A DNA stretch of 38,670 nt from Clostridia bacterium (GTDB taxonomy: Bacteria > Bacillota > Clostridia > Oscillospirales > Acutalibacteraceae), in NCBI GenBank assembly GCA_017431035.1, contig JAFRLW010000021.1, positions 1 to 38,670 on the forward strand, given 5' to 3'. Positions within the stretch are counted from its first letter, which is position 1; the number at the start of each line of letters is the position of its first letter. This document shows positions 1 to 38,670 of this stretch, in pieces. The notes under the pieces were generated by a model. It was not told the origin of the DNA, searched no databases, and saw nothing but the letters and a program-made list of their open reading frames with translations. A program made the translations under genes and the position numbers.

Positions 1-663
1 GATGTTTCGGTTGAGTTTTGCGGCGGAACACATATAGATAACACCGCAAAAATCGGGCTTATGAAAATCACTTCCGAAAACGGCGTTGCCGCAGGTGTTC
101 GTCGTATAGAGGCGGTTACCGGCGAGGGAGTTCTTGACCTGCTTAACAGGTATAAAACCGCCGTTCTTGATACTGCCGCCGTGCTTAAATGCGGTAAAGT
201 TGAAGAACTGCCCGAAAAAGCACAGGCTCAGAACAATCAAATAAAAGAACTTACTAAAAAAATAGAAAAAATAGAGGATAAACTCAATAGCGGAAAAGCA
301 GGCGACGTTATGAAAAATGCGGTGAACGTCGGTGGACTTTTAGTTGCCACAGCAAGATTTGACGGCGTTTCCCCTGATGAACTCCGCAAAATGACCGATA
401 CCGTAAAGGCTGAACATCCAAACGGCGTGTGCGTATTCGCCGCTATTAACGGTGAAAAACTCACTTTCTGTGCAGGATGCGGAAAAGAAGCCATCAAAAA
501 AGGCGCTAAAGCCGGTAATATTGTAAAAGCCGTTGCTATGATAGCCGGAGGAAACGGCGGCGGTAAAGAGGATAGCGCTATGGCAGGCGGTAAGGATATC
601 GAAAAGGCTTATGAAGCGCTAAATAGCGTAGTAGATATTGTAAAACAGGCGATAGGAGAATAA
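1..663 (+). CDS. alaS: Alanyl-tRNA synthetase, C-terminal part (5' end outside window)
   Basis: This is the 3' end of alanyl-tRNA synthetase, which charges tRNA-Ala in the cytoplasm. The frame is open from base 1 and ends with TAA at 661-663, so the protein continues upstream of the window. Residues 6-11 read FCGGTH, the Cys/His zinc motif of the editing domain, followed by the usual N-T-x-x-I-G-L segment. The rest is a coiled-coil linker (about residues 75-95) and a glycine-rich DHHA1-type C-terminal domain. The end has the usual family appearance, with no sign of truncation at the 3' side. The HIT gene starts two bases after the stop, so the two are probably co-transcribed. The catalytic domain cannot be assessed here. 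Confidence 0.95.
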   Translation, partial: DVSVEFCGGTHIDNTAKIGLMKITSENGVAAGVRRIEAVTGEGVLDLLNRYKTAVLDTAAVLKCGKVEELPEKAQAQNNQIKELTKKIEKIEDKLNSGKAGDVMKNAVNVGGLLVATARFDGVSPDELRKMTDTVKAEHPNGVCVFAAINGEKLTFCAGCGKEAIKKGAKAGNIVKAVAMIAGGNGGGKEDSAMAGGKDIEKAYEALNSVVDIVKQAIGE

Positions 664-665
664 AT

Positions 666-1007
666 ATGGAAGATTGTTTGTTTTGTAAAATAGTAAAAGG
701 CGAGATAAACAGCACAAAGATATATGAGGATGACTTTGTATATGCTTTTGCCGATATTGCCCCCCAGGCACCTTTTCACGCCGTTATAGTTCCAAAAGAA
801 CACATAAAATCGGCTGATGAGATAAACGCCGAAAACTCTTTTCTTGTTGCAAAGATTTTTGAGGCGGTGGCAATTATCGCCAAAGAAAACAATTTAGAAA
901 AAGGTTACCGTGTAGTAAACAACTGCGGTGAGGAGGGCGGTCAAACCGTCGGTCATTTGCATTTTCATCTTCTCGCCCGCAGAAATCTACAGTGGCCACC
1001 GGGCTGA
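666..1007 (+). CDS. HIT family (HinT-like) nucleotide-binding protein
   Basis: A 113-residue histidine-triad protein, the normal size for HinT. The N-terminus has the typical C-x-x-C (CLFCKI), the middle has VPKEHI, and the catalytic triad HLHFHLL lies near residues 98-104, followed by the characteristic WPPG end. Family members hydrolyse purine nucleoside phosphoramidates and acyl-AMPs; HinT is known to act on aminoacyl-adenylates, which fits its position two bases after alaS. The cellular role is inferred from family membership only. The start ATG at 666 follows AGGAGA, which overlaps the end of alaS. Confidence 0.9.
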   Translation: MEDCLFCKIVKGEINSTKIYEDDFVYAFADIAPQAPFHAVIVPKEHIKSADEINAENSFLVAKIFEAVAIIAKENNLEKGYRVVNNCGEEGGQTVGHLHFHLLARRNLQWPPG

Positions 1008-1053
1008 ACCTCACATTATATAATATATAAACCATCTTATCGGAGGAATAATT

Positions 1054-1593
1054 ATGTCGGAATATTATGAAATGAAAATTGCAGGGCTAAAAAGAAAACT
1101 TGAAAAGTTTCCGGTCAGTGATAAACTTGACATCGCCGCTTTTATTATTTTCGGTGACGTTGAACTGACTATTGCCGGCTGCAAGGAACTGCTTAAAAAA
1201 GTGCCTGAGTTTGACGTTATCCTCACCCCTGAGGCAAAGTCAATTCCTATGGCTTATGAAATGTCAAGACAAACAGGCAAACCCTATGTTGTTGCACGAA
1301 AGGGATTAAAGGTTTATATGCGTAATCCGCTTAAGGTTACCGTTAATTCCATAACAACTCAAAAAGAGCAAACCCTTTATCTCGGCGAAACTGAGGTAAA
1401 TATACTAAAAGGCAAAAGAGTTTTAATTCTTGATGACGTTATCAGCACAGGTGAATCACTTGATGCGGTTAGAAGTTTGTGTAAACTTGCAGGAGGTAAA
1501 GAGGTAGCCTCTGCGGCGTTTTTGGCTGAGGGCGACGCCGCCGACAGAGATGATATAATTTTCCTCGAGAAACTGCCTTTGTTTTTTAAGTGA
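1054..1593 (+). CDS. Adenine phosphoribosyltransferase-like type I PRTase
   Basis: A 179-residue cytoplasmic protein with the type I PRTase fold. The PRPP-binding loop is plain at residues 123-135 (VLILDDVISTGES). An upstream FGDVELTIAGC and TPEAKSIPMAYE resemble the clostridial proteins annotated as adenine phosphoribosyltransferase, which make AMP from adenine and PRPP. Substrate preference (adenine versus xanthine or another base) cannot be decided from the sequence, so no symbol is given. The ATG at 1054 has a strong GGAGG eight to nine bases upstream. The stop TGA overlaps the ATG of the next gene by one base, implying translational coupling with the PAP2 phosphatase. Confidence 0.8.
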   Translation: MSEYYEMKIAGLKRKLEKFPVSDKLDIAAFIIFGDVELTIAGCKELLKKVPEFDVILTPEAKSIPMAYEMSRQTGKPYVVARKGLKVYMRNPLKVTVNSITTQKEQTLYLGETEVNILKGKRVLILDDVISTGESLDAVRSLCKLAGGKEVASAAFLAEGDAADRDDIIFLEKLPLFFK

Positions 1594-2135
1594 TGAATAC
1601 TTTTGAACTTAAAATACTTGATTTTATCCACAGCATTTTAGGCTCGACATTTAGCGATAACTTTTTCGCTTTTATCACAAGACTTTCCGACGGGGGAATA
1701 TTCTTTATAATTTTAGGACTTGTACTTCTGATTTTTAAGAAGACAAGAAAAGTGGGTATAACCGTTCTTTTGTCGATAATAATAGGTTTTATCACCGGAA
1801 ATCTTATTATAAAGAACGTTGTTGCGAGAACAAGACCCTATGACGTGAACACGGCGCTTGAGATAATCACAAAAAGGCCTACCGATTATTCCTTCCCGTC
1901 AGGGCATACCCTTGTCGCATTTGAAAGCGCCTTTTCCATTTTCTTTTATAATAAAAAGTGGGGAAGCGCTGCTTTAGTACTCGCCGCACTAATCGGACTT
2001 TCAAGGATATATCTCTACGTTCATTATCCCACCGATGTTTTTGCGGGCGCCCTGCTCGGATTTTTCACCGCCCTTGCGGCAAAGAAAATTACCGACTTGA
2101 TTTATAACAAGTTATCAAAAAACAACAAAGTATAA
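1593..2135 (+). CDS. PAP2-family membrane phosphatase
   Basis: A 180-residue integral membrane protein with about five hydrophobic segments. The three PAP2 signature blocks are present: a basic stretch ending in RTRPYD, the FPSGHT block with the catalytic-site His, and SRIYLYVHYPTD with the second His and Asp. Such enzymes dephosphorylate lipid phosphates such as undecaprenyl pyrophosphate or phosphatidylglycerol phosphate; the substrate here is unknown. The ATG at 1593 overlaps the upstream stop (TGATG). A GTG three bases earlier is possible but less likely. A strong terminator follows directly, so this is the last gene of the alaS-led run. Confidence 0.87.
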   Translation: MNTFELKILDFIHSILGSTFSDNFFAFITRLSDGGIFFIILGLVLLIFKKTRKVGITVLLSIIIGFITGNLIIKNVVARTRPYDVNTALEIITKRPTDYSFPSGHTLVAFESAFSIFFYNKKWGSAALVLAALIGLSRIYLYVHYPTDVFAGALLGFFTALAAKKITDLIYNKLSKNNKV

Positions 2136-2163
2136 AAAAGAGCCTCAATAGAGGCTCTTTTTT
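2134..2163 (+). terminator. Rho-independent terminator after PAP2 gene
   Basis: The arms AGCCTC and GAGGCT flank an AATA loop, and the stem continues through an A-run/T-run pair (2134-2140 with 2157-2163). The hairpin begins at the stop codon and ends in a T tract. Confidence 0.9.
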
Positions 2164-2223
2164 ATAATGTATACTATTTAATATTATAACTATTAACTAT
2201 ATAATAAACTGTTTCAGCAGAGA

Positions 2224-2345
2224 ATATGCAGTAAAATATTCATATTTTTTGCATATAATTCACTTTTATGCAATAATAACATAGAAAAAAGGCTATTTTT
2301 ATTAAAATTTGTTGTATATTTATGCAAAAAAGTCTTGACAATGCA
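2224..2345 (+). promoter_or_regulatory. Repeated ATGCA elements upstream of the amino-acid transporter
   Basis: The AT-rich leader of the transporter carries five ATGCA or TGCAT elements, at about 2225-2230, 2250-2255, 2267-2272, 2321-2326 and 2341-2345. The last two are parts of a direct repeat (ATGCAAAAAA) that brackets the -35 box. This suggests an operator for an unknown regulator. It is inferred from the repetition only; in AT-rich DNA part of it may be chance. Confidence 0.35.
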
Positions 2346-2363
2346 AAAAAAGGGTGTTATACT
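2335..2363 (+). promoter_or_regulatory. Sigma-A promoter of amino-acid ABC transporter
   Basis: TTGACA at 2335-2340, a 17-base spacer and TATACT at 2358-2363. Transcription would start near 2370, leaving a leader of under 40 bases before the ATG at 2408. That is too short for a riboswitch. Confidence 0.85.
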
Positions 2364-2407
2364 CTTAACATCAAATAAATCAAACCTTTAGAAAAGAGGA
2401 AACAAAA

Positions 2408-3175
2408 ATGAAAAACTTGAAGAAAATTTTAGCAATTGTTTTGGCGGCTGTTTTTGTATTTGCACTTGCAGCTTGCGGAAGCAAAGAGGAAGCCCAGTCA
2501 CTCACCATTGAAGAGGGTAAGCTCATAATGGCAACAAACGCAACTTTCCCTCCCTATGAGTATTATGACGGTGACGACATAATCGGTATCGATGCCGAGA
2601 TTGCAAAACTTATCGCCGATAAGTTAGGTCTTGAACTTGAAATCGAAGACGTTGAGTTTGATTCTATCATCCCCGGCGTTCAGTCAAACAAGTATGATAT
2701 CGGTATGGCAGGTATGACCGTTACCGACGAGAGAAAAGAAATGGTTAGCTTCTCTGACTCTTATGCAAAGGGCGTTCAGGTTGTTATCGTAAAAGAAGAT
2801 AGCGCTATCGCTTCTATTGATGATCTTGAGGGTAAGAAAATCGGCGTTCAACAGGCTACTACCGGTGACATCTACGCTTCTGATGACTACGGCGAAGAGA
2901 ACGTTACAAAATATGCAAACGGTAACCTCGCTGTTGAAGGCTTGAAGAGCGGTAAGGTTGACTGCGTTATTATTGATAACGAGCCCGCTAAAGCATACGT
3001 TGCAGCAAACGAAGGACTCAAGATTCTTGATACCGCTTATGCTGAAGAAGATTACGCTATTTCTCTAAACAAGTCAAACACCGACCTTCAAAAGAAAGTA
3101 AATGACGCTCTTAAAGAACTCATTGCTGACGGCTCTGTTCAGAAGATAATCGATAAATACATTTCTGCTAAGTAA
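2408..3175 (+). CDS. Amino-acid ABC transporter substrate-binding lipoprotein
   Basis: A 255-residue family 3 periplasmic-binding-type protein. The signal peptide ends in a lipobox LAAC with Cys23 as the lipidation site, so it is anchored to the outer face of the membrane. The mature part begins with a typical ATNATFPPYEY binding-lobe strand, then GIDAEIAKLIADKLG and MTVTDERK, whose Arg normally binds the substrate alpha-carboxylate. It should deliver a polar amino acid or cystine to the downstream permease; the specific substrate cannot be read from the sequence. It has its own sigma-A promoter and GAGGA ribosome binding site. A stem-loop after the gene probably makes it more abundant than the permease, as is common for binding proteins. 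Confidence 0.93.
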   Translation: MKNLKKILAIVLAAVFVFALAACGSKEEAQSLTIEEGKLIMATNATFPPYEYYDGDDIIGIDAEIAKLIADKLGLELEIEDVEFDSIIPGVQSNKYDIGMAGMTVTDERKEMVSFSDSYAKGVQVVIVKEDSAIASIDDLEGKKIGVQQATTGDIYASDDYGEENVTKYANGNLAVEGLKSGKVDCVIIDNEPAKAYVAANEGLKILDTAYAEEDYAISLNKSNTDLQKKVNDALKELIADGSVQKIIDKYISAK

Positions 3176-3191
3176 TTTTACATTAAAAATT

Positions 3192-3212
3192 AGGGCGGTT
3201 TAACACCGCCCT
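3192..3212 (+). terminator. Intercistronic stem-loop between binding protein and permease
   Basis: AGGGCGGT and ACCGCCCT form an 8-bp GC-rich stem around TTAAC, followed by GTTTTGTCTTT. The T tract is imperfect, so it probably acts as a leaky terminator or as an mRNA 3'-end stabiliser, lowering expression of the two downstream genes. Confidence 0.65.
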
Positions 3213-3251
3213 GTTTTGTCTTTACATAAAAGACTAATTTGGAGTTAAAAA

Positions 3252-3995
3252 ATGCAATACATAACTGATTTTTTCAAATCGTTTGCCCACGACTTTGAAA
3301 CCAACTTTATCGTAAAAGATAGATATCTTGCGCTTCTTCGTGGTCTTGCAAACACACTAAAGATAACGCTTGGCGCTCTTATTGTCGGTGTTTTAATAGG
3401 TGTTATAGTTGCGGCGATACGTTCTTCCTATGATAAAAATGCCGAGAGCATAAAGGCTAAAGGTTCCTTTGGCGGTAAAATACTCGCATTTTTGAACGGT
3501 ATTTGCAAAATATATCTCACCGTTATTCGTGGTACGCCGGTTGTCGTTCAACTTATGATTGCCTATTTCGTTATTTTTACATCTGCCAGAGACGGCGTTC
3601 CGATAGGCATTTTCGCCTTTGGTATAAACTCAGGCGCCTACGTTGCCGAGATATTCCGTGGCGGTATAATGTCTATTGATAACGGACAGTTTGAGGCAGG
3701 TAGAAGTCTTGGTTTTAACTATGTTCAAACTATGTGGCATATCGTTATTCCGCAGATGTTCAAAGCGGTGCTTCCGACCCTGCTTAATGAGTTTATAGCG
3801 CTTCTGAAAGAAACCTCGGTTGCAGGTTATGTCGGCGTTACCGATATAACAAAAGCCGGTAACAGTATTGCCGGTGTTACCTATAACTATTTTATGCCGC
3901 TTTTGGCTGTTGCCGCCATATATCTAATTATTGTTATGGTGCTGACATCCCTTGTTGCACGTCTTGAGAGGAGGTTGAGGAAGAGTGACCACTAA
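3252..3995 (+). CDS. Amino-acid ABC transporter permease
   Basis: A 247-residue HisM/GlnP-type inner membrane permease with about five hydrophobic helices. The family hallmarks are [12 protein letters not shown], the [13 protein letters not shown] segment, and the cytoplasmic EAA loop ([12 protein letters not shown]...IVIPQ), which docks onto the ATPase. A charged insert of about 25 residues, rich in K, G and S, sits between the first and second helices. The start ATG has GGAG nine bases upstream. The end overlaps the ATPase gene by 11 bases. It should form a homodimer in a complex with the neighbouring ATPase and binding protein. Confidence 0.93.
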
Positions 3996-4728
3996 TAACG
4001 AAATCGTAATAAAGGTAGAAAACCTCGAGAAATCCTTTGGTGAAATCGAAGTATTAAAAGGTATAACAACCGATATTAAAAAAGGTGAAGTTGTTGTCGT
4101 TATCGGTCCCTCAGGTTCCGGAAAATCAACCTTTTTAAGAACATTAAATCTTCTTGAAATGCCAACGGACGGTACTATCAATTTTGAGGGGACAAACATA
4201 TCAGACCCCAAAATCAATATCAATTTGTATCGTCAAAGAATGGGAATGGTTTTCCAACAGTTTAACCTATTTCCCCATATGACAATACTTAAAAATATGA
4301 CTATTGCTCCTATAAAACTTCAAGGCAAGAGTAAAGCCGATGCGGAAGCGGAAGCGATAGAACTTCTCAAAAAAGTAGGCCTTGCCGATAGGGCAGAAGC
4401 CTACCCCTCTCAACTTTCGGGCGGTCAAAAACAGCGTGTCGCTATTGTCAGAGCCCTTGCTATGAACCCGGAGGTTATGTTGTTTGACGAGCCGACAAGT
4501 GCGCTCGATCCCGAAATGGTAGGCGAGGTACTTTCGGTTATGAAGGAACTTGCCGCCAGCGGTATGACTATGGTAATAGTCACTCACGAAATGGGCTTTG
4601 CCCGTGAGGTTGCCGATAGAGTACTCTTTATTGATGAGGGTATTATTATGGAAGAGGGAACACCTAAAGAGGTTTTTGAAAACCCGAAATGTGATAGACT
4701 AAAAGATTTCCTCAGTAAAGTTTTATAA
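3985..4728 (+). CDS. Amino-acid ABC transporter ATP-binding protein
   Basis: A 247-residue GlnQ/HisP-type ATPase that powers uptake by the adjoining permease. All motifs are intact: Walker A GPSGSGKS (about residues 38-45), a Q-loop in [10 protein letters not shown], signature LSGGQKQR, Walker B VMLFDEP, and the switch His in VIVTHEMG. Translation begins at GTG 3985, inside the end of the permease gene, with GAGG-type SD sequences just upstream; overlap suggests coupling. A 15-bp palindromic terminator follows directly and closes the three-gene operon. Confidence 0.95.
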
Positions 4729-4733
4729 ATATT

Positions 4734-4763
4734 AAAAATGCACTCGATATCGAGTGCATTTTT
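4734..4763. terminator. Bidirectional terminator between glnQ-like and flavodoxin genes
   Basis: A perfect 15-bp inverted repeat centred on GATATC with A and T tracts at both ends. It lies between converging genes (stops at 4728 on + and 4771 on -) and can serve both. Confidence 0.9.
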
Positions 4764-4770
4764 TATGTTT

Positions 4771-5238
4771 TTATGCATTTGCTATTTTGTCTAAATCGCT
4801 GTCGGTATAATTTTTATTTAGCACCGTAGACTCTACTATTACGGCTTTCGGCGCAGAGGGTTTTAACTCCTCTACCGCTTTTCCGAAACCGCTGCCGCCC
4901 GACGTTGCAAAAAGAACTATTTTTTTACCGCTAAAATCTAAACTTTCAAGAAAAGAGTTTATAATAGTCGGCGCTATATACCACCATATAGGAAAACCTA
5001 TATAAACAGTATCATAAGCGGTTATATCTATATCGCCTTTTATAATTTCAGGGTGTATGCGTTTTCTCATCTCAACGCTTGAGCGGGAGAGGGGATTAAG
5101 CCAATTAAGGTCCTTTTTCTCGTATCTCACTGTGGGCTTAATTTCATACAAGTCACATCCTATATGATTTGCCAAATCTTCGGCTAAAGATTTTGTTGTT
5201 CCGCTTGCGGAAAAATATGCTACTAAAGATTTGCTCAT
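4771..5238 (-). CDS. Flavodoxin
   Basis: A 155-residue flavodoxin-like protein carrying FMN as a cytoplasmic electron carrier or quinone/nitro-reductase-like enzyme. The phosphate-binding loop is SASGTTKSL near the N-terminus, and the isoalloxazine-side loop is GFPIWWYIAPTI. It resembles the flavodoxins common as single genes in Clostridia; partner proteins are not identifiable. The start at 5238 (MSKSLVAYF) is chosen because AGGAG lies nine bases upstream; two earlier in-frame ATGs (5244, 5247) are too close to that site. It has its own consensus promoter and shares a terminator with the transporter operon. Confidence 0.88.
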   Translation of the reverse strand: MSKSLVAYFSASGTTKSLAEDLANHIGCDLYEIKPTVRYEKKDLNWLNPLSRSSVEMRKRIHPEIIKGDIDITAYDTVYIGFPIWWYIAPTIINSFLESLDFSGKKIVLFATSGGSGFGKAVEELKPSAPKAVIVESTVLNKNYTDSDLDKIANA

Positions 5239-5259
5239 AAACATCAACTCCTTATATGT

Positions 5260-5288
5260 ATTATAATTGTTGAAATCTTTAATGTCAA
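5260..5288 (-). promoter_or_regulatory. Consensus sigma-A promoter of the flavodoxin gene
   Basis: On the minus strand TTGACA (5283-5288), a 17-base spacer and TATAAT (5260-5265), an exact match to consensus. The leader to the ATG is about 15 bases. Confidence 0.9.
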
Positions 5289-5294
5289 ATAGAT

Positions 5295-5319
5295 AAGGCG
5301 TGGGATTTACCCACGCCTT
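5295..5319 (-). terminator. Terminator of the 1278-residue dockerin gene
   Basis: AAGGCGTGGG and CCCACGCCTT form a 10-bp stem with a five-base loop, seven bases after the stop codon. The following T tract is weak (ATCTATTTG). It sits immediately upstream of the flavodoxin promoter. Confidence 0.75.
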
Positions 5320-5325
5320 GATTAT

Positions 5326-8300
5326 TTATTCTAACGGATACAAATCAGGGAAATACACATAAAAGAGCAGGTAGATAGCATCCTGGTCATTAAGACTTCC
5401 GTCTTTGTTGACGTCTCCCGGTTGATTTATAGGATATAAATCAGAGAAATAAACGTGGAAAAGAAGATAAATTGCGTCCTGGTCATTTACATTACCGTTG
5501 TTATCCATATCGCCTAATATGTAGGTTTGCTTTTCTCTTTCTTTACCGCAAACATTACATATCATATCTTCGTCGCTATCATAGGTGTGCTGCTCCACTA
5601 TTTCATACAGGTAGGTTACATCGTCAATGGTTTTATAGATGTTCTTGACGCCGATACAACCCTCGCCTAAATATTCGGTCGGGTCGTTGACGTACATTCC
5701 TCCATTTACGGTGAGTGCGCCTACCATAGCGTCTTTTTCCGGAAGTAATTGTACCTTTCCTCCGTTTACGGTTACCTTTCCTTTTGCGGCTTTAACCCTT
5801 ATTTCTTTAATAGAACCGTCGTTTATTTCCGCTTCACCGTTGTGGGCATAAAGAATATTTATGCTTCCGCCGTTCATATTCATTTTGCTGCCTGCGGGAA
5901 TTATCTGAACAATACCGCCGAGTTTCGTATCACCCGAAAGGTTAATTACTGATGTCTCGGTACTTGCGGTGACAGAGGCGGTGCCGCCGCTGCCGGTGCC
6001 TTTGCCCGAAACGGTACCACCGTAGAAATTAGCCGTACCCTCGTTGCAGATATTATAACCGTTGCAGTTTCCGCTTGTAGAGTCACCGGTGACAATACCG
6101 TCTTTTACGGTGCCGCCGTACATATTAAAGGTGCACATATCTCTTATATAGATATTGCCGCCAAGGTACGCCGCATTACCGTCTTTTATTGTACCGCCGT
6201 ACATATTCATAGTTCCGCCGCCAAGCGTTGCCGTAGAGTTTAGGGCGATATTTCCTCCACGCTCTTGATAGGAGGCAGAACCTTTAATAACTTTGCCGCC
6301 CGAAATAATACCATTATAAAGGTTAAAGGTACATTTAGGTCCTACGTGTACAAGTCCGCCGCTGAACTGTGGAGCCTCATCTGTATTTCTCTTTACTACT
6401 GCGCCCCAGTTGTTCTTTGAACAGTCGGTGATAAAAAGGGAAGAGGAGATGTCCTTTGTTCCCGTATTTAGACCGAATGCCGCAGTTTTGTTTGTAAAAA
6501 TAGTGTGGCCGTTAAGGCAGATATGAAGTTTAACATTATTTGTATTGAGGTTCATTCTCGCAGTCAGATAGATATCCGCCGTGAGATAGAGATAGTGTTC
6601 GCCCGTTTTTGTGGCGTAAGCTGTAAGTTCCGCCGCCGTGCTTACAGCCGTATAAGTATTGGTCGTGTGCTCGGTATGGTCGCCTATGTCGTTTCCGTCA
6701 ATACAGTCGCAGTGTTCGTGACCGGGTATTGTGTCGCCGAGAGAGGCTTTTGCAAGCCAGGTGCCTACCGTTATAATATCCGAGTACTTGTAGTGAGAGT
6801 TATCGGTACCGCAGGGGACCGTCTCGCCGTCAACTATTCTGTTTAGCATAAAGCCTGCCGTGGGGATTACCGAGTAGTTTTCTATTACCCCTACCTGTGC
6901 TCGTTGCATCTGATTAAAAGCAACGTTCTTTGTAACTGTTGCCTCTTCAGCCGAAGCAAAGGAACTTGAAATCTCATTTGCTATAATAGGTAATGTTTTG
7001 TCTTTTTCATTTCCGGTATGTTCATAAAAACAGTTACGGAACTTAGTCATAAGATTATTGAACTGGGTCGCATACTCTGTGGGATTTCCGTTATCGCTTT
7101 CACCCTGCAACCAGGATAAACTTACAAGATTTATGTTGTCTTTTGTAAAACCTTTGCTTAAAAGGTCTGTATACATACGGTCAAAGGTGCTCATAAAACC
7201 TCTATAGAGGAAACCTGTTGCACGGTTTTCACTGCTGTCAAACTCTAAACCGTTTTCTCCGCAGTACCATGTTCCGTATTTAGGGGTGTTGGATGTCCAA
7301 TGACTCCAGTATTTACTTGAGTTTATTTCTCCGTTTGGTCCTATATCTTTAAGATAACCGAGAATTGACGTGCCGCCTGCCGCATATTTGAAAATTATAG
7401 CCTCGCGGTCGTTCTTTTTGTATTTTTCTTCAAGATATTGCGCCATAGCAAGTTCAGGACCTATATGCGCCGAATCATAACCCATACCCTCAGTAACGGG
7501 GCGGTAGTCCTCTACAAGATTGTTGGGGAAGGAGCCGTCCGGGTTGGAACGGTAGTTGTAGTAATGGATATGGGGATAAATGCCGTCGTCACGCTCTGCT
7601 TCAGAACCGCTTCCAAGCGAGGTAGAGCCCGATGCATTTGACTGTCCTGCAATTATATAAATATCAACCTTTTTGTTTGCCGCCTCATCGGCTGAAAGAG
7701 ATGTAAAATCGGTATATCCGTCAAGAGCAAAACGGTGAGATTTTGTGGTTTCGTTGTATGTGCAGTATACACCGCTCTCCTTTGTTCTGTTAAAGAAAGC
7801 GTTAGCCGCATTTATTTCGCCTTTTGCAAAATCCATAGTAACAGGCATACTGATACCGACTGTATCTTCACCTGCGGTGAGTTCGCCCTCTAAAACAATT
7901 TCTCTACCGGGGTCAAGTTTTATATCGTCACCGATGTTGTCTTTTACAGTTACGTTGCCTTTCATATAAAGAGTGCCGGTGAGCACCGCTATACCGGTAT
8001 AGTTGCCGGTAATAGTTCCGCCGTAAATCTGAATAACGGGAGCGCCTGTGCCAAAACCGACAATACCGCCGGAAATGCCGGATGTATTTTTGCCGCCAGA
8101 AATTGTACCGCTAAGCATCTTGAAAGTACCGTTGTTGTTTATACTTACGTTACCGCCGTTGCTTCCCTCGGCAATACCACCGCTTATTGTGGTGTTTTCT
8201 ATAGTGACTGTAGGCGCATCGGGAGAAGAAGTAGTACCGCTTATTTGAATATTACCGCCGTAGCCGCCCGGTTTGTTGCTTCCGTTTACTATGTTTTCGG

Positions 8301-9162
8301 AATAACCGTTTTCTATAATAGAATCAGTAAAGTTTAATTGTGTCGTACCCGAACAATGTATATTTCCGCCGCTGTTTGCCTTGCCGCCTTTAACAGTAGT
8401 GCCTATAAGGTTAAGAGTAGAAGTATCGGTCACGATAAAGTTTCCGCCGTAGCCTACTTTATCTCTGCCGTTTGCCGTTCCGTCTGATACAGTGCAGTTA
8501 TACATTGTAACATTTGAGGCTTTTCTTAGACTTATATTACCGCCGTAGCAGTTTGCCGTCAGATTTACGGCTTTGCCGCCTGAAATAACGGCTTGATAGA
8601 AACGACCCGTGCCGTTGTTAAAGTAGATGTTTCCGCTTTCACTGGTAGCATAGCCGTCTTTAATTACAGCGCCATATACTTCTAATCTACCATTTGAGGT
8701 AACTGAGATATTACCGCCGTTTTTTCCCTTGCCGCCGGTTATAGAACCTTTTTGCTCGGCACAGTCAGTAATAGTTAAAACTTTTGTGGAAGAGTCAACA
8801 ATAAATACCTGTAGGTTATCTCCGGCTGTTATTGTATTTCCGTTCAGGCAAAGATGTAAATGTTCATTTTTGCCTAAAGTGTAAGATACAGTGGTTGTAA
8901 ATGAGGAAGTGAGATAAAGATATATATCAGTAGCGGTGTCGTAATCTTTGATATATGACAGCAACTCACTTTCATTATCAATAGCCGTCCATTCGGTATT
9001 ATCAGCACAAATATGATTATCATAATTTGTTGCTTTGCCGCCGCATACACAATGTGAAGAATGACCGCCCGCCGCACTTATACTAATCGGCATACAGGGC
9101 AGAAGAAAAACCGTGGCGGTAAATAGAGCCAACATTTTAACAAACAACTTAATTTTTTTCAT
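5326..9162 (-). CDS. Secreted dockerin protein with SGNH/SASA esterase domain between two beta-helix regions
   Basis: A 1278-residue exported protein. Residues 1-31 are a signal peptide. Residues 37-134 form an N-terminal module (HCVC...ELLSYI...LHLCLNG...LTITDC), followed by about 280 residues of GGN-rich repeats typical of a right-handed beta-helix. Residues 497-810 match the SASA/DUF303 acetylesterase family of SGNH hydrolases: GQSN at 506-509 with Ser508, the QGES block near 686, and D787-x-x-H790. Such enzymes remove acetyl groups from sialic acids or plant polysaccharides; the substrate is unknown. A second copy of the N-terminal module (815-914) and a second GGN region (935-1160) follow. 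Residues 1217-1278 are a two-repeat dockerin (GDMDNNGNVND, GDVNKDGSLND), so it should dock to a cohesin. It has its own promoter, separate from the upstream cohesin genes. Confidence 0.85.
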   Translation of the reverse strand: MKKIKLFVKMLALFTATVFLLPCMPISISAAGGHSSHCVCGGKATNYDNHICADNTEWTAIDNESELLSYIKDYDTATDIYLYLTSSFTTTVSYTLGKNEHLHLCLNGNTITAGDNLQVFIVDSSTKVLTITDCAEQKGSITGGKGKNGGNISVTSNGRLEVYGAVIKDGYATSESGNIYFNNGTGRFYQAVISGGKAVNLTANCYGGNISLRKASNVTMYNCTVSDGTANGRDKVGYGGNFIVTDTSTLNLIGTTVKGGKANSGGNIHCSGTTQLNFTDSIIENGYSENIVNGSNKPGGYGGNIQISGTTSSPDAPTVTIENTTISGGIAEGSNGGNVSINNNGTFKMLSGTISGGKNTSGISGGIVGFGTGAPVIQIYGGTITGNYTGIAVLTGTLYMKGNVTVKDNIGDDIKLDPGREIVLEGELTAGEDTVGISMPVTMDFAKGEINAANAFFNRTKESGVYCTYNETTKSHRFALDGYTDFTSLSADEAANKKVDIYIIAGQSNASGSTSLGSGSEAERDDGIYPHIHYYNYRSNPDGSFPNNLVEDYRPVTEGMGYDSAHIGPELAMAQYLEEKYKKNDREAIIFKYAAGGTSILGYLKDIGPNGEINSSKYWSHWTSNTPKYGTWYCGENGLEFDSSENRATGFLYRGFMSTFDRMYTDLLSKGFTKDNINLVSLSWLQGESDNGNPTEYATQFNNLMTKFRNCFYEHTGNEKDKTLPIIANEISSSFASAEEATVTKNVAFNQMQRAQVGVIENYSVIPTAGFMLNRIVDGETVPCGTDNSHYKYSDIITVGTWLAKASLGDTIPGHEHCDCIDGNDIGDHTEHTTNTYTAVSTAAELTAYATKTGEHYLYLTADIYLTARMNLNTNNVKLHICLNGHTIFTNKTAAFGLNTGTKDISSSLFITDCSKNNWGAVVKRNTDEAPQFSGGLVHVGPKCTFNLYNGIISGGKVIKGSASYQERGGNIALNSTATLGGGTMNMYGGTIKDGNAAYLGGNIYIRDMCTFNMYGGTVKDGIVTGDSTSGNCNGYNICNEGTANFYGGTVSGKGTGSGGTASVTASTETSVINLSGDTKLGGIVQIIPAGSKMNMNGGSINILYAHNGEAEINDGSIKEIRVKAAKGKVTVNGGKVQLLPEKDAMVGALTVNGGMYVNDPTEYLGEGCIGVKNIYKTIDDVTYLYEIVEQHTYDSDEDMICNVCGKEREKQTYILGDMDNNGNVNDQDAIYLLFHVYFSDLYPINQPGDVNKDGSLNDQDAIYLLFYVYFPDLYPLE

Positions 9163-9224
9163 AAAATCTCTCCCAAAACGACATACAAATGGAAAATAAT
9201 TACATCGTTGTAATTTACAATTAT

Positions 9225-9253
9225 ATAATATAATATTTATAATATAAAGTCAA
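9225..9253 (-). promoter_or_regulatory. Sigma-A promoter of the 1278-residue dockerin gene
   Basis: On the minus strand TTGACT (9248-9253), 17 bases, TATTAT (9225-9230). The leader of about 55 bases contains TTACA/TGTAA inverted repeats near 9200-9220. Confidence 0.75.
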
Positions 9254-9280
9254 TAGTTTTCCAATATATATAAAAGAAAA

Positions 9281-9304
9281 GCGCCAAGGTTTTACCCTTG
9301 GCGC
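9281..9304 (-). terminator. Terminator after the cohesin surface protein gene
   Basis: GCGCCAAGG and CCTTGGCGC form a 9-bp GC-rich stem with a six-base loop. On the minus strand it is followed by TTTTCTTTTA. It separates the two cohesin genes from the large dockerin gene. Confidence 0.9.
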
Positions 9305-9321
9305 CTAAATCTTATAGTATA

Positions 9322-11211
9322 TTATTTAACTTTTTTGCGATAAATCAAAGTGCTTGTAAGAACTGCAGTACTGATGAGGAGCAACATTGCAAGATAGAAG
9401 GAAACATCAGCAGTCTTAGGTGAAGTTTTATCTGATGCAGGTTTCTCAGCTTCAACTGTAATTTCAGCCGTTGCAAGTCCAACACCGTCACCAATTGTTA
9501 CAGTATGTTTGCCGGCTTTAAGAGTTGCAAGATACTCGGGTTTAAGTTCAACCTCAACTTCGTCTTCACCGGAAACAGTGTAGTTTTCAGGATCAACTTC
9601 AACGCCGTCAACCTTAACTACAAGGGCTGCAAGTCCATCTTTAGGAATATTAGTACCAAACTTAATGGCTTTTCCGCCTGCTTTGAAGGTGGAATCAGCG
9701 CCCTCGGTTACTTTGTATTCAATAAGCTTATCAATGGGTTCTGAAACAAGTTCATATCCGCATACTGTACAAAGTTTGGCTCTTTCGCCTTCCTCTTTGG
9801 TAGTAGGCTCTTTAACTACTTCCCATTCGCCTGCTTCGTGATATCCAAAATCAGCTCTTTCTTTGCATCTGATACATTTGTGATAATGCTCTTCGGGATT
9901 TGTGGTCCACTCAGTGCTGAACTCGTGACCTAATGCTTTAATTGTTTTAGGCTCACGGCTGAGTTCATTTTTACACTCTGTGCAGTAAACAACCTCGTCA
10001 TAAGAGCCGGCTTCTGTGCAGGTGGCAGCAACAAGGTTTTCCTGTTGAGCGGCACCCGGTGTATGATCTTTTTTGAGGATTATTTTAGGCTCACGGCTAA
10101 GCTCATTTTTACATACTGTGCAGTAAATAACCTCGTCATAAGAACCATCAGCTGTGCAGGTGGCAGGAATAAGGTTATCCTGTTTAGTAGCCGGTGTATG
10201 ATCTTTTTTAAGTATTGTCTTTGTCTCACGTTTAAGCTCAGTATTACATACTGTGCAGTAAACAACTTCGTCATAAGAACCTTCAGCTGTGCAGGTAGAA
10301 TCAGTCTTGTTTTCTACTACTGCGGTGCCGGGGTTATGACCGGCAGGTGTGCCTGACTTAAAGGTTTCATTTGAAATAAAATCACAACGTGAGCAATGTT
10401 TATAATAGGTAGCAGCTTCGGTACAACCGGCACCCTCTGCAAGATACTTACCGTCAACCTCTTCAATAAGGGCATGGCCTAATGCGTCAGTATAGGTATC
10501 TGTATAAGTATCATTACAACGTGAGCAAACGTGATTGGTGTAACCTTTCTCAGTGCAGGTCGGAGGAACGATAGTGTCCTTATAATCATGACCGAGAGCC
10601 TTGCCTGAAGTAAAGGTTTCAGTAGTAGAAGCCTCACCGCAAGAACAACTTTTATAGTATACAGCAGGCTCAGTGCAAGTAGCCGCACTCTTTAAGTACT
10701 TAGCGTCAACAGTCTCATTTGAATAGTTATGTTCATGGGGAATAGATATAATTCCGTTTACAACTTTTATATCAATAGTATCATCTGCAACATTGAAAAA
10801 GTCATCAGGATCATAGGTTAAAGAAATGTTTTGATTTTCAGTTGCATCAGCTGAGAGTGTGAAATTAAGTGTTGCAAAGGTAAAATCACCGATTTTGTCA
10901 TCGAGCGCATCGCACCAGTTAAGAATTACAGGACTTTTTAGAGATTGGGGCATAATTCCACCGGTAACACCGTAAGTTACACTGTTTAATGTTAATCCTG
11001 AATCAAAAGCAACATTAAACTTTGCAGATGTTATGCCGGAATTATTTGTTACTTTAATGGTTGCATCAAATGTTTCACCAGGGGATACTGTTTTGCTTTC
11101 AACAGTAAATGTGGTTTTTTCGACCTCACCCGCAAATACAGATGTGGTGGCTACGGTTACGGTCATTGCTACAATCAATATCGCAACCAAAACGCTTATG
11201 ATTTTTTTCAT
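9322..11211 (-). CDS. Cohesin-domain surface protein with Cys-pair repeats and sorting-signal-like tail
   Basis: A 629-residue exported protein that looks like an anchoring scaffoldin. Residues 1-28 are a signal peptide. Residues 33-157 resemble a cohesin (SPGETFDATIKVTNN, FNVAFDSGLTL, ATLNFTLSADA, NGIISI). Residues 175-490 hold about eight repeats, most with a single Cys ahead of a C-x2-C pair (Cys 179/189/191, 219/229/232, 263/273/276, 307/319/322, 352/364/367, 398/410/413; then 446/449 and 481/484). Residues 497-587 are an Ig-like or MBG-type beta domain. The end has SPKTAD, a hydrophobic helix and YRKKVK, resembling a sortase signal with Ala in place of Gly. It lies 25 bases after the cohesin-dockerin gene. 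Wall anchoring and cohesin function are inferred; no sortase lies in the window. Confidence 0.8.
   Translation of the reverse strand: MKKIISVLVAILIVAMTVTVATTSVFAGEVEKTTFTVESKTVSPGETFDATIKVTNNSGITSAKFNVAFDSGLTLNSVTYGVTGGIMPQSLKSPVILNWCDALDDKIGDFTFATLNFTLSADATENQNISLTYDPDDFFNVADDTIDIKVVNGIISIPHEHNYSNETVDAKYLKSAATCTEPAVYYKSCSCGEASTTETFTSGKALGHDYKDTIVPPTCTEKGYTNHVCSRCNDTYTDTYTDALGHALIEEVDGKYLAEGAGCTEAATYYKHCSRCDFISNETFKSGTPAGHNPGTAVVENKTDSTCTAEGSYDEVVYCTVCNTELKRETKTILKKDHTPATKQDNLIPATCTADGSYDEVIYCTVCKNELSREPKIILKKDHTPGAAQQENLVAATCTEAGSYDEVVYCTECKNELSREPKTIKALGHEFSTEWTTNPEEHYHKCIRCKERADFGYHEAGEWEVVKEPTTKEEGERAKLCTVCGYELVSEPIDKLIEYKVTEGADSTFKAGGKAIKFGTNIPKDGLAALVVKVDGVEVDPENYTVSGEDEVEVELKPEYLATLKAGKHTVTIGDGVGLATAEITVEAEKPASDKTSPKTADVSFYLAMLLLISTAVLTSTLIYRKKVK
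9922..10310 (-). repeat. Tandem 135-138-bp repeats within the cohesin surface protein gene
   Basis: Three tandem units with a 45-46-residue period encode the Cys307, Cys352 and Cys398 repeats. Long stretches are nearly identical at the DNA level (for example the GTGCAGTAAA and CCTCGTCATAAGA blocks on the + strand), suggesting fairly recent duplication and possible length variation between strains. Confidence 0.8.
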
Positions 11212-11236
11212 AGATAGACCTCCTAAAGGTAATTAA

Positions 11237-11932
11237 TTAGTATAAATCAACATTCCAACCGGAAACACTTTGCATAAGACGGGCGTAATCTCTATTGTTG
11301 ACTTTACCGTCGCCATTTGTGTCACGAGCTTCATCAACGTATTCAACATTCCAACCGGAAATACTTTGTATAAGACGGGCACAATCTCTATTGTTGACTT
11401 TACCGTCACCATTTACATCGCCCGGATCATATTGTTTAACTTTTATTGAACAATCTTCAGATATGGGTGTTTTAGTACTTGAAGGTGTTATGGTCGCTTC
11501 GACACTTTGTTCGCCAATATCCTCTTTAGCTCTAACAGTAATTGTGAGCAGGTCACCGTTCAAATCAGAACTAAGAAGTACAGCTGTTTGTTTTTCTACA
11601 TCAAATTGCGTAAATTTGAACTCAAAGGTTGTATCGTCACTTTCATCTTTTAGTGTGGCGTCCTTTTCGGTTATGGGAGGCAAATTCTTGTTGGTTTCGC
11701 CTGAAACTAACTCAAGACCTTCAGAAAGAACCAAATTAATACCAACAGAACTTAAAGACTCTCCTTCCTCAACATTTATATCAGAGATTCCAATGGTAAT
11801 TGTTTGCTCTGTTCCTTTTTTCATTGCTTTTTTTTCAGGCGTAATATTCACCTGAAAAGACAAAGCACTTGCAGGAATCGTAACACTTACAAGCAATACA
11901 ACAGTTACAAGTAATGAAATTATTTTTTTCAT
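11237..11932 (-). CDS. Small cohesin-like plus dockerin protein
   Basis: A 231-residue exported protein. Residues 1-23 are a signal peptide (cleavage near ASA). Residues 25-166 form a beta-sandwich with cohesin-like features: a repeated Thr/Ile strand, SSVGINLVLSEGLELVSG, and LLTITVRAKEDI. Residues 169-231 are a classical dockerin with two calcium loops (DVNGDGKVNNRD and DTNGDGKVNNRD), each followed by an ARL-[IM]-QS helix ending in SGWNV. A protein with one cohesin and one dockerin would act as an adaptor between an anchor and an enzyme; this is inference, and the cohesin match is weaker than the dockerin. It is the first gene after the promoter, 25 bases ahead of the larger cohesin gene. 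Confidence 0.78.
   Translation of the reverse strand: MKKIISLLVTVVLLVSVTIPASALSFQVNITPEKKAMKKGTEQTITIGISDINVEEGESLSSVGINLVLSEGLELVSGETNKNLPPITEKDATLKDESDDTTFEFKFTQFDVEKQTAVLLSSDLNGDLLTITVRAKEDIGEQSVEATITPSSTKTPISEDCSIKVKQYDPGDVNGDGKVNNRDCARLIQSISGWNVEYVDEARDTNGDGKVNNRDYARLMQSVSGWNVDLY
11251..11419 (-). repeat. Near-identical 73-bp direct repeats encoding the two dockerin loops
   Basis: Copies at 11251-11323 and 11347-11419 (period 96 bases, 32 codons) differ at only a few positions, including synonymous sites. Such DNA identity suggests recent duplication or gene conversion within the dockerin. Confidence 0.85.
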
Positions 11933-12077
11933 GTTGTTTTCTTCCTTTCAAAAACTTCGGTTTTTGCATTTTTTGTTTTCGCAAAAAAGATTATACTCCA
12001 ACATAAGTATAATTGTAATTGTATTCTATCACACACTTTATAAAAAGTAAAGATTTTTTTCAAAAAAATAATGGAAA

Positions 12078-12106
12078 ATTATAAGAAAAAACAAATAAAT
12101 TGTCAA
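12078..12106 (-). promoter_or_regulatory. Consensus sigma-A promoter of the cohesin operon
   Basis: On the minus strand TTGACA (12101-12106), a 17-base spacer and TATAAT (12078-12083), an exact consensus match. It should drive the two cohesin genes up to the terminator at 9281-9304. Confidence 0.85.
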
Positions 12107-12197
12107 AAATGGTAAAAAAATACCAAAAACCCTATAAAAACAAGGAGTTTTCCACCTTTGTTTTTTATATTTACAACATTGTAAAAAGACAAAAAAC

Positions 12198-12231
12198 AAA
12201 GGCGGTTTTAAGAAAAATCAAAACCGCCTTT
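12198..12231 (-). terminator. Terminator of the atp operon
   Basis: AAAGGCGGTTTT and AAAACCGCCTTT form a 12-bp stem with a 10-base loop, beginning four bases after the atpC stop. On the minus strand it is followed by GTTTTTTG. Confidence 0.9.
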
Positions 12232-12234
12232 TTA

Positions 12235-12516
12235 TCAGTTTGGTGTTTTCTCGGTGAGTACCGTAACAATGTTATCTTTCACCTCTAAAAAACCGCCTGA
12301 AAGTTTGTATTCTATTGCTTCATTTTCGGTTTTTATTTTTAGAGTTCCCGGGTCGCTTATCACCGAAATCATATTTGTATGCCCGGGTTTTATGCCGACG
12401 CCGCCGCCGTTTTCACCGTTCTCATTATCTTTTGCCGTAAAAAACACCGACGTACAGTCGCACTCCTTAAACAAACCGCTTGGCAATACTAATCTGAAAT
12501 GAAGTATGTGTTCCAT
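12235..12516 (-). CDS. atpC: F-type ATP synthase epsilon subunit, short form lacking the C-terminal helices
   Basis: A 93-residue protein matching only the N-terminal beta-sandwich of epsilon, which binds gamma and the c-ring. Visible family features are LVLPSGLF, GIKPGHTNMIS and LSGGFLEVKDNIVTVL. Typical bacterial epsilon is about 130-140 residues with two C-terminal helices that can extend and inhibit ATP hydrolysis; here the protein stops right after the sandwich, and the operon terminator begins four bases later, so this is not a frameshift with the rest downstream. The gene starts two bases after atpD. Loss of the inhibitory domain suggests regulation of hydrolysis by other means. Confidence 0.9.
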   Translation of the reverse strand: MEHILHFRLVLPSGLFKECDCTSVFFTAKDNENGENGGGVGIKPGHTNMISVISDPGTLKIKTENEAIEYKLSGGFLEVKDNIVTVLTEKTPN

Positions 12517-12518
12517 AA

Positions 12519-14729
<2,211 letters not shown>

Positions 14730-14730
<1 letters not shown>

Positions 14731-16949
14731 TATTCTCCCTCCTTAAAGCGAGTTAACTCCGTTTTAAGCCTTTCCTTAAACTCATCTGACATACGGTTTC
14801 CCGTCATCAGAGTTGCTTTAATTTCGGGGCAAAACTCATTAAAGTAGACGTATAGGTCCTGTTCAAACTTTTCCATTTCGGAAACATTTATATCATCGGC
14901 AAACCCTTCTAAAACCGCAAAGAGCAAAAGGGCTTGTTGCCAGTCGGGCAGGGGAGCATATCTCTTTTGTCTGAGGGCCGCCATTATCCTGTCGCCGATA
15001 TTCAGAGCGGCTTTGGTTTTATCGTCTAAATCAGAGCCTATTTGGGCAAAGTTAGACAGTTCTCTATACTGGGCAAGGCGCATACGAAGATTGCTTGACA
15101 CCTGTTTAAGCAGTGGCGTTTGCGCCTTTGAGCCGACACGGGAAACAGAAAGTCCTACGTTTACCGCAGGGCGTTGTCCCTCGTTAAAGAGTTCGCTTTC
15201 AAGGAATATTTGTCCGTCGGTTATGGAAATAACGTTTGTAGGTATATATGAAGAAATGTCGCCTGCAAGTGTTTCAATAACCGGCATAGCGGTGACACTT
15301 CCTCCGCCGGCTGCTTCCGAAAGACAAGCGGCACGTTCAAGCAAACGTGAATGCAAATAGAAAACGTCGCCGGGGTATGCCTCTCTGCCGGACGGGCGAT
15401 GAAGCAAAAGGGAAAGTTCCCTGTATGCTACGGCGTGTTTTGAGAGGTCATCATAAATAACCAGACAGTCTTTGCCGCTATACATAAAATACTCGCTCAT
15501 AGCCGCACCTGCAAAAGGCGCTATATATTGCATAGAAGCCGAACTTGAAGCGGTGGCGCAAACTATGGTCGTATAAGAGAGAGCGCCGTTTTCTTCAAGT
15601 TTGTTTTTAAGTTCGGTGACAAAAGACTCTTTTTGACCTATTGCAACATAGATACAATAAACGCCTTTGTCTTTTTGGTTGATAATTGTGTCGGTGATAA
15701 TGGCCGATTTACCTGTTTGTCGGTCACCGATAATCAGTTCTCTTTGACCTCTGCCTATCGGCACTAAAGCGTCAACAACTTTAAGACCCGTATGAAGCGG
15801 AACCGAAACCGATTTTCTACAGGGTATTGAGGGAGCCTCGTTTTCGATAGGTCTTGTCTTGTTTGTGGGCACAACGCCCTTTCCGTCTATCGGGTTGCCT
15901 AACGGGTCAACTATTCTTCCGAGCAGTTCTTCACCTACGGGTACCCTCGCTATTCTGCCTATTCTTCGCACCCTGCTGCCCGTTTCTATGTTCTCGTATT
16001 TACCGAATACAACGCAGCCTATTTTGTCTTTTTCTATATCAAGGATCATTCCTCTTTCGCCGCATTCAAACTCTACAACCTCGCCATAGGTTATATCGGC
16101 AACGCCGTTTATCCAGCAAATACCGTCTGATACACTAAGCACGGTACCTTTTTGGAAAACGTCAATTTGAGGGACGGAAAGTTCTATACCCTCCTCAATA
16201 TCTTTAATAACATCCTCGGCGGTCAGCGCCCCGATAAGCGAGCGGCGTTTGAGGTCACGCTTCAGGTGATACAGGCGGTTAAATACCGTTCCGTCATAAA
16301 TAGAGTCACCTATACGGAGTCTTAGTCCTCCTATCAGTTCGGGACTTATCTGAACACGAAAAGATATTTCGCCCTCGGTTTTATTTATCATTTCTTCGGC
16401 AGCTTTTTGCACCTTTTCTATTATATCGGAAGAAAGGGTATGTGCTGAAGCCAAGGTCACGTATAAAACTTTGTGACTCATAAGATAACACATATCGCCC
16501 GGAGTCAGCGCAATTCTATCAATTAACTTTTGCGCAATGATAGGCTCTCTCTCTCTGATTTTTGAGGCGATAGGCTCCTTTGCCAGATGCTTTTTAAGTC
16601 TTTCACAAAGATTATCCACCGCTTCATCTCTTAAACGAGCCATTTCCTCGTGGGTGATGTTATTTAGTTCTTCATCTTCGGTTTTTGCAAGATTTTTTAT
16701 TTTTTCGTCATAACTTTTGCGCAACAAATCAAGCCCGCCGTCAAACTGCACGGTAGGCTCTTCTTTGGTGTCTATTGGCGTCGCATTTTCCGCTTTTGAT
16801 AACTCTTCTTCGGTTTTATAAGCGTTATCGAGGTCACGATTTATCTTTTCACGGCGCTCTTTGAACTTTTTTACAATAACTTTTCTGCCGACAATAAAAA
16901 CTATTAAGGCAAGAATACAAAAGTTTATAAACGAATATAAAATACGCAT
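14730..16949 (-). CDS. Fused ATP synthase b'-like / delta / alpha subunit
   Basis: One continuous 739-codon frame. Residues 1-22 are a hydrophobic membrane helix, and 23-60 a charged helix, as in a b subunit. Residues 70-150 are a helical linker without clear identity. Residues 150-232 match the delta C-terminal domain: TLASAHTLSSD, then SPELIGGLRLRIGD and the IYDGTVFNRLYHL signature. Residues 236-739 are a complete alpha subunit, including its N-terminal helix (TAEDVIKDIEEGIE), GTVLSVSDGI, Walker A GDRQTGKS (408-415), and the LLLHRPSGREAYPGD region. Mycobacterial b-delta fusions are known; joining alpha too is unusual. The usual six-helix delta N-terminal domain seems missing or much diverged. 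A separate atpF precedes it. It follows atpF by four bases, with AGGTAA as a weak SD. Confidence 0.93.
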
Positions 16950-16953
16950 AATA

Positions 16954-17376
16954 TTACCTGTATGTTACTAACTTTTCGGTAAAAGCGGCAACAAAATCGT
17001 CCATTTTACCGTTGATTATTTCGGCGTTTTCTAAAGAGTGGGATTTTAACTCATTTATTTTAGAGTTTAGCTTGTCCTCGTTCTCTTTTCGCATTTCAGC
17101 AAGTTTTTGCTCTGCGGCGGCTTTTAGTTCCTGTCTTTTCTTTGCCGCTTCATACTTGGCGTTTTCTCTGCTAATTGCGGCTTCTTCCGCCTTTTTGGCT
17201 TTTCTTTCCGCCGCTTCCGTTTCCATGAGATTTGCCTTTTTGTTCCATTTGTCTATTTTCTTTTGTCGCTCGTCCATAACCTTAAGTATAGGACGGAACA
17301 AAAGATTATTTATAACAAGAGCAAAAGCGCAAAAGCAAATCACGGTCCAGATAAGAACCGATGGCTCAATGTTCAT
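16954..17376 (-). CDS. atpF: F-type ATP synthase b subunit
   Basis: A 140-residue peripheral-stalk subunit. An N-terminal membrane helix (about residues 8-28) is followed by FRPILKVMDERQKKI, the typical start of the b coiled coil, then about 100 residues of Ala, Glu and Lys-rich heptads. It should pair with the b-like N-terminus of the downstream fusion protein to form the stator stalk linking subunit a to F1. The ATG at 17376 has GGAGTGAG upstream. It is shorter than many b subunits (about 155-170), which may fit a stalk completed by the delta part of the fusion. Confidence 0.93.
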   Translation of the reverse strand: MNIEPSVLIWTVICFCAFALVINNLLFRPILKVMDERQKKIDKWNKKANLMETEAAERKAKKAEEAAISRENAKYEAAKKRQELKAAAEQKLAEMRKENEDKLNSKINELKSHSLENAEIINGKMDDFVAAFTEKLVTYR

Positions 17377-17393
17377 AAACTCTCACTCCGAAA

Positions 17394-18304
<911 letters not shown>

Positions 18305-18310
18305 ACCGAC

Positions 18311-18622
18311 TCACTCCTTATTTTCAGTATTGTCATTATTATCTTTTTGTCCTTTAAGCAGTAATCTTGTAAAGACAAAAAGTGAAAAGGTCAGTCCTAT
18401 TGCTCCGCCTATCAGCAGTCCGGCGGCGCTTACATTTGTTTTTTCGGCAAAAAAGTAGAGAGCAAACAAATATGCCGCTGCAAGTAACGAACGCAGAGGC
18501 GATATATAAAAGGCGCGCTTGTCCGAAGCGCCTTTAAGCGCCGACTTTAATACTTGATAGTTGATAAAAGATATAACTACTCCGCCTAAAGCGGATATGA
18601 TGACTAAAAAACTATACTTCAA
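18311..18622 (-). CDS. atpI: ATP synthase subunit I-like membrane protein
   Basis: A 103-residue protein with four hydrophobic segments and a charged Asp/Asn/Glu-rich C-terminal tail. It is the first gene of the atp operon, the usual position of AtpI, which is thought to help c-ring assembly or magnesium/calcium supply. Sequence conservation in this family is low, so the call rests on size, topology and position. AGGAGG lies upstream of the ATG, and a promoter candidate is about 30 bases before that. Confidence 0.75.
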   Translation of the reverse strand: MKYSFLVIISALGGVVISFINYQVLKSALKGASDKRAFYISPLRSLLAAAYLFALYFFAEKTNVSAAGLLIGGAIGLTFSLFVFTRLLLKGQKDNNDNTENKE

Positions 18623-18649
18623 GATAATCCTCCTGTTTTTATAACTATA

Positions 18650-18678
18650 GTTTTAACACTTTAATATCTTTTTGTCAA
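18650..18678 (-). promoter_or_regulatory. Probable promoter of the atp operon
   Basis: On the minus strand TTGACA (18673-18678), 17 bases and TAAAAC (18650-18655). The -35 is perfect and the -10 weak. Confidence 0.6.
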
Positions 18679-18700
18679 TTTTTTATTTTTAATAAAAATA

Positions 18701-18728
18701 AAAGCAACCGCATTTTCACGGTTGCTTT
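18701..18728 (-). terminator. Terminator after the putP-like gene
   Basis: AAAGCAACCG and CGGTTGCTTT form a 10-bp stem, 15 bases after the symporter stop. On the minus strand it is followed by TATTTTTATT. Confidence 0.88.
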
Positions 18729-18743
18729 TTTATAACTTAAATA

Positions 18744-20222
18744 TTATTCGGAAAAACTGTTACATTTATCAAAAAGTTCTTCTATATCTTTTGACGGTTT
18801 AGGCCCTATAAGCGAAACCGAAGCGGCGGCTATTAGTCCCGCAATAAAACCTGGTACTATTTCATAAACACCGGTTTTGCTTAAGAATACAAGCCACAAA
18901 ATATCAACTGCGGCACCGGTGACAATTCCCGAAACCGCACCGCCAAAGGTAAAGCGTTTCCAAAACAGAGAGAGCAGTATTACCGGTCCAAACGCCGCAC
19001 CGAATACGCCCCAGGCGTTAGATACCATATCCATAATTGTTCCGGCACCGGGGTTAGAGGCAATAATTGTAGCGGCTATAGTTATAACAAGAACTACAAT
19101 ACGTCCTACCCAAAGCATCTCTTTGTCGCCGGCTTTGTTTTTGCGGATAATCGGCTTATAAACGTCACTCGCAAAAGCGGAAGCCGAAGTCAAAAGTTGA
19201 GAATCGGCAGTACTCATAGCCGAAGCCAAAATCGCAGAAAGCAAAACGCCTGAAATAATGCCTAAAACAGGTCCGCTGAATATACGGCGCACCATAGTGA
19301 TAAATACAAGCGATTTATCGGCAGTCACCTGATCAAAACCTAAATGTATTCTGCCTATCACACCTGCCGCCACCGAGAAAATGAGTATAAGCGTTGTCCA
19401 CGCAATACCGATACGAGCCGATTTTTTAACGTCTTTTTGAGAGCGTATCGACATAAAGCGGATAATTATATGAGGCATACCGAAATATCCGAGTCCCCAA
19501 CCCAGTCCCGAAACAACGTCTTTCCAGTTTGTAAAGACGTCAAAATAATTATCGGGCAAAGCGGCGTTTGCCGTGGCGGGAGCGTCAAGCATAAAGTTTG
19601 CAAAAATCGGGGCGGCGAGCAGGGCGCCAAGCATCAAAAGCCCTTGGAAAAAGTCGGTCCAACATACAGCGGAAAAACCGCCTAAGAAGGTATAGCCGAG
19701 TATTATCGCCGTTGCAATATACATAGCGGTTGACTCTTTTATACCCATAACGGTGTTGAACAAAGTGCCGCACGCCTTAATACTTGAAGCGGCATAAAGG
19801 GTGTACGCCAAAAGGAAAATTACGGCGCATATAACCTGCAAAGCACGACTTTTGCTCAAAAAACGGTTTGTGAGATATTGCGGTATGGTGATGGAATCAC
19901 CTGCAACTATGGAAAACTTGCGGAGTTTACCTGCCATAAATATCCAGCTAAGCGCATATCCTATCGCAAGTCCGACCGCTATCCATATCTGACCGAGTCC
20001 GCTGGCATATACTGCCGCAGGCAGACCCATAAGCACCCAGGCACTCATATCCGAAGCGCCTGCCGACAAAGCGGAAACCCACGGTCCCATTTGTCTTCCG
20101 CCTAAAAAATAGTCCTTTTCATTACCTTCTTTGGTTTTAAGGAAAAACCAAACGCCAATAAAAAGCATAAAAACAAGGTACAAAACAAAGACTATCATTT
20201 CACTAAGATTTATTGTTTTCAT
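18744..20222 (-). CDS. putP: Sodium/proline symporter (SSS family)
   Basis: A 492-residue membrane protein with about 13 hydrophobic helices, the size of PutP (about 500). The N-terminus has the YFLGGRQMGPWVSALSAG stretch followed by ASDMSAW, which includes the sodium-site residues known in E. coli PutP, and later GGFSAVCWTDFFQG and LASAMSTADSQLL, also typical. It should import proline with Na+, as nutrient or osmoprotectant; other SSS substrates cannot be excluded. It starts 18 bases after the CDP-alcohol phosphatidyltransferase gene, so both are probably read from the promoter at 20819-20847. Confidence 0.9.
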   Translation of the reverse strand: MKTINLSEMIVFVLYLVFMLFIGVWFFLKTKEGNEKDYFLGGRQMGPWVSALSAGASDMSAWVLMGLPAAVYASGLGQIWIAVGLAIGYALSWIFMAGKLRKFSIVAGDSITIPQYLTNRFLSKSRALQVICAVIFLLAYTLYAASSIKACGTLFNTVMGIKESTAMYIATAIILGYTFLGGFSAVCWTDFFQGLLMLGALLAAPIFANFMLDAPATANAALPDNYFDVFTNWKDVVSGLGWGLGYFGMPHIIIRFMSIRSQKDVKKSARIGIAWTTLILIFSVAAGVIGRIHLGFDQVTADKSLVFITMVRRIFSGPVLGIISGVLLSAILASAMSTADSQLLTSASAFASDVYKPIIRKNKAGDKEMLWVGRIVVLVITIAATIIASNPGAGTIMDMVSNAWGVFGAAFGPVILLSLFWKRFTFGGAVSGIVTGAAVDILWLVFLSKTGVYEIVPGFIAGLIAAASVSLIGPKPSKDIEELFDKCNSFSE

Positions 20223-20240
20223 AATTATTCCCCAGTCTTT

Positions 20241-20783
20241 TTACTGTTTTATAAAAATTGATTTTGCGTTTTCTTTATATTCACTCATAAAAATATGCAT
20301 AAGAAAATCCTCTAAGGTGGATAAAACCCCTATAACGCATACCGTAAAACAAAAGACGGTGGCGTATGGCGTCACCAAAAAATAGGGTATCGCAAAAACA
20401 AAAGCCCCCGTTATTTTATTTAAGTATGTATGATGTGAAGCGAAGCGGTGAAACCGCACAGCCGCAATAATATAAGATATAGTTCTGACAGTTAAAATAA
20501 GCGCTACAATTATCCAAATAAATCCCGGCAATTCTTTTATCAGCACAGGCAACAGTTTTATGAGTGTAAGTGAGTAAAAAAGCAGGTCGGCGACACTGTC
20601 AAGTATTGCGCCGAAACGACTTGTTACATTTAGTTTTCTCGCTATAAAACCGTCAAAAATATCGGTTATACCGGTCAAAGTATAGACCGCAAAAAACACT
20701 TTACCAAGCGGGGTTAAAAAGGGGACTAAAAGCGCGCCTATAATTCGAATAACAGTAATTGTATTCGGAATATACTTCTTCAT
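20241..20783 (-). CDS. CDP-alcohol phosphatidyltransferase family membrane enzyme
   Basis: A 180-residue integral membrane enzyme of phospholipid synthesis. The diagnostic motif DG-x2-AR-x8-G-x3-D-x3-D is complete at residues 44-66 (D44, G45, A48, R49, G58, D62, D66). Size and helix pattern fit PgsA, which makes phosphatidylglycerophosphate from CDP-diacylglycerol and glycerol 3-phosphate, but the same motif occurs in PssA and other relatives. The start at 20783 (MKKYIPNTIT) has a GGAGGGGG-type SD, while an ATG-like start 33 bases upstream would lie within it. A consensus promoter stands directly upstream. Confidence 0.85.
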   Translation of the reverse strand: MKKYIPNTITVIRIIGALLVPFLTPLGKVFFAVYTLTGITDIFDGFIARKLNVTSRFGAILDSVADLLFYSLTLIKLLPVLIKELPGFIWIIVALILTVRTISYIIAAVRFHRFASHHTYLNKITGAFVFAIPYFLVTPYATVFCFTVCVIGVLSTLEDFLMHIFMSEYKENAKSIFIKQ

Positions 20784-20818
20784 TATTGCACCGCCCCCTC
20801 CTAAAAAATACAGCAAAT

Positions 20819-20847
20819 ATTATAACATATATAAAAAGTATTGTCAA
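20819..20847 (-). promoter_or_regulatory. Consensus sigma-A promoter before the CDP-alcohol transferase gene
   Basis: On the minus strand TTGACA (20842-20847), 17 bases, TATAAT (20819-20824), an exact consensus match located just after the acyltransferase stop codon. Confidence 0.9.
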
Positions 20848-20848
20848 A

Positions 20849-21808
20849 TTAACTCTTTCGAAGTGATTTCCTGATGGCTTCTGTCGGGTAATGTAATATA
20901 AAGGATAGTATAGCCACGCCGCCTATAACGGCAAGAGTGTATACTAAATCGTTTTCTATCATTACCGTTTCGCTGAAAAGTTTTAAGAACAAACCTTGCG
21001 TCAGGTATATAAGAAGAGAGTTTTTGCCTATAAACGACAATGCTTTAAGTTTTAGGTTTATGTTTTTTGTTATTACGATAATAAGGCAAACAAATATAAG
21101 CGACGAAAGGATTTTAAGGCTGATACGCAGAGCCTCCGGCAGTATTTTCGCATTACCGAAATAAAGGGTGAAAAGAAACAGAACAAGGACAGGCAAAGCA
21201 AACAAAGTATTTACTTTTTTATCCTTTCCGAAAAAAGCATAGGCACATCCCGCACTAAAACACAACGCCGTTTCATACCAGGTGGTAGATAGTTTAAGCA
21301 GGGCGCACAAGAGTATATAAATAAAAGTAAGTATTGTCAAAACGGCAGTACCTTTCTTTTTATCCTTAAAAAACTTATAAGAAAGATAGAAAAGAAGATA
21401 TAAAAGGCACTGCACCTCGATATACCAACCTTTGTCGATAACCGTTCCGCCTATAAAGAAAGATTTTATCAAAAGCGGCAGAGAAAAGGCTTTATAAATC
21501 ACTATGTCACGCACGGAGTATATGACTATAAACATAATATTTACAGTATACAAAAAGAGCAGTTTCGACCTTAGAAAATTATCAAAATAAGACTCGCCTT
21601 TTTTATTGTATGAAAAGGAGAGTCCATATCCCGAGAGAAAGAAAAATCCGCCTACCGAAAGATAGCCGAGTGATTGCACGGCAGTGCCTAAGAGTCCGAA
21701 GTTCAGCATACCGTTTACGGCGTTTATATGACAAATTAGAATTGCAACTGTAAAAATGCCTTTAAGGGTTTCGGAGGAAGCAAGACTTAAAGATTTATTA
21801 CCACTCAT
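20849..21808 (-). CDS. Acyltransferase 3 family membrane protein
   Basis: A 319-residue protein with about ten hydrophobic segments. The N-terminal LKGIFTVAILICHINA carries the conserved His of the OafA/acyltransferase-3 family, and GGFFFLSGYGLSFSY is the usual second block. Such proteins transfer acetyl or other acyl groups to surface polysaccharides, lipids or peptidoglycan; the acceptor here is unknown. It is about 12 bases downstream of the flavoprotein gene, on the same strand. It has no following terminator that I can see, but a new promoter starts right after it. Confidence 0.83.
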   Translation of the reverse strand: MSGNKSLSLASSETLKGIFTVAILICHINAVNGMLNFGLLGTAVQSLGYLSVGGFFFLSGYGLSFSYNKKGESYFDNFLRSKLLFLYTVNIMFIVIYSVRDIVIYKAFSLPLLIKSFFIGGTVIDKGWYIEVQCLLYLLFYLSYKFFKDKKKGTAVLTILTFIYILLCALLKLSTTWYETALCFSAGCAYAFFGKDKKVNTLFALPVLVLFLFTLYFGNAKILPEALRISLKILSSLIFVCLIIVITKNINLKLKALSFIGKNSLLIYLTQGLFLKLFSETVMIENDLVYTLAVIGGVAILSFILHYPTEAIRKSLRKS

Positions 21809-21820
21809 ATATCGCCCCTT

Positions 21821-22447
21821 TTACTTTCCGTCCGAAAAACTTGTGAAGGTGCCGGTTTCAAGTTTCGGCGCGCCGTATTTATCTTTGGCGTCTTTAATGG
21901 CTTTTATCATAAACGCCATATTTTTGCCTAGATTGCGCATAGTCTGAAGTCCCTCAAGGTCACGCTCAACATCCATAGCGCTAAACCCGTGCACCTGGTT
22001 CCAATAGGTAGAAGAAACAACCGGCATTCCGCTTATTGTAAAGTATTTATTAAGCACGTCAAAGGTTGCGGTGTTTCCGCCCCTTCTGCAACTGACAACG
22101 GCGGCGCCTACTTTAAGGTGCTTTGAAAACGGGGTGCTGTAAAAGAGCCTGTCAAGAAAAGAAAGCATAGTTCCGGCAGGGGAGCCATAGTAAACGGGAC
22201 TGCCTATTATAAGGCCGTCGGCAGAACGGAACTTAACTGCTACCTCGTTTACCTCGTCCGAGAAAACACAATGTCCTGCCTCTTTGCATTTGCCGCAGGC
22301 GATACAACCTCTTATGTTTTTGTTACCTATATGTATAATTTCGGCTTCAACTCCGTTTTGATTTAGTGTATCCGCAACTTCTTTGAGCGCGCGGGCGGTA
22401 CAACCGTTTTGCTTAGGGCTTCCGTTTAGCAGTATTACTTTTGCCAT
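21821..22447 (-). CDS. Flavodoxin-fold reductase with iron-sulfur flavoprotein-type Cys motif
   Basis: A 208-residue NADPH-dependent FMN reductase-like protein. The FMN phosphate loop is NGSPKQNGCTA near the N-terminus, and GSPVYYGSPAGTMLSFLDR is the second flavin loop. Residues 48-60 hold Cys in the spacing C-x2-C-x2-C-x5-C, the pattern that binds a [4Fe-4S] cluster in iron-sulfur flavoproteins (ISF). Function is likely electron transfer or reduction of quinones/oxidants in an anaerobe. The start at 22447 (MAKVILLNGS) has GGAGGAAAG just upstream, inside the 3' end of the YjbR gene; the two genes overlap by 35 bases. Confidence 0.85.
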   Translation of the reverse strand: MAKVILLNGSPKQNGCTARALKEVADTLNQNGVEAEIIHIGNKNIRGCIACGKCKEAGHCVFSDEVNEVAVKFRSADGLIIGSPVYYGSPAGTMLSFLDRLFYSTPFSKHLKVGAAVVSCRRGGNTATFDVLNKYFTISGMPVVSSTYWNQVHGFSAMDVERDLEGLQTMRNLGKNMAFMIKAIKDAKDKYGAPKLETGTFTSFSDGK

Positions 22448-22838
22448 TTTTCTTTCCTCCGTTTTTGGCTTTAATTTTAATGTTTGTAACACGGTAACTT
22501 TCATCTATCAGGGTCCTTATATTCTCTATCTGAACGGTGCCGTCAAGCAGTACCGTTATCCATTTTCCACGACTCATATGATAACCGGGGAATATTCCTG
22601 CTTGACTTTTTAAAAAGTCCACAGTCATTTCGTCGTTCATTTTAAGGTTTAGAATATCGACCGTTCTATCCTCGTCTACACCGAGTTTTCTTATACTTAA
22701 ACTTCCCGTAAAAGCAAACCATTTACGGTTGCTTTTGTGTCTGAACACGGCATAATCGGGGAACCGCATCCAAAGATATTCTGGATCAGCGCCATATTGA
22801 TTTTTTATGTAATCAAATACTTCATCCTTAAAAGTCAA
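22413..22838 (-). CDS. MmcQ/YjbR family protein
   Basis: A protein of about 141 residues with the features of the MmcQ/YjbR family: an N-terminal EVFDYIKNQYG...PEYLW segment, a central FRHKSNRKWFAF strand, and PGYHMSRGKWITVLLDG. The fold resembles CyaY-type DNA-binding proteins, but the biological role is unknown. The best start is the TTG at 22838, eight bases after GTGAGG; a second TTG at 22844 is too close to that site. It overlaps the flavoprotein gene, suggesting a two-gene transcript. Confidence 0.8.
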   Translation of the reverse strand: MTFKDEVFDYIKNQYGADPEYLWMRFPDYAVFRHKSNRKWFAFTGSLSIRKLGVDEDRTVDILNLKMNDEMTVDFLKSQAGIFPGYHMSRGKWITVLLDGTVQIENIRTLIDESYRVTNIKIKAKNGGKKNGKSNTAKRKP

Positions 22839-22863
22839 GCACAAAACCTCACTTTCTTTTGTT

Positions 22864-22872
22864 ATTATATCA
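22864..22872 (-). promoter_or_regulatory. Extended -10 promoter of the YjbR gene
   Basis: On the minus strand TG-A-TATAAT, an extended -10 element about 30 bases before the TTG start. No good -35 box is visible. Confidence 0.6.
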
Positions 22873-22926
22873 CAAGAAAGATTTTAAGTCCATAGGGTTA
22901 TAACGCAAAAGATATAATAATTATAC

Positions 22927-22955
22927 TTGACCGAAATTGATTACCATAATATAAT
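22927..22955 (+). promoter_or_regulatory. Sigma-A promoter of the lactate dehydrogenase/Etf operon
   Basis: TTGACC (22927-22932), 17 bases, TATAAT (22950-22955). The leader is about 30 bases. Confidence 0.88.
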
Positions 22956-22994
22956 GAGTTAAATACGATATAGCAAAAACGGAGGATAAATAAG

Positions 22995-23780
22995 GTGAAA
23001 ATCATTGTTTGCGTAAAACAGGTTCCCGGCACTTCAAATGTTGAGGTTGACCCGGTAACCGGAGTATTAAAGCGTGACGGACTTTGTGCCAAACTTAATC
23101 CATATGATTTGTTTGCTCTTGAAACCGGCTTTCGCCTAAAGGAAAAGTCAGGTGGGGAGATAACAACAATTTCAATGGGACCGCCTCAGGCTAAAGAGTC
23201 TTTGCTTGAAACTGTATATATGGGTGCCGATAACGGTGTGCTTTTAAGCGACCGTGCTTTTGCCGGCGCCGACGTTCAGGCTACAAGTTACGCCCTTAAA
23301 ACCGGCGTGGAAAAAATAGGAAAATATGATCTTATCATTTGCGGAAAACAAACCACCGACGGCGATACCGCCCAGGTAGGACCGGAACTTGCCGAGCAGC
23401 TCGGTATTGAACACGCCGCAAACGTTATCTCGGTTGATGAAATAGACGGGGAATATATTACAGTCACCGTCAACCTTGACAGTGTTTATCAAACGCAAAA
23501 AATGAAACTTCCGTGCCTTATTACAATAGAAAAAGACGCCTGCACGCCACGTTTGCCCTCTTTCAAGAGAAAGTTTGCTACAAGTCCCGATGCGGTAGTA
23601 GTTTATACTGCAAAAGACCTTGATAACCTCGATGCCGAAAGATGCGGACTTAAAGGCTCACCGACCCAGGTTGAGCGCATTTTCCCGCCTGAAGCCGGCG
23701 GCGACAGAGTTATCTTCAATAGCGGCGATGAACTTTCCGACAAACTTTTTGATATCTTGTCGGAAAAGAAGTTTTTGTGA
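22995..23780 (+). CDS. etfB: Electron-transfer flavoprotein beta subunit (LctB-like)
   Basis: A 261-residue EtfB. It opens with MKIIVCVKQVPGTSNVEVD and has SMGPPQAKESL and the CGKQTTDGDTAQVGPELAEQLG loop, typical of the bifurcating ETF group that binds FAD and NAD. With EtfA and the FAD dehydrogenase downstream it corresponds to the Acetobacterium woodii LctBCD complex, which couples lactate oxidation by NAD+ to oxidation of reduced ferredoxin. The start is GTG at 22995 with GGAGG nine bases upstream. The stop overlaps the region just before etfA. Confidence 0.92.
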   Translation: MKIIVCVKQVPGTSNVEVDPVTGVLKRDGLCAKLNPYDLFALETGFRLKEKSGGEITTISMGPPQAKESLLETVYMGADNGVLLSDRAFAGADVQATSYALKTGVEKIGKYDLIICGKQTTDGDTAQVGPELAEQLGIEHAANVISVDEIDGEYITVTVNLDSVYQTQKMKLPCLITIEKDACTPRLPSFKRKFATSPDAVVVYTAKDLDNLDAERCGLKGSPTQVERIFPPEAGGDRVIFNSGDELSDKLFDILSEKKFL

Positions 23781-23788
23781 GGTGCGGT

Positions 23789-24979
23789 ATGGGACTGATA
23801 ATACATAAAGAAAAAATAAATGAAGAAACAGCAGGAAAACTTATAGATATTTGCCCCTTTTCCGCTATCGGCTATAAAGACGGCGAACTGTCTATCGGTC
23901 AGTCTTGCAAAATGTGTAAACTGTGCGTCAAAAAAGGACCTGAGGGCGCTATAACCTTTGAAGAAGAGGAAAAACCCGTTTGCGACAAATCTTTGTGGCA
24001 AGGCGTTGCCGTTTTTGCCGAGCAAAGAGGCGGCAAAATACACCCCGTTTCTCTTGAACTTGTAGGAAAGGCAAGAGAACTCGCAAAGGTTACGGGTCAT
24101 CCCGTTTTGGTAGTTCTTATAGGTTATAAACTCGAAACGGCGGCAAAGGAACTTCTTGAATATGGCGTAGATAAGGTTTACGTTTATGATGATGAAGCGT
24201 TCAGCGACTTTGTTATCTCTCCTTATGCTAATGCGTTTACCGATTTTATTGAAAAGATAAAGCCCTCAAGCATTCTTGTAGGAGCCACAAGTCTCGGCAG
24301 GTCTATAGCGCCTAAGGTTGCCGCTCGTGTTCACGCCGGACTCACTGCCGACTGCACAATGCTTGAGATGAAAAAGAATACCGACCTTGTTCAAATCCGT
24401 CCTGCATTCGGCGGAAATATTATGGCGCAAATCATTACCCCAAACACAAGGCCGCAGTTTTGCACCGTTCGTTATAAGATTTTCTCCGCTCCTAAAAAAA
24501 GCGAGGCAACAGGCGAGATAATTGATATGCCGGTTGATGAGAATATGATAAAAGGCTATACCACCGTTCTTAAAACGGTCAACAAACCTGAGGAAATAGA
24601 TATTTCCGACGCCGAGATTATCGTAGCAGTAGGCAGAGGTATCAGAACAAAAGATGATTTGGCTCTCGCCGAACAACTTGCCGATACTCTCCACGCTCAA
24701 CTTGCTTGTACAAGACCGCTTGTTGAAAACGGCTGGTTTGATGCAAAACGACAAATCGGGCTTTCCGGCAGAACGGTAAAACCGAAACTTATAATCACTC
24801 TCGGTATTTCCGGCTCGGTACAGTTTGCCGCCGGTATGCGCAACTCGGATTTGATAATCGCAGTGAATAAAGACCGCAAAGCACCTATATTTGAGTTTGC
24901 GAATTATGGATTTGTGGGCGATTTGTATGAGATAGTACCTGCATTACTAAAGAAAGTGGAGGAACTGTACAATGTATAA
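23789..24979 (+). CDS. etfA: Electron-transfer flavoprotein alpha subunit with N-terminal ferredoxin-like domain (LctC-like)
   Basis: A 396-residue EtfA, longer than the common 320-340 because of an N-terminal domain of about 60 residues. That domain has four cysteines (22, 40, 43, 46; CP then C-x2-C-x2-C) suited to one [4Fe-4S] cluster, as reported for LctC of A. woodii. Then come the Etf N domain and the FAD-binding C-terminal domain ([37 protein letters not shown]). It should receive ferredoxin electrons and pass them through FAD to the dehydrogenase complex. ATG 23789 follows GAGGTG by four bases; an in-frame GTG at 23777 has no SD. The 3' end overlaps the next gene by eight bases. Confidence 0.9.
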
Positions 24980-26363
24980 TAAGATAAACAGTGCCGATAT
25001 TTCATATCTCAAAAGCATAATAGATGACGAGAGAGTTCTGTCGGGTGTGCAAATTACCGAAGATTACTCTCACGATGAACTCGGAGATATAAAATCATAT
25101 CCGGATGTTCTTATAAAGGTTAAAAGCGAAGATGAAATCGCCCTTGTTATGAAGTATGCAAATGAGCATAATATTCCGGTTGTTGTTCGTGGCAGCGGAA
25201 CGGGACTTGTAGGCGCCGCAGTTGCCATAAACGGCGGAATAATGCTTGAAACCACTTCTATGAACAGGATACTTGAACTTGATGAGGAAAATCTAACCGT
25301 TACGGTCGAGCCGGGTGTTTTGCTTATGGACCTTGCCGAGTTTGCCGAAAGCCACGATTTTCTTTATCCGCCCGATCCCGGTGAAAAATCGGCGACTATA
25401 GGCGGAAATATAAGCACAAACGCCGGCGGTATGCGTGCCGTTAAATACGGTGTTACAAGAGATTACGTAAGGGGACTTCGTGTTGTTTTGCCAAACGGTG
25501 AGATAGAAGAACTCGGCGGTAAAATAGTTAAAAATAGTACCGGATACAGTCTTCTCAATCTAATGATAGGGTCTGAGGGTACGCTTGGTATTATAACAAA
25601 AGCGATATTAAAACTTATCCCGCTTCCAAAAATCACCGAGAGCCTTTTGGTGCCTTTCCCTTCAGTTACAAAGGGAATAAGAGCCGTGCCGGAAATTATA
25701 AAGAGCAAAGCGTCCCTTACCGCCATTGAGTTTTTTGAAAGGGAAGCGATACTCTTTTCCGAGAGTTATCTCGGCAAAAAGTTTCCCGATACTTCTTCGC
25801 CGGCATATTTGCTTTTGACGGTGGATGGCAACGACCGTGAGGTTGTTGATAATGAATTGACAAGCGTTGCAAAACTCTGTATGGAACTTGGCGCCGCCGA
25901 CGCATTTATCGTTGATACCGATGAGCGCAAAGACTCGGTTTGGAAAGCACGTGGCGCTTTTCTTGAGGCTATTAAAGCCTCTACCACCGAAATGGATGAG
26001 TGCGACGTTGTAGTTCCTCGCAACAAGGTTGCCGAGTTTATCGAGTATACACACGGACTTGCAGAAGAACTCGGTATACGTATTCCGTCCTTTGGTCACG
26101 CAGGTGACGGAAACCTGCACGTGTATGTCTGCCGTGATGAACTCGGTAGTGAAAAATGGCAGGAGTTACTCGCTTTGGCATTTAGTAAAATGTATAAAAA
26201 GGCTGAGGAATTATCCGGTCTTGTTTCTGGTGAACACGGTATAGGTTTTGCAAAGAAACAGTATATGCACGATTTATACGGCGATACTCAAATTGAACTT
26301 ATGCGTGGCATAAAAAAAGTATTTGACCCGAATAATATACTTAATCCCGGAAAACTCTTTTAG
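24972..26363 (+). CDS. FAD-linked lactate dehydrogenase (LctD/GlcD-like)
   Basis: A 463-residue flavoprotein of the vanillyl-alcohol-oxidase/GlcD family. The FAD_binding_4 domain has [11 protein letters not shown] near residues 72-81 and [15 protein letters not shown]; the C-terminal FAD-oxidase domain has GHAGDGNLH near 375 and GEHGIG near 420. Linked to etfBA, and close in size to LctD, it is best read as the (D-)lactate dehydrogenase of a confurcating Ldh-EtfAB complex; glycolate or another 2-hydroxyacid is the main alternative. No lactate permease or racemase lies next to it. GGAGG nine bases before the ATG; a strong terminator follows. Confidence 0.87.
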
Positions 26364-26383
26364 TGTTTTATAAGGTAATAACA

Positions 26384-26416
26384 AACACCCCGAAAGTTTT
26401 GAACTTTCGGGGTGTT
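26384..26416. terminator. Bidirectional terminator after lctD-like gene
   Basis: AACACCCCGAAAGTT and AACTTTCGGGGTGTT form a 15-bp stem between converging genes (stops at 26363 on + and 26429 on -). Confidence 0.9.
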
Positions 26417-26428
26417 ATCTTTTAGTTG

Positions 26429-27424
26429 TTATTTTTTCTTGGTCAGTATATATCTTGCTATATCGCTGTTTTTGTCCCACGAGCCGGAGGCAACGTTTGT
26501 ACAAGCAGGATCGGTATATACGGTATAACTGTAAGCCGGGTCTATTTTATAACTTATGCTATATCCTGCATTGACCTTGAACTCTATCCTTATTTCAGGT
26601 GTGGCGCCGGGAGTTGTGCTGGTAGCGGGATTAAGAACTAAAAGTCCGTTATACTGTGCGCCGTCGGAGTCTTCAAAGTCTTTGCGCATTTCTTCTACCT
26701 CCGCCTTAGGTTCGACGTCGTATTCCGCCTCAACCGAATAAACGGTCTTTTCTTCCTTTTCGGCGGTGTTTATATAGGATATTTTCTTTATTTCATAGGT
26801 CTTGGCGTCGGTTATGATTTCTTTTTTTATCATCTCGTTATCATAGTCGCAGTGCAAAGTGTCCTCAATGAAATATTTGCTTTCTATTTCGTCCATTTCT
26901 ATAAGAATATGGAGTTCGCCGTCTTTTTCGTAGTATTCTTTAATAGTTTCGTGCACCTTATCAAACCAGTCGGTATCATAGGCGGGAACTATACTGAAAG
27001 AACAGTAGGCGTAATCGCTGCCGAACATACCGTAATAGGATTTCTTTGCGATTTGACCCTCGTCATCGTAGTTGTAGAAATAAAGAAGGCGGTTTGCCAT
27101 ACGGTATTCCGTTGAGCCGTTCTTTTTGATATATGCAAAATCGTTTGTTTCATAAGCATAGGATTTATATGCGGCGGCGTCACCTAAAGTTGAAGCAAGT
27201 GTTTCGCCGACTTCAAGTGCGGCAATTTTCTCCTCGATATAAGGGTTTTTTATATCGTAGGATAAAGATTTGTGATTAGTAAGCAGCAAAGCAGTTTTGT
27301 TTGCTTCATATATGCTTTGCATACCGCTTATTGCTTCTTCTTCGCTAATGTCCATTTTACCGCAACCGGCAAAACAAAAAAGACAAAGTACGGCTACAAG
27401 TAATAATGATATTATTTTTTTCAT
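26429..27424 (-). CDS. Lipoprotein of unknown function
   Basis: A 331-residue exported protein. The signal peptide ends in the lipobox FAGC with Cys21, so it should be membrane-anchored outside the cell. The mature part is rich in Glu, Lys and Tyr. A beta-rich body (YNYDDEGQIAKKSYYGMF, YSFSI-like strands, KTYEIKKISYI) recalls outer-surface lipoprotein folds, and a C-terminal section (about 265-331) has repeated Tyr/Thr strands. I recognise no family. It lies 17 bases after lysS on the same strand, with AAGG near the ATG, so it is probably co-transcribed. Confidence 0.75.
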   Translation of the reverse strand: MKKIISLLLVAVLCLFCFAGCGKMDISEEEAISGMQSIYEANKTALLLTNHKSLSYDIKNPYIEEKIAALEVGETLASTLGDAAAYKSYAYETNDFAYIKKNGSTEYRMANRLLYFYNYDDEGQIAKKSYYGMFGSDYAYCSFSIVPAYDTDWFDKVHETIKEYYEKDGELHILIEMDEIESKYFIEDTLHCDYDNEMIKKEIITDAKTYEIKKISYINTAEKEEKTVYSVEAEYDVEPKAEVEEMRKDFEDSDGAQYNGLLVLNPATSTTPGATPEIRIEFKVNAGYSISYKIDPAYSYTVYTDPACTNVASGSWDKNSDIARYILTKKK

Positions 27425-27441
27425 AAAAACAGACCTTCTTT

Positions 27442-28938
27442 TTATTCAATGGGCTTCATAGTCGGGAAAAGGAGTACGTCACGGATAGAGGGGGAGTCGG
27501 TAAGAAGCATTACAAGGCGGTCAATACCAAATCCGAGACCGCCTGTTGGCGGCATACCGTATTCAAGAGCGGTGATGTAGTCATAATCAACCTCCGACTT
27601 GCAATCGGGGTCGGCGGCACGTTTTGCCGCAACCTGTTTTTCAAAGCGCTCTTTTTGGTCTATCGGGTCGTTAAGTTCCGAGAAAGCATTACCAAACTCG
27701 GTAGCGTTTATAAAGTATTCAAAACGCTCGGTAAAGTTCGGGTCTTCAGGTTTCCTTTTTGCAAGGGGACTGTTCTCAACCGGGTAGTCGTATATAAAGG
27801 TAGGCTGTATAAGTTTTTCTTCAACAAAGGCGTCAAAAAGTTCCGCAAGAACGGTGCCTTTTGTGGCGTCGGGCGCTACTTCAACGTGTTTTTCTTTTGC
27901 TGCTGCCCTTGCGTCCTCATCGGTCTTCCAGGCGTAGTAATCGCAACCCGAATACTTTTTAACCGCTTCAGCCATTGTCAGTCTTTCCCAGTGTCCCATA
28001 TCTATTTCGGTGCCCTGGTAGGTGATTTTTGTGCTGCCGCAAATCTTTTCGGCAAGTGTTTTGTTCAGTTCTTCAACAAGGTCCATCATACCGTGATAAT
28101 CGGTATAAGCCTCATAAAGTTCTATAGTTGTAAACTCGGGGTTGTGCTTGGTGTCCATACCCTCGTTTCTGAATATTCTGCCAACCTCATACACCTTGTT
28201 CATTCCGCCGACAATAAGGCGCTTTAAGTAGAGTTCGGTTTCAATACGCAAATACATATCCATATCAAGAGTGTTGTGGTGGGTCTTAAAAGGTCTGGCG
28301 GAAGCGCCTATCTCGATAGGAACGAGAATAGGTGTATCAACCTCTAAATAACCTTTGTTGTCAAGGAAAGAGCGTATTTCTCTTAGTATTTCAGAACGCT
28401 TGAGAAAAGTATCTCTGACTTCCGGATTTACAATAAGGTCAACGTAACGCTGACGGTATCTTGTGTCGGTGTCCTTTAGTCCGTGGAACTTTTCAGGCAA
28501 CGGCAAAAGGGATTTAGCGAGAAGTTCAATATGATTTGCGTGTATTGAAATCTCTCCCGTTTGAGTTTTGAAAACAAAACCTTTAACGCCTATAACGTCG
28601 CCTATATCCCACTTTTTGAATGCGGCATAGTCTTCTTCACCTACGTCATCACGGCGAACGTATAACTGAATATCTCCCTCGCCGTCACGAAGGCCTACAA
28701 AACTTGCTTTACCCATAATACGACGGCTGATTATTCTGCCGGCAACCGAAACGGTTTTACCCTCAAAAGCCTCATAATCCGCCTTTATATCTTTTGAGTA
28801 GGAGTCAAGGTCGTACTTTGTTTTGACAAAGGGGTCGTTACCCGCCTCGCAAAGCGCCGCAAGTTTATCACGGCGGACCTTGAGTATTTCGCTTAAATCT
28901 TCGTTGTTTATTTGTACGTTCTCATTGTTTTGAGCCAT
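27442..28938 (-). CDS. lysS: Lysyl-tRNA synthetase, class II
   Basis: A 498-residue class II enzyme that charges tRNA-Lys. The N-terminal OB-fold anticodon-binding domain ([23 protein letters not shown]) is followed by the catalytic core: motif 2 in [15 protein letters not shown] and motif 3 in [13 protein letters not shown] close to the end. Length is normal. It follows greA by 59 bases; the greA-lysS pair is found in many Firmicutes. No T-box is visible in the short intervening sequence. GGAG is located upstream of the ATG. Confidence 0.96.
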
Positions 28939-28963
28939 TTTTTACTCCTTCTTAACATAGCAA

Positions 28964-28987
28964 TAGGGCAGATAGTATCCTGCCCTA
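28964..28987 (-). terminator. Weak stem-loop between greA and lysS
   Basis: TAGGGCAG and CTGCCCTA form an 8-bp stem with an eight-base loop in the 59-base gap. Without a T tract it is more likely a processing or attenuating element than a full terminator. Confidence 0.4.
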
Positions 28988-28997
28988 AAGTAAACTT

Positions 28998-29471
28998 TTA
29001 CTTTGAAATGCCGAGTATTTTGAGTTTTACCTCTCCGCTTGGTGTTTCAACCAAAACCTCATCTCCGACCTTTTTGCCGATAAGGGCTTTGCCCACCGGT
29101 GACTCATCGGAAATCTTGTTGTTGAGCGGATCTGCCTCGGTAGAGCCGACTATTTTATATTCGCATTCTTCATCAAAATCGGTATCAAAAACTTTAACTT
29201 TAACACCAACTCTGACCTTTTTTGCGGCACCCTTTATATCGGGAATAATCTCAACGTTTTTGAGCATTATTTCAAGGTCGTTTATACGAGCTTCCATTTT
29301 TGCCTGCTCGTTTTTAGCCTCGTCATATTCGCTGTTTTCGGAGAGGTCTCCGTATCCGCGCGCGATTTTGATCTTTTCTGCTATCTCGGCGCGTCCGACA
29401 GTCTTTAACTGCTCAAGTTCTTCCTGTAACTTTTTAAGACCGTCATTTGTAACTTTAATAACTTTTGCCAA
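28998..29471 (-). CDS. greA: Transcription elongation factor GreA
   Basis: A 158-residue GreA, which rescues backtracked RNA polymerase by stimulating transcript cleavage. The N-terminal coiled coil holds the tip [13 protein letters not shown], and the C-terminal FKBP-like domain has [21 protein letters not shown]. The start is the TTG at 29471, eight bases after AAAGGTGG; the in-frame GTG at 29483 lies inside that SD. The gene begins 15 bases after the transglutaminase-dockerin gene, so that surface protein appears to share its transcript with greA and lysS. Confidence 0.94.
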
Positions 29472-29486
29472 GAGAAAAACCACCTT

Positions 29487-31172
29487 TTAATTAGTTTTGT
29501 TTATTATTTTTTGAGATAAAACTTCGGCATCCGTGGAATTAACTACCTTGCTTTTATCTATATCAGCCATAACTTTTTCTATAAAGTCAAGCGAATTTGA
29601 TTTTGAACCGGTGACTATTTTAACACAGTCAGCCATATCTATAACCCCGTCCATATTAACGTCTCCATAGTAAAAGTCGGGGATAAGGTCAATCGCCAAA
29701 TCGGTAAAAACGTCAAACATATCGGCGTCGTATTTATAATAGATATAACCCGAACCGTACCTGTAGTAGTAAAAATCGGTCATTTCGCCCGTTTTCGGGT
29801 GAGTAAAAAACAGTTCGGTGTGTATATTATCAGGGTTTGAATCGTTGTCGTCGTTTGTAACGTCCATATGATAGGCAATACCGTTTCTTATAACTGTGTT
29901 CCACATATGACCGCCACGGTTTCTGTTGTCTTGATACAAATCGCCCATAACTATAAGACAGTCGGTTTTTGTTTCAAACTCGGTATGGTCGCATAGATAT
30001 TTCAGGGCTTTTGCATATCCTTCACAAACGGTGTTGGTAGAGGGGTCGCCGTCAAAGACATAAATCATCTGCCAAGGGTTGCCGTATTTTCCGGGATTAG
30101 TCGCCGACTCGGTATCATAGGTGACAAGATTACAAATAGTATCGTGATAATACTTTATTTTCCCGATATCGTCAAGCCCCATATTACCGGCCTCTTCAAT
30201 AATACCGTTTGCAGTGCTTTCCGCCGCACGCATTTTTGATATAGCTTCAGCCGAAACATTTTGAACATAAATATCATTCGAAATTTCTTCCAATACTTGT
30301 GTCAAGGGATTTTCGGTATCTAAAAACTCATCGCTGACGGCAAAGGTTACGCAGTAGTATATTCCCGTTATATTAGCTGTCGTAAGTCCATATTCAAGGC
30401 TAAAATAAACGATAGAAGACATTCCGCCTGTTTTATTTCCGTATTCGTCCGTATGGGTCGTTTTATCAAACCAGAATAGCTCATTTGCCATTTCGCATAA
30501 CAGTTTTGAAAGGATAAGGCTTGTGTCTGAGCCGCTTCCGCCCTCGTGAGAGGCCATGGCGGCGTCAAGCAGATCAAAACCTATGGCATTCATTTTACTC
30601 CAGTCAATAGCGTTGTATAGGGTTACTTCTAACTCATCTCTAGACAACCCCGCAACATCACGTTCGGTCAGTTCTTTGCCCTCAAGATAATGAGTCTGGA
30701 AAGAGAGAGTTGCCATCTCCTCTTCTGTAAAACCGGATGCAATATTTATAAAATCGGTTACGGCATAAGTACAATTGCCGTTATATACATCCTCTATAAC
30801 CGGCACCGCCGCATTGTATATCATATCGGCAAAGCCGGCAAGCGGTTTATGATACTCGGCGTCGGGCCCTATATCATAACTTGTCTCGCCGGTCGCATTG
30901 TCCGCCATAAGAGGATCAACAGAGGTAACGGTCTTTTTTATGCTTGAAGAAGCGGTGAAAGGTCTTTCTTCGTTCTTATTGACGCTTTTTGCGGCGGCAG
31001 GCGACGGGGTGCATACAACCGTTTGTGTTTCTTTTCTTTCGGGAACGGTTGTTTCCTTCACGTTACTTTTTGTAGAAAAAGAAACGCTGTTTTTAACGGG
31101 TGACAGGCAAAAAAGAACCGTAGTAACTACCGCCATTACAATGCATAATATTCTTTTAGTTGTTTTTTTCAT
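29487..31172 (-). CDS. Exported transglutaminase-like protein with dockerin
   Basis: A 561-residue protein. Residues 1-25 form a signal peptide or anchor, followed by a low-complexity Ser/Thr/Lys linker. A helical region of about 250 residues (about 100-330) has no family I recognise. The transglutaminase-like core has Cys383 in TVCEGYAKAL, His422 in GGHMWNTV and Asp437 in HMDVTND, a complete Cys-His-Asp triad. Residues 503-561 form a dockerin with one clear calcium loop (GDVNMDGVIDMAD) and one less regular (DIDKSKVVNSTD). It could cut or crosslink surface peptides in a cohesin-bound complex; this is inference. The start at 31172 has GAGGTG upstream. Confidence 0.82.
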   Translation of the reverse strand: MKKTTKRILCIVMAVVTTVLFCLSPVKNSVSFSTKSNVKETTVPERKETQTVVCTPSPAAAKSVNKNEERPFTASSSIKKTVTSVDPLMADNATGETSYDIGPDAEYHKPLAGFADMIYNAAVPVIEDVYNGNCTYAVTDFINIASGFTEEEMATLSFQTHYLEGKELTERDVAGLSRDELEVTLYNAIDWSKMNAIGFDLLDAAMASHEGGSGSDTSLILSKLLCEMANELFWFDKTTHTDEYGNKTGGMSSIVYFSLEYGLTTANITGIYYCVTFAVSDEFLDTENPLTQVLEEISNDIYVQNVSAEAISKMRAAESTANGIIEEAGNMGLDDIGKIKYYHDTICNLVTYDTESATNPGKYGNPWQMIYVFDGDPSTNTVCEGYAKALKYLCDHTEFETKTDCLIVMGDLYQDNRNRGGHMWNTVIRNGIAYHMDVTNDDNDSNPDNIHTELFFTHPKTGEMTDFYYYRYGSGYIYYKYDADMFDVFTDLAIDLIPDFYYGDVNMDGVIDMADCVKIVTGSKSNSLDFIEKVMADIDKSKVVNSTDAEVLSQKIINKTN

Positions 31173-31197
31173 ACCTATCACCTCTTTAATAGAAAAT

Positions 31198-31226
31198 ATT
31201 ATACTACAAGAGTTAAATAATATCAA
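31198..31226 (-). promoter_or_regulatory. Promoter of the transglutaminase-dockerin/greA/lysS run
   Basis: On the minus strand TTGATA (31221-31226), 17 bases, TATAAT (31198-31203), about 30 bases from the ATG. Confidence 0.85.
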
Positions 31227-31242
31227 CAAGATTTTTAATTTC

Positions 31243-31272
31243 TTGACAACCCGAGCATTTTCAATATATACT
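31243..31272 (+). promoter_or_regulatory. Promoter of the glycosyltransferase operon
   Basis: TTGACA (31243-31248), 18 bases, TATACT (31267-31272). It diverges from the transglutaminase promoter, with -35 boxes only 16 bases apart. Confidence 0.8.
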
Positions 31273-31316
31273 ATGAGTTGTAAAAATAAAAAGTAATTCG
31301 TGAGGTGAGAGAAAAC

Positions 31317-32693
31317 TTGAGTCTGCTTCTTAAATTCAAAAAGACAATAATGCTTTTTGTAAAAGTGTTGATAGTTTTGTCGGTCACCGCCGGATTTATC
31401 GAAATATGGACTTCAAATTACGTTGAATCTATATTCAGCAACAAGGGTAACTATGTTGTTATACTCTCATACGTTTTGCTTTTCATAGTTTTTTCTTCTC
31501 TTTACGGAGCCTTTAAGATAGGCATTTACCGCATACACGAGATAATATACAGTTTTTCTCTGGCGGTTTTGTTTACCAATATCATTATGTATCTTGAACT
31601 ATCCCTTATTGCAAGAGAGATTGTTTCGCCGTTTCCTATGATTTACGGCACGTTTTATCAGGTGGTGGTGGTTGCCGTTTGTTCATATTGCGCAAATGTT
31701 ATCTACTTCAAAATCCACCCTGCAAGAAGAGTTTTGTCTATATTCAACCGCAAAACAGCAGGTTTTGATTTGGTGCTTAAAATGAGCCATATCGCCGAGC
31801 GCTTTGTTATAGAAGCGGGCGTAAATGTTGACGATACCGGTATGGAAGAGATTAAACACCTCATAGATAAGTACGAGGCGGTTGTAATTTGCGGTATTGA
31901 TAAAAATCTTCAAAAGGAAATTATTTCCTATTGTTATACAAAAAGCAAAAGAAGTTATCTTTTGCCCGATATTACCGACATTATAATCAACAACAGTTAT
32001 AACGTTCAAATGGGTGATACACCTGTGCTTATGAGTAGAAACAGGGGAATGACCGTTGAGCAAATGGCGACCAAAAGACTTTTTGATATTATCTTTTCAC
32101 TGCTCTTTATAATAATCACTTTGCCGTTTAGTATCGCCTGCGCTATTGCCATAAAACTTGATGACGGCGGCCCCGTTTTCTATAAGCAAAACCGTGTCAC
32201 CAAAGACGGAAAAATCTTTAATATCATAAAGTTCCGCTCTATGATAGTTGAGGCGGAGGCAAAGGGTGCGCAAAAGGCGGTCAATGATGATGACCGTATC
32301 ACCAAAGTAGGCAAAGTCATACGTGCTTGCAGACTTGATGAATTGCCGCAACTGCTTAATATCCTAAAGGGAGATATGACCTTTGTCGGTCCTCGCCCTG
32401 AGAGAATAGAAAACGTTTATGAGTATTCAAATATTTATCCTGAGTTTGAACTCAGACATAAGGTAAAAGCCGGACTGACCGGTTTTGCTCAGATATACGG
32501 CAAGTACAACACCTCTCCTGAGGACAAGTTGCATATGGACCTTATTTATATTGAAACCTATTCAACCCTCCTCGATTTGAAACTGATAGTACTTACCTTT
32601 AAGATACTCTTTATGAAAGAGAGTACAGAAGGCTTTAGCGAAAAAGCAAATGAAAAAACAACAGATAAAGAGGGAACGGATAATGAGTTTTGA
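31317..32693 (+). CDS. Polyprenyl-phosphate sugar-1-phosphate transferase (priming glycosyltransferase)
   Basis: A 458-residue membrane enzyme. The N-terminal half has four hydrophobic segments and a nucleotide-fold-like domain (IDKYEAVVICGIDKN). The C-terminal half is the bacterial sugar transferase domain: KRLFDIIFSLLFI, GPVFYKQNRV, IIKFRSM, DELPQLLNILKGDMTFVGPRPE and VKAGLTGFAQI. Such enzymes start polysaccharide or glycoprotein glycan synthesis by transferring a sugar phosphate to undecaprenyl phosphate. No cluster of glycan genes is present beyond the nucleotidyltransferase. The start is TTG at 31317, seven to eight bases after GAGGTGAG; a GTG at 31305 overlaps that SD. The 3' end overlaps the next gene by 11 bases. 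Confidence 0.9.
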   Translation: MSLLLKFKKTIMLFVKVLIVLSVTAGFIEIWTSNYVESIFSNKGNYVVILSYVLLFIVFSSLYGAFKIGIYRIHEIIYSFSLAVLFTNIIMYLELSLIAREIVSPFPMIYGTFYQVVVVAVCSYCANVIYFKIHPARRVLSIFNRKTAGFDLVLKMSHIAERFVIEAGVNVDDTGMEEIKHLIDKYEAVVICGIDKNLQKEIISYCYTKSKRSYLLPDITDIIINNSYNVQMGDTPVLMSRNRGMTVEQMATKRLFDIIFSLLFIIITLPFSIACAIAIKLDDGGPVFYKQNRVTKDGKIFNIIKFRSMIVEAEAKGAQKAVNDDDRITKVGKVIRACRLDELPQLLNILKGDMTFVGPRPERIENVYEYSNIYPEFELRHKVKAGLTGFAQIYGKYNTSPEDKLHMDLIYIETYSTLLDLKLIVLTFKILFMKESTEGFSEKANEKTTDKEGTDNEF

Positions 32694-33561
32694 TGCAACG
32701 CTCGTTGTAATGGCGGCAGGAATGGGCAGTAGATTTGGCGGACTAAAACAACTTGAACCTATGGGACCTCGTGGCGAAGTTTTGCTTGATTTTACTGTTT
32801 ATGACGCCAAAGAGGCAGGTTTTAACAAGGTTGTATTTGTTATAAAACACGAGATAGAAAAGCCGTTTCGTGAACTTGTAGGCAGCAGAATTGAAAAAAT
32901 GATAGAGGTTGATTATGCCTTCCAGGAAACCGATATTTTGCCCGGTTCTTTTACCTGTCCCTCTACCCGTATTAAACCTTGGGGAACGGGTCACGCAGTT
33001 TATTGCGCAAAGGACAAAGTGAACACTCCTTTTGCCGTTGTAAATGCTGATGACTACTACGGCAAAGACGCCTTTGTTAAAATGTATAATTTCCTATCGG
33101 ATAATAGTGAAGATTATTGTATGGTGGGCTTCCGCCTGGCTAATACTCTAACCGAAAACGGAACCGTATCACGTGGCGTTTGCGAAATAGAAAACGGATA
33201 TTTGAAATCTGTCACCGAGCGCACCGAGATTAAAGACTGCGCTTATAAAGACGAGAACGGCAACTTTATAAAAATGCCTGAAAATACTATAGTTTCAATG
33301 AATATGTGGGGCTTTACCGCTGACTTTTTCTCTTTTGCCGAAAAGGGACTTGTAAAGTTTTTGGAAAAGAATATCAACGAGCCTAAAGCAGAATATTACC
33401 TGCCGAGCATAGTTTCCTCCCTTATAGAAAAAGGACAAAAAAAGGTCAGGGTTTTAAGCAGCGAGGATAAATGGTACGGCGTAACCTATAAAGAGGATAA
33501 AGAGTTAGTTGTAAAGGCTATGAAACAAAAGGTTGAAAACGGCGAATATAAAGATTTTTGA
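32683..33561 (+). CDS. Sugar-phosphate nucleotidyltransferase family protein
   Basis: A 292-residue nucleotidyltransferase-fold protein with the N-terminal signature MAAGMGSRFGGLKQLEPMG, where the first Lys should bind the sugar phosphate, and VVNADDYYG as the metal-binding region. It probably makes an NDP-sugar for the adjacent priming transferase; which sugar is unknown. The ATG at 32683 lies within the end of the transferase gene, with AGAGGGA upstream, so the two are coupled. A strong terminator ends the operon. Confidence 0.83.
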   Translation: MSFDATLVVMAAGMGSRFGGLKQLEPMGPRGEVLLDFTVYDAKEAGFNKVVFVIKHEIEKPFRELVGSRIEKMIEVDYAFQETDILPGSFTCPSTRIKPWGTGHAVYCAKDKVNTPFAVVNADDYYGKDAFVKMYNFLSDNSEDYCMVGFRLANTLTENGTVSRGVCEIENGYLKSVTERTEIKDCAYKDENGNFIKMPENTIVSMNMWGFTADFFSFAEKGLVKFLEKNINEPKAEYYLPSIVSSLIEKGQKKVRVLSSEDKWYGVTYKEDKELVVKAMKQKVENGEYKDF

Positions 33562-33578
33562 TTAGATAATAGCCAATA

Positions 33579-33612
33579 AGGCGTGGTCTTTTGACCACGC
33601 CTCATTTTTTTT
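33579..33612 (+). terminator. Terminator after the nucleotidyltransferase gene
   Basis: AGGCGTGGTC and GACCACGCCT form a 10-bp stem with a TTTT loop, followed by eight Ts at 33605-33612. Confidence 0.93.
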
Positions 33613-33660
33613 GAGTTTAGTGCATATAATCTACCATATAGAAAGAAAGGTAGATTAAAA

Positions 33661-34578
33661 ATGAAAGACTTTTACCCCGAAGGAACACTCGCAAACACCC
33701 CAGAAAACAAAGCAATAATCTATTCTAGCGAAAAACTCAAAAACTTTGTCGGCACCGATAAAATACTTGAAAGCAGGGTTACGCTTTGCGACACCGCTCA
33801 TAATCTCATAGTCGATTTGGGGGATATGAGGGGTGTAATACCGAGAGCAGAGGGCGCAATGGGTATTATAGAGGGTACAACCCGTGATATCGCCCTTATA
33901 TCAAGGGTGGGCAAATACGTCAGTTTTACCGTCACCGATATAAAAACCGAAAAGGGCGGCAAACCATACGCCTTGCTTTCAAGAAGAAAAGCGGCGGAAC
34001 TTTGTATAAAAAACTATTTGTCACACCTTGTGCCCGGTGATGTTATAAAGGCAAAAATCACCCATCTTGAAACCTTTGGTGCTTTTTGCGATATCGGGTG
34101 CGGAGTGGCGGCGCTGCTGCCCATAGATTCTATTTCCGTTTCAAGAATATCTCACCCGAGGGATCGCTTTTGTGTCGGGGACGAGATTTTTTGCGCTGTA
34201 AAACAGGTTGAAAACGGAAAGATAACCCTGACCCTTAAAGAACTGCTCGGCACGTGGGAAGAAAACGCTGATATGTTCAGCCCCGGTCAAACGGTCACCG
34301 GCGTTATCAGAAGTATTGAGGAATACGGCATTTTCGTTGAACTGTCTCCAAATCTCGCCGGCCTTGCGGAGCCGAGATTTGACGTATCAATAGGCGAAAA
34401 GGCAAGTGTTTACATAAAAAGTATAAATCCCGATAAAATGAAAATAAAACTTGTCATAATAGACACCTTTATAAGCGATGATAAAATGCCCATTAAATAT
34501 TTTAACAAGGGAAATTGCTTAAAAGAGTTTTGTTATTCCCCTCCACACGCCGTAAAACAAATAAAAACTTTGTTCTAA
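33661..34578 (+). CDS. S1 RNA-binding domain protein
   Basis: A 305-residue protein with three S1-type OB modules, at about residues 30-110, 120-195 and 205-265. The second (PGDVIKAKITHLETFGAFCDIG) and third (PGQTVTGVIRSIEEYGIFVELS) are clear; the first is diverged. A 35-residue C-terminal tail has no recognised domain. It resembles the short RpsA-like proteins of low-GC Gram-positives, which bind RNA and may contact the ribosome. The function in translation is inferred. AAAGG lies 10 bases before the ATG. A TATAAT at 33625-33630 could be its -10, but I see no good -35. Confidence 0.8.
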   Translation: MKDFYPEGTLANTPENKAIIYSSEKLKNFVGTDKILESRVTLCDTAHNLIVDLGDMRGVIPRAEGAMGIIEGTTRDIALISRVGKYVSFTVTDIKTEKGGKPYALLSRRKAAELCIKNYLSHLVPGDVIKAKITHLETFGAFCDIGCGVAALLPIDSISVSRISHPRDRFCVGDEIFCAVKQVENGKITLTLKELLGTWEENADMFSPGQTVTGVIRSIEEYGIFVELSPNLAGLAEPRFDVSIGEKASVYIKSINPDKMKIKLVIIDTFISDDKMPIKYFNKGNCLKEFCYSPPHAVKQIKTLF

Positions 34579-34581
34579 AGA

Positions 34582-34610
34582 TTGATTTTATATAAAAGCC
34601 GAGATATAAT
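34582..34610 (+). promoter_or_regulatory. Promoter of the mrp-trmB pair
   Basis: TTGATT (34582-34587), 17 bases, TATAAT (34605-34610). The predicted start near 34617 leaves a leader of only about 11 bases before ATG 34628, barely room for the SD. Confidence 0.8.
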
Positions 34611-34627
34611 ATCATCGGGTGATATAT

Positions 34628-35443
34628 ATGTCAGAATGTAATGGAAATTGTTCTTCTTGCAGTCAAAACTGTCAAAGCAAAGAACAAAATCTAAAAGAAA
34701 ACGCAAACATAAACAGCAACATTAAAAACGTAATCGCCGTTATAAGCGGCAAGGGAGGCGTAGGCAAAAGCACCGTTTCCTCTCTGGTGGCTTCGGCGCT
34801 TAATAAAAAAGGTTACTCTGTCGGTATTCTCGACGCCGATATAACAGGACCCTCAATACCTAAATCATTTGGTATAAAGGCAAGGGCTATGCAAACCGAA
34901 CTCGGCATAATGCCTGCTGTTACCGATAGCGGTATAAAGATTATGTCGGTTAATATGATGCTTCAAAATGCTGATGATCCGGTCATTTGGCGAGGACCGG
35001 TTATCGCCGGTGCGGTAAAACAGTTTTGGACCGACGTCTGCTGGGGCGACCTTGATTATCTTATTATCGACTGTCCTCCGGGTACGGGCGACGTTCCGCT
35101 GACTGTTTTTCAGTCTATCCCCGTTGACAGCGCAATAATTGTTACCTCCCCGCAGGACCTTGTTTCCCTTATAGTAAAAAAGGCGTACAATATGGCAAAA
35201 CTTATGAATATAAAGGTTCTCGGCATTGTTGAGAATATGAGTTATTTCGTTTGTCCTGACTGTGGCAAACGCCACCGTATTTTCGGCGGCGGAAGTGAGA
35301 GTATTGCCGATGAACTCGGTATTCCTCTGCTTTGCTCTTTGCCTATTGACCCGTCGTTTACCGCTATGGTTGACAGCGGAATGGTATATCGCTATGACTC
35401 GCCCGATATGGAAAAGGTCGTTTCGGCGCTTGAGGGCAAATAA
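34628..35443 (+). CDS. Mrp/NBP35 family P-loop ATPase (iron-sulfur carrier)
   Basis: A 271-residue cytoplasmic ATPase. The N-terminus has a CNGNCSSCSQNC cluster (Cys 4, 8, 11, 15) as in NBP35-type proteins. The deviant Walker A is GKGGVGKS at residues 41-48, with the conserved GPSIPK, VIWRGP and DCPPGTGD blocks, and a later VCPDCGKRH that supplies the bridging-cluster Cys pair. The family assembles or carries [4Fe-4S] clusters as a dimer. The ATG at 34628 is preferred over a GTG nine bases upstream because GGGTGAT precedes it. TrmB begins three bases after its stop. Confidence 0.92.
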   Translation: MSECNGNCSSCSQNCQSKEQNLKENANINSNIKNVIAVISGKGGVGKSTVSSLVASALNKKGYSVGILDADITGPSIPKSFGIKARAMQTELGIMPAVTDSGIKIMSVNMMLQNADDPVIWRGPVIAGAVKQFWTDVCWGDLDYLIIDCPPGTGDVPLTVFQSIPVDSAIIVTSPQDLVSLIVKKAYNMAKLMNIKVLGIVENMSYFVCPDCGKRHRIFGGGSESIADELGIPLLCSLPIDPSFTAMVDSGMVYRYDSPDMEKVVSALEGK

Positions 35444-35446
35444 AGT

Positions 35447-36121
35447 ATGCGAGTAAGGAAGAAAAAGCATTTAGACGAGCGCCTTTTGTCAGTCGGCGAT
35501 ATAATGATAAACGCCGAAAATCCCGAGCGTAATTATCTTATTGCCAACGAGAATAAAGACTATATCGACCTTAAAAAGATTTTCAGGGTAGATAACCCTT
35601 TATATCTTGAAATCGGTTGCGGAAAAGGCAGGTTTTGCATTGAGTATGCAAAGCGGAATAGGGATATAAATATCCTCGCAGTTGAGGTAGAACCTAATGT
35701 TATAGTATCCGCTTGTGAAAATGCAAAATCGGAAAACTTAGATAACCTGTTTTTTCTGAGAACTTCGGCGGAGTTTTTGCCGAGATTTTTAAGAGATAAT
35801 TCGGTCTCCCGCATTTTTCTCAATTTCTCTTGTCCCTATCCTAAAAAGCGCTATGCTTCACACAGACTGACCTCCGAAAAGTTTTTGAAGATTTATAAAA
35901 ATCTTCTTAAAAGCGGCGGCGAAATCCACCAAAAAACCGATAACAAAGCCTTTTTTGAGTATTCTATAGAGAGTTTCAGTCAAAACGGTTTTTTGCTTAA
36001 AGATATTTCTCTTGATTTACATAACAGCGATTTTGAGGGCAATATCGTCACCGAATATGAAAAGCGTTTTACCGATGAGGGATTGCCTATTATGAGACTT
36101 GTAGCGGTTAATAAAAAATAA
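35447..36121 (+). CDS. trmB: tRNA (guanine-N7-)-methyltransferase
   Basis: A 224-residue SAM-dependent enzyme that makes m7G46 in the tRNA variable loop. The SAM site is EIGCGKG (55-61), with a KTDN and ...TEYEKRF end as in B. subtilis TrmB. The block that in B. subtilis reads NFSDPWPKKRH is here NFSCPYPKKRY, with Cys129 replacing the Asp considered catalytic. Overall similarity and length are otherwise good. It is read with mrp. The SD is poor: GAGGGC lies nine bases before the ATG, at the end of mrp. Confidence 0.9.
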   Translation: MRVRKKKHLDERLLSVGDIMINAENPERNYLIANENKDYIDLKKIFRVDNPLYLEIGCGKGRFCIEYAKRNRDINILAVEVEPNVIVSACENAKSENLDNLFFLRTSAEFLPRFLRDNSVSRIFLNFSCPYPKKRYASHRLTSEKFLKIYKNLLKSGGEIHQKTDNKAFFEYSIESFSQNGFLLKDISLDLHNSDFEGNIVTEYEKRFTDEGLPIMRLVAVNKK

Positions 36122-36160
36122 AAAACAGACGGTGTATTGTCGTTTTACACCGTCTGTTTT
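36122..36160. terminator. Bidirectional terminator between trmB and the M23 gene
   Basis: AAAACAGACGGTGTA and TACACCGTCTGTTTT form a 15-bp stem between converging genes. Confidence 0.9.
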
Positions 36161-36193
36161 ATTGCCCCTAAACGTTTTTACGGAGGGCAGGAT

Positions 36194-36898
36194 TTATTCG
36201 GTTTTGCTTAAAAGTTCTAAAATAGATATGCTTTCATCCTCTAAAATAGCGTCGATATGAATATGCGAGGGGTCGGCTATTTCGGACGGCACAACTCCCA
36301 CAAAGGCGATTTGTTCGCCTGCCTTTACTGTGGCGCCTTTGGTTACGGCTATATTATCAAGTCCGCAGTATCTCACCGATATACCGTTTCCGTGGTTTAT
36401 AACTACCGTTTTTCCGTATAGTTTGTCGTCTAAAACATCCGTAACGGTTCCGTCATAAGCCGCTTTTACAACGCTGCCTTTTTCACACTTTATATCCACG
36501 CCTTCGTGCAATCTCATATCGGCATAGGTCTTAGAATACTGTAGTTCGCTATTGCTGTACGGTTTTATAACTTCTCCCTCAACCGGCATAACAAATCCCT
36601 GCTTTTTTTCGGTTTCGGTTTTCTCGCTATCGCTTTCATACGGCTCGTCGGTCACTTCTTTCTCGGCGGCTTTGGCTTCATCACTTGTTTGTTCATTGTC
36701 GTTTGTATTAGTATATGACCCGGCAATACTGTGATATTCTTCCTCTTTTTTTTCATTGCTTTTGCCTATATTATCGGTCTTTGTGGCGGCAAACCACGAT
36801 ACCGAACCTATAATCGCCAAAGAAAAAGCCACCACTGAATAATAGCCTATAAGAGATCTTTTCTTTGATTTGTTTTCCTTTTTTTCTTTGTTTTCCAT
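36194..36898 (-). CDS. Membrane-anchored M23 (LytM) peptidase, SpoIIQ-like
   Basis: A 234-residue protein. A Lys-rich cytoplasmic end is followed by one membrane helix (about 17-38), an acidic low-complexity linker (45-100), and an M23 domain (101-234). Zinc ligands look complete: His131 and Asp135 in HEGVD, and the H-x-H pair 212/214. The YSKT...HEGVDI arrangement resembles SpoIIQ, the forespore protein that partners SpoIIIAH during engulfment. A general cell-wall endopeptidase is the alternative. No other sporulation gene lies in the window. AAGGAGAA stands before the ATG. Confidence 0.8.
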   Translation of the reverse strand: MENKEKKENKSKKRSLIGYYSVVAFSLAIIGSVSWFAATKTDNIGKSNEKKEEEYHSIAGSYTNTNDNEQTSDEAKAAEKEVTDEPYESDSEKTETEKKQGFVMPVEGEVIKPYSNSELQYSKTYADMRLHEGVDIKCEKGSVVKAAYDGTVTDVLDDKLYGKTVVINHGNGISVRYCGLDNIAVTKGATVKAGEQIAFVGVVPSEIADPSHIHIDAILEDESISILELLSKTE

Positions 36899-36996
36899 AT
36901 CTTTTCTCCTTTTATGTTAAATGCACCGGTTTTACGTGATTATTATTGACCTTTATCAGAAAAATATTCTTTCATTATTTATAAATTGTTCACGAT

Positions 36997-37025
36997 TTGT
37001 TAAAAACCTTAATGTATCATATAGA
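36997..37025 (+). promoter_or_regulatory. Promoter of the candidate small RNA
   Basis: TTGTTA (36997-37002), 17 bases, TATAGA (37020-37025). Transcription would begin near 37032, just before or within hairpin 1. Confidence 0.7.
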
Positions 37026-37028
37026 TAA

Positions 37029-37135
37029 CACAAAGGAAGCCGCAAACCTTTGTGAAGGACATTAGATGTCCTATTATTCTCCTCAAACCCCTAAAAAAAG
37101 GAAACAGGTTCATTTTTGAGCCTGTTTTCTTTTTG
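37029..37135 (+). ncRNA. Candidate small RNA with CU-rich loop
   Basis: The segment has no coding frame of note but is laid out like an independent transcript. It has a promoter at 36997-37025, hairpin 1 (CACAAAGG/CCTTTGTG, 37029-37054) and hairpin 2 (AGGACAT/ATGTCCT, 37056-37072). An unpaired stretch with CTCCTC (37079-37084) and ACCCCT (37087-37092) follows, then a terminator (AAACAGGTTCA/TGAGCCTGTTT, 37102-37127, ending in Ts to about 37134). Unpaired CUCC/CCCC runs are known from Firmicute sRNAs such as RsaE to pair with Shine-Dalgarno sequences. I recognise no named family. An mRNA leader for the next gene is unlikely because of the terminator. Confidence 0.6.
37102..37134 (+). terminator. 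Terminator of the candidate small RNA
   Basis: An 11-bp stem with one G-U pair and a TTTT loop, followed by TTTTCTTTTT. A new promoter for the flavoprotein gene follows. Confidence 0.85.
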
Positions 37136-37164
37136 TTGTATCTTTATTAAAAAAATGATATTAT
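37136..37164 (+). promoter_or_regulatory. Probable promoter of the BaiN-like gene
   Basis: TTGTAT (37136-37141), 17 bases, TATTAT (37159-37164). A TATAAT at 37172-37177 is another possible -10. Confidence 0.55.
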
Positions 37165-37193
37165 ATAAGTGTATAATAATTGTGAGGTGCTAT

Positions 37194-38447
37194 ATGAGTA
37201 GAATATACAGCGCTTGTGTGATAGGCGGCGGTGCGGCAGGTATGACCTGCGCCAACGTTCTGAAAATGAACGATAAAAACCTTTCGGTTTGCGTTATCGA
37301 GCAAATGCCACGTGTGCTAAAAAAGGTTATTGTCACCGGCAACGGCAGATGCAATATCACAAACAGGGATATTTCTCTTTCGCATTATCACGGCGAAAAT
37401 CCGCTTTTTGCCGCCTATGCGCTAAAAAACTTTGATAATTTTATCGTTGAGGTTTTCTTTAACAAACTCGGCGTCATATTCCACTATGACGAAAGGGGAA
37501 GAGCCTATCCCTATTCTTTGCAGGCTTCTTCGGTTGTTGACGCATTAAGGCTATACGCTGCGGATAACGGCGTTGATATTTTTACCGAAACCGAAGTTTA
37601 TAATATTGAAAAAACCAAAAGCGGATATTTAATTACTACAAATAAAGAAAGCTTTAAGGCGGAGAATATAGTTATAGCGACGGGGCTTTTATCGGGTGGA
37701 GATAGTTTAGGCTCTAACGGAAAAATGCTGTCTATCCTTAAAAATATGGGATATAAAACCGTAAAAGTGACCCCGTCTCTTGTGCAAATAAAGACCGAAA
37801 ACACTCTTACAAAATCGCTTAAAGGAATAAAAATAACGGCAAAAGCGACCCTATTTTCAGGCGATAGGGCTATTTCGCAAAATACCGACGAGGTGCTTTT
37901 TTGCGACTACGGACTTTCAGGACCTGCTATACTTTACATTTCAAGAGAGGTTGAAAGAGAAACGGGCGATACGACAGTTTCTCTTGACCTTATGCCCGAA
38001 TATCCTCACCAAAAGGTTTACGATATGATAAGATACCGTGCAGGTGTGCTAAGCACGAGAAAACTTGAGGATTTGTTCCTTGGTATGCTAAATAAAAGGG
38101 TAGGTCAGGCGGTTATAAAACTCGCAGGACTGAAACTTGGCGACAGCGTGTCCACACTTACCGAAAACGATTATAAAAAACTAACTTCCATTATCAAAGA
38201 CCTTCGTTTCAAAACGCTTGGCACTACGGGCTTTAATAATTCTCAAGTCACCGCCGGCGGACTTGACACCGCCGCCTTTGATGATGAAACAATGATGTCG
38301 CAAACACATGGCGGGCTATACGCCATAGGTGAAATACTTGATATAGACGGCGACTGCGGAGGCTATAATTTACAATGGGCGTTCAGCAGTGCGATGTGCG
38401 CTGCGGAGTCGATAATGGATAGACTAAACGAAGATGAAAATATTTAG
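37194..38447 (+). CDS. BaiN/HI0933-family FAD-dependent oxidoreductase
   Basis: A 417-residue flavoprotein. The FAD-binding dinucleotide fold opens with VIGGGAAGMTCA at residues 9-20, followed by the NGRCNITN motif that is characteristic of the HI0933/YhiN (BaiN-like) family, and the C-terminal LDIDGDCGGYNLQWAFSSA. The physiological substrate is usually unknown; BaiN itself acts on bile acid intermediates, which should not be assumed here. The start at 37194 has GAGGTG four bases upstream and matches the family N-terminus. Its 3' end overlaps the next FAD gene by 14 bases. Confidence 0.9.
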   Translation: MSRIYSACVIGGGAAGMTCANVLKMNDKNLSVCVIEQMPRVLKKVIVTGNGRCNITNRDISLSHYHGENPLFAAYALKNFDNFIVEVFFNKLGVIFHYDERGRAYPYSLQASSVVDALRLYAADNGVDIFTETEVYNIEKTKSGYLITTNKESFKAENIVIATGLLSGGDSLGSNGKMLSILKNMGYKTVKVTPSLVQIKTENTLTKSLKGIKITAKATLFSGDRAISQNTDEVLFCDYGLSGPAILYISREVERETGDTTVSLDLMPEYPHQKVYDMIRYRAGVLSTRKLEDLFLGMLNKRVGQAVIKLAGLKLGDSVSTLTENDYKKLTSIIKDLRFKTLGTTGFNNSQVTAGGLDTAAFDDETMMSQTHGGLYAIGEILDIDGDCGGYNLQWAFSSAMCAAESIMDRLNEDENI

Positions 38448-38670
38448 GTTAAACAATATAAAACTTCCGCTTGATACCGATTTTGGCAATTTGATACCCT
38501 TTGCCTCAAAACAACTGAAAATATCAAAAGAGGAAATAGAAAAGGTATCTCTTTTCAGAAAATCGGTGGATGCAAGGAAAAAATCAGACGTCCATTTTGT
38601 CGTCACCCTTTTGGTGTTTTGCAAAAACGACAAAGTGAAGATAAAGAACAAAAATGCCGTTTTGTATAAC
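38434..38670 (+). CDS. COG2509-type FAD-dependent protein, N-terminal part (truncated by window end)
   Basis: An open frame from ATG 38434 to the window end, 79 codons, overlapping the preceding flavoprotein gene by 14 bases. It begins MKIFRLNNIKLPLD and contains FRKSVDARKKSDVHFV, the conserved N-terminal segment of uncharacterised FAD-dependent dehydrogenases of the COG2509 type, ahead of the FAD fold. The rest lies beyond the window. The overlap suggests that two FAD oxidoreductases are made from one mRNA. Confidence 0.78.
   Translation, partial: MKIFRLNNIKLPLDTDFGNLIPFASKQLKISKEEIEKVSLFRKSVDARKKSDVHFVVTLLVFCKNDKVKIKNKNAVLYN

What the first reader, a model, noticed from the sequence alone, without database searches (positions are those of the whole stretch)
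14730..16949. A b'-delta-alpha triple fusion in an F-type ATP synthase
One 739-codon frame joins a b-like membrane helix and stalk (residues 1-60), a delta C-terminal domain (about 150-232) and a full alpha subunit (236-739). A normal atpF precedes it, as in mycobacteria, where atpH is already a b-delta fusion; here the alpha subunit is fused too. Delta's C-terminal signature passes directly into the alpha N-terminal helix with no spacer, SD or start codon, so a simple sequencing indel is unlikely to have joined two genes. The delta N-terminal domain, which normally binds the alpha N-termini, seems missing or reduced. The covalent link may replace it.
Basis: partly seen in the sequence, partly recalled or inferred. 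Interest (0 to 1): 0.85.

Follow-up and report, generated by a model that had tools for sequence, protein, structure and literature searches.

The report
Natural b-delta-alpha ATP synthase fusion protein
A group of uncultured gut bacteria encodes an ATP synthase whose outer holding arm is part of the same protein chain as the alpha subunit, so the enzyme probably has up to three arms instead of one, a design so far shown only in an engineered enzyme.

Summary
The fusion is real. It lies on the minus strand (14730-16949, 739 aa): a b membrane helix and stalk, the delta C-terminal domain and a complete alpha, in an otherwise normal operon (atpI?-B-E-F-fusion-G-D-C). It is no artefact: 20 other genomes of the order have it, and 80 of 80 loci kept from a genome scan (247 confirmed candidates; partly the same genomes) carry it in frame. 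The delta N-terminal domain is absent. No unfused alpha was found in the window's genome or in 17 of the 20 others, so each of the three alpha in an enzyme should bring its own stalk and anchor. Ueno et al. 2025 engineered a deltaN-less delta-alpha fusion and obtained up to three stalks and a subunits with a doubled H+/ATP ratio; a chain of that description (9jc1) is the best PDB match by sequence and fold. They already noted natural two-part fusions. The three-part fusion I did not find in print. Best reading: a natural ATP synthase with several covalently fixed stalks, suited to a low ion-motive force. Stalk number is inferred, not shown.

The parts
14730..16949 (-). b-delta(CTD)-alpha fusion ORF, 739 aa, ATG start, includes stop
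16884..16940 (-). b transmembrane helix (about residues 4-22)
   Evidence: 19-residue hydropathy maximum of at least 1.93 in windows starting in the first 45 residues, 84 of 84 distinct family members; AF2 helix 2-54; PF00430
16506..16883 (-). b stalk, residues 23-148; 119-143 residues in the family, median 124
   Evidence: AF2 helices 2-54 and 72-123, break 55-71 at low confidence
16245..16505 (-). delta C-terminal domain, residues 149-235; no N-terminal domain before it
   Evidence: PF00213 profile positions 100-172 only; AF2 mixed helix/strand domain, block pLDDT mostly about 90
16155..16283 (-). junction, residues 223-265: last delta helix and alpha N-terminal helix; no in-frame ATG/GTG/TTG at 225-266
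14733..16244 (-). complete alpha subunit, residues 236-739 (GDRQTGKS and SVSRVG motifs)
   Evidence: motif roles recalled
16954..17376 (-). atpF, separate b/b'-type subunit, 140 aa
   Evidence: PF00430 36.4 bits; NCBIfam best PRK08476 B' but below its cut-off
17394..17624 (-). atpE, c subunit, 76 aa
   Evidence: TIGR01260 above cut-off
17645..18304 (-). atpB, a subunit, with LALRLFGN
   Evidence: TIGR01131 above cut-off
18311..18622 (-). probable atpI, by position and conserved synteny only
   Evidence: no NCBIfam match; BLAST relatives in the same place in most loci
13909..14730 (-). atpG, gamma, 273 aa; overlaps the stop of the fusion by 1 nt
12519..13949 (-). atpD, beta ([15 protein letters not shown]); longest frame, an ATG lies 11 codons in
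   Evidence: TIGR01039 778 bits
12235..12516 (-). atpC, short epsilon, 93 aa, beta-sandwich domain only
   Evidence: PF02823 the only Pfam match

Best explanation
The gene encodes a covalent stator arm of a genuine F-type ATP synthase. Shown from sequence: one chain carries a membrane anchor, a stalk helix, the delta C-terminal domain and alpha; the delta N-terminal domain is gone; no unfused alpha was found in the window's genome and in 17 of 20 other fusion genomes. Inferred: since F1 holds three alpha, each enzyme gets three b-delta modules; each pairs with a separate AtpF chain to form a peripheral stalk, and each stalk can hold an a subunit against the c ring. The enzyme would then have two or three stalks and a subunits and a higher ion/ATP ratio (in the engineered enzyme, proportional to the number of a subunits). 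It could make ATP at a low ion-motive force, or move more ions per ATP when run backwards. Having b in the chain would prevent the loss of stalks suspected in the engineered enzyme.
For: In frame in 80 of 80 loci kept and in 20 other genomes, one of them cut by its contig end; alpha of 21 triple fusions lies on one side of a branch with support 100/100. Own genome: one alpha, the fused one. Of 20 other fusion genomes, 17 show no unfused alpha (11 of these at least 90% complete), and 11 show no second F or A/V ATPase gene above the cut-off (6 at least 90% complete). Junction 219-266 is 48 residues in 80 of 84 distinct sequences, as steady as the folded parts (delta 71 in 83, alpha 434 in 79), while stalk segment 44-149 takes 19 lengths: the link behaves like a fixed structural element. 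Best PDB match by sequence is 9jc1_I, a delta-alpha fusion, junction aligned with a single one-residue gap; three chains of 9jc1 are Foldseek ranks 1-3. The engineered fusion gave up to three stalks and a subunits by cryo-EM and H+/ATP 5.8 against 3.0 (PMC12229609). The b helix keeps its transmembrane segment in 84 of 84. Crude dN/dS over 28 pairs is below 1 in sum in every part: b 0.22, linker 0.41, delta 0.13, junction 0.34, alpha 0.11.
Against: No protein of this family has been seen; stalk number, a-subunit number and ion/ATP ratio are carried over from an engineered homologue. In that enzyme the average was about two stalks, and triple-stalk particles were very few. Trimming of some N-termini cannot be excluded. 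Single pairs reach dN/dS above 1 in linker (1.90) and junction (1.25). Rnf, a plausible source of a small ion gradient, passes its cut-off in 19 of 21 fusion genomes but also in 55 of 60 relatives, 6 of them fusion genomes, so it does not mark the fusion. The AF2 model is of one chain only, pTM 0.58, with poor stretches in alpha; Foldseek rmsd to 9jc1_I is 13.5 A and TM-scores are 0.49/0.64. All fusion genomes seen are drafts, so a missed free alpha is possible.
Confidence: 0.65

Rival explanations
1. Single-stalk enzyme after trimming: the chain is made fused, a protease removes the b-delta part from two of three alpha, and only one full-length chain anchors F1. The fusion then only guarantees the link of stalk and F1.
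For: Fits the usual 3 alpha: 1 delta ratio; the junction is less conserved than its neighbours (dN/dS 0.34; no invariant residue between 219 and 266 in 20 sequences).
Against: Junction length is nearly constant (48 in 80 of 84), against a disposable linker; with the delta N-terminal domain absent, the element said to break the threefold symmetry is missing (PMC12229609). I made no search for protease sites beyond looking at the alignment.
Confidence: 0.2
2. Untrimmed fusion but only one stalk completed: two of the three b helices stay idle without AtpF and a partners.
For: One atpB and one atpF gene in the operon, so partners may be limiting; in the engineered enzyme triple-stalk particles were very few.
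Against: Each anchor is tied to an alpha and sits where the engineered enzyme bound b dimers and a subunits.
Confidence: 0.1
3. Free alpha is also made by internal translation initiation at the junction.
For: A Shine-Dalgarno-like GAGGAGG at codons 252-254 of the window gene; SD-like stretches precede 24 of 142 start-like codons in the junctions against 138 of 1863 in the alpha body.
Against: No in-frame ATG/GTG/TTG in the window junction, none in 17 of 84 sequences, no position shared by more than 19 of 84; the excess of SD-like stretches may come from runs of Glu codons (not tested). Rarer start codons were not examined.
Confidence: 0.04
4. Assembly or frameshift artefact, or decaying gene.
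For: The sources are metagenome-assembled or draft genomes.
Against: Open frame in 80 of 80 kept loci and 20 other genomes, at 28-62% identity to the window over the N-terminal 262 residues in the 19 aligned; dN/dS below 1 in sum.
Confidence: 0.01

Closest known systems
Engineered delta(deltaN)-alpha fused FoF1 of Bacillus PS3 (Ueno et al. 2025, PMC12229609); PDB 9jc1, which I take for its entry from title and molecule name
   Same: Delta N-terminal domain removed, delta C-terminal domain fused to the alpha N-terminus, almost the same junction length; epsilon without C-terminal domain in both
   Different: There b is a separate dimer that can dissociate; here one b helix is part of the chain and the partner AtpF is another gene. 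Engineered against natural.
   Same: Delta C-terminal domain fused to alpha, N-terminal domain missing
   Different: No b part; the 12 of 15 put on the alpha tree fall in several places and none inside the triple-fusion clade
Mycobacterial b-delta fusion (PDB 7jg5_d)
   Same: b helix and stalk fused to delta, a second b gene upstream (PMC5709465, passages)
   Different: There the chain is 445 aa with the delta C-terminal match at 391-441 and alpha is separate; here the delta N-terminal domain is absent and alpha is fused
Eukaryotic V-ATPase with three peripheral stalks
   Same: Would work like it, if the inference holds: one stalk on each of three non-catalytic subunits (recalled)
   Different: Family: this alpha and operon are F-type

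Membership tests
F-type ATP synthase | alpha, beta, gamma, epsilon, a, b, c genes of F type in one operon | tested here: met
   TIGR00962, TIGR01039, TIGR01131, TIGR01260 above cut-off; gamma, epsilon and AtpF above Pfam cut-offs
F-type ATP synthase | catalytic and ion-path motifs (beta GGAGxGKT and GERxREG, alpha SVSRVG, a LALRLFGN, acidic residue in c) | tested here: met
   SVSRVG in 84 of 84; alpha GDRQ[TS]GK[ST] in 79 of 84 (the other 5 not examined). Motif roles recalled
F-type ATP synthase | one delta and one peripheral stalk per three alpha | not testable with these tools
   gene content predicts 3 delta C-terminal domains per 3 alpha; needs the protein
delta(deltaN)-alpha multi-stalk design | delta N-terminal domain absent, C-terminal domain fused to alpha | tested here: met
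delta(deltaN)-alpha multi-stalk design | junction of a length compatible with delta sitting on its own alpha | tested here: met
   one-residue gap against 9jc1_I; length 48 in 80 of 84
delta(deltaN)-alpha multi-stalk design | up to three stalks and a subunits | not testable with these tools
   needs purified enzyme
Mycobacterial b-delta protein | b fused to a delta with its N-terminal domain, alpha separate | tested here: not met
   alpha is fused and no delta N-terminal domain is found
N-ATPase (alternate F1F0) | alternate F1F0 models (TIGR03324, TIGR03305) above their cut-offs | tested here: not met
   576.8 against 750.5 and 582.2 against 752; gene order also differs from that given in passages of PMC5709465

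The most novel reading that the evidence does not exclude
A natural ATP synthase that normally carries three covalently anchored peripheral stalks and up to three proton-conducting a subunits, with an ion/ATP ratio two to three times that set by its c ring, and that is the only rotary ATPase of some gut Clostridia.
Probability: 0.5. Interest if true: 0.92.

Novelty: new variant of a known kind. Interest (0 to 1): 0.78.

Why it matters
Textbook F-type ATP synthases have one stator arm and one a subunit. The 2025 engineering study argued that this limit is set by the delta N-terminal domain and suggested that nature may have broken it. A case in which b, delta and alpha are one conserved chain is a stronger natural candidate than the two-part fusions, because the arm cannot fall off the alpha and, in most genomes seen, no unfused alpha was found. 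It makes two open questions testable: whether ion/ATP ratios in nature go beyond what the c ring allows, and how anaerobes with a weak ion gradient make ATP. Two-part delta-alpha fusions scattered over the alpha tree suggest that such changes happened more than once.

Tried and rejected
Sequencing artefact: rejected. A separate alpha elsewhere in the window's genome: searched with PF00006; besides the fusion and beta there are two frames of 463 and 595 aa side by side on contig 1, taken for A/V-type B and A by length and weak similarity (no family scan), and two weak unidentified matches below the cut-off. Rnf as a mark of fusion genomes: rejected after the control. Membrane pyrophosphatase: 13 of 21 fusion genomes, no control run. 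Two weak order-level matches with long frames (G132, G143) were fetched and show no alpha (L179, L180). Long read-through frames in G765, G438 and G1063 are separate delta and alpha; in G576 alpha stands alone and its delta was not recognised, yet I counted it as 'separate' in the tree. Fold search gave 9jc1 and alpha chains; nothing on assembly. A second AF2 job (residues 1-262 as a single sequence) was unfinished and is not used; sending it without an alignment was a poor choice. One chosen row (L100) fell out of the tree because the trimming motif was not found. Six contig-cut fusion frames (five and G178) were left out of the 95 frames. The full-text searches listed more papers than I opened: only PMC5709465 and PMC12229609 were opened.

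Full report
WHAT IS THERE. On the minus strand of the window, 14730-16949 is one 739-codon frame. Pfam finds, in order, ATP synthase B/B' (residues 3-55, 27.9 bits, 0.1 below its cut-off), the delta/OSCP family at 159-233 but only profile positions 100-172, and the three alpha domains to residue 734. NCBIfam calls it atpA at 703.5 bits over residues 243-737. It sits in an operon with a, c, a separate 140-aa b-type AtpF, gamma, beta and a short epsilon. In the window's genome (95% complete) the delta family matches only here, and the alpha/beta family matches here, in beta, in two adjacent frames that I take for A/V-type subunits, and weakly in two unidentified frames.

IT IS FIXED, NOT AN ERROR. 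Among 60 genomes (own included) 7 match the N-terminal 240 residues: the window, five more fusions (frames 735-781 aa) and one genome with a separate delta. Among 394 genomes of the order 50 match; 17 besides the window are fusions with E below 1e-30, frames 736-784 aa, one of 521 cut by its contig; the other 32 are weak matches (best E 5e-7), mostly in frames of the size of separate delta or b proteins. Two genomes are in both sets, so there are 20 fusion genomes besides the window. In all 20 the fusion follows atpF, and gamma and beta follow it in 19 (one contig ends inside the fusion); atpI or atpC was not recognised by BLAST in some. A scan of the collection of 84,980 species' genomes gave 309 pattern matches, 247 of them confirmed relatives, of which the best 80 were kept; some are the same genomes as above. 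All 80 carry one frame that matches both the b-delta part and alpha; 5 are cut by the contig end. AtpF is seen upstream in 78 of 80; in the other two only 50 and 402 nt of contig lie before the fusion. Record titles name uncultured Clostridia, Oscillospiraceae, Christensenellaceae and others; many name goat, sheep, buffalo, deer, horse or rabbit gut samples. No fusion with a b part appears among the best matches in samples of 391 genomes of the class and 398 of the phylum, apart from the window (long match lists were cut at the weak end).

ANATOMY. From 95 fusion frames I kept 84 distinct ones, window included. The N-terminus holds a transmembrane-grade helix in 84 of 84. The stalk between helix and delta is 119-143 residues, median 124. 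The delta domain is 71 residues between fixed landmarks in 83 of 84. The junction from the last delta aspartate (219) to the first alpha glutamine (266) is 48 residues in 80 of 84, while segment 44-149 occurs in 19 lengths. AF2 on 55 sequences (mean pLDDT 78.9, pTM 0.58) gives helices 2-54 and 72-123, then three short helices, the delta domain to 221, a helix 222-235, a short turn, the alpha N-terminal helix 244-257 and the alpha barrel. I see no helical bundle of the size of a delta N-terminal domain between stalk and delta domain. Profile comparison of the N-terminal part with AtpF gives 96.7% probability. Crude dN/dS (ratio of sums, 28 pairs) is b 0.22, linker 0.41, delta 0.13, junction 0.34, alpha 0.11; single pairs exceed 1 in linker and junction.

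THE STOICHIOMETRY PUZZLE. F1 has three alpha and normally one delta and two b. A fused chain gives three of each unless free alpha is also made. The window gene has no ATG, GTG or TTG in frame at residues 225-266; a GAGGAGG at codons 252-254 has no such start after it. In 84 sequences 17 have no start-like codon there, and no position is shared by more than 19 of the 84. In one search (20 fusion genomes and G020), 17 of the 20 show no unfused alpha, 11 of them at least 90% complete. Eleven of the 20 show only the fused alpha and beta, or fragments of them, above the cut-off; six of these are at least 90% complete (G029, G055, G386, G095, G299, G125). Six more have a pair of frames of A/V-type length, as the window's genome has. 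Three (G127, G411, G417) have a second F-type operon, with separate delta and alpha in G127 and G411 and a two-part fusion in G417.

WHAT IT WORKS LIKE. Ueno et al. 2025 (PMC12229609; I read the abstract, passages and the whole Discussion) removed the delta N-terminal domain of Bacillus PS3 FoF1 and fused the rest to alpha. They obtained up to three stalks and three a subunits by cryo-EM, about two on average by SDS-PAGE, and an H+/ATP ratio of 5.8 against 3.0. They argue that the delta N-terminal domain limits the enzyme to one stalk. They also name Acidaminococcus fermentans and two UniProt entries as natural delta-alpha fusions that await verification. The best PDB sequence match of the window protein is chain 9jc1_I, described as a delta-alpha fusion (E 3e-183); its junction aligns with one one-residue gap; three 9jc1 chains head the Foldseek list (rmsd 13.5 A). 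That 9jc1 is the entry of this paper I infer from its title. So the two decisive features of the multi-stalk design are present in nature here, and b is part of the chain too. Whether three stalks are really built is not shown.

A WIDER PATTERN. Looking at other long alpha frames I fetched two-part fusions: delta C-terminal domain with alpha, 578-619 aa, in 15 genomes. The delta part is confirmed by Pfam in the 4 scanned and rests on weak BLAST matches in three (L185, L189, L190; best E 0.007 to 0.022). Nearly full delta with alpha, 679-690 aa, occurs in G660, G620, G694, G445 and G563 (Pfam in the 2 scanned). In an alpha tree of 45 rows the 21 triple fusions form one side of a branch (100/100), while the 12 two-part fusions included need at least 4 changes on well-supported branches. 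So two-part fusions have come or gone repeatedly, and the triple fusion looks like one event in this sample.

BIOENERGETIC SETTING. RnfC passes its cut-off in 19 of 21 fusion genomes, but also in 55 of 60 relatives, of which 6 are fusion genomes, so 49 of 54 without the fusion. Membrane pyrophosphatase is found in 13 of 21 (no control). An enzyme with a high ion/ATP ratio would suit organisms with a weak ion gradient, but nothing here ties the fusion to such a trait.

LITERATURE. Searches on delta/alpha fusion, b-delta fusion, Christensenellales, mycobacterial stalks, missing delta, three or multiple peripheral stalks, multi-stalk and Acidaminococcus listed no title or abstract start that reports a b-delta-alpha fusion; I opened two of the listed papers. 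The library holds open-licence PubMed Central papers only. PMC5709465 (passages only) reports the b-delta fusion in Gordonia and some Mycobacterium and a Clostridia unit without delta, which may be unrecognised delta-alpha fusions; its supplement was not read.

VERDICT. The finding is confirmed and somewhat larger than stated: a conserved stator arm in one chain with alpha in an F-type ATP synthase of many uncultured Clostridia. It is a new variant of a known kind. My confidence in the multi-stalk reading is about two in three.

Noticed in passing
   Followed up: partly
L169, L170, L171, L187, L192: Nearly full delta fused to alpha (679-690 aa), delta N-terminal domain kept; by the engineering argument only one such domain fits on the axis although three are made.
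   Followed up: partly
L184:2108-3670 (G020:C33): F-type operon without a recognised delta gene; alpha has a short N-terminal extension that looks like the last helix of the delta domain, possibly a relic of a fusion.
   Followed up: no
L193 (G485:C13), 55-918 and 3062-5719: A 287-aa delta with a long N-terminal extension, and an 885-aa frame with beta in its C-terminal half that overlaps the gamma frame.
   Followed up: no
window 12235-12516: Epsilon is only 93 aa, without the C-terminal helical domain; the five family members looked at, window included, are 84-93 aa.
   Followed up: partly
window 5326-9162, 11237-11932, 29487-31229: Three proteins with dockerin-like repeats of the type GDVNxDGxxxxxD (motif recalled, no family search made).
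   Followed up: no
window 22995-26363: EtfB-EtfA-FAD-linked oxidase cluster of the kind seen in electron-bifurcating lactate dehydrogenases (recalled, not searched).
   Followed up: no
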